A stretch of DNA of 56,536 nucleotides, from assembly GCA_024400305.1 (NCBI GenBank), contig JAKSMX010000017.1, forward strand, positions 1 through 56,536. The letters are read 5' to 3'. The stretch comes from Bacteroidales bacterium (GTDB taxonomy: Bacteria; Bacteroidota; Bacteroidia; Bacteroidales; F082). The notes under the pieces are model-generated. The model searched no databases, had not been told where the DNA came from, and worked only from the letters and a program-made list of their open reading frames with translations. This document shows, piece by piece, positions 1 to 56,536 of the stretch (position 1 is the first letter of the stretch; the number at the start of each line of letters is the position of its first letter). The position numbers were made by a program, and so were the translations under genes.

Positions 1-1
1 G

Positions 2-298
2 GCAGCTGGCTTGCCTCAACCGCTCTATTATTACGAAAGTTCAGGCTTTTGGGTGGTATTCCGCAAAGATCTGTTTAACGAAGAAGACCTGCAAGCAAAA
101 GGCTTGAATCCTCGTCAGATAAAAGCCGTTCTGTATGTAAAAGAAAAAGGAAAAATTACGAATAAAGAGTATCAGGAAATCAATCAAGTGTCCAAACGCA
201 CATCCACGTCAGAGTTGACCGATTTAGTAAGCAAATATAATTTATTGGAAAACAAAGGTGTTGGAGCTGGTAGTTTCTATAAACTAATTGGGCAATAA
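2..298 (+). CDS. ATP-binding transcriptional regulator, 3' fragment (AlbA_2/HATPase_c_4-like C-terminus)
   Basis: The reading frame is open from the left edge, so only the C-terminal ~98 residues are present. The part seen starts with a Pro-Gln-Pro-Leu-Tyr-Tyr-Tyr-Glu strand and continues into a winged-helix segment (GLNPRQIKAVLYVKEKGKIT, then a recognition helix around KRTSTSELTDLV). That order is typical of the end of the large Bacteroidota family of AlbA_2/ATP-binding 'putative DNA-binding' proteins. The full-length family is about 400-550 residues, so most of the gene lies upstream. The first in-frame start-like codon in the window (TTG at 11) is not a credible real start. The frame stops at TAA 296-298 and then stays open to 505 in the same frame. 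The family assignment is from memory of the motif pattern; the exact cellular role is unknown. Confidence 0.65.
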   Translation, partial: AAGLPQPLYYYESSGFWVVFRKDLFNEEDLQAKGLNPRQIKAVLYVKEKGKITNKEYQEINQVSKRTSTSELTDLVSKYNLLENKGVGAGSFYKLIGQ

Positions 299-558
299 TT
301 GGGCAATTGGGGCAATAACAGAATTTGCCTCAATTGCCTCATAAATGATTCAGTAATGCCTCTTTTGTCTCAGGTGAAGAAACAAGTATGGAAATGGAAT
401 GGTCAATATAGTCAATTAATGGTCAATTGTCTTACCAATACACCAATTATGTTGAAAAATAAAGGCTGTAAGCGTACTTTTAGAGAAATAATAATTGGGC
501 AGTAATAGTGCGATAATTGGGCATAGTAAAAAATATAAGAATGCAATAATGAATTAAT
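299..558. other. AT-rich stretch with GGCAAT-type short repeats, probably non-coding
   Basis: Directly after the stop of the first gene the sequence contains clustered ATTGGGCAAT-like words (about 288-315, 495-505 and 514-522) and related GGTCAAT words. A 68-codon frame (299-505) continues in phase from the upstream gene without an ATG near its start, so it is either a former C-terminal extension cut off by a stop codon or chance. I see no convincing protein motif in it. Confidence 0.4.
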
Positions 559-776
559 ATGTTGATACTATTGGATTTAGATGGAACTCTTATTAATACG
601 ATACATCCCTCTTGGAAGCCGTATAAGGATGGAGTATCTCTTCTTTCATCAGAAATATTAAATCGATTACCTCTAATCAATGGGGTTGAGAATTTTATCA
701 ATTCAAGGAAAGCTAAAGGTGATAAATTACTAATAGTTTCAGATTCACATCCTTCATATGTAAATCCAATTATTGC
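559..776 (+). pseudogene. HAD-superfamily hydrolase, truncated after motif II
   Basis: The ATG-initiated frame begins with a hydrophobic strand and the HAD motif I DLDGTL (residues ~6-11: nucleophile Asp plus acid/base Asp). A cap-like stretch follows, then motif II in LLIVSDSHPSY (Ser as the phosphate-binding residue). HAD phosphatases need the later Lys motif III and acidic motif IV; none follow. The frame runs into the terminal inverted repeat of a small IS remnant at 777 and stops at 786. The simplest reading is a HAD phosphatase (normally 180-230 residues) interrupted or cut off by the element. No continuation of the gene is recognisable beyond 1067, so the rest has been deleted rather than just displaced. 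It is probably non-functional. Confidence 0.7.
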
Positions 777-1067
777 TGTCCGATAAAAACTAAAAACGCC
801 CCCAAAGGATTTATAACCCATTGATTCTTTGCATTGCCTTGTGTGCAGGCCCAAAGACAAGCCCCCCTCAGTCAAAAAGAGTCAGTTTTGGAGGGATTTC
901 AGATGCTTCAGCAAGGACATTCTCCCAGCCTTTTTCAGGATTGTTGAAGAGGTTGTAGAAGTCAACATAATACATAAGCGAGATTCTCACCATTGTCGCC
1001 AGGCCGAAGAAGCTCCATTGGCGTTTCAGCCCTTATTTTTTGCCCTCAAAAAAAGTTTTATCGGACA
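777..1067 (-). mobile_element. Internally deleted IS4-type element (MITE-like), keeping only the transposase C-terminus
   Basis: The stretch is bounded by inverted repeats: TGTCCGATAAAAACT at 777-791 and AGTTTTATCGGACA at 1054-1067, which differ by one A. Between them, on the minus strand (about 1033 down to 869), lies the C-terminal ~55 codons of an IS4-family transposase. It begins GLKRQWSFFGLATMVRISLM and ends in ...PPKLTLFD and a stop. The N-terminal DNA-binding part and the DDE catalytic core are absent. The ~290-bp size with intact ends but no functional transposase matches a MITE-like derivative that could only move in trans. No perfect target-site duplication was found: the flanks share CCAAT but then diverge. 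Confidence 0.75.
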
Positions 1068-1115
1068 CCAATATATTTTTATAAAGCTTTTCTCCATTTC
1101 TATCATAAAAAGTTG

Positions 1116-1124
1116 TATCTTTGC
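1116..1124 (+). promoter_or_regulatory. Promoter -7 element for the structured RNA / zinc-ribbon unit
   Basis: TATCTTTGC is a perfect match to the Bacteroidota sigma-ABfr -7 consensus TAnnTTTG plus C. Transcription would start around 1130 and read through the structured segment. The -33 element is weak. Confidence 0.6.
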
Positions 1125-1211
1125 ACGTTGTAATTTTTTAATTGATAATTATATACGAAGAAAGAAATAGAATAAACTAAGATATTGTATAACATAGCGT
1201 TTGCTGCTATT

Positions 1212-1402
1212 CGGAATCGTCTGAAATGTGAGAAGTTTCTAAATGATTAATACCCGAAGAAAGTTGTAAATGCCTGCGCCTTGGGCGTGGGCTTGACTTT
1301 GGGTATTAGGGCATCTTCTCACAGCCTCAGATGATAAAGTTAAGGTTCACGCCTTTCTTTATGTCCGTTCTGATGTGATGGCAACTGCTTAACATAAAGC
1401 AG
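1212..1402 (+). ncRNA. Candidate structured RNA (nested long hairpin plus alternative 3' hairpins)
   Basis: Nested complementary segments can be read directly. They are 1217-1224 with 1327-1334 (8 pairs, one G-U), 1228-1235 with 1315-1322 (8 pairs), 1248-1259 with 1297-1308 (12 pairs, one G-U), and an apical hairpin 1272-1280 with 1284-1292 (9 pairs, two G-U). A lopsided internal bubble separates the second and third stems. Downstream, 1357-1364 can pair with 1392-1399 (CTTTATGT/ACATAAAG), and 1385-1390 with 1397-1402 (CTGCTT/AAGCAG); these two are mutually exclusive, as in a switch. The rod-with-bubble shape recalls 6S RNA, but I do not recognise the sequence as a known family. It could equally be a cis leader element of the zinc-ribbon gene. 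Confidence 0.55.
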
Positions 1403-1474
1403 GGAAGCCGAAAACTGCATAAAAGAGTAGGCATAAACAAAAAGTTGTGCCCGACACGAATTAGGGATAAAGAA

Positions 1475-1705
1475 ATGAAAAATTACCAGTGTAAAAAATG
1501 TGGCACTTTGATTCAAAGTGAAAAAACACCAAGTTCATTTAATTGCCCCAAAGGAGGTATGCATCAATGGCAAGACTTGGGAGAAGTGGGTACTGACACT
1601 TACCAATGCAAAAAATGTGGACTTATTGTTAACAGCAAGAAAACACCAAGTTCTTTTGGTTGCACATCTGGCGGTATGCATCAATGGAACAAATTGAATC
1701 GTTAA
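1475..1705 (+). CDS. Small tandem zinc-ribbon protein (two CxxC...C repeats)
   Basis: A 76-residue protein made of two near-identical ~35-residue units. Each reads CKKCG, a spacer with KTPSSF, then a Cys three residues on (NC / GC), then GGMHQW. CxxC plus a distant Cys and a His per unit suggests one zinc site per repeat. The start is taken at ATG 1475, because an upstream TTG (1445) adds ten poorly structured residues. The gene sits 55 bp upstream of the DUF262 restriction protein on the same strand and probably shares its transcript, with the structured RNA as leader. No function is known to me. A single-zinc adaptor or RNA/DNA-binding role is inference only. No catalytic motif is visible. 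Confidence 0.75.
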   Translation: MKNYQCKKCGTLIQSEKTPSSFNCPKGGMHQWQDLGEVGTDTYQCKKCGLIVNSKKTPSSFGCTSGGMHQWNKLNR

Positions 1706-1760
1706 AATTAAAGGGTTGTAAGAATTGTTATTCTTGCAACCTTTTCTAAAACTTATTGTC

Positions 1761-3482
1761 ATGGAAACACTTACTATTCAAAAACTTTTCGATGCAAAAA
1801 ATCGGAAGTTTGAAATACCCGCTTATCAACGTTCGTATAGTTGGGGTAAAGAACAAATTATGCAATTCATTGAAGATTTGAAAAATGCATCAAACAAATA
1901 CTACTTGGGGCATTTCTTGTTTGAACAGCCCAACGAAAATACCTTGCAAATAATTGATGGTCAGCAACGACTTACCACTTGCGTCATCTTTTTCAGTTCG
2001 ATGTACAATGAATTGAGCAATAGAAAACAACAAGGAGAAGTTATCGTTGTTGATTTAGACGACATCAAGGATTATTACATACGCGACATACGCAAGCAGA
2101 CGCAAAAATTCAGAACCGTTGAGTACGATAACAACTTTTTTGTGGACGAAGTAATCAATCAAAAGAAGAACGCTCAAGAGCCCTCAACGCTTTCACAAAA
2201 GCACATTCGCGAGGCAAAAACCTTGTTTGATGAGGAATTTGCAAAAATCCCGACAGAAACGCTTGAGCAATGGTATAATTTAGTTCAAAATGCCACCATC
2301 ACGCAATTCGTAGTGTCCGACAAAGCAGAGGCCGCACAGATTTTCGCCTTCCAAAACGACCGTGGCAAGGCATTATCGAAATTAGACAAAATCAAGTCGT
2401 ACTTTATGCTTCAGGTTTATCTCCTTTCCGGAAACGATGACCTTATCAACGAAAATATTAAGTACCTTGAAAGTGAGTTTGAAACAATTTATCAACGCAT
2501 TGTGATGGTTGATGAAAAAGAAGACGAGGTGCTGAACCATTATTGGCGTGCTATCAGTGGGAAAGGCTTTTATAGCGATGATGTGGTTGATGGCGTAAAG
2601 ACTGCTATCGCAAACCAATTGGAGAAGATTGATTGGATCAAAGATTTCGTTGCGGGTATCTCGCAGGCATTTGAAACTGTTTACAAGGTAAAACAAAGCA
2701 AATATAGTTACATCACCGACCTTTTCTATCTCAATAATATGGCTTTGGCATATCCGTTCTTCATCAAAGCCGATAGATGCAAGGCAAGTGAAAATACGTT
2801 CAACCGCATGGCTCGTTTCCTTGAAAACATTACCTTCCGTAGTTTGCTGCGTGGTGGACGTGCCGATGTTGAAAGTCGTTTCAATTGTATTCTCAACAAT
2901 TTGAACATTAAAGATGACAAATCTTTAAACGACAGTATCAATTGGATGATAGATAGAATCAAAAATGATTGGTGGTGGGGCTATTGGAGCGACAACGAAA
3001 TGATACGTTGTGTTGATTCGGGTTGGTTCTACAAAAATCGTGTTGATAATTATCTTCTATGGAAATATGAGTTGTATTTGTGCAACGAGAACCATCCTAT
3101 GCCACACAAAGTTAAGTTCAGTGATTTAATTCACAACGAAAGCATTGAACATATCGCACCCCAAACGCCGACAAATGGAAATCCCGTTGCAAACGGATAT
3201 GGTGAGTATGAAGGTAATGACGGCATTGTGTCCGGTGATTGGTTGAACTGCGTTGGCAATCTTATGCTAATTTCGCAATCGCATAATAGTTCAATCGGCA
3301 ATAAGCCATTTGCTGACAAATTGGCTTCGTATGGTAAGGATAATCTGCTCAACCAACAAAAAGAAATCATTGATTTTGTTGAAAATAAGGACAATCCTAT
3401 TTGGAATAGAGCAGCTATTGAAAAACGACACAATAAAATCAAAGATGCTGTGAAGGATATTTGGAACTTGGAAACAATTTGA
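1761..3482 (+). CDS. DUF262/DUF1524 (GmrSD-like) restriction-type protein
   Basis: 573 residues. The N-terminal DUF262 domain has the signature IPAYQRSYSW (residues ~19-28) and DGQQRLTT (~66-73), the ParB-like nucleotide-handling motif of GmrS/BrxU-type restriction proteins. The C-terminal DUF1524 HNH-type nuclease domain shows SIEHIAPQTP (~461-470), then WLNCVGNLMLIS and the conserved N-x-x-x-G-N-K-x-F region. Single-chain proteins of this layout are predicted type IV-like restriction enzymes acting on modified (for example glycosylated) phage DNA. The modification specificity cannot be read from sequence. The start is the ATG at 1761; an upstream in-frame TTG at 1725 is less likely. It follows the zinc-ribbon gene by 55 bp. 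Both domains look intact, so the protein may be active. Confidence 0.85.
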   Translation: METLTIQKLFDAKNRKFEIPAYQRSYSWGKEQIMQFIEDLKNASNKYYLGHFLFEQPNENTLQIIDGQQRLTTCVIFFSSMYNELSNRKQQGEVIVVDLDDIKDYYIRDIRKQTQKFRTVEYDNNFFVDEVINQKKNAQEPSTLSQKHIREAKTLFDEEFAKIPTETLEQWYNLVQNATITQFVVSDKAEAAQIFAFQNDRGKALSKLDKIKSYFMLQVYLLSGNDDLINENIKYLESEFETIYQRIVMVDEKEDEVLNHYWRAISGKGFYSDDVVDGVKTAIANQLEKIDWIKDFVAGISQAFETVYKVKQSKYSYITDLFYLNNMALAYPFFIKADRCKASENTFNRMARFLENITFRSLLRGGRADVESRFNCILNNLNIKDDKSLNDSINWMIDRIKNDWWWGYWSDNEMIRCVDSGWFYKNRVDNYLLWKYELYLCNENHPMPHKVKFSDLIHNESIEHIAPQTPTNGNPVANGYGEYEGNDGIVSGDWLNCVGNLMLISQSHNSSIGNKPFADKLASYGKDNLLNQQKEIIDFVENKDNPIWNRAAIEKRHNKIKDAVKDIWNLETI

Positions 3483-3555
3483 TATCATAATCCGCTATCT
3501 TAACGCAATATAACGCATTGAATACCAAATATTCAATTCCCCTTTAGATAGAGTG

Positions 3556-3564
3556 TACTTTTGC
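3556..3564 (+). promoter_or_regulatory. Promoter -7 element of the DUF6266 gene
   Basis: TACTTTTGC matches TAnnTTTGC exactly. The predicted start near 3570 leaves a ~78-nt leader before ATG 3649. Confidence 0.65.
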
Positions 3565-3648
3565 ACATAACAGACAAGGTCAGAGCCTTAACAACTCCGT
3601 ACCAAGTCCAAAGTGAACTTATTGTTCAACACTCTAAATCTTTAAATT

Positions 3649-4284
3649 ATGGGTACAATCAAACAAGGTATTCTCGGAGGTTTCTCTGGTAAAGTTGGAA
3701 CCGTAATAGGTCCAAGTTGGAAGGGCATCAGCTACATGCGAGGCAGAGCCCAAAATGTGAAAAATCCACGCACTGAAGGACAGGTGGAACAGCGCAAATT
3801 CTCGCTTACGCTCGAATTTCTGAAGCCCATCACGTCGTACATTCGCACCGGTTTCAAGACCTACGCCAACAAGCAAACTGCATTCAACGCTGCAATGTCG
3901 TACATTGTGAAAAACGCTGTTTCGGGAGTTTATCCCAACTACGCACTCGACTACTCTCTTGCGCTCGTGTCTCGTGGCAATTTGAAACAACCTGCTAACG
4001 CAGTTGCTGCAATGAGTTCGGGTAAAACAACCATCACTTGGAGCGACAACTCTGGTGAAGGTGATGCACAATCCACCGACTTGGCAATGCCTTTGGCATT
4101 CAACATCAACAAAGGTGAAGCAGTGTTCAGCACCGCATCAGCCTCTCGTGCCGACCAACTCGCAGAACTAACCTTTCCAACCGATTGGATGGGTGACACT
4201 GTTGAGATTTACTTGGGCTTTGTCTCTGCTGACGGCACATCGGTTGCCACTTCGCTCTACTTGGGACAAAACACCGTAATCTAA
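3649..4284 (+). CDS. DUF6266 family protein
   Basis: 211 residues. The N-terminus carries the family signature GILGGFSGKVGTVIG followed by W-K-G-I-x-Y-M-R (residues ~7-32), then a K-N-P-R-T-x-x-Q linker. The rest is a predicted beta-rich body containing TWSDNSG and an all-beta C-terminal part. No signal peptide or membrane segment is present. DUF6266 is a Bacteroidota-restricted family of unknown function, often found near mobile or phage-like DNA; any structural role is conjecture. The gene has its own promoter and is followed by three successive hairpins, so it is an independent transcription unit between the DUF262 gene and the PDDEXK remnant. Confidence 0.8.
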   Translation: MGTIKQGILGGFSGKVGTVIGPSWKGISYMRGRAQNVKNPRTEGQVEQRKFSLTLEFLKPITSYIRTGFKTYANKQTAFNAAMSYIVKNAVSGVYPNYALDYSLALVSRGNLKQPANAVAAMSSGKTTITWSDNSGEGDAQSTDLAMPLAFNINKGEAVFSTASASRADQLAELTFPTDWMGDTVEIYLGFVSADGTSVATSLYLGQNTVI

Positions 4285-4316
4285 TCGTGCGTTGCAATTT
4301 TCTGTTCTTCTTGCAA

Positions 4317-4404
4317 GAACCGCCTCAAAAGGGCGGTTTCTTTTTTTTCCGTTTCCTTCGGAAACAAATAACAAAAAAAAGCCATTTTGCAGGTGGCTTT
4401 TCTT
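4317..4404 (+). terminator. Terminator cluster after the DUF6266 gene
   Basis: There are three hairpins in a row. AACCGCC/GGCGGTT (4318-4324 with 4332-4338) is followed by eight T, a classic intrinsic terminator. Then come GTTTCC-TTC-GGAAAC (4351-4365) and AAAAGCCA/TGGCTTTT (4377-4384 with 4394-4401). The last could also terminate leftward transcription. Confidence 0.8.
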
Positions 4405-4514
4405 ATTCTTGTTACTCAATTTTTATGTCAAAAACTGTTACCGTTTTGTTACTTTGATTATTTGCTACTCAAATAACATCCTGAAATATAGATAATTAAA
4501 CATAAACAATAAAT

Positions 4515-4563
4515 AGCAAACGCTATGATTTATAATATGTTAATTTAAATTTATTTCTGTTTC
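4515..4563 (+). repeat. Direct repeat copy A (AGCAAACGCTATGATTTATA...)
   Basis: Starts AGCAAACGCTATGATTTATA and ends TTATTTCTGTTTCA. It matches copy B (5441-5491) over ~50 bp with a few small indels. Copies A and B bracket the truncated PDDEXK gene. Confidence 0.75.
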
Positions 4564-5407
4564 ATTTTTCGTTTTGTAAGTTAAACAATTCTTTTTGTGC
4601 TTCAATCTCCCTGCGAAGTTCTTCTTCGGTAGGCATTAGAGGCATATATTTAGCGGCGAATAAATTATCACTATCCCGTAATATGGAATAGCGTGCAATG
4701 TCTTTGCTCGTTTCGCTGCAAAGTACTATTCCTATGGTCGGATTATCTCCTTCCGTACGTTTTAAGTCATCGTACATGCGAACATACATATCCATCTGAC
4801 CAACATCCTGATGAGTTATCTGTCCTTTTTTCAAATCTATCAGCACGAAACATTTCAAGATGTAGTTGTAGAATACCAAATCGATATAAAAATCTCCCGC
4901 ATCGGTGAAAATATGCTGTTGCCGTGCAACAAATGCAAAACCCCTACCTAATTCAACAAGAAAGTCTTGAAGATGCTGAATCAGTCCTTTTTCTAATTCG
5001 GTTTCCGTATAGTCGGTATTTTGCCTGAATCCGAGAAATTCTGCCATGATTGGACTTTTCAGAATTTCCAATTTGTCAATCTTATTGTCATTTTTGGTAT
5101 TTTCAACCAATTGTGGCTGCTTAAAATGACGTTCATAATATTGGGTTGAAATATTGCGGTCAAGCGTACGGACGCTCCACATTTCCTGCGAGGCAGTAAG
5201 CATATACCACCGAGCTGCAGTTATGTCATCCACCCGTAAAACAGTTCGTATATGCGACCAAGATAAATTGTGCACACGCGTGTGCACAATTTCCAAGTCA
5301 CTAAAGGTCAAGTAAAAAGAACGGAAATATTGTAAATTTCTTTTACTGAATCCTTTCCCGTACGTGCGTGTCAGTTCCTCTGAAAGTTGAGAGAATAGAA
5401 TTCCGTA
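4562..5407 (-). pseudogene. PDDEXK nuclease, DUF1016/YhcG family, 5'-truncated
   Basis: The open frame runs from 5407 down to 4562 (281 codons) and matches YhcG/DUF1016 nucleases. The N-terminal DUF1016_N part holds YGKGFSKRNLQYFRSFYLTF, LSWSHIRTVLRVDD and ARWYM. The C-terminal nuclease core has D-F-Y-I-D-L-V-F-Y-N (PD motif) and LIDLKKGQITHQDVGQMDMY (D/E-x-K plus Gln-Met). The family is normally ~330-370 residues, and here the first ~45 residues are missing. A TAA (5408-5410) lies immediately upstream in frame, and the only nearby ATG (5429) is in another frame and stops after ~28 codons. Initiation at TTG 5311 would lose the FSKRNL helix. It is probably a decayed or frameshifted gene, although the catalytic core is intact. 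Role in the family: predicted accessory nuclease near restriction or mobile loci. Confidence 0.75.
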
Positions 5408-5440
5408 TTATTTCGTTTTTATCTTTCATTTAAATTTGAG

Positions 5441-5491
5441 AGCAAACGCTATGATTTATAAATATGTCTGTTAATTTTTATTTCCGTTTCA
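5441..5491 (+). repeat. Direct repeat copy B (AGCAAACGCTATGATTTATA...)
   Basis: Begins with the same 20-mer as copy A and ends TTATTTCCGTTTCA. A related 13-bp word in inverted orientation (AGCAAACGCTATG read on the minus strand, 1193-1205) lies beside the structured RNA. Confidence 0.75.
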
Positions 5492-5532
5492 CAGAGACGC
5501 TGTCGGCTTCAGGATTTCCCGTTTTCCGACCT

Positions 5533-5541
5533 GCAAAGATA
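5533..5541 (-). promoter_or_regulatory. Leftward promoter -7 element upstream of the PDDEXK remnant
   Basis: TATCTTTGC on the minus strand, a perfect Bacteroidota -7 element. A transcript from here would pass repeat copy B before reaching the truncated nuclease. Confidence 0.55.
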
Positions 5542-5601
5542 CAATTTTTCGGCCATCAATTTATTTTTATGCTGAAGAATTTCTCGTATCGTATTTTTTT
5601 T

Positions 5602-5610
5602 TACTTTTGC
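5602..5610 (+). promoter_or_regulatory. Promoter -7 element of the first C25 protease
   Basis: TACTTTTGC matches TAnnTTTGC; expected start near 5616, giving a ~37-nt leader to ATG 5653. Confidence 0.65.
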
Positions 5611-5652
5611 GGATTAAATTTTGATTTGAATAATGATTAAAATATCAGTTTT

Positions 5653-8600
5653 ATGAGAAACAACCATTTACGCAGATTATTCGGCATCGGTCTTATCATG
5701 CTGGGAATCGCAACGACAGCCGTCGCTCAGGAAGTCCGCACATTCGAGTTCGGACATAACGGCAAGAACGGCATCAAACTAACAGAACAGACGAGAGGCA
5801 ACGTCGGCATTGAGTTCAATATCAGCGAGATGAGCCTTCAGTCATTCACTTATAAAGGTGAAGAATTACAGTCAATCGGCATTTCGGGCATCTCGCTTCC
5901 GAACGAGAAAGGGTTGCCCAACGTGCCGGCCTACAGCCGTTACATCGCCGTCCCGCAAGGTGCGGAGGCGGTGCTTCGCGTCGTCAGCTACGAGCAGCAG
6001 ACAATCAAGAACGTGAACATCGAGCCGTCGCTCGGCGTGCAGGCGGAAGACGCGGAGCCTGACATGAACTACGTGAAAGACGAGAAAGTGTATTCACAGG
6101 ACGCTTTCTATCCGGCGGAATTCGCGACAGTGAGCGAGCCGACATCGTTGCGCGGCGTTGACGTCGTGGCGTTGAGCATCTCGCCTGTGAGATTCAACCC
6201 GGTCACAAAAGAAGCCATTGTCTATCACAACATTGAGATTGAAGTCGAGTTCATCGGCGGCAACGGACAATTCGGCGACGACCGTCTCCGCTCGCCGTAC
6301 TGGGATCCCATTCTCGCACAAAACATCATGAACTACAACACATTGCCAGTCATCGACTACGAGAAGAGGATGCAGGACTGGGTCCGTGACGGTGCGGAAG
6401 GCGCAGAGTATCTCATCGTCATCCCTAACAACGACGACTTCGAGACACCGGCGGAACGCATGAGGGAATACCGAATGCAGCAGGGCATCATCACGAAAGT
6501 CGTGCGTCTGGATGAGATTCCGGCGACCACGACGGCACAGATGAAGTCATATTTCCACAACGCATACAACACATGGGATATCGCCCCTGTCGCCGTGATG
6601 CTTCTCGCCGACCACAACACCAACATGACGCAGGGCATCCCGGCGGAGACGGTGTCGCACCCGTACGAGGGCAGCTGCATCTCCGACAACCAATACGCCG
6701 ACGTTACCGGCGACCATCTCCCGGAGATGGTGTTCTCACGACTCGTGGCCGCCAACGGCACCGAAGCAGTGATGATGGTTGACAAGCAGATTGAATACGA
6801 GTTCACCAATCCGAACATGGATGCGCACACATACAACGTCCCGGTGACGGCTCTCGGCTGGCAGACGGAACGTTGGTTCCAGCTCTGCTCGGAGGTCGTC
6901 GGCGGTTATTTCCGCGCCCACGGCAAGAACCCATACCGCATCAACTGCATCTACGATGGGACACCGGGGTCAGTGTGGTCATCGGCGACGAACACGTCAC
7001 AGGTGGTGAGTTACTTCGGTCCGAGCGGCACCGGTTACATCCCGCAGACACCGTCAGAGATAGGCGGATTCACGGGCGGACAGCCGGAACAAATCAACGA
7101 AGCCATCAACGCGGGTACTATGATCGTACAGCACCGCGACCACGGACTCGAAACCGGCTGGGGCGAACCTGAATACCGCAACAACAACGTGTCGCAGCTC
7201 ACCAACGTCGGCAAGATGACTTTCGTCATGTCAATCAACTGCCTGACAGGAAAATTCAACAACAACTCACCATGTTTCGCAGAGACATTCATACGTCACA
7301 CATACAACGGACAGAACGCAGGCGCGGTCGGCCTCCTCTGCCCTACTGAAGTCTCCTATTCTTTCGTAAACGACGCCTACGTCTGGGGAGTCTATGACCA
7401 ATTCCAGCCCGACTTCATGCCTGACTACGGCCCTTACGCACCACAGCAGGGCAACTGGCAGCCAGCATTCGGCAACGTCGCCGGCAAATACTTCCTCGCA
7501 CAGAGCTCATGGCCATACAATTACGAGTCAAAAGACATCACATATCAGATGTTCACCGCGCACTGCGACGCATTCCTCCGCCTCTACACTGAAGTGCCGC
7601 AAACGATGACAGTCAACCATCAGCAAGTCCAGATCGCCGGGCTGACGACATTCCAAATCACTGCACCTGAAGGGACAAAAATCGCCCTTACAAAAGGTGA
7701 AGGCGAAAACCTCGAAATCATCGCCGTCGCAGAGGCGACAGGTTCCATGCAGAACATCGAAATCCCGTCACAGACACCACCGACAATCATCAAGCTGACT
7801 GTGACAGGTCAGAATTACATTCGTTATCAGGCTGATGTCGAAGTCGTTCCGGCGGAAGGCCCATACGTAATTGTCAACAGCTTCAGCCTCAGCAACGGAG
7901 CCACACAGCTCAACTTCAGCGATGAAGCAGACTTTGACATCGTCCTGAAGAACGTCGGCGTTGAAACAGCACCTGCGGGTACTGCGACAATATCAACGGA
8001 TTCGGAATATGTCACAATCACCAATCCGACAGTTGACTTCACAAGCATCGCAGCCGACGCGACAACAAACATCGCCGAAGCATTCGGATTCACCGTCTCA
8101 AATAACGTGCCGAACAACACTACAATAGCATTCACCGTGAACATTGAAAGCGGCGGCGACGAATACGAAAGCCACATCAACGTGAAGGCCTACGCACCGA
8201 TATTTGAAATCGGGAATGTCAGCATTGAGGAAATCAGTGGCAACGGCAACGGACGTCTTGACCCTGGCGAGACAGCGAAACTCATATTCCCTATCGAGAA
8301 CAAAGGCGGCGCGGTCTCGGCAGCTGTCGATGCCACACTCGTGATCAACAACAGTTTCATGCAACTCACAAGCGGGCCGACCGTAACAGTCGGAAGCATT
8401 GAGAACGGCGGCAACGCGACAGTCGAATATGTGGTCAATGTCGGCGCAGCGCCATCAGGATTCGCAGCTGAATACACGTTGGACATCGAATCAGGAGCAT
8501 ACGACGCCACAAGAGACTTCACCTCAAAGATCGGCCTTAACGTTGAAGACTTCGAGACCGGCGAACTCAACGCGGACTTATGGTCAAACGACAACACAAA

Positions 8601-10260
8601 ACCTTGGACTTTCGAAACAAACGACCCGTATGAAGGGACATATTGCATGAAGTCAGGTCAGATCGGCAACAACGGGTCAACCACATTGACGCTCTATTTT
8701 GAGGTCGGCGAAGCTGATTCAATCGCATTTTATTATAAGGTGTCATCTGAATCTGGATACGACAAGCTGTATTTCTCCATCGACAACAGCGAGAAAGGCA
8801 ACTGGTCAGGAAATATCGGCTGGACCCGCGCCCAGTTCTACGTGACGGCAGGCTCACACACCTTCAAATGGAAATACCAGAAAGACTTCACCACATCAAG
8901 TGGCAGCGACTGCTGCTGGATTGACTTTGTCATCCTTCCGAGAGACAACAGCATGACGGTGAGTGCAGGTCTTGACATCGATGCCTGCCCTGCGGAGCCG
9001 GCGCAGATCAACGGCTACGCACAGAACTACGAGTCTCTTGAATGGACGACATCAGGCGACGGCACCTTCAGCAGCACAGACATAGCGAATCCTGTCTATA
9101 CCGCAGGCCAGCAGGACATCGCGAACGGTCAGGTCACTCTCACCATAACAGGCATAGATTCAAGTTCAAATGTCATGACCGATGACGCCGTGCTGACATT
9201 CCTGCCAGCCACTGAAATCTCAACTTTGACAGCGCCTGAATCGGTGTGTTACAACGAATCAATCGATGTTGCCGCAACCGTCAATGCCTATGAATCAGTT
9301 GAATGGACAACATCAGGCGACGGCACATTTGAGAAGGCAACGGAGTTGTCCACAACATACATCCCAGGTGAAAACGACATAAACAATGGGACAGTCACAT
9401 TGACAATCAATGCCATCGGATGCAATGAAGTTTCGGAAAGCGCAGTCATCGCCATCATCGGCCTGCCTGCAATCAGTGTTGAAAGCGAAATGTCAGTATG
9501 CAAAAACGTACCTGTTGCAATCAACCCGACCGCAAGCAATTACGAAAGCGTCGAGTGGACGACATCTGGTGACGGCACTTTCAACGATGCCACCTCATTG
9601 AACACCACATACATTCCTGGAGAAGAAGACATCGCCGACGGCAACGTCACACTCAGCATAACGGCAACAGGCTGCGAGACTGTTGAGGCATTCATCAACG
9701 TCACCATAATTGACCTTCCCCAATTGGCAATGCCATCAGGCCCGACCGATGTTTACAACTATCAGGCTGTCACAGAATACACTGTCGAAGCGAACGAAAT
9801 GTTCACCAGCTACGTCTGGAATGTCGAGCCGGAATCAGCCGCCAGCAAAATCGACGTTGAAGGGAACAAGGCCAGCATCACATGGAACATGGACGCAGAA
9901 GACGGCGAAGTCGCACTTACAGTCAGCGGCGTTTATGAGGCTTGCGGCGAAAGCGCGCCATCCGACGCCCTCATCATCACGCTCAAAGGTCATGGCATGG
10001 AGGAGATCAACGCTACGGCGATGAACATTTTCCCTAACCCGACCGACGGCAATATCAGCATCTCCATTGCAAATGTGAACAGCAACGTCAAAGTCACAGT
10101 TTACAACACAATCGGCGAAGTCGTTCATATTCAGGAAGTTGCAGTCGACAACGATCTCAACATGAACCTCGACCTCAGCAAGCTCGCAAACGGCACATAT
10201 TTCGTTTCAGTGAAAGACAACGGAAATGTCTGGATGCAGAAGATTGTGGTTAAGAGATAA
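5653..10260 (+). CDS. Gingipain-type C25 cysteine protease with repeat modules and T9SS sorting domain
   Basis: 1535 residues. There is a signal peptide (1-25, cut after AVA). A propeptide_C25 region follows (~30-230). The peptidase C25 domain (~245-660) has the catalytic dyad His497 in IVQHRDHGLETGW and Cys530 in MSINCLTGKFN, in the same order and spacing as in gingipains. Then come Ig/CARDB-like beta domains (~690-960) and a MAM/jelly-roll-like module (~965-1095). Three PKD-like repeats of about 85 residues, each with a WTTSGDGTF core, start near 1126, 1213 and 1297. The C-terminal T9SS type A domain begins IFPNPTDG at ~1459. It is expected to be exported through the outer membrane by T9SS and kept at or released from the surface. 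Cleavage specificity (Arg or Lys) cannot be read from sequence. It is a paralogue of the protease at 12646 and is a single-gene unit with its own promoter and terminator. Confidence 0.92.
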   Translation: MRNNHLRRLFGIGLIMLGIATTAVAQEVRTFEFGHNGKNGIKLTEQTRGNVGIEFNISEMSLQSFTYKGEELQSIGISGISLPNEKGLPNVPAYSRYIAVPQGAEAVLRVVSYEQQTIKNVNIEPSLGVQAEDAEPDMNYVKDEKVYSQDAFYPAEFATVSEPTSLRGVDVVALSISPVRFNPVTKEAIVYHNIEIEVEFIGGNGQFGDDRLRSPYWDPILAQNIMNYNTLPVIDYEKRMQDWVRDGAEGAEYLIVIPNNDDFETPAERMREYRMQQGIITKVVRLDEIPATTTAQMKSYFHNAYNTWDIAPVAVMLLADHNTNMTQGIPAETVSHPYEGSCISDNQYADVTGDHLPEMVFSRLVAANGTEAVMMVDKQIEYEFTNPNMDAHTYNVPVTALGWQTERWFQLCSEVVGGYFRAHGKNPYRINCIYDGTPGSVWSSATNTSQVVSYFGPSGTGYIPQTPSEIGGFTGGQPEQINEAINAGTMIVQHRDHGLETGWGEPEYRNNNVSQLTNVGKMTFVMSINCLTGKFNNNSPCFAETFIRHTYNGQNAGAVGLLCPTEVSYSFVNDAYVWGVYDQFQPDFMPDYGPYAPQQGNWQPAFGNVAGKYFLAQSSWPYNYESKDITYQMFTAHCDAFLRLYTEVPQTMTVNHQQVQIAGLTTFQITAPEGTKIALTKGEGENLEIIAVAEATGSMQNIEIPSQTPPTIIKLTVTGQNYIRYQADVEVVPAEGPYVIVNSFSLSNGATQLNFSDEADFDIVLKNVGVETAPAGTATISTDSEYVTITNPTVDFTSIAADATTNIAEAFGFTVSNNVPNNTTIAFTVNIESGGDEYESHINVKAYAPIFEIGNVSIEEISGNGNGRLDPGETAKLIFPIENKGGAVSAAVDATLVINNSFMQLTSGPTVTVGSIENGGNATVEYVVNVGAAPSGFAAEYTLDIESGAYDATRDFTSKIGLNVEDFETGELNADLWSNDNTKPWTFETNDPYEGTYCMKSGQIGNNGSTTLTLYFEVGEADSIAFYYKVSSESGYDKLYFSIDNSEKGNWSGNIGWTRAQFYVTAGSHTFKWKYQKDFTTSSGSDCCWIDFVILPRDNSMTVSAGLDIDACPAEPAQINGYAQNYESLEWTTSGDGTFSSTDIANPVYTAGQQDIANGQVTLTITGIDSSSNVMTDDAVLTFLPATEISTLTAPESVCYNESIDVAATVNAYESVEWTTSGDGTFEKATELSTTYIPGENDINNGTVTLTINAIGCNEVSESAVIAIIGLPAISVESEMSVCKNVPVAINPTASNYESVEWTTSGDGTFNDATSLNTTYIPGEEDIADGNVTLSITATGCETVEAFINVTIIDLPQLAMPSGPTDVYNYQAVTEYTVEANEMFTSYVWNVEPESAASKIDVEGNKASITWNMDAEDGEVALTVSGVYEACGESAPSDALIITLKGHGMEEINATAMNIFPNPTDGNISISIANVNSNVKVTVYNTIGEVVHIQEVAVDNDLNMNLDLSKLANGTYFVSVKDNGNVWMQKIVVKR

Positions 10261-10279
10261 GAGAGGAGAGATAATAGAG

Positions 10280-10317
10280 ACCGGCATCCGATATTTTTCG
10301 GATGCCGGTTTTTTTAT
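10280..10317 (+). terminator. Terminator of the first C25 protease
   Basis: A perfect 12-bp stem ACCGGCATCCGA/TCGGATGCCGGT with a short AT loop and a T-rich tail. Confidence 0.9.
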
Positions 10318-10358
10318 TAATATATGTGATTTTTTTCAATACCTTATTTATTTTTTCC

Positions 10359-10367
10359 TATCTTTGC
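10359..10367 (+). promoter_or_regulatory. Promoter -7 element of the antiporter-C25 operon
   Basis: TATCTTTGC, 27 bp before ATG 10394. It lies downstream of the preceding terminator, so the antiporter and second protease form a separate unit. Confidence 0.7.
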
Positions 10368-10393
10368 GCTTTGTAATTACAAATGAAAATACA

Positions 10394-12649
10394 ATGTCCA
10401 ACCTACCAGATTTGTTTTCGGATTTAGCATTGATACTGGTAACAGCAGGTACTACCACCGTCATTTTCAAGTGGTTAAAGCAGCCTCTTGTCCTCGGTTA
10501 TATTGTAGCCGGTTTTCTGATCGGGCCTCATTTCACTTATTTCCCAGTCATCACCGACACCACGAGCGTCCAGACTTGGAGCGACATCGGAATGGTTTTC
10601 CTTCTGTTCGCGATAGGTCTCGAATTTTCATTCAAGAAACTCAAGAAAGTCGGCGGTTCAGGAGCCATAGTAGTACTGACGGAGCTGATAATAATGTTCT
10701 CCGTCGGCTTCATCATCGGCAAACTGATCGGCTGGCAGAGGATGAACTGCATCTTCCTCGGCTGCATGTTGTCGATCTCCTCAACGAGCATCATTGTCAA
10801 GGCGTTTGATGATTTGAAATTGAAAAACGAGAAATTCTCCGCCGATGTCATCGGAGCCTTGGTCGTTGAAGACCTCGTCGCCGTCGTGCTGATGGTAATA
10901 CTCTCGACATTGTCGGTTGGAAATTCATTTGACGGCAAGGAATTGATTTTCAGCATGGTGAAACTCGTCTTCTTCCTGGTCATCTGGTTCATCTTCGGCA
11001 TCTACCTGATTCCTTCGTTTTTAAGATTGATCAGAAGATTCATGACAGAGGAGACATTGGAAATCATATCGATAGGGCTTTGCTTCGGCATGGTCCTGCT
11101 TGCCACCTACGCCGGATTCTCGTCAGCGCTCGGCGCCTTCGTGATGGGTTCGATACTCGCGGAGACACTTGAAGCCGACATCATCCACAGGCTCGTGACA
11201 CCGATCAAGAACCTTTTCGGTGCGATATTCTTCGTTTCGGTCGGCATGATGGTCAACCCGTATGTCTTGGTGCAATACACGTGGCCGGTTGTGATTATCG
11301 CTCTTTCCGTGATGATTTTCAAGACGATAAGCGCTACAATAGGGATGTTCATCTCCGGTCATGACGCGAAGACATCGCTCAACGCAGGATTCTGTTTCTG
11401 CCAGATCGGCGAGTTTTCTTTCATCATCGCGTCTCTCGGCCTGAGTTTCAAAGTTATTGACGAGTTCCTCTACCCCATCATCGTCACCGTTTCCATTGTC
11501 ACGACATTCTTCACGCCATACATCATCAAGGCCGCCAATCCGCTCTACAAATGGCTGAACCCGCGCTTCCCTGAAAAATGGCGCAATTCAATGACCAACA
11601 AGGAGTCCGGCTTCAAAATAAGCGGCAACAGCACCATGACAATCAAAAACTTTGTCACGACACAACTGAAAAACATCATCATATACGCCTGTATCATTAT
11701 CGCTTTGATGCTCATCTGCTTCTCAACAATAGGAATAATACCGATTAAAAATATCGGTGAACTTTACAGGAGCATCATCCTTTGCACGGTGACGGTCGTG
11801 GTTCTGTCGCCTTTCATCTGGGCCATGGCATTCAAATACAAAATCGAAAAGACCAACAAGAGGCTGCTTCTTCAAAGCAATTTCAACAAAAATATCATTC
11901 TTATAGTTTTTCTCATCAGATATGCCGCCGCAACATCAATAATTTTCGTGACAATATACCATTACATTCATATAAACACATTAGCAACAGCAGGCATTTC
12001 CATAGTTGTCACCATAATAATTTCATTCACGAAAGGCTTGAGACGTCTATACGACAAAATCGAAGCCAATTTCATGAAGAACCTAAACAAACGCCAATAT
12101 CAAAATTCATTTGTCATTCCGGAGATTCTCCAGCAGAACTTCCATCTTGAGAAACTCACCGTGAGCCAAAACAGCCAGATTGTGGGCAAGATGTTGAAAG
12201 ACACTGCTTTCAGAAGCAAATACAAAGTCAGTGTCGTCAGCATTGAAAGAGGCTGCAACACGTTCGACCTTCCCGGAATCGACATGGTTTTTTATCCGTC
12301 GGACATCATAACAGTTGTCGGCAACGACGAAAACATAAACAAAATCAAGCCGTTGATTGAAGTCGAAGACAATGTCCTCGTACGCGAAAGAGAGACTCAC
12401 AACATGCAGCTCCACAGCATAAAAGTCGCGAAAACGAACAGCATCTGTCATGTCTCCTTGAGAAATTCGATGTTCAAGGAGAAATACAATGCCATGATCA
12501 TTGCCATCCAAAGAGAAGAAGAATTTATCTTAAGTCCTTCAGCATCAACGGTTTTTGCACCAAATGACATAATATGGTTTGTCAGTTCCGACGAAGCATA
12601 CATTGAATTAAAACAGCACGAACACATAACACAAAACACAAAACAATGA
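10394..12649 (+). CDS. CPA2-family monovalent cation:proton antiporter with two TrkA_C domains
   Basis: 751 residues, inner membrane. The N-terminal ~380 residues form the Na+/H+-exchanger fold with about 12 membrane segments. They include LGYIVAGFLIGP, FLLFAIGLEFSFKKL and ISSTSIIVKAF, and the conserved VVEDLVAVV that carries the ion-binding Asp. A less conserved membrane region follows (~430-570). Two C-terminal RCK_C/TrkA_C domains (~595-665 and ~675-745) are typical ligand-sensing modules; no Rossmann TrkA_N domain is visible. Likely role: K+ or Na+ efflux coupled to proton uptake, for pH and osmotic homeostasis. The start is ATG 10394, just after its promoter; upstream in-frame codons lie within the terminator. 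The stop overlaps the start of the next protease gene (ATGA), so the two are translationally coupled, an unusual partner choice. Confidence 0.88.
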   Translation: MSNLPDLFSDLALILVTAGTTTVIFKWLKQPLVLGYIVAGFLIGPHFTYFPVITDTTSVQTWSDIGMVFLLFAIGLEFSFKKLKKVGGSGAIVVLTELIIMFSVGFIIGKLIGWQRMNCIFLGCMLSISSTSIIVKAFDDLKLKNEKFSADVIGALVVEDLVAVVLMVILSTLSVGNSFDGKELIFSMVKLVFFLVIWFIFGIYLIPSFLRLIRRFMTEETLEIISIGLCFGMVLLATYAGFSSALGAFVMGSILAETLEADIIHRLVTPIKNLFGAIFFVSVGMMVNPYVLVQYTWPVVIIALSVMIFKTISATIGMFISGHDAKTSLNAGFCFCQIGEFSFIIASLGLSFKVIDEFLYPIIVTVSIVTTFFTPYIIKAANPLYKWLNPRFPEKWRNSMTNKESGFKISGNSTMTIKNFVTTQLKNIIIYACIIIALMLICFSTIGIIPIKNIGELYRSIILCTVTVVVLSPFIWAMAFKYKIEKTNKRLLLQSNFNKNIILIVFLIRYAAATSIIFVTIYHYIHINTLATAGISIVVTIIISFTKGLRRLYDKIEANFMKNLNKRQYQNSFVIPEILQQNFHLEKLTVSQNSQIVGKMLKDTAFRSKYKVSVVSIERGCNTFDLPGIDMVFYPSDIITVVGNDENINKIKPLIEVEDNVLVRERETHNMQLHSIKVAKTNSICHVSLRNSMFKEKYNAMIIAIQREEEFILSPSASTVFAPNDIIWFVSSDEAYIELKQHEHITQNTKQ

Positions 12650-15600
12650 GAAAACTGATATTCTCGGCTATAATTTTCTTTTCAATTTTCGCAGCCAAGG
12701 CACAGACTTTCAGAATTGAAAACAGCACTCGTTCCGGTTTGGAGCTGAGTCTTGACATTGAACACTATTCATTGGAGAAGGTCAGACACGGAGACATTGA
12801 AGGTCAGGCCATTATCCTTGACGGAATTTTCCTTCCGAACCGTTCAGGGATGCCGGACCTGCCCGTCGTTTCCCGATACGTCGCCATTCCGAGAGGCGCG
12901 GAAGTCTCGGTAAACGTGAAGAATATCACGACAGAGACCGTTGAAGGCGTTGACATCATGCCAGCGCCGGAGCTTCCTCTTGACGATGACAAAACGCCGA
13001 TGAAATATGAGCGCAACGAATTGGTTTACAATACGAATACGTATTTTCCCGAACAAACGGTACTTGTATCAGAACCGACAAAAATCCGTGATGTCGATGT
13101 GGTGATTTTCAGCGTCACGCCATTCCGATACAATCCCGTGACGAAGGAGTTGATTGTGACGAAACACATTGACATTGAATTGAGTTTTGAAGGCGGAAGC
13201 GGTGATTTCGGCGGCGACCCGCGTTATTTAAGTCCGGCGTGGGAACACATCATCAGCGACATGGTGATCAACGCCGATGCCTTGCCGCAGCATGACTATC
13301 AACGTTTTGTCAAAGAAGCCGTCCAACGCGATGCCGAGGGTTGCGAATACCTCATCATCACGCCCGACAACGCCGACTTCATCCAACTCGCCGACTCCAT
13401 TAGGATTTTCCGCAACCAGCAAGGCGTTCTCACAAAAGTCGTCACGCTTGACGAATGCGGCGGCAACAACAGCGCCGCCATTCACGACTACATCAAGAAC
13501 GCCTATAACGACTGGAACATTCCGGTCTCCGCCGTCCTTCTGCTCGGCGACCACAACTCCGACGAAACGCAGGGAATCGTTTCCTGCACCATGAACAACC
13601 ACCCCGGAGGCAGCGGTTACAACCCGTACATCTCCGATAACAGATACGGCGACATGAACAACGACGACCTGCCTGACGTGGCGATAGGACGCATCACCGG
13701 ACGCGACTTCGACGAACTTTATCATATAATAAACAAAGACTTGCAATACGAGCGTCATCCGACAACAAACCCGCATTTCTACGACAAGCCGATCACTGCG
13801 ATGGGATTCCAACTTGAGAGATGGTTCCAGCTTTGTTCCGAGGTCGTGAACGGTTTCTGGGAGCGCGGTCTCGGCAAACACCCCGTGAGACTCAACGCCA
13901 TTTACGAAGGCACCCCCGGAAGCTTGTGGTCAACGGCCGACAATACAAATTCCGTTGTCAACTATTTCGGGCCCAACGGTTTAGACTACATTCCACAGAC
14001 GATGTCGCATCTCACTGAATGGGACGCGAACTCCGCTGCCGTCAACGAGGCCATCAACGCCGGCGCTTTCATCGTGCAGCATCGCGACCACGGAGCCGAA
14101 GAACTTTGGGGCGAGCCGTCGTACAGCATCGGAAGCATCAAAAAACTTGTGAATCCGGATCTCACATTCGTCATGTCGAACAACTGCCTCACCGGGAAAT
14201 TCAACTACGGCGGGCAGGACGGCTGCTTTGCGGAGGCTTTCCACCGCCATCAGCACGGTGCGCTCGGACTCATCGCGGCAACGGAGGTGTCGTACTCTTT
14301 CCTCAACGACGTCTATGTGTGGGGCGTTTACGACAACATGTGGCCTGACTTCATGCCCGACTACGGCAGCACGCATCCTCACGATTTCATACTGCCTGCC
14401 TACGGCAACGCAGCAGGGAAATATTATCTCCGGCAGTCGGGATGGACCGGATGGGAAGAAGGCAAGGAAATCACATACTATCTCTTCCATCATCATGGAG
14501 ATGTTTACATGAACCTTTACACCGAAATGCCTCAAAATCTTACTGTTACGATGCTTCCAGTTGTTGTTGAAGGAGCGACGGAATACAATGTCACCGCTGA
14601 CGAAGGCTCCATCATCTGCCTCACGGCAAACGGAGAAATCATCGGCCTCGGAACCGGAACCGGCGCGTCACAGAACATTGAAATAATCCCTCAAGAAGTT
14701 GGCACTGAAGTACTTATGACAATAACGAAACAAAACCATTACAGGTATTCAGAAAAAATCGCAGTCATTCCTAACGAAGGTCCGTATCTGATCTTCAGTG
14801 ACTGCGTTGTTGACGATGAAAACGGGAAACTCGATTTCAACGATGAAGTGCCTTTGAACATGAGCCTGCACAACGTAGGTTTCGAAGACCTGAACAATGT
14901 GAACGTTGAATTGACGACAGAATCGCCATACATCGAAATACTTTCATCTTCAACGACTTACGAATCAATTTCAGCCAATGAGATAAAGATGAAAGAAAAC
15001 GCCTTCAGAATAAAAGTCAGCGATGACGTCCCTGACCAGACTAAGATTGTCTTCAACCTCACCATGACCGACGGGACCGTCTCATTTACAGATGATTTCG
15101 TCATTGTCGCCAATGCGCCGGCCTTCAAAGTGACTCACATCGGCCTCACCGATGCCGAAGGCAACCCGACCGACAGGCTTTACAAAGGCGAAAAGTCAAG
15201 AATTACGTTCACCGTGAACAACATCGGACACAGCAACAGCAACGGGACCATGCACACAATTCATCTTGACGCGCCGGTTGTGACTTACCAGCAATACGAA
15301 ATTGAAAGCCAAGGCATACAAGCATCCGACAGCCTTGATGTCACATTTGTCCTGACGATTGACGATGACGCTCCGTCCGGCGCGATAATTGGATATTCAA
15401 TGACAACAGAATCAGATGGATACACCGAGGTCTATCAGTCAGACTTCCCACTTGGAAACTGCATCGAGAATTTCGAAAATGATTGCTTAAACACTGATTT
15501 TCAATGGAGTAATACAGGTTCAACGCCCTGGGTGCAAAACGATGAAGATCCATACGAAGGAAATTATTGTTACACATCGACATCCAACGCCCCGTCCAGA

Positions 15601-16116
15601 CTGTCAAAATTAATGCTCGGTGTCGAGACAGAGATTTCCGACAAAATATCATTCTATTACAAAGGCTCTGACAATGAAGACGATTCGTTCACCTTCACGC
15701 TCAACAGCACAAAATATGAACTGACAGGAAACGAATGGCAGCTTTTCGAATTGCCGGTCGCCGCAGGCAAACACGTCATGAGATGGGTCTTCTCAAGAAC
15801 CAGCAATGCCGAAGAAGGCTATGCCTCGCTTGACCTCATAAAGCTGCCGCCGATGCGTGTCGAAATAACTTCGATTGAGGAGGATTTCATTGATAATGAA
15901 GACGAAAACATGACAGTTTATCCTAATCCAGGCGACACCGAACTAAACATTTTAATTCAAGAGACCAGCTCAATACAAGTATTTGATTTTCAAGGAAGAA
16001 TAATTTTTGAAAAAGAAAACGCCGATGGTATCACAACCATTGACACAGCAACGTGGGGAAGCGGCATTTACCTGATAAAAGCTGGTAAAAACACTCAAAA
16101 ATGGCTTAAAAAATAG
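12646..16116 (+). CDS. Second gingipain-type C25 cysteine protease with T9SS sorting domain
   Basis: 1156 residues. Signal peptide MRKLIFSAIIFFSIFAAKAQ, propeptide_C25 (~25-220), then the C25 catalytic domain (~230-640) with His482 in VQHRDHGAEELWG and Cys514 in SNNCLTGKFNYG. Two Ig/CARDB-like beta regions (~700-930) and a jelly-roll module (~930-1075) follow. The C-terminal T9SS type A domain begins VYPNPGDT (~1091) and ends in a short Lys-rich tail. It is clearly homologous to the protease at 5653 along the propeptide and catalytic parts but lacks its PKD-like repeats. The ATG overlaps the antiporter stop codon by one base (ATGA), so expression depends on the antiporter promoter. It is expected to be a surface or secreted endopeptidase; substrate preference is unknown. 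Confidence 0.9.
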   Translation: MRKLIFSAIIFFSIFAAKAQTFRIENSTRSGLELSLDIEHYSLEKVRHGDIEGQAIILDGIFLPNRSGMPDLPVVSRYVAIPRGAEVSVNVKNITTETVEGVDIMPAPELPLDDDKTPMKYERNELVYNTNTYFPEQTVLVSEPTKIRDVDVVIFSVTPFRYNPVTKELIVTKHIDIELSFEGGSGDFGGDPRYLSPAWEHIISDMVINADALPQHDYQRFVKEAVQRDAEGCEYLIITPDNADFIQLADSIRIFRNQQGVLTKVVTLDECGGNNSAAIHDYIKNAYNDWNIPVSAVLLLGDHNSDETQGIVSCTMNNHPGGSGYNPYISDNRYGDMNNDDLPDVAIGRITGRDFDELYHIINKDLQYERHPTTNPHFYDKPITAMGFQLERWFQLCSEVVNGFWERGLGKHPVRLNAIYEGTPGSLWSTADNTNSVVNYFGPNGLDYIPQTMSHLTEWDANSAAVNEAINAGAFIVQHRDHGAEELWGEPSYSIGSIKKLVNPDLTFVMSNNCLTGKFNYGGQDGCFAEAFHRHQHGALGLIAATEVSYSFLNDVYVWGVYDNMWPDFMPDYGSTHPHDFILPAYGNAAGKYYLRQSGWTGWEEGKEITYYLFHHHGDVYMNLYTEMPQNLTVTMLPVVVEGATEYNVTADEGSIICLTANGEIIGLGTGTGASQNIEIIPQEVGTEVLMTITKQNHYRYSEKIAVIPNEGPYLIFSDCVVDDENGKLDFNDEVPLNMSLHNVGFEDLNNVNVELTTESPYIEILSSSTTYESISANEIKMKENAFRIKVSDDVPDQTKIVFNLTMTDGTVSFTDDFVIVANAPAFKVTHIGLTDAEGNPTDRLYKGEKSRITFTVNNIGHSNSNGTMHTIHLDAPVVTYQQYEIESQGIQASDSLDVTFVLTIDDDAPSGAIIGYSMTTESDGYTEVYQSDFPLGNCIENFENDCLNTDFQWSNTGSTPWVQNDEDPYEGNYCYTSTSNAPSRLSKLMLGVETEISDKISFYYKGSDNEDDSFTFTLNSTKYELTGNEWQLFELPVAAGKHVMRWVFSRTSNAEEGYASLDLIKLPPMRVEITSIEEDFIDNEDENMTVYPNPGDTELNILIQETSSIQVFDFQGRIIFEKENADGITTIDTATWGSGIYLIKAGKNTQKWLKK

Positions 16117-16140
16117 GCGAAATCAGAATATTTTTCATCA

Positions 16141-16171
16141 AAAAGGTCTCATAACACACATGAGACCTTTT
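16141..16171 (+). terminator. Terminator of the antiporter-C25 operon
   Basis: Perfect 12-bp stem AAAAGGTCTCAT/ATGAGACCTTTT with a 7-nt loop. Because the stem has A and T at its ends it could act in both directions. Confidence 0.85.
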
Positions 16172-16232
16172 CATTTATTCGCAAACGAGTTTAATTCGTT
16201 GATTTTCAATTCAAAATTATTTCATATAAAAC

Positions 16233-16264
16233 TTGCAAAATATGTTTTTAGTCTGTAATTTTGC
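16233..16264 (+). promoter_or_regulatory. nqr operon promoter (-33 TTG, -7 TAATTTTGC)
   Basis: TTG at 16233-16235 and TAATTTTGC at 16256-16264, separated by 20 bp, match the Bacteroidota promoter spacing. The leader to the GTG start is ~48 nt. Confidence 0.7.
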
Positions 16265-16318
16265 CGCTCATTTTCAAATCACACACATTCATAGCATAAT
16301 TAAAATAAAAAACAAATA

Positions 16319-17671
16319 GTGAGTACAGTTATCAAAATCAAGAAAGGCCTTGACATTCATCTTGCCGGTGAGGCGAAGAAGGAGACCGAGGTTTTCGAGG
16401 TCAGACGTTGTGCCATCAAGCCGTCCGACTTCATCGGCATCATTCCGAAGCTCCACGTGGCCGAGGGCGATGTGGTGAAAGCCGGCTCCGTGCTGTTCCA
16501 TGACAAGAACCGCGAAAACATCCTTTTCACATCCCCCATCTCAGGCACGGTGAGGTCTGTGGTCCGCGGTGAGAAACGCGCCATCATGCAGGTTGTCGTC
16601 GAGGCTGACGGCAGGAACGAAGCCATCGACTTCGGGAAGGCCGACATGTCGTCGCTGAAACGCAACGAGGTGATTGACAAGATGTTACAGAGCGGTATCT
16701 GGACGATGCTCCGTCAACGTCCTTACTCCACCATCGCCAACCCGAACGACAAGCCGAAATGCATCGTCGTGTCGATGTTCAACAGCGCACCGCTCGCTCC
16801 AAGCACAGGCTACATCATTGAGAACCAGGTTGAAGCGTTCAACGCCGGTGTCGAAGCGTTATCAAAACTCACCGACGGGAAACTTTATCTGAACCTCAAA
16901 GCCACCTGCAAAAGATGCCACGACGTGGTTGCGAAAATCAACAAGCCGGCAAACGTTGTCGTCACCGACTTTCAGGGTCCGCATCCTGCCGGCAACGTCG
17001 GCACACAGATTAATGCGCTTTGCCCGATAAACAAAGGCGAAGCCGTGTGGTACTGCGGTCCGCAGGAAGTAATAACCATCGGAAAGCTGTTCCTCACGGG
17101 CAAATACGACAGCAGCCGCATCATCGCATTGACAGGATCGGAGGCCAACAACCCGCATTATTACAAGGTCAACGTCGGCGCCAACATCGAGCCGCTGGTG
17201 TCAGGCGGCGTGAACGTCCGCATTATCAGCGGCGATGTCCTAACCGGCAAGAACATAACCGGGAACAACTTACTCGGTTTCTACGACAGCCAAATCACCG
17301 TGATTCCTGAAGGCAACGAATACAGGCTATTCGGCTGGCTCGCGCCGAACTTCAAGCGATTCACCTCTACAAACACAATGGGGTCGTCATTTTTCAAGAA
17401 GAAGACCTTCGTCCTTGACACCAACAGGAACGGCGACATCCGCCCGCTCATCATGACAGGCAAGTTCGAGAAGGTGTTCCCGTTCGACATCTACCCGATG
17501 CAGCTCCTGAAAGCCTGCATCATCAAAGACATCGACCAGATGGAAGAGCTCGGCATCTATGAGGTTGACGCCGAGGATTTTGCGCTCTGCGAGGTCATCG
17601 ACCCGTCAAAGACCGCCATCCAGCAGATCATCCGTGACGGACTCGAACTTATTCGCGAGGAAATGAACTAA
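16319..17671 (+). CDS. nqrA: Na+-translocating NADH:quinone reductase subunit A
   Basis: 450 residues, the usual NqrA length. Visible features are the N-terminal barrel-sandwich/biotinyl-like region (K-P-S-D-F-x-G-I-I-P-K-L and V-A-E-G-D-V-V-K-A-G), the G-T-V-R-S-V-V-R-G-E-K-R segment, and the RnfC-like SLBB part. NqrA is the large peripheral cytoplasmic subunit associated with the quinone site of the membrane complex NqrA-F, which couples NADH oxidation to Na+ export. The start is GTG at 16319. It opens a six-gene operon in canonical order, with nqrB 13 bp downstream. An upstream ATG does not exist in frame, so the GTG start is secure. Confidence 0.95.
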   Translation: MSTVIKIKKGLDIHLAGEAKKETEVFEVRRCAIKPSDFIGIIPKLHVAEGDVVKAGSVLFHDKNRENILFTSPISGTVRSVVRGEKRAIMQVVVEADGRNEAIDFGKADMSSLKRNEVIDKMLQSGIWTMLRQRPYSTIANPNDKPKCIVVSMFNSAPLAPSTGYIIENQVEAFNAGVEALSKLTDGKLYLNLKATCKRCHDVVAKINKPANVVVTDFQGPHPAGNVGTQINALCPINKGEAVWYCGPQEVITIGKLFLTGKYDSSRIIALTGSEANNPHYYKVNVGANIEPLVSGGVNVRIISGDVLTGKNITGNNLLGFYDSQITVIPEGNEYRLFGWLAPNFKRFTSTNTMGSSFFKKKTFVLDTNRNGDIRPLIMTGKFEKVFPFDIYPMQLLKACIIKDIDQMEELGIYEVDAEDFALCEVIDPSKTAIQQIIRDGLELIREEMN

Positions 17672-17684
17672 AAATCAGCAAGTT

Positions 17685-18839
17685 ATGGGATTACGCAATT
17701 ATATCAACAAAATCAAGCCTGACTTCGAGGAAGGCGGCAGGTACGTCAAGTTCCATTCGACATTCGAGGCTTTCGAGACATTCCTCTACACGCCGAACAA
17801 GGTGGTGAACACCGGTGCGCACATCAGAGACGCCGTCGATATGAAACGCAACATGTTTTACGTTGTGATAGCCCTCATCCCCTGCTTCCTTTTCGGGACA
17901 TGGAACATCGGCTATCAGCATTTCCTGTCATGGGGGCAAGATGCAACATTCTGGCAGACAGTCGGTTACGGTCTAATAAAGATCATTCCGCTTTATCTTG
18001 TGAGTTACATCGTCGGTCTCGTGATAGAATTTGTCTTCGCAGAGATCCGTCATGAGGAGGTCAACGAAGGCTATTTCGTGACCGGATTTCTCATCCCGTT
18101 AGTCATGCCGGCCGATGTGCCGCTCTGGATGCTCGCCGTCGCAGTGGCATTCGCGGTCATCATCGGCAAGGAAGTGTTCGGCGGCAGCGGCATGAACGTG
18201 GTGAACCCCGCGCTTCTCGCACGCGCCTTCCTGTTCTTCTCCTATCCATCGAAGATGACAGGCGACAACGTGTGGATCGCAGAGAAAGCCGATGCCTTCA
18301 GCGGCGCGACGCCACTCGGCACGATACTCAACGGCGGCACGACGGAACAGCTTCCAAGCATCATGGAAATGTTCGTCGGCACAATACCAGGCAGCGTAGG
18401 TGAGACATCAAAAATCGCCATCCTGATCGGTGCCTTGTTCCTGATTATCACAGGTGTTTCTGACTTGAGAATAATCGTCTCGTCATTCGCAGGCGCCATC
18501 GTCATGGGTCTTATCTTCAACGGCGTCGGAGCCAATTCAGCAATGGAAATCCCGTTCTACTACCATCTGATGATGGGCGGTTTCATGTTCGGCACGTTCT
18601 TCATGGCCACCGACCCTGTGACGGCGGCGCAGACCAGCACCGGCAAATGGATTTATGGTTTCCTCATCGGAGCCGTCGCCATCCTCATCCGCGTCGCGAA
18701 CCCGGGCTATCCTGAAGGCATGATGCTCGCCATCCTGCTTCTCAACGTGTTCGCACCTCTCATCGACTGGTGCGTCGTCGCGGTAAATATCAGAAAACGC
18801 AAGAACCGCTGGGCAGCGGCAGAAAGGAGTGCAAAATGA
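17685..18839 (+). CDS. nqrB: NQR subunit B (membrane, covalent FMN)
   Basis: 384 residues with about ten membrane helices, belonging to the NqrB/RnfD family. The covalent FMN attachment motif SGAT is present (Ser-Gly-Ala-Thr209, in DAFSGATPLG). Other hallmarks are GGSGMNVVNPALLARAF and ATDPVTAAQTSTGKW. NqrB is the core membrane subunit; it carries FMN and riboflavin and forms the Na+ path. The gene lies 13 bp after nqrA. Its TGA overlaps the ATG of nqrC (ATGA at 18836-18839), showing translational coupling. Confidence 0.96.
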   Translation: MGLRNYINKIKPDFEEGGRYVKFHSTFEAFETFLYTPNKVVNTGAHIRDAVDMKRNMFYVVIALIPCFLFGTWNIGYQHFLSWGQDATFWQTVGYGLIKIIPLYLVSYIVGLVIEFVFAEIRHEEVNEGYFVTGFLIPLVMPADVPLWMLAVAVAFAVIIGKEVFGGSGMNVVNPALLARAFLFFSYPSKMTGDNVWIAEKADAFSGATPLGTILNGGTTEQLPSIMEMFVGTIPGSVGETSKIAILIGALFLIITGVSDLRIIVSSFAGAIVMGLIFNGVGANSAMEIPFYYHLMMGGFMFGTFFMATDPVTAAQTSTGKWIYGFLIGAVAILIRVANPGYPEGMMLAILLLNVFAPLIDWCVVAVNIRKRKNRWAAAERSAK

Positions 18840-19546
18840 AAGACAGTTATATCTTCAGATACATCATCATCATTGTAGTCATCGTCTCGGTTCTGCTTTC
18901 GGGCGCGGCGCTGCTGCTTCAGCCATATCAGCAGGACAACATCAACAACGAGAAAAAGATGATGATTTTGAAAGCTGCCGGCATCAAGGACGCCACCACG
19001 GAGAGTTTCGACAATTACTGTTCCAAGATGATTGTCATCGACCCGCAAGGCAACGTCACTGATGAAGCCACGAACGATTACACGAAATGCAAGGCGTTCA
19101 AAATCAATTTAAAAGACGAGCTTTACAACAAAGCCAACGGCAAGGACTTCTCATTGCCCATGTTCATCATCAACGACAACGGCAGGCAAGTCAACGTCGT
19201 TCCGTTGCAGGGTGCGGGCCTTTGGGGGCCGATTTGGGGTTATCTCGGACTCTCTGCCGACTACCAGACCGTCGTGGGAGCCGTCTTCGACCACAAGTCG
19301 GAGACACCTGGTCTCGGCGCCGAAATCACGACCGAGAAGTTCCAGAGACAGTTTCCGGGCAAAGTCATCTTCCAGGACGGACAGTTCGTTTCAATCAACG
19401 TGCAGAAAGGCGGCATCGCTGTCCTTCCCGAAGACGTACAGAGACACTCCGTTGATGCCATCAGCGGTGGCACCATCACGTCGCATGGTATCAACGATAT
19501 GATTAAGAATGTATTAGAGTCATATTTACCTTATATCAACAAGTAA
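18836..19546 (+). CDS. nqrC: NQR subunit C (covalent FMN)
   Basis: 236 residues: one N-terminal membrane helix (Y-I-F-R-Y-I-I-I-I-V-V, ~5-28) and a periplasmic FMN-binding domain. The FMN-threonine motif reads SGGT (Thr213, in DAISGGTITSHG) instead of the commoner SGAT, a conservative change. LWGPIWGYLGL and GHKSETPGLGAE-type motifs (here F-D-H-K-S-E-T-P-G-L-G-A-E) are present. The ATG at 18836 is chosen over an upstream CGC-rich extension because it overlaps the nqrB stop and is preceded by a good Shine-Dalgarno-like AAAGGAG (18823-18829). NqrC passes electrons within the complex. Confidence 0.95.
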   Translation: MKDSYIFRYIIIIVVIVSVLLSGAALLLQPYQQDNINNEKKMMILKAAGIKDATTESFDNYCSKMIVIDPQGNVTDEATNDYTKCKAFKINLKDELYNKANGKDFSLPMFIINDNGRQVNVVPLQGAGLWGPIWGYLGLSADYQTVVGAVFDHKSETPGLGAEITTEKFQRQFPGKVIFQDGQFVSINVQKGGIAVLPEDVQRHSVDAISGGTITSHGINDMIKNVLESYLPYINK

Positions 19547-19549
19547 GCA

Positions 19550-20158
19550 ATGAGCAAGAATTTAGAACTTATAACAAAGCCATTGCGACAGGCCAACCCG
19601 GTCACGGTGCTGATTCTCGGCATCTGCTCGTCGCTGGCTGTCACCGCGAAGCTGAAACCGGCTATCGTCATGGCTCTCTCCGTCACCGTCGTGACGGCAC
19701 TTTCAAATCTCGTCATATCATTGATGCGCAAGGGAATACCTTCAAAGATACGCATCATCGTGCAACTCATAGTCGTCGCCACACTCGTCATCCTCGTTGA
19801 CCAGTTCCTCAAGGCTTTCGTCTATGACGTGAGCAAGTCGCTGTCGGTCTTCGTCGGCCTCATCATCACCAACTGCATCGTGATGGGGCGTCTCGAAGCC
19901 TTCGCGATGGCGCAGAAACCGTGGCCTTCGTTCCTTGACGGCATCGGCAACGGACTCGGCTACGGAATGATTTTAGTCATCGTCGCCTTCTTCCGCGAGC
20001 TGTTCGGCAGCGGCACGCTCTTCGGCTTCAGGGTCATCCCCGAAGGGCTTTACAATTTTGGCTATATGAACAACGGCCTCATGATTTTGCCTCCTATGGC
20101 ATTGATTATCATAGGAATCATTATCTGGTGCCAGAAACCTGCGGAGGAGAAGAAGTAA
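19550..20158 (+). CDS. nqrD: NQR subunit D
   Basis: 202 residues with six predicted membrane helices, NqrD/RnfE family. Motifs seen are [19 protein letters not shown] at the N-terminus, [19 protein letters not shown] and [10 protein letters not shown]. NqrD and NqrE form the inverted pair of helical subunits that hold the membrane-embedded iron centre: a conserved Cys lies in GICSSLA (helix 1) and another in ITNCIVMG. The gene starts 3 bp after nqrC and ends 1 bp before nqrE, consistent with tight operon packing. Confidence 0.96.
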
Positions 20159-20159
20159 C

Positions 20160-20774
20160 ATGGAATCATTAAGCATTTTCATCCGTTCGATTTTCATCGA
20201 CAACATGATCTTCGCATATTTCCTCGGAATGTGCTCATTCTTAGCCGTTTCGAAGAACGTGAAGACATCATTCGGCCTCGGCATCGCCGTGACATTCGTG
20301 CTTCTCATAACAGTACCGGTCAACTACCTGCTCGACAAGTTCGTGCTGTCGGCCGGCGCATTGGCATGGTTAAACCCCGCTTTTGAAAACGTAAGTCTCG
20401 ACTTCCTGAGTTTCATACTCTTCATCGCGATCATCGCCGCCATCGTGCAGATTCTCGAGATGGTGATTGAGAAATTCAGTCCGTCGCTGTATTCGTCACT
20501 CGGCATCTTCCTTCCGCTGATAGCCGTAAACTGCGCCATCCTCGGCGCGTGCCTCTTCATGCAGGAGAAACACTTCCCGAACATCGGGCAAGCCGTCTCC
20601 TACGGACTCGGTTCCGGCATCGGCTGGATGCTCGCCATCACCGGCATGGCGGCAATAAGAGAGAAGATAAGATACTCGCACGTGCCAAAGTCATTGCAAG
20701 GCACTGGCATCGCATTCATTATCACTGGTTTAATGGGAATAGCATTCATGTCATTCCTCGGAATAACATTTTAA
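20160..20774 (+). CDS. nqrE: NQR subunit E
   Basis: 204 residues with six membrane helices, NqrE/RnfA family. Motifs are [20 protein letters not shown], a signature helix with the iron-ligand Cys, and [18 protein letters not shown], which carries the second Cys, followed by [14 protein letters not shown]. It pairs with NqrD as the pseudo-symmetric core of the pump. It starts one base after the nqrD stop; nqrF follows after 12 bp that contain a strong Shine-Dalgarno-like sequence. Confidence 0.96.
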
Positions 20775-20780
20775 AGGAGG
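20773..20780 (+). promoter_or_regulatory. Shine-Dalgarno-like site of nqrF (AAAGGAGG)
   Basis: AAAGGAGG six bases before ATG 20787. Such a strong Shine-Dalgarno sequence is uncommon in Bacteroidota, which usually initiate without one; it fixes the nqrF start. Confidence 0.7.
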
Positions 20781-20786
20781 CATACC

Positions 20787-22031
20787 ATGAGTACAACATC
20801 AATCATCATCACCAGCGTAATAGTTTTCCTCATTGCAGTTCTGATCCCTGTGGCGGTCCTCGTGATTGTCCGCAAAAGACTCACTCCGCAAGGGAAGGTG
20901 AACATCAACATCAACGATGAGAAGAACCTTGAGGTCGAGCCGGGCAGCTCGCTTTTGGCCACGCTCGCCAACGAACAGATCTTCCTGCCGTCGGCATGTG
21001 GCGGCGGCGGCAACTGCGGGATGTGCAGATGTCAGGTTCTCGAAGGCGGCGGCACGATTCTTCCTACCGAGACAGGTTTCTTTAGCAGAAAGGAACAGCA
21101 GGACCATTGGCGTCTCGGCTGCCAGGTCAAGGTTCGCGAAGACATGAAGATTCACATCAACCCGCAGATTTTCGGCATCAAGAAATGGGAATGCGAGGTC
21201 GTCAGCAACAGAAATGTCGCCACTTTCATTAAGGAATTCAAAGTCAAACTTCCTGAAGGAGAGCATCTTAACTTCAAGTCGGGCGGTTACATACAGATTG
21301 ACGTCCCGAAGGTTGACGTGAAGTACAAAGACATCGTTGTCAACGAGGAATATCAGAGAGACTGGGAGAAGTTCCACATGTTCGACCTCGTGATGCACAA
21401 CCCCGAGCCGCAGTTCCGCGCGTATTCGATGGCGAACCATCCGGCGGAGGACGACATCATCATGTTGAACGTCCGTATCGCCACGCCACCGTTCGACCGC
21501 GTCAACGGCGGTTTCATGAAGGTCAACCCAGGCGTATGCTCATCGTATATCTATTCGTTGAAGCCTGGCGACAAGGTCATGATCAGCGGGCCATACGGTG
21601 AGTTCCACGTCAAAGACACTGATAACGAGATGATTTTCATCGGCGGCGGCGCGGGCATGGCGCCGATGCGTTCGCACATCCTCGACCAGTTCCTCACCAG
21701 GCACACCGACCGCAAGGCATCGTTCTGGTACGGCGGCCGTTCGCTGCGCGAGCTGTTCTACATCGACGACTTCAAGAAGATTGAGGCGGAAAATCCGAAC
21801 TTCAAGTTCAACATCGCGTTGTCTGCGCCGTTGCCGGAGGACAACTGGACGGGCTACGTCGGGAACATACATGAGGTCTTGTTCGAGAATTACCTCAAGA
21901 GCCACGAGACACCGGAAGACATCGAATACTATCTCTGCGGCCCGCCGATGATGACGCAGGCGGTGCTTAAGATGCTTGACAACCTCGGCGTGCCGAAAGA
22001 CAACATCATGTTCGACGACTTCGGAAGCTGA
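20787..22031 (+). CDS. nqrF: NQR subunit F (NADH dehydrogenase, 2Fe-2S and FAD)
   Basis: 414 residues. One N-terminal membrane helix (~5-27) is followed by a plant-type ferredoxin domain with the 2Fe-2S ligands Cys71, Cys77, Cys80 (C-x5-C-x2-C in ACGGGGNCGMC) and Cys112 (RLGCQV). Then comes a ferredoxin-reductase module with the FAD motif RAYSMANHP, the NADH-binding GGGAGMAPMRSH, and the C-terminal YLCGPPMM and FDDFG. It takes electrons from cytoplasmic NADH and feeds them to the other Nqr subunits. It is the last gene of the operon and is followed by a terminator hairpin. Confidence 0.96.
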   Translation: MSTTSIIITSVIVFLIAVLIPVAVLVIVRKRLTPQGKVNININDEKNLEVEPGSSLLATLANEQIFLPSACGGGGNCGMCRCQVLEGGGTILPTETGFFSRKEQQDHWRLGCQVKVREDMKIHINPQIFGIKKWECEVVSNRNVATFIKEFKVKLPEGEHLNFKSGGYIQIDVPKVDVKYKDIVVNEEYQRDWEKFHMFDLVMHNPEPQFRAYSMANHPAEDDIIMLNVRIATPPFDRVNGGFMKVNPGVCSSYIYSLKPGDKVMISGPYGEFHVKDTDNEMIFIGGGAGMAPMRSHILDQFLTRHTDRKASFWYGGRSLRELFYIDDFKKIEAENPNFKFNIALSAPLPEDNWTGYVGNIHEVLFENYLKSHETPEDIEYYLCGPPMMTQAVLKMLDNLGVPKDNIMFDDFGS

Positions 22032-22057
22032 TTCTTACAGATTTCGCAGATATTATC

Positions 22058-22090
22058 AGGGACGGTCTTTGGGTCGTCCTTGATTTTTTA
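22058..22090 (+). terminator. nqr operon terminator
   Basis: GGACG/CGTCC stem (22060-22064 with 22075-22079) that can extend with weaker pairs, followed by a T-rich tail at 22084-22089. Confidence 0.7.
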
Positions 22091-22121
22091 AATTCATTTA
22101 CAATATGTTAGGCAACAAAAC

Positions 22122-22418
22122 TCACACTTCGATGCCATTTCTGATAATTTCTTCATAAAGCGGTGACGGATGGCATTCCTCAATAAGAACCGGCTCAATA
22201 AGCACGTTTATACTTCGACCAATTTTCCACAGCAACGGAATATTTGCAAACCAGTCACCTTTCATTTCAGGCACAATTACAGCTAAATCAATATCACTAT
22301 CCTCACGTTGCGTACCCTTGCTATATGATCCATACAAATAAACAGCCGTTGGCTTGTATTTATCGTTAACTGCTTCCTTGAATTGTCGGGCAATATTTAT
22401 AACATCATTTCTATCCAT
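22122..22418 (-). CDS. MNT-type nucleotidyltransferase (antitoxin of a HEPN/MNT pair)
   Basis: 98 residues. The polymerase-beta-type minimal nucleotidyltransferase motif is complete: VYLYGSYSKGTQREDSDIDLAV, i.e. the G-S-x9-D-x-D pattern with both metal-binding Asp residues. These small MNT proteins are the antitoxins of HEPN/MNT modules. In characterised examples they AMPylate the HEPN toxin to silence it. The gene overlaps the upstream HEPN gene by 22 bp (22397-22418), so the two are translationally linked. The ATG at 22418 is the only good start. Confidence 0.85.
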   Translation of the reverse strand: MDRNDVINIARQFKEAVNDKYKPTAVYLYGSYSKGTQREDSDIDLAVIVPEMKGDWFANIPLLWKIGRSINVLIEPVLIEECHPSPLYEEIIRNGIEV

Positions 22419-22780
22419 TGCTTCAAAGATTTTGTTTTTTCAATTATCTCATTACATTTTTCCGATGTCAACGCTGACAGCAACGCTTCTTTATATTCAG
22501 GATAACGGGCCTCAATGTTCAACGGAGTGATAACATCAACAAATGCCAACTGTGCTTCTGTCATCATTGCATCTAATCCACTTCCATTAATCAATCTCAC
22601 CAGATTATGAATATAAGGAGGGTCACATTGCATAGTCTTGCACCAATATGCCTTTAAGGTTTTTTCAACAACCTGATGGCACATAAAACCAACATATAAC
22701 CATCGTTTTGTAGCAAACATTGCCTCTGCAGTGTCCATGTCATATTTTGCCAAATCCATCCAATAAGAAACTTTATCCAT
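22397..22780 (-). CDS. HEPN domain protein (toxin of a HEPN/MNT pair)
   Basis: 127 residues, all-helical HEPN fold. The N-terminal helix is YWMDLAKYDMDTAEAMF, followed by W-L-Y-V-G-F-M-C-H-Q-V-V-E-K-T-L-K-A-Y-W, and H-N-L-V-R-L-I near residue ~65. HEPN toxins are usually RNases with an R-x4-6-H motif. A clear R-x4-6-H is not evident here, so catalytic activity is uncertain. The start is taken as the Met at 22780, because the promoter lies at 22800-22808 and excludes the longer frame (22843). It is transcribed first, with the MNT partner overlapping its end. Confidence 0.8.
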   Translation of the reverse strand: MDKVSYWMDLAKYDMDTAEAMFATKRWLYVGFMCHQVVEKTLKAYWCKTMQCDPPYIHNLVRLINGSGLDAMMTEAQLAFVDVITPLNIEARYPEYKEALLSALTSEKCNEIIEKTKSLKQWIEMML

Positions 22781-22799
22781 AAACCAATTATTTTTGACT

Positions 22800-22808
22800 G
22801 CAAAAATA
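22800..22808 (-). promoter_or_regulatory. Promoter -7 element of the HEPN/MNT operon
   Basis: TATTTTTGC on the minus strand. A start near 22793 leaves a ~13-nt leader before ATG 22780 and supports the shorter HEPN start. Confidence 0.65.
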
Positions 22809-22924
22809 ATGATTATTTCCTTTGCATTGATAAAACATGACATTGTTTTTTAAATTATAACCTACGGTCAGCATTTCTAAAAAACAACATAGAATAATTC
22901 CTAAATTATTTTTCACAGCCTCAA

Positions 22925-22952
22925 TCGCCTAATTTTAGCAAAATTTAGGCGA
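22925..22952. terminator. AT-rich hairpin downstream of the FISUMP remnant
   Basis: Near-perfect palindrome: TCGCCTAATTTT, an AGC loop, then AAAATTTAGGCGA (one bulge). It lies just past the 3' end of the leftward FISUMP remnant and is probably its old terminator. Confidence 0.5.
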
Positions 22953-22999
22953 ATAGAATAAAAATCAGGCGATTCGAGCCTCGGCAGATTCACCAAGAA

Positions 23000-23258
23000 C
23001 TACCGCACCAGCCGCACAGAGATCCCGAGGCACCGATGGCTGCTGCTCTGCGGAATCACGTTGTCCGAATAGAAGCACACGCTGCATGCGTGGTACAAGT
23101 AGAAAAAGTCGAGGTAATTCGACCAGTAGTAGCCGTAGGAGCCTGCGTGATAGGGCGAAGATAAAATGCGGCGACCAGCAGTGGGAATGAACCGTCTTGT
23201 TGTCAACAGTGCCGCAACTTGGATCCGTGTTGTATTTGGTAAGGCTGGAATATGTCAA
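23000..23258 (-). pseudogene. FISUMP-domain protein remnant (C-terminal pieces in two frames)
   Basis: On the minus strand one frame reads SLTKYNTDPSCGTVDNKTV (~23246-23190). This matches the mid-part of FISUMP domains; compare the LTKYCTDNYYGTVDGKT stretch of the intact gene at 32379. After a gap and frame change another frame gives G-S-Y-G-Y-Y-W-S-N...CFYSDNVI...SVRLVR, the classic FISUMP C-terminal end, ending at 23000. About 60 residues between the two pieces are missing. It is a deletion-derived remnant without a start codon. FISUMP domains occur in surface lipoproteins of unknown function. Confidence 0.7.
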
Positions 23259-23466
23259 TGTAAAAACAGCTCACACTCGTGTCTTTCTTCATTTTATAAA
23301 AAACATGCTGAATAAGACCTGCTTTGCCTATCCTTCTTGGTGCAATCAACGTCAAATTCCAATCATTTTCAAGATATGTGATAATCTTTTCCGTCTCAAT
23401 TTCTCTGTCACAAAAATATTCAGATGATTGACAACCAGTAACCACAAATGGATTTTTAAGTTGCAT
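23259..23466 (-). pseudogene. AAA ATPase (ATP-binding protein) N-terminal remnant
   Basis: The frame from ATG 23466 reads NPFVVTGCQSSEYFCDRE, then T-L-I-A-P-R-R-I-G-K-A-G-L-I-Q-H-V-F-Y and C-F-Y-I-D-I-F. This is the N-terminal ~70 residues of the large Bacteroidota AAA_35/'ATP-binding protein' family. The Walker A motif is altered from the usual G-K-T/S to G-K-A. The protein is normally ~380 residues; after the Walker A strand the frame runs straight into the FISUMP remnant and stops at 23203. Two unrelated gene ends are therefore joined at about 23259, most likely by a deletion. Confidence 0.7.
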
Positions 23467-23852
23467 ATAACACTGAAATTTTTACATATTTTACGTAACG
23501 CAAAGTACGTAATTATTTTTGAGATAAAACAACATTTTGCAAAAAAATTTTTACATCGAATTTTATCACAAACAAGTACCTTAAAAAAAACAGAAATTAT
23601 TTTTAAACAGAAAATCAAAACTTTGAAAATATTCGCAAAAAGTGACTATTTTTTTACAAATTTCATAAAATTTTACGCAGCAAATATCAGCTTTTTACGT
23701 TATACATATAATATAACATCATATTTTCACCCCTATATAATTATTTTCACCAAAATACGACCGTTTTACAACATTTTTTGCCACAAATGCCACATAAAAA
23801 ATTTCGTAGTGATTTTTGATGTATTTTTGCAGCGTTTTCAAACATACAAACA
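23467..23852. other. Very AT-rich intergenic stretch, no gene seen
   Basis: About 385 bp of low-complexity A/T-rich DNA with several T and A runs. A long frame (23428-23883, plus strand) crosses it, but its Phe/Ile/Lys/His composition reflects base bias rather than a protein. The right end carries the fadD-like gene promoter. Confidence 0.6.
23822..23830 (+). promoter_or_regulatory. Promoter -7 element of the acyl-CoA ligase gene
   Basis: TATTTTTGC, 22 bp before ATG 23853. Confidence 0.65.
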
Positions 23853-25637
23853 ATGGAAGAAAAACGAATTTTCGACATTTTAACGACTTATCTCCAGAAG
23901 CACCCCGATCAGGATTGCGCTCTCGCAAGAAAAGAAAACGGCGCATGGAGGAAGTACAGCATCAAAGAATACATAGAAATCACAAATATCTTAAGCTACG
24001 CTTTTATCAAATTAGGCATCAAGAAAGACGACAAGGTTGCCATCATCAGCGGGAACCGTCCCGAATGGAACATGATTGACATGGCCGTCCAGCAGGTCGG
24101 GGCGATAACGGTGCCGATTTACCCCACATTGAGCAAAGAGGACTACCGCACAATCATAAACAACAGCGAGGCAAGTTTTGTAATGGTTGAAGGCCTCCCC
24201 GTCCTCAACAAGATCGAAGAGATAAGAGCCGACATCCCGTCTTTGAAAATGGTTTACACCTTCATCAAACGCAAAGAAGAATACCCGATTTGGGATGACC
24301 TTATTAATATCGGCAAGGAAAACGAGGATCCGGAAGAACTTGAACGTCGCAAGGCTTCCATCGCGACAAACGACTGCGCCACCATCATCTATACTTCAGG
24401 GACCACAGGCACTCCGAAAGGCGTGATGCTTTCACACGCCAACATACTCGGGCAGATCAAAGGATTGCGCGACACGCCTTCAAGAGACTCGACACGCGCG
24501 TTCAGTTTCCTGCCGCTATGCCACGCATACGAAAGGACTTTGGTTTACCTGTACCAGTATTTGGGGATGTCGGTGTATTACGCCGAAAGCTTAGCCACCA
24601 TCGCACAGGACATGAAAGAGATTCATCCCACGATGATGGCATGTGTCCCAAGACTTTTGGAAAAGATCTACACGAAAATACGTCAATCGGGGCAGAAGAT
24701 GCACGGGCTTTCAAAGAGCATTTTCCATTGGTCGATGAGACTTGCCGAGAAATATAAGATCGAGGGCCGCAGTTGGCTTTACAACTTGAAACTCAGCATC
24801 GCCGACAAGATGGTTTACAGCAAAATCCGCAAGAACCTCGGAGCAGAGTACTTCGACATCATCGTTTCCGGTGCTGCCAGCATACAGCCGAACATCTCCG
24901 CTTTCTTCTCGGCGATAAAAATGCCCGTTTACGAAGGCTACGGCATGACCGAGTGCTCGCCTGTAATCGCCACAAGCTCCAACGTGCCTCACGGCCGCGA
25001 AGCCGGTTTTGTCGGCCCCGCCCTTCCCGGCGTGGAGATAAAGATCAGCGAAAGCGGCGAGATCCTGTGCCGAGGCACAAACATCATGTTAGGCTACTAC
25101 AAGATGCCCGAACTGACAGCCGAAGTCATCGACAAGGACGGCTGGTTTCACACCGGCGACCTCGGCACGCTCACGGAATACGGGCAGCTTAAAATTACCG
25201 GACGCGTCAAGAACCTTTTCAAGACGTCGCTCGGGAAATACATCAACCCCGATGTCATCGAAAGCAAGTTCTCCGAATCAGGGTTCTTTGAGAACATCGT
25301 GGTCTTCGGCGAAAACGAGAAATTCGCGGCGGCATTGATAGTCCCGGATTTCACATTCCTGAAGTCGTGGTGCCAGAAACACAACATCATCTTCACGAAT
25401 CCGTCAGAAATGCTTGACAAAAAAGAAGTTTCCGACCGTCTTGGCATGGAAGTGAAAAAAATCAACAATTCATTCGGTGACACCGACAAAATCAAACGGT
25501 TCAAATTCATCTCCGACGAATGGACGACAGCAAACGGCATTCTCACCCCAACCCTGAAAGTCAAGAGAGCCGTAATCCAGAAAAAATACCGTGAGATAAT
25601 CGACAGGATGTTCCACGACGGAGCGGACAAGGTGTAA
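23853..25637 (+). CDS. Long-chain fatty-acid--CoA ligase (AMP-forming)
   Basis: 594 residues, ANL superfamily. The P-loop-like motif IIYTSGTTGTPKGVMLSHAN lies at ~177-196, the adenylate motif YEGYGMTECSPVI at ~363-375, and GWFHTGDLG with the hinge GRVKNLFKTSLGKYINP at ~430-465. It activates fatty acids to acyl-CoA with ATP via an acyl-adenylate, in the cytoplasm or at the inner membrane, for phospholipid or storage use of exogenous fatty acids. The overall layout (long linker, LFKTS-x-GKYI-P) matches the bacterial FAA1-like long-chain ligases of Bacteroidota rather than acetyl-CoA synthetase. Chain-length specificity cannot be read. It is a monocistronic gene with a terminator shared with the convergent OmpA-type gene. 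Confidence 0.9.
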   Translation: MEEKRIFDILTTYLQKHPDQDCALARKENGAWRKYSIKEYIEITNILSYAFIKLGIKKDDKVAIISGNRPEWNMIDMAVQQVGAITVPIYPTLSKEDYRTIINNSEASFVMVEGLPVLNKIEEIRADIPSLKMVYTFIKRKEEYPIWDDLINIGKENEDPEELERRKASIATNDCATIIYTSGTTGTPKGVMLSHANILGQIKGLRDTPSRDSTRAFSFLPLCHAYERTLVYLYQYLGMSVYYAESLATIAQDMKEIHPTMMACVPRLLEKIYTKIRQSGQKMHGLSKSIFHWSMRLAEKYKIEGRSWLYNLKLSIADKMVYSKIRKNLGAEYFDIIVSGAASIQPNISAFFSAIKMPVYEGYGMTECSPVIATSSNVPHGREAGFVGPALPGVEIKISESGEILCRGTNIMLGYYKMPELTAEVIDKDGWFHTGDLGTLTEYGQLKITGRVKNLFKTSLGKYINPDVIESKFSESGFFENIVVFGENEKFAAALIVPDFTFLKSWCQKHNIIFTNPSEMLDKKEVSDRLGMEVKKINNSFGDTDKIKRFKFISDEWTTANGILTPTLKVKRAVIQKKYREIIDRMFHDGADKV

Positions 25638-25650
25638 GACAACAATTATG

Positions 25651-25685
25651 AAAAAGGGCAGACATTCAAGTCCGCCCTTCTTCTT
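25651..25685. terminator. Bidirectional terminator between acyl-CoA ligase and OmpA-family gene
   Basis: Stem AAGGGCAGAC/GTCCGCCCTT (one mismatch) with a 6-nt loop, A-rich on the left and T-rich on the right, so it serves both convergent genes. Confidence 0.8.
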
Positions 25686-25703
25686 TCAATACCACAACAT
25701 CAA

Positions 25704-27353
25704 TTATAAAATTCGCATTTCAACACGCCTGTTCAACGCGCGATTTTCTTCATTGTCGTTAGGAGCGACAGGACGGTTTTGACCGTAGCCTTTCGTTGAT
25801 ATTCTCTGTGCTGATATTTTCATCTCAACGAGAGCTTTCTTCACCGATTCCGCCCTTCTTAATGAAAGGTCGAGATTATGCCCCTCGTTTCCGGTATTGT
25901 CAGTGAAACCGGAAATCTCAACTTTAATATTTTTGTTTTCTTTCAGATATGCAGCCACCAAAGCTATTTCATTATATGAAACAGAATCAAGGACATCGCT
26001 GTCAAATTCAAATCTGATGTTATGCAAGATAAAACGCTGTTCATCTGCAACAGCTTCAGGCGCGACTTCAGGATCAAGTTTGAAAGTGTAAATGTCGTAG
26101 CCGCCGAACCCATCTTCCCTGATTGAAGAAATATAACCTGTCGTTCCATCAGCACTTACGGCAAAAGTCATTTCATCACCTTCAGTATTAAGCGGATAGC
26201 CAAGATTGACAGGCTTGCTCCACTCACCTTTTTCATTACGTCTGCTCATGAAGATGTCATATCCGCCCATTCCCGGAAAACCATCCGAAGCGAAATACAA
26301 CGTCTTTCCATCGGGATGCAGGAACGGAGCCATCTCATTGCCTGTCGAATTGATACTTGTCAACGACTGCGGATTTGACCATTCACCTTTAAAACATTTA
26401 CTCACATAAATGTCCGTGCTTTCGTAAGTCCTTGAATATCTTGTGAAATAAAGTTCTGTCCCGTCAGGACTGATGCATGGCTGCGACTCAACCATTGATG
26501 TGTTCACAACATTTCCGAGATTGACAGGTTTCCCCCAGCCGGCATCTTCATACAATGACATATAAATATCTCCCCTGCCCTTGCTGTCGAGCCAGTCGAA
26601 ACCGACAAAGAACATTTTTTTCTGGTCAGCCGAGATATTCACTGCACCCATCCTTTTATTGTTGCTCCAGTTAAGATTCATCGGAATTGCCGTGATGTAA
26701 TTGGAATCGACTATCGTAGAGTAATACAATCCCTCAATCCTGTAGCCATCTTCATCTTTTTCAAGCGAACGTCGCGTGAAATAGATTTTGCTGCCATCAG
26801 GCAAAATCTGATTGATGTATTCATCGCCGTCGGTATTGACGTTTTCACCTATATTAATTGGTTTAAACTCGACAGGATTATTCACCGCAAAATTTCTGAA
26901 CTCTGCATTGGCGAGCTGTTTCCTGGCAATCTTCAGTTTCTCTTCTTTTTGATTATCTAATTTCAAATACCATTTCAAAACCCTGATAGCATTTTCATAA
27001 TCAGCACCTTCCATGTATAAATTCGCCAGGACAACCGCATTCCACGGGAAAGCCATGGAATCGGCCGCAAGAGACCACTCGTATGAATCGACCGCCATAT
27101 CAAAGTCATCAAGCGCAATCCCAATTCCTCCCCTGAGTTGCAGAGCTTCAACAAAGTCACTGTCGCAGCTCAACGATTTCCCAACCAATTTCAACGATTT
27201 TTCGTAATCCTTTTTGGCATAAGCAGCCTTGCTTTTTTTATAAAGCCTCACCGCCTTCTTTGATTTTGTGTGGTATGTCTGTCCGAACGCCACCTCTGAT
27301 GACATCATCAGGGCAAACATCAGTACCAATACAGTGAAAATGCTCTTTTTCAT
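25704..27353 (-). CDS. OmpA-family protein with TPR and PD40 beta-propeller (PorE-like)
   Basis: 549 residues. Signal peptide (1-25, ...SEVAFGQ), tetratricopeptide helices (~35-155, e.g. YKKSKAAYAKKDYEKSLKLV), then WD40-like PD40 propeller strands (~165-425) with repeated SPDG-T-x-L-Y-F-x-S/R blocks such as HPDGKTLYFASDGFPGMGGY. The C-terminal OmpA peptidoglycan-binding domain (~435-549) has FEFDSDVL, G-F-T-D-N-T-G and NRALNRRVE. TPR-propeller-OmpA is the layout of PorE, the peptidoglycan-anchoring part of the T9SS periplasmic complex. The usual carboxypeptidase-regulatory domain of PorE is not visible and there is no lipobox. With three T9SS cargo genes in the window a T9SS role is plausible but not proven. 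It is the third gene of the ffh-folD operon, 2 bp after folD. Confidence 0.82.
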   Translation of the reverse strand: MKKSIFTVLVLMFALMMSSEVAFGQTYHTKSKKAVRLYKKSKAAYAKKDYEKSLKLVGKSLSCDSDFVEALQLRGGIGIALDDFDMAVDSYEWSLAADSMAFPWNAVVLANLYMEGADYENAIRVLKWYLKLDNQKEEKLKIARKQLANAEFRNFAVNNPVEFKPINIGENVNTDGDEYINQILPDGSKIYFTRRSLEKDEDGYRIEGLYYSTIVDSNYITAIPMNLNWSNNKRMGAVNISADQKKMFFVGFDWLDSKGRGDIYMSLYEDAGWGKPVNLGNVVNTSMVESQPCISPDGTELYFTRYSRTYESTDIYVSKCFKGEWSNPQSLTSINSTGNEMAPFLHPDGKTLYFASDGFPGMGGYDIFMSRRNEKGEWSKPVNLGYPLNTEGDEMTFAVSADGTTGYISSIREDGFGGYDIYTFKLDPEVAPEAVADEQRFILHNIRFEFDSDVLDSVSYNEIALVAAYLKENKNIKVEISGFTDNTGNEGHNLDLSLRRAESVKKALVEMKISAQRISTKGYGQNRPVAPNDNEENRALNRRVEMRIL

Positions 27354-27355
27354 AT

Positions 27356-28237
27356 TTATTTTCTTTTTCTTGCCTGCAAAGTATTATAAAGTAACGAAAC
27401 AATTGTCATGGGTCCGACTCCACCCGGAACCGGTGTGATTTTCGACGCGACTTTGCTGACTTCATCAAAATCAACGTCACCTTCTATACGATAGCCTTTT
27501 TCTTCAGTTTCATCAGGGATGCGATGAATACCGACATCTATTACGACCGCCCCCGGCTTGACCATATCAGCCTTCAGGAAATGCGGTTTCCCGATTGCAA
27601 CGACAAGAATATCCGCCTGACGTGTCAACTCATTGATATTCTGCGTCTTGCTATGGCACATCGTGACGGTTGCATCCGCACCTTTTCTTGAGAGCATGAC
27701 GCTTATCGGTGTCCCGACGATATTTGAGCGTCCGAGGACGACAACATGTTTGCCGGCAGTCTCGATGCCGGAACGTTTCAGAAGCTCGACAATTCCCGAT
27801 GGTGTTGCAGGGAGGAAGCATTCCTCTCCGAGTTGCATGAGACCTATATTGACAGGTGTGAATCCGTCAACGTCTTTTTTATAGCTGATGGAATGCACAA
27901 CCTTTTTCTCATCGATGTGTTTTGGAAGAGGAAGTTGGATGATGTAACCGTCGATTTCATCATCATTGTTGAGAAAATCAACCAGGTCGAGGACTTCCTT
28001 TTCCGTTGTTGTTTCAGGAAGTCTATACACCGACGAGGTGAAGCCCACCGAATGACAGGCTTTTTCCTTTGAAGCCACGTATGTCTTGCTCGCTCCGTCG
28101 TCGCCGACGATGACTGCCGCAAGATGCGGAGCCGCCTGCCCCTTGTCGATCATTTCAGCGACTTCCGCCGCTATTTCCTTTTTCATTGCATCGGCGATGG
28201 TTTTTCCGTCGATGATTTTGTCTTCTGATATTGTCAT
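27356..28237 (-). CDS. folD: Bifunctional methylenetetrahydrofolate dehydrogenase / methenyltetrahydrofolate cyclohydrolase
   Basis: 293 residues, the normal FolD size. The catalytic-domain signature is V-G-D-D-G-A-S-K-T-Y-V-A-S-K-E-K-A-C, with the key Tyr and Lys in YVASKEKAC. The substrate-loop motif is QLPLPKHID, the Rossmann motif is VVLGRSNIVGTPISVMLSRK, and the end is KITPVPGGVGPMT. It interconverts 5,10-methylene-, methenyl- and 10-formyl-tetrahydrofolate in one-carbon metabolism, using NAD(P). It lies 19 bp after ffh and 2 bp before the OmpA/PD40 gene in one leftward operon. Confidence 0.96.
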   Translation of the reverse strand: MTISEDKIIDGKTIADAMKKEIAAEVAEMIDKGQAAPHLAAVIVGDDGASKTYVASKEKACHSVGFTSSVYRLPETTTEKEVLDLVDFLNNDDEIDGYIIQLPLPKHIDEKKVVHSISYKKDVDGFTPVNIGLMQLGEECFLPATPSGIVELLKRSGIETAGKHVVVLGRSNIVGTPISVMLSRKGADATVTMCHSKTQNINELTRQADILVVAIGKPHFLKADMVKPGAVVIDVGIHRIPDETEEKGYRIEGDVDFDEVSKVASKITPVPGGVGPMTIVSLLYNTLQARKRK

Positions 28238-28256
28238 GTCTTAAATCTCCAATCTC

Positions 28257-29603
28257 TTAATTCTGTCTTTTCTGGTTGCGTTTTGCCTGTTGCATCATCT
28301 GCATCATCTTCTTGGCTCCGCCAGTCGTCATCATTCTCATCATCTTTGATGTCTCGTCAAACTGCTTGATAAGACGGTTGACCTCGTTGATGTCGTTGCC
28401 AGAGCCGGCAGCGATTCTTCTCTTTCTGCTTCCGTTGATGATTTTCGGGTTCTCTCTTTCTTCCGGTGTCATGGAACCGATAATGGCTTCGATGCTCTTG
28501 AAAGCGTCATCATCGATGTCTTCATCTTTGATTTTGTTCATTCCAGGAATCATTCCGGCGAGGTCTTTGAGACTGCCCATCTTCTTGATTTGCTGGATCT
28601 GTTTCAGGAAGTCGTTGAAATTAAACTCATTCTTTACGAGTTTCCTCTTGAGTTTCTCGGCTTCTTCGGCATCAAACTGTTCCTGTGCGCGTTCGACGAG
28701 GGAAACGATGTCGCCCATGCCGAGGATACGGTCGGCCATACGTTTCGGGTAGAAGATGTCGAGTGCGTCCATTTTCTCGCCGAGACCGACGAATTTGATT
28801 GGTTTCTCTACGACTGTGCGGATTGTCAACGCCGCGCCGCCGCGTGTGTCGCCATCGAGTTTTGTAAGCACGACGCCATCGAAATCAAGCCTGTCGTTGA
28901 AAGCCTTGGCCGTATTCACGGCATCCTGGCCAGTCATCGCATCGACAACGAACAAAGTTTCCTGCGGCTTCACTGTTTTCTTGACGTTCTCAATCTCGTT
29001 CATCATCTCCTCATCAACGGCCAAGCGGCCAGCCGTATCGATGATGACGACGTTCTTTCCATCTTTCTTCGCTTTATCTATTGCATGCTGCGCGATTTGA
29101 ACCGGATTCTTGCTTTCTTCTTCAGAATAGACTTCAACGCCGACCTGTTCACCCAAGACCTTCAACTGATTTATGGCAGCGGGACGATATACGTCACCGG
29201 CGACGAGCACCACGCTCTTTCCCTTCTTGGTTTTCAAGTAGTTGGCGAGTTTTGCCGAGAACGTTGTCTTACCCGAACCCTGAAGACCGGCAATCAAGAT
29301 TACGGTCGGATTGCCCTTAAGATTCAGTTCCGAGTGTTCACCGCCCATCAATTCGGCGAGTTCATCGTGAACGATTTTAACCATCAGCTGTCCTGGAGAA
29401 ACGGATGTCAGGATCTTCTGGCCGAGAGCCTTCTCCTTGATTGTATTCGTAACGTCTTTTGCGATCTTGAAACTGACATCAGCTTCGAGCAAAGCCTTTC
29501 TTACCTCCTTAAGTGTCTCTGCCACATTGATTTCCGTAATGTAGCCGTGACCTTTCAATATCTTGAACGAACGTTCTAATTTCTCACTTAATCCCTCAAA
29601 CAT
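28257..29603 (-). CDS. ffh: Signal recognition particle protein Ffh/SRP54
   Basis: 448 residues. An N-terminal helical bundle (~1-85) precedes the GTPase domain with G1 AGLQGSGKTTFSAKLA, the SRP-type insertion and DVYRPAAINQL, G3 VVIIDTAGRL, G4 TKLDGDTRGGAAL and G5 FVGLGEKMDALDIFYP. The Met-rich M domain (~300-448) binds SRP RNA and signal peptides and ends in M-M-Q-M-M-Q-Q-A-K-R-N-Q-K-R. It directs nascent membrane proteins to the Sec translocon through FtsY. The first gene of ffh-folD-ompA-like operon, with a clear promoter. Confidence 0.97.
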   Translation of the reverse strand: MFEGLSEKLERSFKILKGHGYITEINVAETLKEVRKALLEADVSFKIAKDVTNTIKEKALGQKILTSVSPGQLMVKIVHDELAELMGGEHSELNLKGNPTVILIAGLQGSGKTTFSAKLANYLKTKKGKSVVLVAGDVYRPAAINQLKVLGEQVGVEVYSEEESKNPVQIAQHAIDKAKKDGKNVVIIDTAGRLAVDEEMMNEIENVKKTVKPQETLFVVDAMTGQDAVNTAKAFNDRLDFDGVVLTKLDGDTRGGAALTIRTVVEKPIKFVGLGEKMDALDIFYPKRMADRILGMGDIVSLVERAQEQFDAEEAEKLKRKLVKNEFNFNDFLKQIQQIKKMGSLKDLAGMIPGMNKIKDEDIDDDAFKSIEAIIGSMTPEERENPKIINGSRKRRIAAGSGNDINEVNRLIKQFDETSKMMRMMTTGGAKKMMQMMQQAKRNQKRQN

Positions 29604-29642
29604 ATTGTATTTCTATTTTCTTTTTTCAAAAATTTATCGCTT

Positions 29643-29651
29643 GCAAAAATA
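29643..29651 (-). promoter_or_regulatory. Promoter -7 element of the ffh operon
   Basis: TATTTTTGC on the minus strand, 40 bp before the ffh ATG. Confidence 0.7.
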
Positions 29652-29696
29652 AGATTTTTTTCGATATATTTAACTAAAGTTTACAAACTTTTACAT

Positions 29697-31568
29697 TTAG
29701 TAATTGCAGAACAATTCAAAATGGCGTTGCATGTACGCCTGGCCTTGTTCAATGATGCTGTCCCTGACCTCTGCCGGAAGCGTCACCTTTGTCGGGCCGT
29801 ACATGTTTGAATAGACGAAGCTGCCTTCATTTGTCTTCCAACCGAATCCGCCGCCGAGTTCGAAGAACGCAAACGGGCGATAGCAATAGTTGAACACGTC
29901 CTTGCTCCAGATGAACTGGTCGTGATTGATTCCAAACTGTGCGAGCACTGTCGCCGGGATGTCGAGGCTGCTGCAGATTTTGTCGAAAGTGGTTCCGCGC
30001 AATGAATCCTGCAACGGCTCACCCGTAATAAGCAACGGAATCTGGTGATATTCAAACGATTCCAACGGATAATTCTTTTCTGTTTCATGGCTGTGGTCAG
30101 CGACGAAAATGAAAATCGTATTCTCGTACCACGGCTCATTTTGGGCTGCGTCCATAAACAGTTTCAGAGCGAAATCCACGTAATGCGCGCTGTTCATGTA
30201 ATCCGGTTCAATCTTGAGCCAGTCGAGTTTCTCAAGCACCTTCGGATAATCGTAAGGAGAGTGGCTGCTCTGCGTGAAGACCGTCGTGAAGAACGGCTCC
30301 GGCTGCCCGGTCACCTGTTTCGCCACCCACGGGAGCATGTCGGTGTCATGATAACCCAACTTGCCGGAATGGAAACCAGCATTGACGTCCTTATGATCAA
30401 CGATCTTATCAAACTCGTTGTATCGCAGATAAGAAAGAATGTTCGCATAATTCAGTTCGCCGCCATAGTAATAGCTTGTGTAATAACCCATTGAGTCAAT
30501 CGGAGCAAGCAACGAAGGCACTGCGTAATACTTTTCAGGGTGGTTGGTGATTGTCGTCAGCGGGATGCCCGGCAGTCCGCCGAAAATATTGGCCTGCGCC
30601 TGCTCCGAACGGTTCGCACTCGCGTAAATGTTGGTGAACAGCAAACCTTCCTTTTCCATCTCATGGAAATTCGGTGTCACACTCGGATCGCCGCCAAGCG
30701 ACTCAACCAAATCCGCCGACCAACTTTCAAGAAGAACTATCATGATATTCGGCCTCTCAATCTTTGAGATATGATAAACCGTTGAGTCACAATCAACTTG
30801 ATGTGTCTTTTTCGTTATCTCCTCAGCTTTTTCGGACGGCATGTAACTGAAATTGTTCCTCTCGTTCATCTGATGCACGTTGGTCATATTTTCAAGCAGA
30901 TTATACGCCGGATTGACTGAAATGACGTTAGCCAGCTTGTAATTGCTGAAATATCCCGAACTCGTAGATATCGGAATGGCGTTGAAGCCGCCCCTCATAC
31001 CCAAAAACAGCAATCCTAAAATCAGAATTATTGCAACAGGATACTGGATAAACGGCGGTTTACGCTGGTCGTCAAGTTTGTCGGTCGGCTCCACCCATTT
31101 ATAATACCACCAGCAGAACAATATCGTGAATGCACCCCACGACGTAAGCAGCTTCACAGTCTGACTTGTGGATGCCGTCCTAATCACCTCATCAGGATGT
31201 TTAAGATAAAGCAAAGCTTTGTAATTCAATTTAGTACGCCATTCACCATATATTCCAATCTCACCCATTACGATCAAAACATAAACGGCGATGATGATGT
31301 AAAAATACCATCTAATCCATTTGAAATTCGTCTTGTCATTCACACACATTCCGATGAACATTGCAATCGCCGGAATCACCATCATGTAAGAAGCCGTCGC
31401 TATGTCAATCGGGATACATTTCACGAAACATTTCAGCACTTCCGTCAAAGGAACCTTTTCCACGAGAATGAGATCCCAATAGTAAAATGCGAACATCAAT
31501 CTCATTGATTCAAATAATACCAAAAAGAAAATCAACACTTTAAGCAGTGTCACAACGTATTTTTTCAT
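29697..31568 (-). CDS. LTA-synthase-like membrane phosphoglycerol/phosphoethanolamine transferase
   Basis: 623 residues. About five N-terminal membrane helices (~1-190) precede an extracytoplasmic sulfatase-type domain of the LTA synthase/alkaline phosphatase superfamily. It opens I-M-I-V-L-L-E-S-W-S-A-D (metal-binding Glu), then NRSEQAQANIFGGLPG, where a Ser takes the place of the usual catalytic Thr, and later IFVADHSHETEKNYP (metal-binding Asp-His). In Gram-negatives such enzymes add phosphoglycerol or phosphoethanolamine head groups to glycans or lipid A. True lipoteichoic acid is not expected here, so the acceptor is unknown. The start is the ATG at 31568, 15 bp after its promoter; the longer frame begins inside the promoter region. 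The gene is divergent from the YggS gene. Confidence 0.85.
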   Translation of the reverse strand: MKKYVVTLLKVLIFFLVLFESMRLMFAFYYWDLILVEKVPLTEVLKCFVKCIPIDIATASYMMVIPAIAMFIGMCVNDKTNFKWIRWYFYIIIAVYVLIVMGEIGIYGEWRTKLNYKALLYLKHPDEVIRTASTSQTVKLLTSWGAFTILFCWWYYKWVEPTDKLDDQRKPPFIQYPVAIILILGLLFLGMRGGFNAIPISTSSGYFSNYKLANVISVNPAYNLLENMTNVHQMNERNNFSYMPSEKAEEITKKTHQVDCDSTVYHISKIERPNIMIVLLESWSADLVESLGGDPSVTPNFHEMEKEGLLFTNIYASANRSEQAQANIFGGLPGIPLTTITNHPEKYYAVPSLLAPIDSMGYYTSYYYGGELNYANILSYLRYNEFDKIVDHKDVNAGFHSGKLGYHDTDMLPWVAKQVTGQPEPFFTTVFTQSSHSPYDYPKVLEKLDWLKIEPDYMNSAHYVDFALKLFMDAAQNEPWYENTIFIFVADHSHETEKNYPLESFEYHQIPLLITGEPLQDSLRGTTFDKICSSLDIPATVLAQFGINHDQFIWSKDVFNYCYRPFAFFELGGGFGWKTNEGSFVYSNMYGPTKVTLPAEVRDSIIEQGQAYMQRHFELFCNY

Positions 31569-31582
31569 TGCAGTAAATTTTC

Positions 31583-31591
31583 GCAAAATTA
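31583..31591 (-). promoter_or_regulatory. Promoter -7 element of the LTA-synthase-like gene
   Basis: TAATTTTGC on the minus strand. It leaves a leader of only about 8 nt to ATG 31568. Confidence 0.65.
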
Positions 31592-31604
31592 ATATTTTTT
31601 TTAT

Positions 31605-31613
31605 TACTTTTGC
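31605..31613 (+). promoter_or_regulatory. Promoter -7 element of the YggS-family gene
   Basis: TACTTTTGC, 22 bp before ATG 31636; divergent with the adjacent leftward promoter. Confidence 0.7.
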
Positions 31614-31635
31614 ACAAAATAAAAAAATCAAAAAA

Positions 31636-32307
31636 ATGGTCAGAGAAAATCTTGAAACAGTAAGAAAAACAATACCTTACGAGGTTTTATTGGTTGCAGT
31701 ATCGAAGACAAAACCGGTGGAGGCGTTGCAGGAGGCGTACGATGCCGGACAGCGCGTTTTCGGCGAAAACCACGCCCTCGAAATGCGCGACAAACACGAA
31801 GTTCTGCCTAAAGACATCGACTGGCACTTCATCGGGCATCTGCAGACAAACAAGATAAAATATATCATCCCTTTCGTCAAGTTGATTCATTCAATCGACA
31901 CGGAGAATCTTTTGCAAGCTGTTAATAAAGAAGCCGTTAAGCATGACCGGGTCGTTGACTACCTGCTTCAGTTCCATATCGCCGAAGAGGAGACAAAGTT
32001 CGGCCTGAACCTCGAAGAAGCCGAAGAAATCCTCAATTCAGACGTTTTCAAGGCGATGAAAAACGTCCGCATCTGCGGCGTGATGGGGATGGCCACCAAC
32101 ACCGACGACAATGTTCAGGTCCGCAAGGAATTTCATCATCTCAAAGAAATTTTCGGAACATTGAAACAAAAGTATTTCACTGATTGTGAATATTTTAAAG
32201 AGATTTCAATGGGGATGTCGGACGATTATCCGATTGCAATCGAAGAAGGTGCGACGATGGTGAGGGTCGGGAGCAGGATTTTCGGGGCGAGAAACTATAA
32301 TGTTTAG
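31636..32307 (+). CDS. YggS-family PLP-binding protein
   Basis: 223 residues, a single alanine-racemase-like TIM barrel. The PLP lysine is in VAVSKTKPVEAL (~Lys25). Other family motifs are FGENHALEM, WHFIGHLQTNKIKYI, LIHSIDTENL, M-G-M-A-T, S-M-G-M-S-D-D and the phosphate-site G-A-T-M-V-R-V-G-S-R-I-F-G at the end. These proteins do not catalyse racemisation; they help PLP and amino-acid homeostasis. The gene stands alone between its divergent promoter and a bidirectional terminator. Confidence 0.94.
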   Translation: MVRENLETVRKTIPYEVLLVAVSKTKPVEALQEAYDAGQRVFGENHALEMRDKHEVLPKDIDWHFIGHLQTNKIKYIIPFVKLIHSIDTENLLQAVNKEAVKHDRVVDYLLQFHIAEEETKFGLNLEEAEEILNSDVFKAMKNVRICGVMGMATNTDDNVQVRKEFHHLKEIFGTLKQKYFTDCEYFKEISMGMSDDYPIAIEEGATMVRVGSRIFGARNYNV

Positions 32308-32335
32308 GGAGAAGGAAAACGGGAAACGGGAGACG

Positions 32336-32374
32336 AAGAGAGAGAAAACGATTTCCCACCGATTTCTCTCTCTT
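32336..32374. terminator. Bidirectional terminator between YggS-family and FISUMP genes
   Basis: Perfect 12-bp stem AAGAGAGAGAAA (32336-32347) with TTTCTCTCTCTT (32363-32374), between two convergent genes. Confidence 0.8.
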
Positions 32375-32378
32375 GTTG

Positions 32379-34235
32379 TTATTTAGTTGGAGTAGATACG
32401 GGGCGAACTTGACATCCACAATATCTGGAATATTCTTCAATACTCGGCAGGCTCCATTGATGCTCAAATATAGTACATTTTGCCTCATACGAATAGTAAT
32501 CACATATTTCATTCACCCAGTAATAACCATAGTTTGATTCTATTTTACAGTTAGGTAAGAACATGGTTTTACCGTTTGGTCCCGTGAACTGCACACCTTT
32601 AACACCGTTATTCGTTGCATAAGTCATATCACATTCATCTACGAGTTCACGCATTTCGTCGTAAGTCGGCATGTGCCATGAACCGCCCCATTTCACGTAA
32701 GCCACATCATCTTCAGGATCAAGTTCGGTCTTGCCATCCACAGTGCCGTAGTAATTATCGGTACAATATTTTGTCAGCGTATAGGAACTGCCCTGACACC
32801 ATTTGTATGTATTCCAATAATAATTGCTTTTTGGTTCTGTCTCTCCCCAAGAGTAAAGATTGCCACAGTCTTCCGGAAAGATTGCCCCCACATTATGTAA
32901 CGCCCATAACGTCCCGCTTGGCAGTCCGAGGTCAATATAAGGATGTCCTTCAATAACGCCTGATCCAATTTCAACAACAAATTCATTGCCGTACGAGGTT
33001 CCATTTTGATTAGTGGCGAAAGCCTTAAGATAACACCTACCTGTGTCAAGTCCCGTTATTTCTTTGACATATCGTCCTGTACCAGTTCCACAAGAAACTT
33101 TATTGTCGTCAATTGTTGGTTCTGACTCCGTGCTCCAGCAAAAACCGCGTTCAGTTACATCCAAACCGCCGTCATCTGTGACTGATCCAGCAACAACCAC
33201 ACCACCTGCTATATATTCCATAATCGTATCGGTTGTAACAGTTGGTGTTGTTGGAGTTTTTGTTACGAAACTCATAATTGAGCCGTAGCTTGTGCCAACA
33301 TCATTTATGGCGTATGCTCTCACGAAATATTTCGTGCTTGGGGTCAATCCTGTTATTTCGCTCGTAAATGAGCCATTTCCGGTTCCGTCGGTGGTGTGAG
33401 CATCGTTAATTGTTGGGTATTGCGAAGTGCTCCAGCAAACACCTCTTGCCTTTACCGATGAACTTGCAGACGCAATATATCCTCCGCAAGTTGCTGAATA
33501 ATATGACACTTCGCTCACATCAGTTGTTGAAACTGATGCTTTCCCGGAATACACAGGTCTGATAACTCTGCCACAGCCTCTTGCATAAGAGCCTCCTCCG
33601 AAACTACCAGAGTCAAATGCCAAAGAATAAGCACATTCGCTTCTTTCCTGCTCGAAACTATAATATGTTTTAGCTAAAGAAGAACTCCAGTAATAACCGT
33701 TTTCTCCGACATACACCACAGCATTGTCACGGCAATATCCAGATGCCGGCAAAAAGATGCTATTTCCATTTGAACCTTTTATAAGCCAACCATTTATGCT
33801 GTTTTGGGTGGTCCACTGCCAGTTGCAGTTACTTTGAAGTTCAGCGAGCTCATCTCGTGTTGGCATTCTCCAGCAACCTCCCCAATTTGCAGTGGCGGCA
33901 TCGTCAGCTGATTCAAGCGTAATGTCGTTATTTTCCCATGTATATTTCGTAAATGTTTCTGTTGACTGATCGAACCACAAATAATTTTCCAAACTGTAGG
34001 TTCCTTTAGTGTTTGTTTCACCCCAAGCGTAATAAAACCCACAATCTTCTGGGTTAGATGCACCGACATTGCACGTTGCCCATTTTATCCCGCTCGGCAA
34101 TCCGAGGTCAACATAGTCATGACCGTCAACACTGCCATTGCCAGGCTTTTCAGGATCTACATTGTTTTTCTTACACGCTGTGATTGACAATATTACACAT
34201 GCTACAATTGTTAATAATCTAAAGAATTTACTCAT
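32379..34235 (-). CDS. Double-FISUMP surface lipoprotein with two fibronectin-like domains
   Basis: 618 residues. The lipoprotein signal ends in LSITAC (lipobox Cys21). FISUMP domain 1 (~35-230) starts VDLGLPSGIKWATCNVGA, then D-A-A-T-A-N-W-G-G-C-W-R-M-P-T-R-D-E and Y-Y-W-S-S-S. Two tandem fibronectin/Ig-like units (~232-325 and ~326-420) share GVCWST/GFCWST and I-T-G-L. FISUMP domain 2 (~425-615) starts IDLGLPSGTLWALHNVGA and ends in C-Q-V-R-P-V. FISUMP proteins are abundant outer-membrane lipoproteins of gut fibre degraders with unproven roles. The gene is last in a three-gene leftward operon, 15 bp after the PHP-like gene. A broken FISUMP copy lies at 23000-23258. Confidence 0.88.
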   Translation of the reverse strand: MSKFFRLLTIVACVILSITACKKNNVDPEKPGNGSVDGHDYVDLGLPSGIKWATCNVGASNPEDCGFYYAWGETNTKGTYSLENYLWFDQSTETFTKYTWENNDITLESADDAATANWGGCWRMPTRDELAELQSNCNWQWTTQNSINGWLIKGSNGNSIFLPASGYCRDNAVVYVGENGYYWSSSLAKTYYSFEQERSECAYSLAFDSGSFGGGSYARGCGRVIRPVYSGKASVSTTDVSEVSYYSATCGGYIASASSSVKARGVCWSTSQYPTINDAHTTDGTGNGSFTSEITGLTPSTKYFVRAYAINDVGTSYGSIMSFVTKTPTTPTVTTDTIMEYIAGGVVVAGSVTDDGGLDVTERGFCWSTESEPTIDDNKVSCGTGTGRYVKEITGLDTGRCYLKAFATNQNGTSYGNEFVVEIGSGVIEGHPYIDLGLPSGTLWALHNVGAIFPEDCGNLYSWGETEPKSNYYWNTYKWCQGSSYTLTKYCTDNYYGTVDGKTELDPEDDVAYVKWGGSWHMPTYDEMRELVDECDMTYATNNGVKGVQFTGPNGKTMFLPNCKIESNYGYYWVNEICDYYSYEAKCTIFEHQWSLPSIEEYSRYCGCQVRPVSTPTK

Positions 34236-34250
34236 AGCATTGGTGCCAAG

Positions 34251-35462
34251 TTATTTTCCATTAGGCTCTTCGGAGTTAAGGATTTTATGGATTTTTATAA
34301 TCGAGACAATTAACAGTATGTACGCCATCCACAACGCCGCCGTCCAGAGCCACGAAACATGGTCAAGACGCTGATACACAATCGTTTCGCTTTCATGCCG
34401 CGTTATCGGATTGAGCCACAGCGAAGTGCCGTCGCCGAAAGTCACCACGGTGCGAACGTAAACGTCCGTTGTTTTGATGTCGTACGATGTTTCAAAAACC
34501 GAGTCGTTGGAAGTGTGTTTTTCCTCTTTCAAGACATTTCCACCTTGACCGATAAACTGTGCGTTTTCAATTGGTTTTGTGACCCTTACGGAAAAACAAG
34601 TCCCGTTGAGATCCGCTTTCGTGAGATAAGGCATGTCACGTTCAAAACGGATGCGTTTCTCATCCATGTCCTCATCGGCGATCTTCTTGAAATCAACGCC
34701 ACAGGCATTTCCCGAAAGGAGCGCTTCCAAAAGCTGCCCAGCATTGTTCTCTTTTGCGTTAAGATAAGTGACCCTCAAACCAATATCATTGGATTTCAAC
34801 GGATTATGGGTATCATCATCGGCGATGAGATACACAATATGGCCGTTGGAGAGTGCCATGTCCCAATGTTCAGGCGAATTGTCATATCCGTTCAGAGCCT
34901 CCATAATCCGATAGTTGCTCAGATATTTCATGTCCTTGACGCGGTAACTGTTTTTCACGAAAGCCGGGTGTGCGACGCAAGCCACGACATTCTGTTCACC
35001 TAATTTATTAATGGTGTGCTGCTTCATGCTCAACGTCTGCCCGAAGAAATAGTCAACATGACGGACTTTTTTTGTTCCGAGGCAAAGCTGATGAATCTTC
35101 CAAAGATTGTAACCATGCTCATAGCCAGGGATATAACCTTCGTCATCTTTTTCAAAATCATTGACGATGTTATAATCGGAAATGCCGACATGGTCGTAGC
35201 CGAAACTGCGGTACATGCTGTCGTAAACCTCGCTGCTGATGTCGCGGCCGTTGGTCAAGCCGCCGTAACGCTCGGTGTGCCCATGAAAAATGCAACGTTT
35301 CCAAGCCGTCGAATCCATGTTCTGATAAGGATTATGAAGATATTCTCCATGAAAAGGCTGCGGCTCGTCGAACACATAGACAGGCACGAAGATGTTCATC
35401 GCGAAAAGCACGAAAATCACCGCAAGAACTATGTAAAACAGAAATCCGAGAATCTTTTTCAT
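34251..35462 (-). CDS. Membrane-anchored PHP-like phosphoesterase-type protein
   Basis: 403 residues. One membrane helix at the N-terminus (~5-25) and one near the C-terminus (~370-392) flank an extracytoplasmic domain. It resembles PHP phosphoesterases: FHGHTERYGGLTNG (first His motif), H-V-G-I-S-D-Y-N, V-A-H-P-A-F, and I-A-D-D-D-T-H near residue ~215. A C-terminal beta-domain follows. Metal-binding His/Asp residues are therefore conserved at four motifs. PHP-fold hydrolases cleave phosphate esters, but the substrate is unknown and an envelope or glycan role is only inferred from the topology. The start ATG 35462 lies 5 bp after the preceding stop; an in-frame TTG at 35471 overlaps that gene and is less likely. 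Confidence 0.72.
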   Translation of the reverse strand: MKKILGFLFYIVLAVIFVLFAMNIFVPVYVFDEPQPFHGEYLHNPYQNMDSTAWKRCIFHGHTERYGGLTNGRDISSEVYDSMYRSFGYDHVGISDYNIVNDFEKDDEGYIPGYEHGYNLWKIHQLCLGTKKVRHVDYFFGQTLSMKQHTINKLGEQNVVACVAHPAFVKNSYRVKDMKYLSNYRIMEALNGYDNSPEHWDMALSNGHIVYLIADDDTHNPLKSNDIGLRVTYLNAKENNAGQLLEALLSGNACGVDFKKIADEDMDEKRIRFERDMPYLTKADLNGTCFSVRVTKPIENAQFIGQGGNVLKEEKHTSNDSVFETSYDIKTTDVYVRTVVTFGDGTSLWLNPITRHESETIVYQRLDHVSWLWTAALWMAYILLIVSIIKIHKILNSEEPNGK

Positions 35463-35467
35463 GAAAA

Positions 35468-35989
35468 TCAATCGAGGTTAAATATTGCTTTCACCTCGTT
35501 GTAATCGCTGTAATCGCAGTCAGGATGCGCCGCGTATGATGTCGCGTCGATGAGGACGACCTTAAACATCATAGGTTCCTGGTCATAATAGCTCTGCAGG
35601 ACATCCTTATGCTTCTGAAGGTCGGAATTTGTCCAGAAAATCGAGAAGCCGTAATCATAATAGGATGTCTCCAATATCGCTGAATATGAATCTGTTATGA
35701 CCATTGTGAGAGGTAATTGATGCCAAGCATAGACATCGGAACTCGGATTTTCGAGATACACGAGCATTGCGCCGTAATCGACCATATCCACGTCAATTGC
35801 ATCCCAATCGAATGCGATGGCCCAATTCAATGCATCGTCACTCCAATCCCAGTCGGAGAATCTCGTCTCGATTGTAGCTGATTGGACATTTGCGTTGCCG
35901 TCCTGACCTGCCGGACCCATCGGACCGCGCTCGCCTTTACAAGACACGAACAGCACCATTGAAATCAAGATTGCAGTAATATTTCTCAT
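35468..35989 (-). CDS. Small lipoprotein with a collagen-like GPMGPAGQDG segment
   Basis: 173 residues. Signal peptide with lipobox LFVSC (Cys17), followed at once by KGERGPMGPAGQDGN, a short Gly-X-Y collagen-like run. The rest is a beta-rich ~140-residue domain (FSDWDWSDDALNW... to the end) that I do not recognise. The collagen-like stalk plus compact domain is common among Bacteroidota surface lipoproteins. It is the first gene of the leftward operon lipoprotein / PHP-like / FISUMP. The start is ATG 35989, 26 bp after the promoter element, so the TTG at 35998 is not needed. Confidence 0.75.
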   Translation of the reverse strand: MRNITAILISMVLFVSCKGERGPMGPAGQDGNANVQSATIETRFSDWDWSDDALNWAIAFDWDAIDVDMVDYGAMLVYLENPSSDVYAWHQLPLTMVITDSYSAILETSYYDYGFSIFWTNSDLQKHKDVLQSYYDQEPMMFKVVLIDATSYAAHPDCDYSDYNEVKAIFNLD

Positions 35990-36014
35990 GTTTTTCAAAT
36001 TTTTTTAACGACTG

Positions 36015-36023
36015 GCAAAATTA
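36015..36023 (-). promoter_or_regulatory. Promoter -7 element of the lipoprotein/PHP/FISUMP operon
   Basis: TAATTTTGC on the minus strand. Predicted start near 36009 gives a ~20-nt leader. Confidence 0.65.
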
Positions 36024-36069
36024 CACAAATTTTATTTCATAATGAGAAAAATAATCAACAAAAAAGAAG

Positions 36070-36078
36070 TATTTTTGC
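36070..36078 (+). promoter_or_regulatory. Promoter -7 element of the EamA transporter gene
   Basis: TATTTTTGC only 3 bp before ATG 36082, so the transcript would start at about the start codon (leaderless or nearly so). Confidence 0.6.
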
Positions 36079-36081
36079 GGC

Positions 36082-36987
36082 ATGAAAAACAGAAATCACA
36101 TAGTTCATCTTTGCGGTGTTATCGCAATGATTGTCTGGGGGTTATCGTTCATCTGGTCAACACAGGTCTATAAAAACCTGAACCCGACGGCGACGATATT
36201 CCTCCGTTTGGTGGTCGCCACCATCTTTTTCACGGCGATACTTTTCATCTTCCGTCTTAACGAAAGAATCGACAAGAAGCACCTGCGTCTGTTCGCTCTC
36301 GCCGCGCTTTTCGAGCCTTTTTTGTATTTCATCTTCGAAGGCTACGGTTTGAAAAACACCTCCCCCATCATCGGCTCCGCGATAGTCGCGATGATTCCGT
36401 TGGTGACACCCGTCGCCGCAAGCATCTTCCTGAAGGAAAAGATGACCCCGATGAACATCGTCGGACTGTTCGTTTCGTTTTTCGGAGTCGTGACCATGTT
36501 GTTAAACAAGAACTTAGAACTCACGGCATCGCCCAAAGGCGTGATTTTCCTTTGCATAACGGTACTTGTCGCCGTATGTTATTCAATCGCCCTGATCAAA
36601 CTGACAAAACTTTACAAACCATTGACAATCACATGGATGCAGAACATTCTCGGCATGATTTATTTCATACCTTTGGTTATAATAATGGAACAATTTGAGC
36701 CGTCGAATTTCGGCAACGTGAGAGAATATATCGTCCCTTTGGTTTGCCTCGGCGTGTTTTGCAGTGCGATTGCGTACGCTTTGTGGGCTTTTGCCTACAG
36801 CAAGCTCGGCGCGTCGAAAGCGAATGTTTACACTAACCTGATTCCGGTCTTCACGGCGATATTCAGTTATTTCATTATAAATGAAGAACTTACCATTCAG
36901 AAAATCATCGGGATTGTATTGGTTGTCGGCGGTTTGGTGCTTTCGCAGCTGAAAGATTTTAGAGAAAAGAGGAGAGATAAAAGATAA
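36082..36987 (+). CDS. EamA/DMT-family permease
   Basis: 301 residues with ten predicted membrane helices in two EamA repeats. Repeat 1 starts L-C-G-V-I-A-M-I-V-W-G-L-S-F-I-W and includes F-L-R-L-V-V-A-T. Repeat 2 starts near F-L-C-I-T-V-L-V-A-V-C-Y-S and ends Y-T-N-L-I-P-V-F-T-A-I-F-S-Y-F with a C-terminal I-I-G-I-V-L-V-V-G-G. DMT permeases export or import small metabolites such as amino acids or bases; substrate unknown. The ATG at 36082 is needed for a complete first helix, yet it sits at the predicted transcription start. The next Met (36127) would cut helix 1, so a leaderless mRNA is likelier. Confidence 0.88.
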   Translation: MKNRNHIVHLCGVIAMIVWGLSFIWSTQVYKNLNPTATIFLRLVVATIFFTAILFIFRLNERIDKKHLRLFALAALFEPFLYFIFEGYGLKNTSPIIGSAIVAMIPLVTPVAASIFLKEKMTPMNIVGLFVSFFGVVTMLLNKNLELTASPKGVIFLCITVLVAVCYSIALIKLTKLYKPLTITWMQNILGMIYFIPLVIIMEQFEPSNFGNVREYIVPLVCLGVFCSAIAYALWAFAYSKLGASKANVYTNLIPVFTAIFSYFIINEELTIQKIIGIVLVVGGLVLSQLKDFREKRRDKR

Positions 36988-37303
36988 GAGAGATGTGTTC
37001 TGATGTGAAAAATGTGTCGGCTACGCCGAATGTGCGCAAAGCGACGAATTGAAACAATTTGCAAAATAAAATGAACCGCGAGCGGTTCCATATCCGTAGA
37101 TAAATGAATTTGAATACAACAACAAACATTGGAGAACCGCGTAGCGGTTCCATATCCATAGCAACATGATTTATCATGTGCGGTTCCATATCCGTAGATA
37201 AATGAATTTGAATACAACAACAAACATTGAAGAACCGCGTAGCGGTTCCATATCCGTAGCAACATGATTTATCATGTGCGGTTCCATATCCATAAAAAAA
37301 ATT
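36988..37303. repeat. Intergenic region with a 98-bp tandem repeat and palindromes
   Basis: Contains two full 98-bp units (37084-37181 and 37182-37279, a few substitutions apart) plus the first ~14 bp of a third copy. Each unit carries a GAACCGC-GTA-GCGGTTC palindrome and a CATGAT/ATCATG hairpin. Upstream lie related palindromes, TCGGC-TAC-GCCGA and GAACCGC-GA-GCGGTTC (37072-37088). No gene is seen; on the minus strand the units give a repetitive pseudo-peptide without stops, which I judge non-coding. Confidence 0.85.
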
Positions 37304-38077
37304 ATGATCACAAGCAAGACAAATCCTAAAATAAAGAATATCATCAAGTTGGAGAAAGCCTCCGAGCGTCGCGAGCAGAACCGCATCCTGATTGAGGGTC
37401 GCCGCGAGATTGAACGTGCCGTGGCGTGCGGTTTTGAAATCGACACCTTATTTATATGTCCCGAGATAGCGAAAGACGGAGCGACGATTCCCGCCAGCAG
37501 CGTCGAGGAAGTGAGCGTCGATGTCTTCGACAAGATCGCATACCGTGAAGGCAGCGACGGACTTCTTGCCGTCGCGATTCCGAGATACGCCGACCTGCAG
37601 TCGTTCAAGCCAAAGAAAAAGAACCCGCTCATCATCGTTCTCGAGACCGTCGAGAAGCCCGGCAACCTCGGCGCCGTTATGCGCACCGCCGATGCCGCCG
37701 GTGTCGATGCCGTCATCATCGCCGACCAAAGGACAGACCTGTTCAACCCGAATGCCGTGAGGGCGAGCGTGGGCGCAATTTTTTCAGTGCCCTTGTTCGC
37801 CTGTTCTTCGGAAGAATGCATCAAATGGCTGAAGGACAACGACATAACGATTTACTGCACGTATCTCAAAGCCTCCATCGACTATCTCGACGCCGACTTC
37901 AGGAAAGCCTCGGCCATCGTGATGGGCACGGAGGCGACAGGCATCTCCGAGCAATGGGTGGAGGCCGCCGACCAGAACATCATCATCCCGATGAACGGCA
38001 TCGCCGACTCGCTCAACGTCAGCGTGTGTACCGCAATCGTGACATTTGAGGCAGTGAGACAAAGGAGGAGACCATGA
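37304..38077 (+). CDS. TrmH/SpoU-family RNA 2'-O-methyltransferase
   Basis: 257 residues. The N-terminal substrate-binding domain (~1-100) has NPKIKNIIKL and R-I-L-I-E-G-R-R-E-I. The SPOUT methyltransferase domain follows, with motif 1 VLETVEKPGNLGAVMRTADA, motif 2 IVMGTEATGIS and motif 3 IIIPMNGIADSLNVSVCTAI. It transfers methyl from S-adenosylmethionine to a ribose 2'-OH in rRNA or tRNA; the target base is not deducible. The start is ATG 37304, placed just after the 98-bp tandem repeat, which must form its leader. The stop overlaps the next ATG (ATGA 38074-38077). Confidence 0.9.
   Translation: MITSKTNPKIKNIIKLEKASERREQNRILIEGRREIERAVACGFEIDTLFICPEIAKDGATIPASSVEEVSVDVFDKIAYREGSDGLLAVAIPRYADLQSFKPKKKNPLIIVLETVEKPGNLGAVMRTADAAGVDAVIIADQRTDLFNPNAVRASVGAIFSVPLFACSSEECIKWLKDNDITIYCTYLKASIDYLDADFRKASAIVMGTEATGISEQWVEAADQNIIIPMNGIADSLNVSVCTAIVTFEAVRQRRRP
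38061..38070 (+). promoter_or_regulatory. Shine-Dalgarno-like site of the thioesterase gene
   Basis: AAAGGAGGAG inside the end of the upstream gene, 3 bp before ATG 38074. It supports translational coupling. Confidence 0.65.
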
Positions 38078-38805
38078 ACAACTCTCATTCAAAAAACATA
38101 AAGGTTCTTTCAACCTACTGCGACCCGATACTGAGGTTAAGCCCAGTGATGATGCTCACCCTTTTCGAGGAAATCGCCGACGAACACGCAATGGAACTCG
38201 ACATCGACGCCCCGACATTGAGAAGACGCGACAAGGCATATTGGGTCGTGAGGCAGGTGAGATTGGAACTCAATGATGTCATCAGAGACCACGACGACAT
38301 CACAGTAAAGACATGGCCCGCGGAAGCCAACGGTTTCCGCTGCGGCAGGTCATACCAGATATTCAACCAAAACCAAAACGAACCGGCTGTGAAGGCGTTC
38401 GCTGAATGGGTTCTCATCGATTCCGAAACGAAAAAAATCAGACCGGCTAATTCAATAAAAAGACCTGATATACAATATATTAAAGAAAAAGCCGTCGAGA
38501 CGCCGTTCCGCCGTTTCAAAAACATCTTCACAGAAGACGATTTCGTTTACGAACGCATCGTCCGCCCCTGCGAAATCGACGTCTCACACCACACCAACAA
38601 CGTAAAATACTGCGCCATGCTCCTCGACTCGTTTTCCGTCAAGGAACTCGAAGAAATGATTATCAAGGAGTTGGAGATTTATTACGAAGCTGAAAGTCAC
38701 GAAGGCGACGTGCTGCGCATCTACCGCAAAGCTGTCGGGAACGGATGGCAGCTCGCAATAAAACGCGGCGATGATGTCGTCACAATGGGATTCATCGGCA
38801 TCTAA
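38074..38805 (+). CDS. Acyl-ACP thioesterase
   Basis: 243 residues, double hot-dog fold. Repeat 1 opens with the Y-C-D-P-I-L-R-L-S-P strand and the helix M-M-L-T-L-F-E-E-I-A-D-E-H-A. Repeat 2 opens E-R-I-V-R-P-C-E-I-D-V-S-H-H-T-N-N-V-K-Y, which aligns with the bacterial acyl-ACP thioesterase motif D-x-N-x-H-V-N-N-x-x-Y. The usual Asn-His pair reads Ser-His-His here, with Asn-Asn conserved. It releases fatty acids from acyl carrier protein and so sets chain length. The gene overlaps the TrmH-family gene and carries its own strong Shine-Dalgarno. Confidence 0.85.
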   Translation: MNNSHSKNIKVLSTYCDPILRLSPVMMLTLFEEIADEHAMELDIDAPTLRRRDKAYWVVRQVRLELNDVIRDHDDITVKTWPAEANGFRCGRSYQIFNQNQNEPAVKAFAEWVLIDSETKKIRPANSIKRPDIQYIKEKAVETPFRRFKNIFTEDDFVYERIVRPCEIDVSHHTNNVKYCAMLLDSFSVKELEEMIIKELEIYYEAESHEGDVLRIYRKAVGNGWQLAIKRGDDVVTMGFIGI

Positions 38806-38827
38806 CCACCTCAAACCCCTAAAATTC

Positions 38828-39280
38828 CTAACGACCTAAGATTTGTTGCGCCGAATTTTTCGTGTCAACCTTATTGATTATGTCGGTGATAACGCCGTTT
38901 TCGTCTATGATGAAAGTGGTGCGGATCATTCCCATATATGTCTTGCCGTATAGTTTCTTCTCGCCCCATGCACCGAACGTCTCACTCAAAACATGTTCAG
39001 TATCAGCGATTAAGCTGAACGGAAGCTCGTATTTCGCCTTGAATCCCTGATGCGACTTCGCGCTGTCCTTGCTCACGCCTATCACAGCGAAACCGGCGTT
39101 TTCGAGTTCGTTCATGCCGTCGCGCAGAGAACACGCCTCCGCCGTGCAACCCGACGTGTTATCCTTCGGATAGAAATACAAAACCACTTTTTTCCCGGCG
39201 AAATCAGACATCTTTATCGTCTCGCCATTTTCATTTACACCGAGAATTTCCGGTGCTTTATCCCCAATTTTCAAAGACAT
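38828..39280 (-). CDS. bcp: Thioredoxin-dependent thiol peroxidase (Bcp-type peroxiredoxin)
   Basis: 150 residues, normal Bcp/PrxQ size. Peroxidatic Cys45 and resolving Cys50 lie in SGCTAEACSLRDG (the C-x4-C pattern), with YPKDNTSGCT and I-G-V-S-K-D-S-A-K-S-H. The C-terminal T-F-I-I-D-E-N-G-V-I completes the fold. It reduces H2O2 and organic hydroperoxides using thioredoxin in the cytoplasm. It is a single-gene unit with its own promoter. Confidence 0.95.
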   Translation of the reverse strand: MSLKIGDKAPEILGVNENGETIKMSDFAGKKVVLYFYPKDNTSGCTAEACSLRDGMNELENAGFAVIGVSKDSAKSHQGFKAKYELPFSLIADTEHVLSETFGAWGEKKLYGKTYMGMIRTTFIIDENGVITDIINKVDTKNSAQQILGR

Positions 39281-39295
39281 AGTGAATAATTTTCC

Positions 39296-39304
39296 GCAAA
39301 AATA
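39296..39304 (-). promoter_or_regulatory. Promoter -7 element of bcp
   Basis: TATTTTTGC on the minus strand, 15 bp before the ATG. Confidence 0.65.
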
Positions 39305-39335
39305 AATAAAAACATGAAGCGACGGCTTTTTTTTT

Positions 39336-39344
39336 TATTTTTGC
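39336..39344 (+). promoter_or_regulatory. Promoter -7 element of the lipid kinase gene
   Basis: TATTTTTGC, 22 bp before ATG 39367; divergent from the bcp promoter. Confidence 0.65.
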
Positions 39345-39366
39345 AAAATATTTAGAAAACGAGAAA

Positions 39367-40272
39367 ATGAAGCATATTTTCATGGTAAATACAGTCGCAG
39401 GAAAACACTCTTGCCTTGATGAGGTCAAGGAAGCCGTTTCCCGTGACAGAAATTTCAGTGATTATGAAATATATACGCCGGAATCAGCGTCAGACAACAC
39501 CGATTTCATCAAAAAATATCTTGAAGAACATCCCGATGAAGAGACTCGTTTCTACGCCTGCGGCGGTGACGGTACTGCAAACAAAGTAGCTTCAGGTGTC
39601 GTTGGGCATCCCAACGCCAGCATGACGATTCTCGCCCACGGCAGCGGCAACGATTACATCAAATATTACGCTGATTTGCAGACATTTCAGAACACCGACA
39701 AGGTTCTTCACGGCGAGGAACACAAGGTTGACATCATGAAAGCCAACGACAGATATGCTCTCAACGCAACGCATTTCGGCCTCGATGCCGTCGTCGCGAA
39801 AGCGATGAACAAAATACGCCGCCACACTATCTTCGGCGGGAAGATGTGCTATCCTTTCGCGGTGGTCTGGGGGTTCCTCACCGGAATGCGTACCAAATGC
39901 ACCGTCTATGCCGATGGCGAGAAACTCAACGACGGCAAGATATGCCTGTGCACCGTCGCCAACGGCAAATACGTCGGCGGAAGCTACAAATGCGCGCCGA
40001 AATCAAAGAACGACGACGGTCTCCTCGAAGTCTGCCTCGTGAAACCATTGTCAAGATTCAGATTCCCGTTTTTAATCAAGACATATACCGAAGGCTCACA
40101 TTTGGACAACCCGAAATTCAAAAACCTGATTGTGTATCGCAGGGCGAAACAAGTCGTCATCGAAGGCGGAAAGAATTTCTGCGTCTCACTTGACGGCGAG
40201 ATTATGGAAGCGCAACGCATAGTCGTTGACAACATGCAGCAGGCGATAAGATTCGTCGCGCCGACAGTTTAG
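39367..40272 (+). CDS. Diacylglycerol/lipid kinase family protein (YegS/DagK-like)
   Basis: 301 residues. The DAGK catalytic motif CGGDGTANKVASGV lies at ~76-89, with the second motif A-H-G-S-G-N-D-Y. The C-terminal beta domain includes V-G-G-S-Y-K-C-A-P-K-S-K-N-D-D-G-L-L-E-V and F-C-V-S-L-D-G-E. It phosphorylates a lipid (diacylglycerol or a related alcohol) with ATP at the inner membrane; the preferred lipid is not deducible. It is followed by a GAGAGT-type repeat region. Confidence 0.9.
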   Translation: MKHIFMVNTVAGKHSCLDEVKEAVSRDRNFSDYEIYTPESASDNTDFIKKYLEEHPDEETRFYACGGDGTANKVASGVVGHPNASMTILAHGSGNDYIKYYADLQTFQNTDKVLHGEEHKVDIMKANDRYALNATHFGLDAVVAKAMNKIRRHTIFGGKMCYPFAVVWGFLTGMRTKCTVYADGEKLNDGKICLCTVANGKYVGGSYKCAPKSKNDDGLLEVCLVKPLSRFRFPFLIKTYTEGSHLDNPKFKNLIVYRRAKQVVIEGGKNFCVSLDGEIMEAQRIVVDNMQQAIRFVAPTV

Positions 40273-40371
40273 TTTGAAGTGTTGAGAGTTGAGAGTGAAG
40301 TTTGGAGTTTTTTAGATAGTCTGATAAATATTAGTTTGAAGTGTTGAGAGTTGAGAGTGGAGTTTTTAGTT
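40271..40371. repeat. GAGAGT-type intergenic repeat, two direct copies
   Basis: Two copies of an approximately 35-bp element AGTTTGAAGTGTTGAGAGTT...GAGTTT (40271-40306 and 40333-40368) stand between the lipid kinase and the acyl-CoA synthetase. A third, inverted relative lies at 46941-47034. Confidence 0.75.
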
Positions 40372-40410
40372 TGAAAATTATAAAGTAAAGGCAATTTAAA
40401 ATAAAATATC

Positions 40411-42471
40411 ATGATAGCAAAAGAATTACTGGATCCGAAGAGCATCGTAGTGGTCGGTGCTTCGAGCGACGTCCACAAACCGGGCGGACGCGTCCTCAAG
40501 AATTTACTTGAAAGCCCTTTCAAGGGTCAGGTTTATACGGTGAACCCGAAAGAGACTGAAGTTCAAGGCGTTAAATGTTATGCGAGTGTGAACGACCTCC
40601 CGCAGGTTGACTGCGCCATCATCGCGATAGCAGCGAAATACTGCCCTGCGACAGTCGATACGTTGGCGTTGCAGAAAGGTACGAAAGGCTTCATCATCAT
40701 CTCGGCGGGCTTCGGCGAGGAGAACGAGGAAGGCAAGGAGTTCGAGCGTCACATCACCGCCACCGTCAACAGCGTCGGCGGCAGCCTGATCGGCCCCAAC
40801 TGCACCGGCTTCCTCTGCCAGAACTACTGCGGAGCCTTCGACGCCCCAATCCCGCACCTCGACCCTCACGGCGTTGACTTCATCACCGGCTCGGGAGCGA
40901 CGGCGGTGTTCATCAAGGAATACGGCATCACCAACGGATTGTCGTTCAACAGCGTGTGGGCCGTCGGCAACTCGGCGCAGATCGGCATCGAAGACGTGCT
41001 CGAACATTTGGATGAGACATTCGACCCTGAAAAGAGTTCGAGAGTCATCATGCTTTACATGGAGAAGATCGGCAATCCGGAGAAGCTTCTGAAGCACTCA
41101 CGCTCACTCATATTGAAAGGCTGCAAGATCGCGGCGATCAAGTCGGGCGGCTCGGCTGCTGGCAGCCGCGCGGCATCGTCACACACCGGCGCGTTGGCCA
41201 CCAACGACGCTATTGTTGACGCCCTGTTCCGCAAGGCCGGCATCGTGCGTTGCCACAACCGTCAGGAACTCACAACCGTGTGCGCCATCTTCATGCACCC
41301 CGAGGTGAAAGGCAAGAACATGGCAGTCATCACCCACGCCGGCGGTCCGGCCGTCATGCTCACCGACACTTTGTCGAACAACGGCATGGACGTCCCGCAC
41401 CTCGAAGGCCCCAAGGCGGAAGCCCTTCTGTCGAAGCTCTTCGCCGGCTCATCAGTCGGCAACCCGATTGACTTCCTCGCGACAGGCACGGCAGAACAGC
41501 TCGGTCACATCATCGACGCATGCGAGAACGACTTCGACAACATCGACTGCATGTGCGTCATCTTCGGCTCGCCGGGACTGTTCCCTAACTGGGAGGTTTA
41601 CGAGGTCCTCGACCAAAAGATGAAGACCTGCAAGAAGCCTATCTTCCCCATTCTGCCTTCGATCATCAATGTCAAAGATGAAATCGCAGATTTCATCAAC
41701 AACAAACACCGCATCAACTTCCCTGAAGAATGTGTCTTCGGCAACGCCTTGTGCAAGATCTACAACACGCCGAAGCCGCAGCCAGAGAACGTCGAGATGC
41801 CGAAAGTCGATACAGCCCGCATCCGCAAGTGCATCGACAGCTGCGAGAACGGCTACATCGGACCTGACAAGATTTACGAACTCCTGGACGCAGCAGGCAT
41901 CGCACAGAAGCAGATCCGCGTCGTTGACCAGAAACAGCAGGCATTGGACTTCGCCAATGAGGTCGGATATCCGCTCGTGATGAAGGTCGTAGGTCCAGTC
42001 CACAAGTCAGATGTCGGCGGCGTGACATTGAACGTCCGCGACATCGACACCGTCGCCAAGGAGTTTGACCGTCTGATGGCCATCAAAGACACATACGCTG
42101 TTGAGATGTACCCGATGCTCGACGGCACGGAGGTTTATATCGGCGCCATCCGCGACCCGAAGTTCGGTCATCAGGTGTTCTTCGGTCTCGGCGGCATCTT
42201 CATCGAGGTGTTGAAAGACGTGCAGAGCGCACTCGTCCCGGTCAGCGCGCCGGAGGCGAAAGACATGCTCACGAAGCTGCGCGGCTACAAGATTCTCCAG
42301 GGTGTCCGCGGCCAGCAGCCAGTTAACATCGACGTTTATGCGGAGCAGGTGGCACGCGTCGCCGCTTTGGTGATGGCAGCACCTGAAATCGCTGAGATGG
42401 ATCTCAACCCGTTGCTCGGCAACCCGAAGAACGTGGTGGCAGTCGATGCGAGAATAAGAATCGAAAAGTAA
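40411..42471 (+). CDS. ADP-forming acyl-CoA synthetase (alpha-beta fusion, ACD type)
   Basis: 686 residues. The alpha part (~1-455) has a CoA-binding domain (S-I-V-V-V-G-A-S-S, T-V-N-P) and succinyl-CoA-ligase-like domains. The phosphohistidine His258 is in AASSHTGALATND, as in the family. The beta part (~460-686) is an ATP-grasp domain with Y-P-L-V-M-K-V-V-G-P-V-H-K-S-D-V-G-G-V and the end A-E-M-D-L-N-P-L-L. ACD converts acetyl- or other acyl-CoA plus ADP plus phosphate to the acid plus ATP, an energy-conserving step of amino-acid and sugar fermentation. Substrate specificity is unknown. No -7 promoter element was found in the short gap, so its promoter may lie in the upstream repeat. Confidence 0.92.
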   Translation: MIAKELLDPKSIVVVGASSDVHKPGGRVLKNLLESPFKGQVYTVNPKETEVQGVKCYASVNDLPQVDCAIIAIAAKYCPATVDTLALQKGTKGFIIISAGFGEENEEGKEFERHITATVNSVGGSLIGPNCTGFLCQNYCGAFDAPIPHLDPHGVDFITGSGATAVFIKEYGITNGLSFNSVWAVGNSAQIGIEDVLEHLDETFDPEKSSRVIMLYMEKIGNPEKLLKHSRSLILKGCKIAAIKSGGSAAGSRAASSHTGALATNDAIVDALFRKAGIVRCHNRQELTTVCAIFMHPEVKGKNMAVITHAGGPAVMLTDTLSNNGMDVPHLEGPKAEALLSKLFAGSSVGNPIDFLATGTAEQLGHIIDACENDFDNIDCMCVIFGSPGLFPNWEVYEVLDQKMKTCKKPIFPILPSIINVKDEIADFINNKHRINFPEECVFGNALCKIYNTPKPQPENVEMPKVDTARIRKCIDSCENGYIGPDKIYELLDAAGIAQKQIRVVDQKQQALDFANEVGYPLVMKVVGPVHKSDVGGVTLNVRDIDTVAKEFDRLMAIKDTYAVEMYPMLDGTEVYIGAIRDPKFGHQVFFGLGGIFIEVLKDVQSALVPVSAPEAKDMLTKLRGYKILQGVRGQQPVNIDVYAEQVARVAALVMAAPEIAEMDLNPLLGNPKNVVAVDARIRIEK

Positions 42472-42480
42472 GTTTTAAAT

Positions 42481-42560
42481 AACTCACGCAGATTCCGCAG
42501 ATTTTACGCGAATTTTTTAAGTTTTATCAATCCGCATCAGATTTGCAGAGTCTGCGTGAT
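42481..42560. repeat. CGCAGATT-type repeat with inverted arms
   Basis: TCACGCAGA (42484-42492) pairs with TCTGCGTGA (42551-42559). The loop contains further CGCAGATT words. Related words occur at 22040-22050 and 43267-43311, so this is a dispersed repeat family, here also able to act as a terminator. Confidence 0.65.
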
Positions 42561-43260
42561 TTTTATATTCAATCATGAAAAATCCGACATTTACACCTTG
42601 TTAATCTGGGCCGCTGTGATTTGCGGCTTCGCATTCATCCCCGGAGCCTGGGAGTGGTTCATCGACACGACAAAGAACCACGGCTTGGTGATGAGTTTCT
42701 TCAAGTTCGCGCTTCTCGGTACCTTCGGTGAGATGCTCTCGTTGAGGATAAAAGAAGGCGTTTACTGCAAACGAGGATTCGGTCTCATGCCTAAACTGTT
42801 GATATGGGGCATCTTGGGTGTCGTCATCGCATCAGCAATGACGATTTTCAAGACCGGCACCGTCGCGTTGCTGCAAGGCGGCTTCAAGATCAGTGAGGCG
42901 GGCGCATGGTTCGCCGGAAGCCTCAGCTGGGGCAAGTTCTTCGTCGCACTCTGCGTGAGCGTGCTGATGAACACGCTGTTCGCACCGGTCTTCATGACGT
43001 TCCATAAGATTACTGACATCCACATCGCCGAGACTGGCGGAAGCCTGAAAGGATTCTTCTCACACCCGCTCAACATTCAGGACAAGATGTCTCACAAGAT
43101 CAACTGGGACATTCAGTTCGGTTTCGTCTTCAAGAAAACCATTCCGCTGTTATGGTATCCGGCGCACACGATAACATTCTTATTACCAGGCACTTTACAA
43201 GTTTTGTTCGCCGCCGCGTTGGGAGTGGCGTTAGGCGTAATCTTGAGCATTAAAAAATAA
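42556..43260 (+). CDS. Six-helix integral membrane protein of unknown function
   Basis: About 220-234 residues with five to six hydrophobic helices: L-L-I-W-A-A-V-I-C-G-F-A-F-I-P-G-A-W-E-W-F, V-M-S-F-F-K-F-A-L-L-G, L-L-I-W-G-I-L-G-V-V-I-A-S-A, F-F-V-A-L-C-V-S-V-L-M, and the C-terminal W-Y-P-A-H-T-I-T-F-L-L-P. The arrangement recalls the Mpv17/PMP22-like membrane proteins, but I am not sure of the family. The start is uncertain: the only in-frame starts are GTG 42556, inside a repeat arm, and TTG 42598. The nearest ATG (42575) is in another frame, so a frameshift or unusual start is possible. Function unknown. Confidence 0.7.
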   Translation: MIFIFNHEKSDIYTLLIWAAVICGFAFIPGAWEWFIDTTKNHGLVMSFFKFALLGTFGEMLSLRIKEGVYCKRGFGLMPKLLIWGILGVVIASAMTIFKTGTVALLQGGFKISEAGAWFAGSLSWGKFFVALCVSVLMNTLFAPVFMTFHKITDIHIAETGGSLKGFFSHPLNIQDKMSHKINWDIQFGFVFKKTIPLLWYPAHTITFLLPGTLQVLFAAALGVALGVILSIKK

Positions 43261-43266
43261 AATTTC

Positions 43267-43311
43267 GTCCCGCAGATATCACAGATTGACAGATCTCAAA
43301 ATCTGCGGGAC
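43267..43311. terminator. Bidirectional terminator formed by a CGCAGAT-type repeat
   Basis: GTCCCGCAGAT (43267-43277) pairs perfectly with ATCTGCGGGAC (43301-43311), between the convergent membrane-protein and M28 peptidase genes; a T-rich tail follows. Confidence 0.75.
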
Positions 43312-43315
43312 TATT

Positions 43316-45286
43316 TTATTCAACCACCACTCTCTTCGCTATCGACCTTGTGCCTTTGGTCACTTTGATGAAATAAATTCCGGAAGCAAGTGACGAAATG
43401 TCTATATTTCCGTTTTCAAAACATTGATTCTCATACACTTTCATTCCCATCAGATTATAAATTGAGACATTGTATTGGCCATTGATATCGGCGAAGACCT
43501 CAATCTGTGATGATGCAGGATTCGGACATATTTCAAGTTTATCAAACGTAACATATTCATTATCAATCACATCCAAACCAGAAAAATCTATTGTAAAATT
43601 ATCAACAAATATCTTTGCCCAGAATCTTCCATCATCTCCCTTATATATGTCTGTGTTTAATATATTTTCAACCAGAAACCTGATTTGCACGTAAGGTTCG
43701 CCGATAAAATCATTCAGAGAGACTTCACAATTTTTCCAGAATGGTGAGGTTTTGGCCAGCGCGTCAACCTTGTGCCAATGGATTCTGTCGGTGGTGACTT
43801 CAACCATAAAATGAAAAGGACGATATGGTTCATAACCGAAACTATTGAAACCATCGGTACTTAAGTAGTAATCAAATGATAATGAAATATTTGTTGTCGT
43901 GTCTGGTATTGAGAACCAATCAGTCTCTACGTATGTAAAATAGTCTCTGGGCATATCCGAAATATTTGACAGCACCTCTGAACCCTGTGTTGAAATATAT
44001 TCTTGACGCCACATCGTATCGCAAAACACGAAGCCGTCGGTGTTTTCCTCAAAGTCGTTGAATAACGGAAGCGTAAGCGGCTGTGTCACGTGCATTCTGT
44101 CGTGATTCGACTCAAGAGTCTCGGAGCCGTCAGGGAGAACCGCAACGACATGATATTCATGCATTTCGCCATCATCGGCTTCATAATCCTCGTAATGATT
44201 TTCCGTCAGTTCGGCGAGAAATTCGTTGTCTTTGAACAATTTATATGAAGATGCGTCGGTCACCTCATCCCATCTGACATTTATCTTGGAGCCGTCGCAT
44301 GTCGCGGCGAGGTTCTGCGGCGGCAACGTCCCGTTGGCAAGCTCGATGGTGGCGGCCATTGTCGCCTGCACGAAAGCCTGTGCGAGTGCGAAGTTGTTGA
44401 AGCCGTTGCCTATCGTGTCGCAAGCCTGGTGATAGCATGGATTAACGTATTCTATATCACCGATATACAACGCCGGATATTCATACAGGAAGAAACAATG
44501 GTGGTCGCCGGCACCGGTCTCCCCTTCCGTTTTCCAACCTGTCGGAGTTTCCGGAAGGTAAAGATTCGCGACATTAACATAAAAGTCGTAGAGGTTTCTG
44601 CTTCCGTGATAACAGCTCGTGAACATCCTGATCGTGTCAAATTCAGGCGGATACCATCCTATCATGTCGAGATTGAAAACTCCGAGGATGTTCATATCCT
44701 GGCGGGCGCATTCCTTGGAATATTCCAGTGCGCCGATCTGTCCGTTCTCCTCCACATTGAAGTTGATGTAAATTATCGAGCGGTCGAAGGAGTATTGGCT
44801 TAAAACCCTTGCTATTTCAAGCACTCCCGCCGTGCCGGACGCGTTGTCATCAGCACCTGGTCCGTCCGGGTGGTCGTAATGCGACGACACAATGACGTAT
44901 TCATCGGGATATTTCGTGCCGCGCTGGACCGCCATCACATTGCCGGCATCCAAAGTGTCGTTGTTAGGATAGTCGGCGAAGAAATAAAACACCAATGGGT
45001 CGAGACCGACTGACTCGTATTGCTCGACGAGCCAGTTTTGCGTGAGAAGTGCTTCCGGCGAGTAGGCGTCGCGCACATACTGCTGCATCCATGCGACACT
45101 ATTATATATTGCCATGGTGTCAACCTCATTAATAATCTGTTGAATTTCAGGATTAATCTCGGTTACATTAGGATAAGTCTGCGTTCTGTTCCCTTTGTTG
45201 TCTATCAAGTCCATGTAATAATGACCTTGCGGGAAAGCCGTTGCCACAGCCATCAGCAGCAATGAAAAGAGTAATATTTTCTTCAT
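43316..45286 (-). CDS. Secreted M28-family zinc aminopeptidase with T9SS sorting domain
   Basis: 656 residues. Signal peptide (1-19, ...ATAFPQ). The M28 catalytic domain (~55-320) has metal-site motifs SSHYDH (His136), PGADDNASG (Asp147), NVEENGQIGA (Glu179/Glu180), V-F-N-L-D-M-I-G-W (Asp) and Y-H-Q-A-C-D-T (His). Then come a fibronectin-like domain (~322-405), a beta-sandwich MAM-like module (~405-570), and a T9SS type A domain from I-C-P-N-P-A-S-S (~587) to the end. It is expected to be secreted by T9SS and to remove N-terminal residues from peptides outside the cell, matching the C25 proteases. Single gene with its own promoter. Confidence 0.9.
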   Translation of the reverse strand: MKKILLFSLLLMAVATAFPQGHYYMDLIDNKGNRTQTYPNVTEINPEIQQIINEVDTMAIYNSVAWMQQYVRDAYSPEALLTQNWLVEQYESVGLDPLVFYFFADYPNNDTLDAGNVMAVQRGTKYPDEYVIVSSHYDHPDGPGADDNASGTAGVLEIARVLSQYSFDRSIIYINFNVEENGQIGALEYSKECARQDMNILGVFNLDMIGWYPPEFDTIRMFTSCYHGSRNLYDFYVNVANLYLPETPTGWKTEGETGAGDHHCFFLYEYPALYIGDIEYVNPCYHQACDTIGNGFNNFALAQAFVQATMAATIELANGTLPPQNLAATCDGSKINVRWDEVTDASSYKLFKDNEFLAELTENHYEDYEADDGEMHEYHVVAVLPDGSETLESNHDRMHVTQPLTLPLFNDFEENTDGFVFCDTMWRQEYISTQGSEVLSNISDMPRDYFTYVETDWFSIPDTTTNISLSFDYYLSTDGFNSFGYEPYRPFHFMVEVTTDRIHWHKVDALAKTSPFWKNCEVSLNDFIGEPYVQIRFLVENILNTDIYKGDDGRFWAKIFVDNFTIDFSGLDVIDNEYVTFDKLEICPNPASSQIEVFADINGQYNVSIYNLMGMKVYENQCFENGNIDISSLASGIYFIKVTKGTRSIAKRVVVE

Positions 45287-45314
45287 GACATTGAATTTTT
45301 GTTATTATTTCGTT

Positions 45315-45323
45315 GCAAAATTA
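45315..45323 (-). promoter_or_regulatory. Promoter -7 element of the M28 peptidase gene
   Basis: TAATTTTGC on the minus strand, 29 bp before the ATG. Confidence 0.65.
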
Positions 45324-45349
45324 TTGTAAATATCCGAAATGGCAATGGG

Positions 45350-45377
45350 TAAAACCCTAAAACATGTTAGGGTTTTA
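45350..45377. promoter_or_regulatory. Perfect 11-bp inverted repeat upstream of the M28 promoter
   Basis: TAAAACCCTAA, then AACATG, then TTAGGGTTTTA. It lies about 27-62 bp upstream of the leftward -7 element and could be an operator or an AT-rich terminator. No regulator is identified. Confidence 0.45.
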
Positions 45378-45404
45378 GGAAGAATTTTCAAATACTCGGA
45401 ATAA

Positions 45405-45521
45405 TTTATAGGAAAAGTCGATATTTTTAGTACAAATTTTATAGGAAAAGTCGATTATTTTGCACTGATTTTTATAGGAAAAGTCGATATTTTTAGTACA
45501 AATTTTATAGGAAAAGTCGAT
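45405..45521. repeat. Four 18-bp repeats at an exact 33-bp period
   Basis: TTTATAGGAAAAGTCGAT occurs at 45405, 45438, 45471 and 45504, always 33 bp apart. The 15-bp spacers 1 and 3 are identical (ATTTTTAGTACAAAT) and spacer 2 differs (TATTTTGCACTGATT). Repeat and spacer are too short for CRISPR. They stand just upstream of the AAA/DUF4143 gene. Confidence 0.9.
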
Positions 45522-45549
45522 TTTAGGGTTATTGTTTGAAAAAAAATAT

Positions 45550-45558
45550 TATTTTTGC
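45550..45558 (+). promoter_or_regulatory. Promoter -7 element of the AAA/DUF4143 gene
   Basis: TATTTTTGC, 17 bp before ATG 45576. The longer frame starting at 45555 lies inside it, so ATG 45576 is the start. Confidence 0.65.
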
Positions 45559-45575
45559 GGCAAAATAAAATCACG

Positions 45576-46949
45576 ATGCTATACAGAAAATTCGCGACTG
45601 AAATTGAAGACTTTCTTAAGAAAGAACCTTGTAAAATATTGATGATCAACGGTGCACGACAGATTGGCAAATCATACATCATAAGGTTTGTTTGTAAAAA
45701 ACTGTTTAAGAATTACGTTGAAATCAATTTAAAAGAGGACATGGAAGGCGACCGGATTTTTTCCAACGTTCAAACGACGCAAGATTTCTACATTCAGTTA
45801 GGTATCATTGCCGGTAAAGAATTAGGCAAAAAAGAAGACACCATTATATTTCTTGATGAGATACAGGCATATCCGCATCTGATGACGATGTTGAAGTTTC
45901 TCAATCAGGAAGGCCGTTATCGTTACATTTGCAGCGGCTCGCAGCTCGGCATTGCGTTAAAACAAACTCCGTCAACTCCAATGGGAAGTATCGCCATAAA
46001 ACAGATGTATCCTCTTGATTTTGAAGAGTTTCTGCTTGCATTGAATGTCAGTCAGGACACGATTGACTCAATGAGAGAACAATTTGACCGAGAGCAGCCA
46101 CTGAACGAGCCGCTTCATAATTACATTATGAAAATGTTTCAATATTACCTTTTGGTAGGCGGTTTGCCCGACCCCGTGAATCACTTTGTCGCGACGCAAA
46201 ACATCCAGCATGTGCGCAACGCCCAGAAAGACATCATCGAACTTTACAAAATTGACGCTTCGCAATACGACGAGGAGCGCAGGCTGAAAATCCGCATAAT
46301 ATACGACCTCATTCCAAGCAACCTTGAAAACAAGAAGAAGCGCGTCGTCTTCAATGAGATTGAAAACAAGAAAGGCAAATATCACAACAATTACGGCGAA
46401 GAGTTCGATTATCTGACGGCATCGGGCGTAGCAATTGATGTGAGAGCCATCAGCAACCCGCATTTCCCGTTGAGGGAGTCGGAGAAGAAAAACCTGCTCA
46501 AACTTTACCTCAATGACGTCGGGCTACTGACATTGGCACTTTACGACTTGAATGTCAACGCAATACTCAACGAAGAGAAAAGCATCAACCTCGGTACCGT
46601 CTATGAGTCGGTCGTGGCGCAGGAGCTGCACGCACACGGCTTCCCGATGTTTTACTATGACAACAAGAAATTCGGAGAAGTCGATTTCCTGATTGATGAC
46701 TTTGGGTCTTTGTCAGTACTGCCTATCGAGGTGAAATCCGGGAAAGACTACTACATCCACAGTGCGCTCAACACATTCATCAAGAAACAAGAATACAACA
46801 TAAAGAAAGGTATTGTCTTTAACAACGAAAGGGAAGTGACAACAAAAAACGGCATCGTATATATGCCTGTTTATTATTCCATGTTTCTCAGGCACAACGT
46901 CAGCGAAGAAGACCTTGTCTTGAAACTGCCGGAGTTTCCAGAAGTTTGA
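45576..46949 (+). CDS. AAA_14/DUF4143 ATP-binding protein
   Basis: 457 residues. Walker A INGARQIGKSYII lies at ~24-36 and Walker B T-I-I-F-L-D-E-I-Q at ~90. The arginine-finger-like S-G-S-Q-L-G-I-A-L precedes the middle winged-helix part (~200-300) and the C-terminal DUF4143 nuclease-like domain with V-V-A-Q-E-L-H-A-H-G and the E-V-D-F-L-I-D-D...P-I-E-V-K-S-G-K-D-Y motif (PD-(D/E)xK type). This family is very common and multicopy in Bacteroidota; its role is unproven. The gene is preceded by the 33-bp repeats and followed by an inverted GAGAGT-type repeat. Confidence 0.88.
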   Translation: MLYRKFATEIEDFLKKEPCKILMINGARQIGKSYIIRFVCKKLFKNYVEINLKEDMEGDRIFSNVQTTQDFYIQLGIIAGKELGKKEDTIIFLDEIQAYPHLMTMLKFLNQEGRYRYICSGSQLGIALKQTPSTPMGSIAIKQMYPLDFEEFLLALNVSQDTIDSMREQFDREQPLNEPLHNYIMKMFQYYLLVGGLPDPVNHFVATQNIQHVRNAQKDIIELYKIDASQYDEERRLKIRIIYDLIPSNLENKKKRVVFNEIENKKGKYHNNYGEEFDYLTASGVAIDVRAISNPHFPLRESEKKNLLKLYLNDVGLLTLALYDLNVNAILNEEKSINLGTVYESVVAQELHAHGFPMFYYDNKKFGEVDFLIDDFGSLSVLPIEVKSGKDYYIHSALNTFIKKQEYNIKKGIVFNNEREVTTKNGIVYMPVYYSMFLRHNVSEEDLVLKLPEFPEV

Positions 46950-47034
46950 AGTGTTGAGAGTGGAGTGTTGAGAGTGGAGTGTTGAGAGTGGGAAAACTTC
47001 ACTCTTAACTCTCAAAACTTCAAACTCTCACTTC
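46941..47034. repeat. GAGAGT-type repeat with three 14-bp units and an inverted arm
   Basis: GTGTTGAGAGTGGA recurs at 46951, 46965 and 46979. The following stretch (~46993-47034) is the reverse complement of the 40271 element, so the whole can fold into a large hairpin between two convergent genes. It overlaps the last codons of the FAD oxidoreductase. Confidence 0.75.
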
Positions 47035-49937
47035 AGCATCTTTTCCAGCACCTCTATCGGATGCACCGCCTTGATGCCCGTCCCGTCGAGGATCTGCTGC
47101 CGGCACGACGTCCCTGGTGCTGCGATGATTGCCGGAATGACACCGTCGGAGTTTTCAACTGCCTTGCGCACCGTCGGGAACAGAATCATCTCGCCGATGG
47201 CGATTGACGTCTTGTAATGTTCCTTCTCGTAACCGAACGAGCCAGCCATCCCGCAGCATCCGCTCGGGATCACGTTGACCTTCGCGTTCTTGAGAATCTT
47301 CAAGGCCGAGACGGTCTTCTCCACACCTACCAACGATTTCTGATGACAATGTCCGTGAAGCCAAATCTCAACCTTATCATCTTTGAAATCATCGGAAGTG
47401 ATGTTGCCTTTGGCGATCTCTTTCGTCAGAAACTCATCGAAAAGCAGACAGTTCTCTGCAAGCCTCTTCGCGTCATCGCGCATCGTCGCCGGAACCAAGT
47501 CAGGGTATTCGTCACGGAACGAGAGTATGCACGACGGCTCGATACCGACAAGCGGAGTCTCATTACTAACCATTGAATTCAAAAGACTTACATTCTTTAT
47601 TGCAAACCTCTTCGCGAGTTTCAGACAGCCTTTCGAGATGGCGGCGCGACCGCTTTCAACGTGTTTTGGTATCTCGACATCATAGCCAAGACGGAGCAGC
47701 AGCTTCGCGAAAGTGAGACCGAGTTCCGCCTCCTGATAGTTTGTGAACTCATCGGCGAAAAGCAGCACCTTCCCTTTCGACCTGCGATATTCTTTCTTCG
47801 TGCGTTCCATCTTGACCAAAGTCCGCATCGTCTTTCGGCTCAAAGCCGGGATGTCGCGTTCAGCCGCGAACTGCACTATCTTCTTGATAATGTCTGATGT
47901 GAGTTTCGATTTCGCGAAGAAATTATATACCGGCCACACGCAATGTCCGAGTCTCTCGACCATCGCCATCCGCGCCACCGCAAACGAACGGAACGGCGTG
48001 CCTTCCTTGTCGTAAATCTGTTGCAGCACCTCCGACCTTATGCGCGTCATATCGACGTTCGACGGACACTCCGCCTTGCAGCCCTTGCATGCGAGACAGG
48101 AATAAAGCATCTCTTCAAGTTCATGAGCGTCAATGACTTTGCCATCGATGCCGTTTGTCAGCACCTCACGCAGCACGTTGGAACGCGCACGTGTGGTCAT
48201 GAGTTCGTCGCGTGAGACCTTGAACGCGGGGCACATCGTCCCGCCGATGAGGTTCGACTTGCGGCAGTCGCCCGCGCCGTTGCACTGCTCGATGGAACAC
48301 ATCAGGGCGTGTGTCTGCGAACGCACCCCACTCACGCCTTCCACTTTGCACTCGTCGAAGGCGGCACGCCAATTGAAATATGTCTTGTCGGAAGTGAGTA
48401 TTTTCTCCAACTCGTATCTCTGTCCGGCTTCAAAACGCAGAAATTCGTCCATCGGCGGCGCGTCAACGATTTTACCGACATTGAAGACGCCGTCGGGATC
48501 CCAGCATCTCTTCACTTCGCGCATCATCTGATAACATTCGTCGCCGTACATCAACGGGATGAACTCGCCACGCAGCCGTCCGTCGCCGTGCTCACCACTG
48601 AGACTGCCCTTGTGTTTCCTCACGAGTTTCGCGGTCTCCTCCGCCACCTCACGGAACTTCTTCCTGCCTTCCTCCACCTTTATATTAATAATGGGACGGA
48701 GATGCAGTTCACCCGTGCTGATATGTCCGTAATACACGCAACTTAAATCAAGGCGTTCGAGCATCTCGGCGAAGTCTTTCATATAAGCCGGCAACCGCTC
48801 CGGCGCAACGGCGGTGTCTTCGATGACGCCTATAGGTTTCGCGTCGCCTTTCATCCCGCTCAACACGCCGAGTCCGGCCTTGCGCAACGCCCACACCCTG
48901 TTGACGTCTGCACCGTAAACGCGCGTGCAGGTGTAAGCGAGGCCGCTGTCAAGAAGTTCTTTTTCGAGGGCATCGGCGTTGGAGTCCATGTCGGTGCCGT
49001 TGAACTCGGAGATGAGCAGCGCGGCGGGATCGCCTTCGACAAAGAATCGGTTTCGCTGCGCCTCGACGTTGCCCTTGCTCAACTCGAGAATCTTGCCGTC
49101 CATCAGCTCTATCGCGACAGGGTTGTGCTTGAGCGCGATGAGGTTTGCCTCAAAGCTCGCCGCCAAAGAGCCGCAATGGGCGCAAAGCACCATGTTCTCC
49201 TTCGGCGGAAGCACGTCGAGACTGACTTTTATCTCGGTGATGAAGCACAACGTCCCTTCGCTTCCGCAGATGAGCTTGCAAAGGTCAATGCGTTCATTTT
49301 CAATAGCCTCGTCGATGGCATAGCCGCAGCTTCTCCGGCGAAGCGATTTATCGGGGAAGTTCTCCTCAATGAGTTTCCGTGTTTCGGGATTGGCTTTCCA
49401 CGCTTCGAGCTGCGAATAGATGGCGTTTTCGAGTTCGCCATCACCGCGCCTGTCAGTGTCGAAAAACGAACCGTCAGCGAGGAAGCCTTTGATTTGCAAC
49501 ACATGATGACGCGTGCTTCCGTAAACCAACGAATGCGTGCCGCAGGAATTGTTTCCTGTCATGCCGCCGATGCAGCAACGGTTGCTCGTTGACGTCTCCG
49601 GACTGAAAAACAGACCGTAGGGCTTCAGTGCGATGTTAAGCTCGTCGCGCACCACGCCGGGCTCCACCCTCGCCCACCTCTCGGCGGCGTTGATCTCCAA
49701 AATATGATTGAAATGCCTGCTTATATCGACAACGATGCCGTTTCCGACAACCTGTCCGGCGATTGAGGTGCCGCCCGCACGAGGAATCAGACAAGTGTGA
49801 CGTTCTCTTGCAATCTTTATAAGTTCCTGAATATCATTGGCGTTTTCAGGATATGCCACGCCTTGCGGAATCTCACGATATGCGCTGGCATCGGTGGCGT
49901 AAGCTATTTTATGAAGTGAATCGTTAAAAATTTTCAT
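47028..49937 (-). CDS. FAD-linked oxidoreductase with C-terminal Fe-S and CCG domains (D-lactate / D-2-hydroxyacid dehydrogenase type)
   Basis: 969 residues. N-terminal FAD_binding_4 domain: P-R-A-G-G-T-S-I-A-G-Q-V-V-G-N-G-I-V-V-D (~53-72) and G-G-M-T-G-N-N-S-C-G-T. FAD-oxidase C domain (~250-490): G-H-I-S-T-G-E-L-H and L-S-G-E-H-G-D-G-R-L-R. Fe-S domain (~545-640): ferredoxin-type Cys clusters C-S-I-E-Q-C-N-G-A-G-D-C and C-L-A-C-K-G-C-K-A-E-C-P. C-terminal CCG domains: H-G-H-C-H-Q-K-S-L and G-C-C-G-M-A-G-S-F-G. The one-chain order FAD/FAD-C/Fe-S/CCG matches YdiJ/D-lactate dehydrogenase-type enzymes that oxidise D-2-hydroxyacids and pass electrons to the quinone pool. The substrate cannot be fixed. 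The start ATG 49937 lies at the predicted transcription start. Confidence 0.9.
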   Translation of the reverse strand: MKIFNDSLHKIAYATDASAYREIPQGVAYPENANDIQELIKIARERHTCLIPRAGGTSIAGQVVGNGIVVDISRHFNHILEINAAERWARVEPGVVRDELNIALKPYGLFFSPETSTSNRCCIGGMTGNNSCGTHSLVYGSTRHHVLQIKGFLADGSFFDTDRRGDGELENAIYSQLEAWKANPETRKLIEENFPDKSLRRRSCGYAIDEAIENERIDLCKLICGSEGTLCFITEIKVSLDVLPPKENMVLCAHCGSLAASFEANLIALKHNPVAIELMDGKILELSKGNVEAQRNRFFVEGDPAALLISEFNGTDMDSNADALEKELLDSGLAYTCTRVYGADVNRVWALRKAGLGVLSGMKGDAKPIGVIEDTAVAPERLPAYMKDFAEMLERLDLSCVYYGHISTGELHLRPIINIKVEEGRKKFREVAEETAKLVRKHKGSLSGEHGDGRLRGEFIPLMYGDECYQMMREVKRCWDPDGVFNVGKIVDAPPMDEFLRFEAGQRYELEKILTSDKTYFNWRAAFDECKVEGVSGVRSQTHALMCSIEQCNGAGDCRKSNLIGGTMCPAFKVSRDELMTTRARSNVLREVLTNGIDGKVIDAHELEEMLYSCLACKGCKAECPSNVDMTRIRSEVLQQIYDKEGTPFRSFAVARMAMVERLGHCVWPVYNFFAKSKLTSDIIKKIVQFAAERDIPALSRKTMRTLVKMERTKKEYRRSKGKVLLFADEFTNYQEAELGLTFAKLLLRLGYDVEIPKHVESGRAAISKGCLKLAKRFAIKNVSLLNSMVSNETPLVGIEPSCILSFRDEYPDLVPATMRDDAKRLAENCLLFDEFLTKEIAKGNITSDDFKDDKVEIWLHGHCHQKSLVGVEKTVSALKILKNAKVNVIPSGCCGMAGSFGYEKEHYKTSIAIGEMILFPTVRKAVENSDGVIPAIIAAPGTSCRQQILDGTGIKAVHPIEVLEKMLK

Positions 49938-49940
49938 GCC

Positions 49941-49949
49941 GCAAATTTA
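49941..49949 (-). promoter_or_regulatory. Promoter -7 element of the FAD oxidoreductase gene
   Basis: TAAATTTGC on the minus strand, ending 3 bp before the ATG, so the mRNA would be leaderless or nearly so. Confidence 0.6.
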
Positions 49950-49988
49950 CTGCTTTTTAAAATATTTTACATTTTTTTCATTTTTTTC

Positions 49989-50018
49989 TTGACATATTAA
50001 AATAAAGTGTATTTTTGC
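49989..50018 (+). promoter_or_regulatory. Promoter of the YtrA-type ABC operon
   Basis: -33 TTG (49989-49991) and -7 TATTTTTGC (50010-50018), 18 bp apart. The transcript starts in the operator that follows. Confidence 0.75.
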
Positions 50019-50020
50019 AG

Positions 50021-50040
50021 TGTATTAGTTAGCTAATACA
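50021..50040 (+). promoter_or_regulatory. Operator palindrome for the GntR/YtrA-type repressor
   Basis: Perfect inverted repeat TGTATTAG-TTAG-CTAATACA starting two bases after the -7 element, so a bound dimer would block transcription. The operon's own last gene encodes a short GntR-type regulator. Confidence 0.75.
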
Positions 50041-50074
50041 GTTGATAAGTAATAACACAACAAAAATTCACAAT

Positions 50075-50896
50075 ATGATAAAAATCAACAACTTGGACTT
50101 CAGTTACAAAAACACGCAAGTCTTCAGAAACATCAATTTGGAATTTCAAAAGGGTAACATCTACGGTCTCCTCGGCGAGAACGGAGTCGGCAAGACCACG
50201 CTTTTGAAAATTCTATGCGGCCTCCAGAGGCCTGACAGCGGCATCTGCACGATCGACAACATGATACCGTCGGACAGAAAGCCGGAGTTCCTTCAGAACG
50301 TTTATTTCCTTCCGGAAGAAGTGATTACGGAAGACACGACGCCGGAGAAATACATCAAGAAAATCGGGGTCTTCTACCCGCGCTTCGACCTCCATCTCTT
50401 CTACAAACTCGAAAAGGAGCTTGAAGTCGATCCGAAGAAGAAATTCAACGCCCTTTCTTACGGCCAGAAGAAAAAAACCTTATTAGCCTGCGCCCTCTCG
50501 CTGCGCACCGACTATCTGTTTTTGGACGAGCCAACCAACGGTCTCGACATCCCGTCGAAGGCGCTTTTCAGAAAAGTCATCGCCAACTACTGCACCGACG
50601 AATCGACAATCATCATCTCGACGCATCAGGTGAAAGACGTTGAGAATCTGATAGATCCGATTGTCATCCTCGACAACGACAACGTGCTGCTCAACGCGAG
50701 CTTCAACGAAATCACAAAGAAAGTGTATTTTGAATACGGCCCGGAGCGGCTGCCTCACGCGCTTTATTCGGAAATGCTGCCTGGCGGTTACATCAACGTG
50801 ATGCCGAACAACGACGGCATCGAGAGCAACGTCAACATCGAGGCGCTCTTCAACGCGGTGATGAAAAACAAGGAGTATTTTAAGGCAAACAGGTAA
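50075..50896 (+). CDS. ABC transporter ATP-binding protein
   Basis: 273 residues. Walker A GLLGENGVGKTTLLKIL (~36-52), Q-loop region, signature L-S-Y-G-Q-K-K-K (in ALSYGQKKK) instead of LSGGQ, Walker B YLFLDEPTNGLD (~150-161) and H-loop STHQVKD. A single nucleotide-binding domain pairs with the membrane protein encoded next. YtrA-operon transporters are implicated in stress from cell-wall-active antibiotics or bacteriocins; the substrate here is unknown. ATG 50075 is chosen; the longer frame (50042) starts in the leader just after the operator. Confidence 0.9.
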   Translation: MIKINNLDFSYKNTQVFRNINLEFQKGNIYGLLGENGVGKTTLLKILCGLQRPDSGICTIDNMIPSDRKPEFLQNVYFLPEEVITEDTTPEKYIKKIGVFYPRFDLHLFYKLEKELEVDPKKKFNALSYGQKKKTLLACALSLRTDYLFLDEPTNGLDIPSKALFRKVIANYCTDESTIIISTHQVKDVENLIDPIVILDNDNVLLNASFNEITKKVYFEYGPERLPHALYSEMLPGGYINVMPNNDGIESNVNIEALFNAVMKNKEYFKANR

Positions 50897-50933
50897 TTAG
50901 GTGATTAAGGTATTTAGTTTAAAAAATTGAATT

Positions 50934-51785
50934 ATGAACAACACATTAGATTTCAATAGATTAGGAAAAGTCATCCGCAGGGATGCCATGAATTTCATCC
51001 CGAATTTCGGATGGTCGTTAGTGATTTTATGGGCCATTCCGGTGGTCATCTGGCTCACCAGCTTCACATTCGTCAGCCAAGGCGGAGAACTCACCGGCAG
51101 ACTGCAAATGCTGAAGTTTCTATCCACTATAGCGCTTGTCGTTGCGCCGGCGAAGCTTTACAAAGACTGCAACGACCCGCGCAAAGGCATACAATACGCC
51201 ATGATGCCGGCTTCGAGCTTGGAGAAGTTCATCAGCATGTTCATCTTCTGCGTCATCGTCACACCTATTGTATATACGGCCGGTGCGGTCGCACTCGACA
51301 CCATCATGGCAGCCTTCCCTGGCAAGAACCCTTACAACGGCTTCATCTTCAATTTACTCTTCAATGCAAAAGAACAGAACAGAGAAATAGTTGAAGCGAT
51401 GGGCAGCCAGTCGTTGATGTACGACGGATATTTGGATGATGTCAACAACGCGTTTTCGGGATTCTTCATTTATTTCTCAAAGATCATTTCGATAATTCTG
51501 ATGTCGTCAATCTTCATGTTCGGCAACATGATTTTCAAGAAAAGAAAAACCAGCAAAATGATCGGCATTCTTGTACTAATCTTCATTTTCGCAATGGTAA
51601 TTTTCATCAAATGGGTCATGAACCACGAAGACCTTATGGATAACATTGCAGATGAGGAACTTAACAAGGATATGCTGATTCACTTCATCAGGAAAGCCAA
51701 TTACATCAGCTGGATGATTTCCATAATCATCTCGGCCGTCATGCTCGGCCTGACATACCGTAAAATCAAAACCCAAAAATATTGA
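50934..51785 (+). CDS. ABC transporter membrane protein (ABC-2-like permease)
   Basis: 283 residues with about six membrane helices: W-S-L-V-I-L-W-A-I-P-V-V-I-W-L, I-A-L-V-V-A-P-A, F-I-F-C-V-I-V-T-P-I-V-Y-T-A-G, I-I-S-I-I-L-M-S-S-I-F-M-F, G-I-L-V-L-I-F-I-F-A-M-V and I-S-W-M-I-S-I-I-I-S-A-V-M. A large extracytoplasmic loop lies between helices 3 and 4. The context, between an ATP-binding protein and a YtrA-like regulator, makes it the permease partner. It starts 37 bp after the ATPase gene. Confidence 0.85.
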   Translation: MNNTLDFNRLGKVIRRDAMNFIPNFGWSLVILWAIPVVIWLTSFTFVSQGGELTGRLQMLKFLSTIALVVAPAKLYKDCNDPRKGIQYAMMPASSLEKFISMFIFCVIVTPIVYTAGAVALDTIMAAFPGKNPYNGFIFNLLFNAKEQNREIVEAMGSQSLMYDGYLDDVNNAFSGFFIYFSKIISIILMSSIFMFGNMIFKKRKTSKMIGILVLIFIFAMVIFIKWVMNHEDLMDNIADEELNKDMLIHFIRKANYISWMISIIISAVMLGLTYRKIKTQKY

Positions 51786-51787
51786 TC

Positions 51788-52135
51788 ATGGACTTCAACG
51801 GACACAAACCGATTTATCTGCAAATCTGCGACCATCTCGACGAGAGGATTCTCAACGGTGAGTTCAAGAGCGGCGACAAAATCATGTCGGTCAGGGAATT
51901 AGGCGTGGAGCTTGGCGTGAACCCGAACACCGTGATGAGGTCGTTCGAGATCTTGCAGAACAAAGGCATCATCGCAAACAGACGCGGCATCGGCTTTTAC
52001 GTCTGCGACGACGCAAAGGAGATGATTCTCGCCGAGCAGAAAAAAGAATTCATCGAAGAGGAGCTGCCGAAAATATTCAGGAAAATGGACCTTTTCGGAA
52101 TAAGCATAGACGAATTGAAAAATTTTAAAAAATGA
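51788..52135 (+). CDS. GntR-family transcriptional regulator (YtrA type)
   Basis: 115 residues, the small YtrA subfamily: an N-terminal winged helix-turn-helix (PIYLQICDHLDERILNGE, then V-R-E-L-G-V-E-L-G-V-N-P-N-T-V-M-R-S-F-E) and a short C-terminal dimer helix, with no ligand-binding domain. It is expected to repress its own operon by binding the TGTATTAG/CTAATACA operator at 50021-50040. The ATG (51788) follows the permease TGA by two bases; the TTG at 51782 overlaps that stop and is less likely. Confidence 0.9.
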   Translation: MDFNGHKPIYLQICDHLDERILNGEFKSGDKIMSVRELGVELGVNPNTVMRSFEILQNKGIIANRRGIGFYVCDDAKEMILAEQKKEFIEEELPKIFRKMDLFGISIDELKNFKK

Positions 52136-52166
52136 ATCAAAGGAAATAATTTAAAACCACATCAAA

Positions 52167-55031
52167 ATGAAAAAAGTATTATTATCAACCATCATCTTAT
52201 TGAGTTTCAGCATTTTGAAAGCTCAAGACGCTAATTTGGACATCAAGACCATCACTCTTGACAATGGCTTGAAGGTCGTGATGTGCGAAAACCATTCTGA
52301 GCCGATCGTCTATGGCAGCGTGCTCGTCCACGCCGGAAGCAAGAACGACCCCGAAGACGCCACCGGCATGGCACATTACTTCGAGCATATCATGTTCAAG
52401 GGTACCGACAGAATCGGCACAACGAACTGGGAGGCGGAGAAAGTGTATCTCGACAGCATCGACATGATGTACGACAAGCTGCACGAGACTTCCGACCAAG
52501 CGGAACGTGATGCTATTCAGAAGAAAATCAACGAGTTATCAATCGCCTCAACGGAATACGCCATCCCGAACGAGGTCGATGTCATCTTAACGAAGATGGG
52601 CGGCGAAGGCCTTAACGCCGGCACATCGTACGACTACACCGTCTATTACAACAACTTCCCCTCGAACCAGATCGGGAAATGGATGGACGTGTATGCCGAG
52701 CGTTTCCGCAACCCGGTGTTCCGTCTTTTCCAGAGCGAGCTCGAGACCGTCTATGAAGAGAAGAACATGTACGACGACAGCCCCGCCTCAAAATACAAGG
52801 ATTACGTGTTCAAAGAAGCATTCGGCGACCATCCCTACGGCCGTCCGATTGTCGGCCTGACCGAACATCTGAAGAACCCGCAGACAAGCAGGATGCGCGA
52901 GTTCTACAACACATATTATGTGGCTAACAACATGACACTCATCCTTGTAGGCGACTTCAACACCGAAGAGGTCATCCCGATGGTGAAGGAGAAATTCGGC
53001 ATCTGGAAGAGCGGCAAGCTGCCTGAGAAGAAAGAGTACAACATCCCGAAATACGACCAGAAGATTGTCAGGGAAGTGAAAATGACTCCGATAAAACTTG
53101 GCATCATAGTGTATAAAGGTGTGGAGCAAGGACATGAAGACATGACGGCCTTGAACCTGCTCAGCGGAATATTCAGCAACGGGGAGACAGGCGTCGCCGA
53201 CAAGGACATGCTCGACGGCAACTATTTAGCCGCGATGATGGAGCCTCTCGGCCTTGAAGACGCCGGCGGCATCGTGCTGATCTACATACCGAAACTGCTT
53301 TTCCAGTCGCATGAGAAAGCCGAGGAATACATCTTCGCCTCCATCGACAAAATCAAGAAAGGCGAGTTCAGCGACGAGCTCTTTGAAGCCACGAAGACCG
53401 AATGGCTGAAATACAGGAAGAAGACGACAGAAGACATCAAGTCGTTGTCAAGCCTCATCCTCGGACTTGAGACGGAAGGCGTCACATACGAGGAATTTCT
53501 CGCCGAGACTGAGAAGATCCAGAACATGACAAAGGAGGAATTGGTCGCGATAGCGAACAAATATCTCAACGACAACTACCTTGACGTCCGCTCAAGCATG
53601 GGCTTCCCGAAGAAAGACAAAGTCGGCAAGCCGAACTGGAAACCCATCGAGGCGAAGAACACGGAGGCGAAGTCGGATTTCGCCAAAATGATTGAGGCGG
53701 AGGAAGTTCCGGAAGTGAAGCCGCAAGTCATCGAATTCGGCAAAGACGTTGAGATCACCAAGGCCAACGACGCCTTCACGATGATTTCGACCAAGAACCC
53801 GCACAACGACATCTTCAACCTGAACATCACCTACAATTACGGTGAGCTTGACGATGCCGAGCTTGAAAGAGCAATCAGCTATCTTGACATGCAAGGCACA
53901 GAGTCAAAGACTTACGAAGAGATACAGCTTGAGTTCTCAAAGCTCGCCGCGATGATGTACCTTACTTCACACGAAAGCGGCACGATGTTGAGAATTGAAG
54001 GCTACGAGGAAGACCTTGACGAGATTCTCGCGCTCTGCGAAGAGAAAATCTTCAAACCTTCCAACGACGAGAAGAAGAAAGACCTTTTGGTTGAAGGTGA
54101 GCTGATGAACAAGAAAAACGAGAAAGAAGACGCAGCGACCTGGGGCTCGGCGATTTACAACTACGCCTTATACGGCGAGAACTCACCGTTCCTCTCGAAG
54201 ATGCCGGTCAAGGACTGGGCGAAACGCAGCGGCGAAGAACTTCTGAATGAAGTCAAGGCCATCTTCAACTACAACGGAGAGATCACTTTTGTCGGAAACA
54301 CTGACAATCAGGAGGTTATCGGTCTTCTGAAAAAACACAACCTCATAAAAGACGATGCTGTCAAAGCCGAAAAGAAATACCGCGTTGAGAAGAAATATTC
54401 CGAGAATCAGATTTTCCTGGCTCACAGCAAGAAGTTCAGACAGAGCAACATCTACATGTACGTCGCGGGCAACACGCTTGACAAAAAAGAGAAAGCCACC
54501 GCCAACGTCTTCAACAAATATTTCGGGACTGACATGTATTCCATTGTATTCCAGGAAATCAGGGAGTTCCGCTCGTTAGGTTACAGCGCATACGGCTATT
54601 ACACGCAAGACCATCTTAACAGGAAGCCAGGCTACCTTTACACCTACCTCGGCACGCAGTCGGACAAGACCGTCGAGGGCATCGAGGCGTTGCGCGGCCT
54701 GATCACAGACATGCCCGAGCGTATCGAGAAATTCAACGCCTCGAAAGACGCCCTGATACTTTCGAGAGCCGCCGACTACATCAGCTTCCGCAACATCCCG
54801 GGAACGGTCAGCACCTGGATTGAGCAAGGCTACGACCACGACCCGAGAATTGAAATCACAGACATGATTAAAAACGTTGAATATCAGGATGTTTATGATT
54901 TCTACAAGAAGAATGTCGCCGACAGACCTATTGTAATCATGATGTCGGGGAACAAGAAAAAGATTGACATGAAGGCGTTGGAGAAGTTCGGGAAAGTGAA
55001 GGAGCTGAAATACGAAGACATTTTCAGGTAG
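52167..55031 (+). CDS. M16-family zinc metallopeptidase, two-repeat, secreted
   Basis: 954 residues. Signal peptide MKKVLLSTIILLSFSILKAQ (cut after KA). N-terminal M16 repeat with the active site H70-x2-E73-H74 (MAHYFEHIMFKG) and the downstream Glu in V-Y-E-E-K-N. A second M16 repeat (~510-954) lacks the HxxEH motif, as is normal in insulinase-like proteins. It cleaves peptides in the periplasm or outside the cell. There is no T9SS tail. The gene starts 31 bp after the regulator and no -7 element is visible in the gap, so it may be co-transcribed with the ABC operon. Confidence 0.92.
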   Translation: MKKVLLSTIILLSFSILKAQDANLDIKTITLDNGLKVVMCENHSEPIVYGSVLVHAGSKNDPEDATGMAHYFEHIMFKGTDRIGTTNWEAEKVYLDSIDMMYDKLHETSDQAERDAIQKKINELSIASTEYAIPNEVDVILTKMGGEGLNAGTSYDYTVYYNNFPSNQIGKWMDVYAERFRNPVFRLFQSELETVYEEKNMYDDSPASKYKDYVFKEAFGDHPYGRPIVGLTEHLKNPQTSRMREFYNTYYVANNMTLILVGDFNTEEVIPMVKEKFGIWKSGKLPEKKEYNIPKYDQKIVREVKMTPIKLGIIVYKGVEQGHEDMTALNLLSGIFSNGETGVADKDMLDGNYLAAMMEPLGLEDAGGIVLIYIPKLLFQSHEKAEEYIFASIDKIKKGEFSDELFEATKTEWLKYRKKTTEDIKSLSSLILGLETEGVTYEEFLAETEKIQNMTKEELVAIANKYLNDNYLDVRSSMGFPKKDKVGKPNWKPIEAKNTEAKSDFAKMIEAEEVPEVKPQVIEFGKDVEITKANDAFTMISTKNPHNDIFNLNITYNYGELDDAELERAISYLDMQGTESKTYEEIQLEFSKLAAMMYLTSHESGTMLRIEGYEEDLDEILALCEEKIFKPSNDEKKKDLLVEGELMNKKNEKEDAATWGSAIYNYALYGENSPFLSKMPVKDWAKRSGEELLNEVKAIFNYNGEITFVGNTDNQEVIGLLKKHNLIKDDAVKAEKKYRVEKKYSENQIFLAHSKKFRQSNIYMYVAGNTLDKKEKATANVFNKYFGTDMYSIVFQEIREFRSLGYSAYGYYTQDHLNRKPGYLYTYLGTQSDKTVEGIEALRGLITDMPERIEKFNASKDALILSRAADYISFRNIPGTVSTWIEQGYDHDPRIEITDMIKNVEYQDVYDFYKKNVADRPIVIMMSGNKKKIDMKALEKFGKVKELKYEDIFR

Positions 55032-55337
55032 AATGTGATGCACCACGTACAATATTATATGCTTTCGTAATATGTGGCTTAGCCGATTTTCGCAAATCGC
55101 ATAAGTCAAACAAAACATAAAAAACAAAAAAGGCGTATAGGTCATTTTGCAGGTTTTTTTTTTACACGTGTGTCTCAATAGGTCATTTTGCAGGGTGAAA
55201 ATTTTCATGCTGATGTCACAGGTGTTGTTCAAACATGTAACTTTGCCGCACGGCCGGAAACGGAGCCTGGCTCTGCTGGGGAGCAACCATGCGAGGGATA
55301 CGGCCGCGATGCACACGCACGGACGGGGCGTCGCCTT
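55032..55337. other. Intergenic stretch holding the left end of the insertion sequence
   Basis: The first ~100 bp has no gene. The IS left ends (55136-55153 and 55177-55194) follow, then the 3' non-coding part of the IS. No other feature was seen. Confidence 0.6.
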
Positions 55338-56469
55338 TCACGGCGTCGCCCTTTCACAATGCGGAGCGTCCCATGCCTTGAAAAACCCGATGATGAACCG
55401 CTTGCGGTTCTCCTCCGACATGCCGCTGTGGTTGTTCAGGTTCTTCTTAAGGTCGGTGAAAATCCCTTCAATCTTGTTGTTCGTGTTCGGCATGCCGGCG
55501 CACTCCCGGAAGGTGAACAGGTACGGGAGATAGAAGTCGATGCTGTTCACCGTCGTTTTGAGTCGGCGGTGCGTGTAATGCGACCTCCCAGTCCGTTTAG
55601 ACACGGAACGCCTGTTGACGAATACGTCCCACTTCTCTTTCCAACATCGGTAAGCCTCGGTGAATCCATCCATGTCGGCCCTTGTCAGCCCGCCTATCAG
55701 CGACAGCAACTCTCTGGATGCCAGCATCCTGGGCTTCCGTGTCAGGTATCTCCTGACTATCTGGCACATGTGGAACTGGCACATCTGCACCTTGTACGCC
55801 GAGAACTCCCTGAACAGGCTGCGCATACCGTCGATGACAATCCCGTCGATCCTGTACCCACGCGACTCGATTGACTCTATGGCGTCACGGTAGTCGCCGA
55901 CGGTCTCGTGGCTCACGAACCCCATGTACAACACGCGGCCTGTGGCATCGTCGACGGCGAGCATCACACCCCAGTTGCGGCCACAGTATGTGACGTCGAG
56001 GTGGACGCAGCCGCCTCCGTCAAGCGGTGGCTGCACCCACTCCAGACGCACGGACCTCAGCCGTCTCTTGACCGTCGATTCGCTGATCCCGTGTGACGCC
56101 GCTATCTCCGCGACGGTCTGCTTTGAACTCTGGTATTCATTCCATATCCGGTCCGCTGAAAGCTTGCCGCCGGACCTGAACTGGTGTCCGCACGCCATGC
56201 ATTTGTAGAGCTGGACACCCTTCCTCGTGCCGTTTTTCCTGGTTATGCACGACCCGCATACCGGGCATTTTTTTTGTTCATATTGTCATTTTTTCAGATT
56301 TTGAATCGTCGGCAAATATAGCAAATAAAGGCATTGCCGGCGACTTCAACCTGCATTTTGACCTATAGACCGTTTCCAAACCTCTTTTTTTGTCAGAAAC
56401 TTTTGAATTAACGAAACCCCCTTATTTTAATGGTATTTACAAGGTTTTTATCCTGCATTTTGACCTATA
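55136..56469 (-). mobile_element. Insertion sequence of the IS256 variant (Zn-binding) type, with doubled ends
   Basis: End repeats: TATAGGTCATTTTGCAGG at 55136-55153 and a near-copy at 55177-55194 on the left. CCTGCATTTTGACCTATA occurs at 56350-56367 and again at 56452-56469 on the right. The inner pair spans ~1.19 kb and the outer pair ~1.33 kb. Left and right ends match as inverted repeats except for three central bases (TTT against AAA). It is unclear which pair is the real boundary. No target duplication is visible. Confidence 0.7.
55338..56281 (-). CDS. IS256-variant (Zn-binding) transposase, needing a -1 shift at an A8 run
   Basis: The main frame (56198 and upstream) begins with an InsA-type zinc ribbon, CPVCGSCITRKNGTRKG...KCMACGHQF (four Cys), then a helix-turn-helix (TVAEIAASHGISESTVKRRL). 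The DDE core has LDVTYCGRNWG (first Asp), GIVIDGMRSLF (second Asp) and N-N-K-I-E-G-I-F-T-D-L-K-K-N-L (Glu). This frame has no start codon: a TGA lies just upstream. The only ATG (56281) is in another frame and joins it through a -1 slip on eight A residues (minus strand, 56275-56268), giving Met-Asn-Lys-Lys-Lys-Cys-Pro. This is either programmed slippage, known in IS elements, or an indel. Otherwise the transposase looks complete. Confidence 0.75.
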
Positions 56470-56473
56470 GGTC

Positions 56474-56536
56474 TTTTTTCAGTGAAAATGACTGCAAGAT
56501 GGTGATACGCATCACTTTTTTCAGTGAAAATGACTG
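56474..56536. repeat. Start of a 42-bp tandem repeat at the window edge
   Basis: TTTTTTCAGTGAAAATGACTG occurs at 56474-56494 and again at 56516-56536, exactly 42 bp apart and ending on the last base. Each unit holds a CAGT-GAAAATG-ACTG palindrome and a GTGAT-ACGC-ATCAC hairpin (56502-56515). The true copy number is unknown because the window ends inside the repeat. Confidence 0.8.

Follow-up and report, generated by a model that had tools for sequence, protein, structure and literature searches.

A structured RNA lies at positions 1194-1360 (+) of the DNA analysed here (the window, a whole stretch of 56,536 nucleotides from a Bacteroidales bacterium). The RNA is genuine, one member of a large family, whose covariance model (R1) it matches over the full model positions 1-170 (114.6 bits, E 1.4e-22, filters off). 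Within the stretches scanned against Rfam and the limits of the literature given below, the family is new but of a known kind, namely, the structured mRNA leader. Reading function from sequence, we lean, without strong conviction, towards a cis-acting transcription attenuator, a riboswitch-like leader of the transcript that encodes a zinc-ribbon-like protein and a GmrSD-type restriction protein.

The region folds far better than its composition would predict. For 1190-1474 the folding energy is -91.3 kcal/mol, while shuffled versions average -69.2 (sd 4.86), which gives z -4.55; none of 200 shuffles did as well. In the ORF list of the window, no reading frame of 60 aa or more overlaps 1194-1444. 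A preliminary description of this DNA had reported an unrecognised, strongly structured RNA, and had proposed as checks an Rfam scan that included 6S-Flavo (RF01685) and a search for homologues in Bacteroidota with a covariation test. The cmscan of the window against Rfam 15 gave a sole match, the DUF805b element (RF02914) at 1398-1433 (+), downstream of the fold and separate from 1194-1360 (43.9 bits, cut-off 35.6). In 1000-1800 no plausible match for the fold itself appeared even at E <=5, six other lines being far under their cut-offs, and the homologues scanned were without a match as well (14 loci at the gathering cut-off; 20 loci at E <=0.5). The second check found the stems kept by compensatory changes. 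Folding energy, Rfam status and covariation thus bear out the description on this point; its coordinates, 1212-1402, have to be shifted, the model placing the element at 1194-1360. Earlier computational work in the same phylum also found structured RNAs, among them the motifs Bacteroidales-1, Bacteroides-1 and Flavo-1 (PMC2864571). Those held in Rfam gave no match in the stretches scanned, and the comparison covers these; Bacteroides-2 and GUCCY-hairpin, for which that paper's table gives no accession, fall outside it. Searches of the open PubMed Central literature brought up no description of the element, which could still figure as an unnamed candidate in supplementary lists (e.g., among 3161 candidates, PMC8040213).

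The family was assembled in two ways. A DNA search over the genomes of 149 relatives, the genome of the window (own genome) included, gave matches in 17, the own genome among them, and 16 of the 17 are of the own genus. A conserved 5' word was searched against a titled genome collection and found in at least 117 contigs; 92 of the 117 word loci were kept and 25 were dropped by eye before alignment as chance matches or contig-end cuts (L077, L122, L127). Alignment A1 and model R1 rest on 58 sequences, 50 from the word search and eight from the DNA search and the window. At a threshold of E <=1e-4, with E-values from a short calibration and the own genome counted each time, R1 finds the element in 107 of the 149 relatives; in samples drawn from the order and from the phylum it does so in 144 of 393 and 47 of 395 genomes, respectively. 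None of 14 outside genomes (13 assigned by title to other phyla and one bacterium without a title) has a match at this threshold; one of them carries a 58-nt match at 2.9e-4. The own genome has 17 matches at E <=0.01, the weakest at 6.9e-6, of which 1194-1360 is one, and a relative has up to 18. Cultured bacteria also carry the RNA, an example being Porphyromonas pasteri JCM 30531 (L129). One R1 search, over 100 sources picked for diversity, also turned up two strong copies in one genome (L060): 5428-5598 and 7693-7861 on the reverse strand, 2.1 kb apart in the same orientation, at 152.5 and 121.4 bits.

Covariation was counted on a MAFFT alignment, which ignores structure. Over 42 named pairs, 87.4% of cells hold standard pairs, and 353 are double-change cells; shuffling the partners gives 126 such cells on average, and sliding the strands 49-150. 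These shuffle-based counts are inflated by sequence kinship, and the permutation tests described below (for PK1, H2, the pairing of the 3' strand, GACATA/TATGTC and the held-out members) used sequences less than 80% alike. The held-out set consists of 36 non-redundant members outside the R1 seed. R1 itself was built without H2, H3, PK1 and the alternative helix.

The predicted fold begins with the 5' hairpin H1 (1194-1210). Its letter conservation in A1, like that of one side of the pseudoknot PK1, is partly due to selection, because 50 of the 58 seeds share the word fixed by the search; for PK1 and for the alternative helix the held-out test answers this concern. PK1 joins the 5' linker UUCGG (1210-1214) to CCGAA (1254-1258), sharing 1254-1256 with P3. 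Its cognate value of -5.65 compares with -3.52 on permutation, with none of 1000 permutations as good, nor any of 2000 in the 36 held-out members. P1 (1218-1223 with 1328-1333) is paired in 92.2% of cells and has double changes in all seven pairs. P3 (1248-1256 with 1300-1308) aligns poorly in the MAFFT columns, with 63-65% of cells paired, and still shows double changes in all eight pairs. The P4 arm (1261-1299) comprises a lower helix, 1261-1265 with 1295-1299 (90.1% paired), and an apex, 1272-1280 with 1284-1292 (97.8%). Two hairpins are also part of the junction. H2 (1223-1239, GAAA..UUUC) is paired in 84.1% of cells with 19 double-change cells, and its literal form occurs in 19 of the 36 held-out members. 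Its permutation test was not significant (cognate -1.52, permuted mean -1.36, minimum -1.71) because the H2 letters hardly vary, so H2 rests on the column counts. H3 (1309-1327, GGGC..GCCU) is paired in 95.2% of cells with 24 double-change cells. Across the family it reads GGC..GCC or GGU..ACC, a pattern held in 34 of the 36 held-out members and absent in three of 101 model-aligned members, which by eye retain the stem with other letters. The loops of the two hairpins pair with each other (P2; 1227-1235 with 1315-1323), with 90.6% of cells paired and double changes in six of seven pairs.

The preliminary description had drawn these pairings as one long rod of nested stems. The stems do appear in the minimum-energy fold of 1190-1474; since the flanking stems H2 and H3 covary, however, one of them is better understood as the kissing of two hairpin loops. 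As far as aligned sequences can tell, the element is not a simple rod: P1, P3, P4, two loop-kissing hairpins and a 5' pseudoknot are backed by covariation. The folded strand is the + strand, because G-U cells outnumber A-C cells (189 to 44 in the named pairs, 67 to 3 in the alternative helix). A further closing helix, between GACATA upstream and TATGTC downstream, looked attractive in single members. It was dropped on its permutation result (cognate -5.74, permuted mean -5.22, minimum -6.09), a control window behaving alike.

The 3' strand of P4 has a second conserved partner. Segment X' (1338-1354) can pair with 1283-1298 in 16 pairs with one bulge. This alternative helix is paired in 95.5% of cells, with 22 double-change cells, whereas slid controls reach at most 51.5%, and in the 36 held-out members none of 2000 permutations was as good. 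The two helices, apex and rival, share one strand and are mutually exclusive, and the two conserved rival partners make the predicted arrangement a bistable one. In the window the rival duplex is worth -21.3 kcal/mol (loop cost excluded) against -15.9 for the apex hairpin, which minimum-energy folds at eight growing 3' ends keep throughout, with no switch in such simple folding. X' stands immediately before the U-tract CCUUUCUUU (1352-1360). A run of T4 or more closes the RNA in 131 of 141 loci; the window has an interrupted tract, at which a generic terminator scan makes no call. Many members have a local GUGGA..UCCAC hairpin, which is less conserved (82.4% paired). The 3' strand of the fold can also pair with sequence past the U-tract: in 63 non-redundant members none of 1000 permutations was as good, in the 36 held-out members four of 2000 were, and the window's version is weak (-9.9 kcal/mol). 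In view of the held-out result, this pairing is a feature of part of the family.

A switch-like 3' part, proposed from the window alone, therefore survives in altered form: mutually exclusive helices are conserved, but the conserved pairing is that of 1283-1298 with 1338-1354 and not the two 3' hairpins that had been named. The inverted repeats of those hairpins are present (CTTTATGT/ACATAAAG and CTGCTT/AAGCAG) but by eye are not consistently kept in L011, L012 and L081. The second of them (CTGCTT/AAGCAG) overlaps the stem of DUF805b, an Rfam element already known, at the edge of 1212-1402.

The -7 promoter box has the consensus TAnnTTTG, with TTTG at the -33 distance. We take TATCTTTG at 1116-1123 (+), 78 nt before the start of the RNA, to be a box of this type. 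The promoter had been described as perfect, which it is not: TATCTTTG fits the -7 box, but there is no TTTG at the expected -33 distance from it. Across the family, 92 of 140 loci have such a box within the 170 nt before the RNA, its median position being -66; the frequency is nine of 137 in downstream windows and 26 of 140 on the reverse strand. Of 141 loci, 134 have an ORF on the same strand that begins no more than 350 nt downstream, the median distance from the RNA being 57 nt (105 of the 134 within 0-100 nt, 83 within 35-75 nt). An ORF follows each of the 17 own-genome copies, its start lying 35-75 nt away in only six. The longest upstream reading frame is oriented as the RNA in 75 of 124 loci. 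This geometry is that of a 5' leader, and the suggestion that the RNA might be a cis leader is upheld by the usual nearness of a gene start and by the conserved exclusive helices.

As had been noted from the sequence, a zinc-ribbon gene and a restriction gene lie downstream in the window. The first gene of the predicted transcript, 1475-1705 (+), encodes a small zinc-ribbon-like protein with cysteine pairs, for which DUF7695 is over its Pfam cut-off and the Zn_ribbon_8 and rubredoxin-like models are under theirs. The next, 1761-3482 (+), encodes a GmrSD-type (type IV) restriction protein (GmrSD_N 117.3 bits, GmrSD_C 60.0 bits). This pair is only one of the contexts of the 17 own-genome copies, which also precede D12, type III and C5 DNA methyltransferases, a PLD/SNF2 protein, four small HTH-like proteins (one over the Pfam cut-off), a BspA-type LRR protein and a subtilase; six of the 17 first proteins have no Pfam family over cut-off. 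Tallies over the wider family leave out near-identical proteins: they count 129 of the 134 first genes in the model-found set and 76 of the 85 in the word-search set. Pfam and PADLOC results are counts per family, for the first 25 families, without unions. For the 76 first genes of the word-search subgroup the Pfam counts are EcoRI_methylase 10, N6_Mtase 10, HSDR_N_2 6, DNA_methylase 4 and MethyltransfD12 4. The mix among the 129 is wider, with LRR_5, HSDR_N_2, N6_Mtase and HTH_26 at four each, EcoRI_methylase and the TonB plug at three each, and others.

A strict link to restriction was rejected by the reverse test. The leader was found at five of the 30 best-scoring EcoRI-type methyltransferase loci (one of the five about 490 nt upstream and two at only 29-32 bits) and at none of the 30 best-scoring GmrSD loci; these counts are lower bounds because at several loci the contig breaks off less than 300 nt upstream. 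The leader is thus attached to many kinds of accessory genes, often restriction genes, and is the property of no single family. An earlier suggestion that the RNA may be mobile receives only indirect support from its place before unrelated families and from the fact that most tested relatives of two families are without it. At blastn sensitivity, two queries against 72,556 plasmid records and one against 50,697 phage records gave no match. Ten pattern matches came from viral contigs, three at 22.5-24.6 bits and the rest with nothing at E <=0.01; two look by eye like coding sequence, and phage or plasmid carriage was set aside.

On the upstream side (124 loci, alignment A4), the families shown include DUF1016_N 9, YhcG_C 8, IS1595 4 and Fic 3; of the 25, a single one is a restriction enzyme. 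Genes for YhcG/DUF1016 nucleases (PADLOC class PDC-S02 for the upstream YhcG group) are the commonest annotated upstream neighbour, and the pairing is also seen, as remnants, in the window. There, the 5' part of the leader alone, with its TATCTTTG box, lies at 5441-5560 (-) directly before a YhcG/DUF1016 reading frame that is without the first part of the DUF1016 model and apparently truncated. A second copy of the 5' part alone lies at 4508-4541 (-), just past the end of the YhcG gene. Both fragments look like leader remnants from deletions.

The DUF805b element of the window shares the leader with the fold, scoring over its cut-off, but is distinct from it: it has 35 positions, lies downstream and also occurs without the fold. 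On an own-genome contig (C19:2216-7609, loci L028-L031), four DUF805b elements over cut-off are spaced 0.9-3 kb apart on one strand with no leader fold nearby, the only R1 match of that contig lying elsewhere; short hydrophobic proteins are encoded right after one of the four. The sequence AAAAAGTTGTGCCCGACACG, at about 1439-1461 upstream of the zinc-ribbon gene, recurs before other own-genome genes, with 100% identity over 21-22 nt at two places on contig C17, and also in L249. It is possibly a further start-proximal element.

From the junction with its tertiary contacts, the bistable strand beside a U-tract and the placement before unrelated genes, we infer an attenuator with a sensing domain. 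The features of this type that are found are the 5' leader location, the covarying complex fold and the mutually exclusive helices at the expression platform. Sequence comparison shows P1, H2, the P3-P4 arm and H3 as a junction in which the H2 and H3 loops kiss and the 5' linker makes a pseudoknot with the strand before P4. In the proposed mechanism, when a signal (a small molecule, a protein or an RNA) stabilises the junction, P4 would keep its own strand, and transcription would read through into the gene. When it does not, X' would capture the 3' strand of P4 and, together with the U-tract, end transcription; the direction of the switch is provisional. The local GUGGA..UCCAC hairpin may help termination in many members. 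In a subset, the 3' side of the fold may find a partner beyond the U-tract, which could add a second layer close to the start codon; DUF805b occupies the corresponding stretch of the window. With downstream genes so diverse, a signal common to the cell is more probable than feedback by a gene product. Large-regulon riboswitches offer a parallel. Riboswitches for c-di-GMP are structured 5' leaders present in many copies per genome before diverse genes, including those of surface proteins, and have mutually exclusive helices beside a U-tract. The leader resembles such riboswitches in placement, copy number, gene diversity and exclusive helices by a U-tract. Unlike them, it is matched by no Rfam riboswitch model, and its kissing hairpins and 5' pseudoknot around a long arm make a fold of its own. 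Several observations count against attenuation: the interrupted, uncalled U-tract of the window, an apex hairpin that is kept at all eight growing 3' ends, the lesser conservation of the GUGGA hairpin, the few own-genome copies with a start codon at 35-75 nt, and the lack of a leader in most of the relatives tested from these gene families.

Attenuation has four rivals, which we rank from more to less credible: RNAs that act in trans, a leader that acts on translation or stability, a repeat at the DNA level and 6S RNA. In the first, the main product would be a terminated RNA of about 170-240 nt, one of a set of paralogous sRNAs that act in trans by base-pairing or protein binding, and the genes would follow by read-through or through shared promoters. 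The upstream promoter box and 3' U-tract of most loci would suit such RNAs, as would the copy number in the own genome and its relative, and Bacteroides has families of paralogous sRNAs with 12-15 copies (PMC11697453). The FopS sRNAs described there are, like the leader, a multi-copy Bacteroidales family with its own promoters; by that account, however, their 5' part is single-stranded and bears a seed, with a terminator after it, whereas the 5' part of the leader is folded and covarying, which places it outside the FopS-type definition (PMC11697453). The gene start that usually follows closely on the same strand also argues against action in trans, and the complementarity of a subgroup's post-U-tract sequence to its own 3' side favours a role in cis. 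On balance we regard trans-acting sRNAs as unlikely.

Somewhat less likely again is a leader that protects the mRNA or tunes translation initiation, its U-tract being no terminator. The median distance of the start codon fits such a role, as do the 3'-strand pairing that some members show close to the start codon and the weak U-tract of the window, where no terminator is called. However, the T4+ run placed directly after X' in nearly all loci looks like the requirement of a terminator, and the downstream pairing is weak in held-out members. That the element is a recombination site or mobile-element repeat that only resembles an RNA gene seems highly improbable. The two 5' fragments flanking the apparently truncated YhcG gene, the unrelated downstream genes and the IS1595 transposase domains among upstream neighbours could be read that way, but the wobble pairs are strand-specific and the changes compensatory, and the plasmid and phage records gave no match.

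The preliminary description had likened the rod to 6S RNA, which binds RNA polymerase and templates product RNAs and is present as a stand-alone gene in one or two copies per genome. The leader shares with 6S and 6S-Flavo a rod-like minimum-energy fold with internal loops and a similar length, but it is multi-copy, lies upstream of genes and is matched by no 6S model (none in 1000-1800 at E <=5, and no 6S-Flavo in the own genome at E <=1), and 6S RNAs are not known to have kissing hairpins or a bistable apex; with 17 own-genome copies, each followed by an ORF, 6S identity was rejected and we give a polymerase-binding 6S-like RNA hardly any credence.

What remains is an RNA of 170 nt, strongly covarying, with up to 17-18 copies per genome and found in 144 of the 393 genomes that sample the order, yet without an Rfam match in the stretches scanned. 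Tentatively, and with less assurance than for attenuation as such, it may be a new class of widespread Bacteroidota RNA sensor, in which the kissing-loop/pseudoknot junction reads a shared signal and the bistable apex sets read-through into accessory genes. Candidates for the signal are a nucleotide messenger, an RNA-binding factor and a cue from infection or stress; the targets would include several restriction-modification types, small Cro/C1-like regulators and surface proteins. If the leader is a switch, it points to a signal by which Bacteroidota control their accessory defence and surface genes. For restriction-modification, this would touch the old question of the timing of modification and restriction in a new host, and would make it testable on one leader RNA. 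If the sensor view is true, defence and surface genes would form one RNA-controlled regulon.
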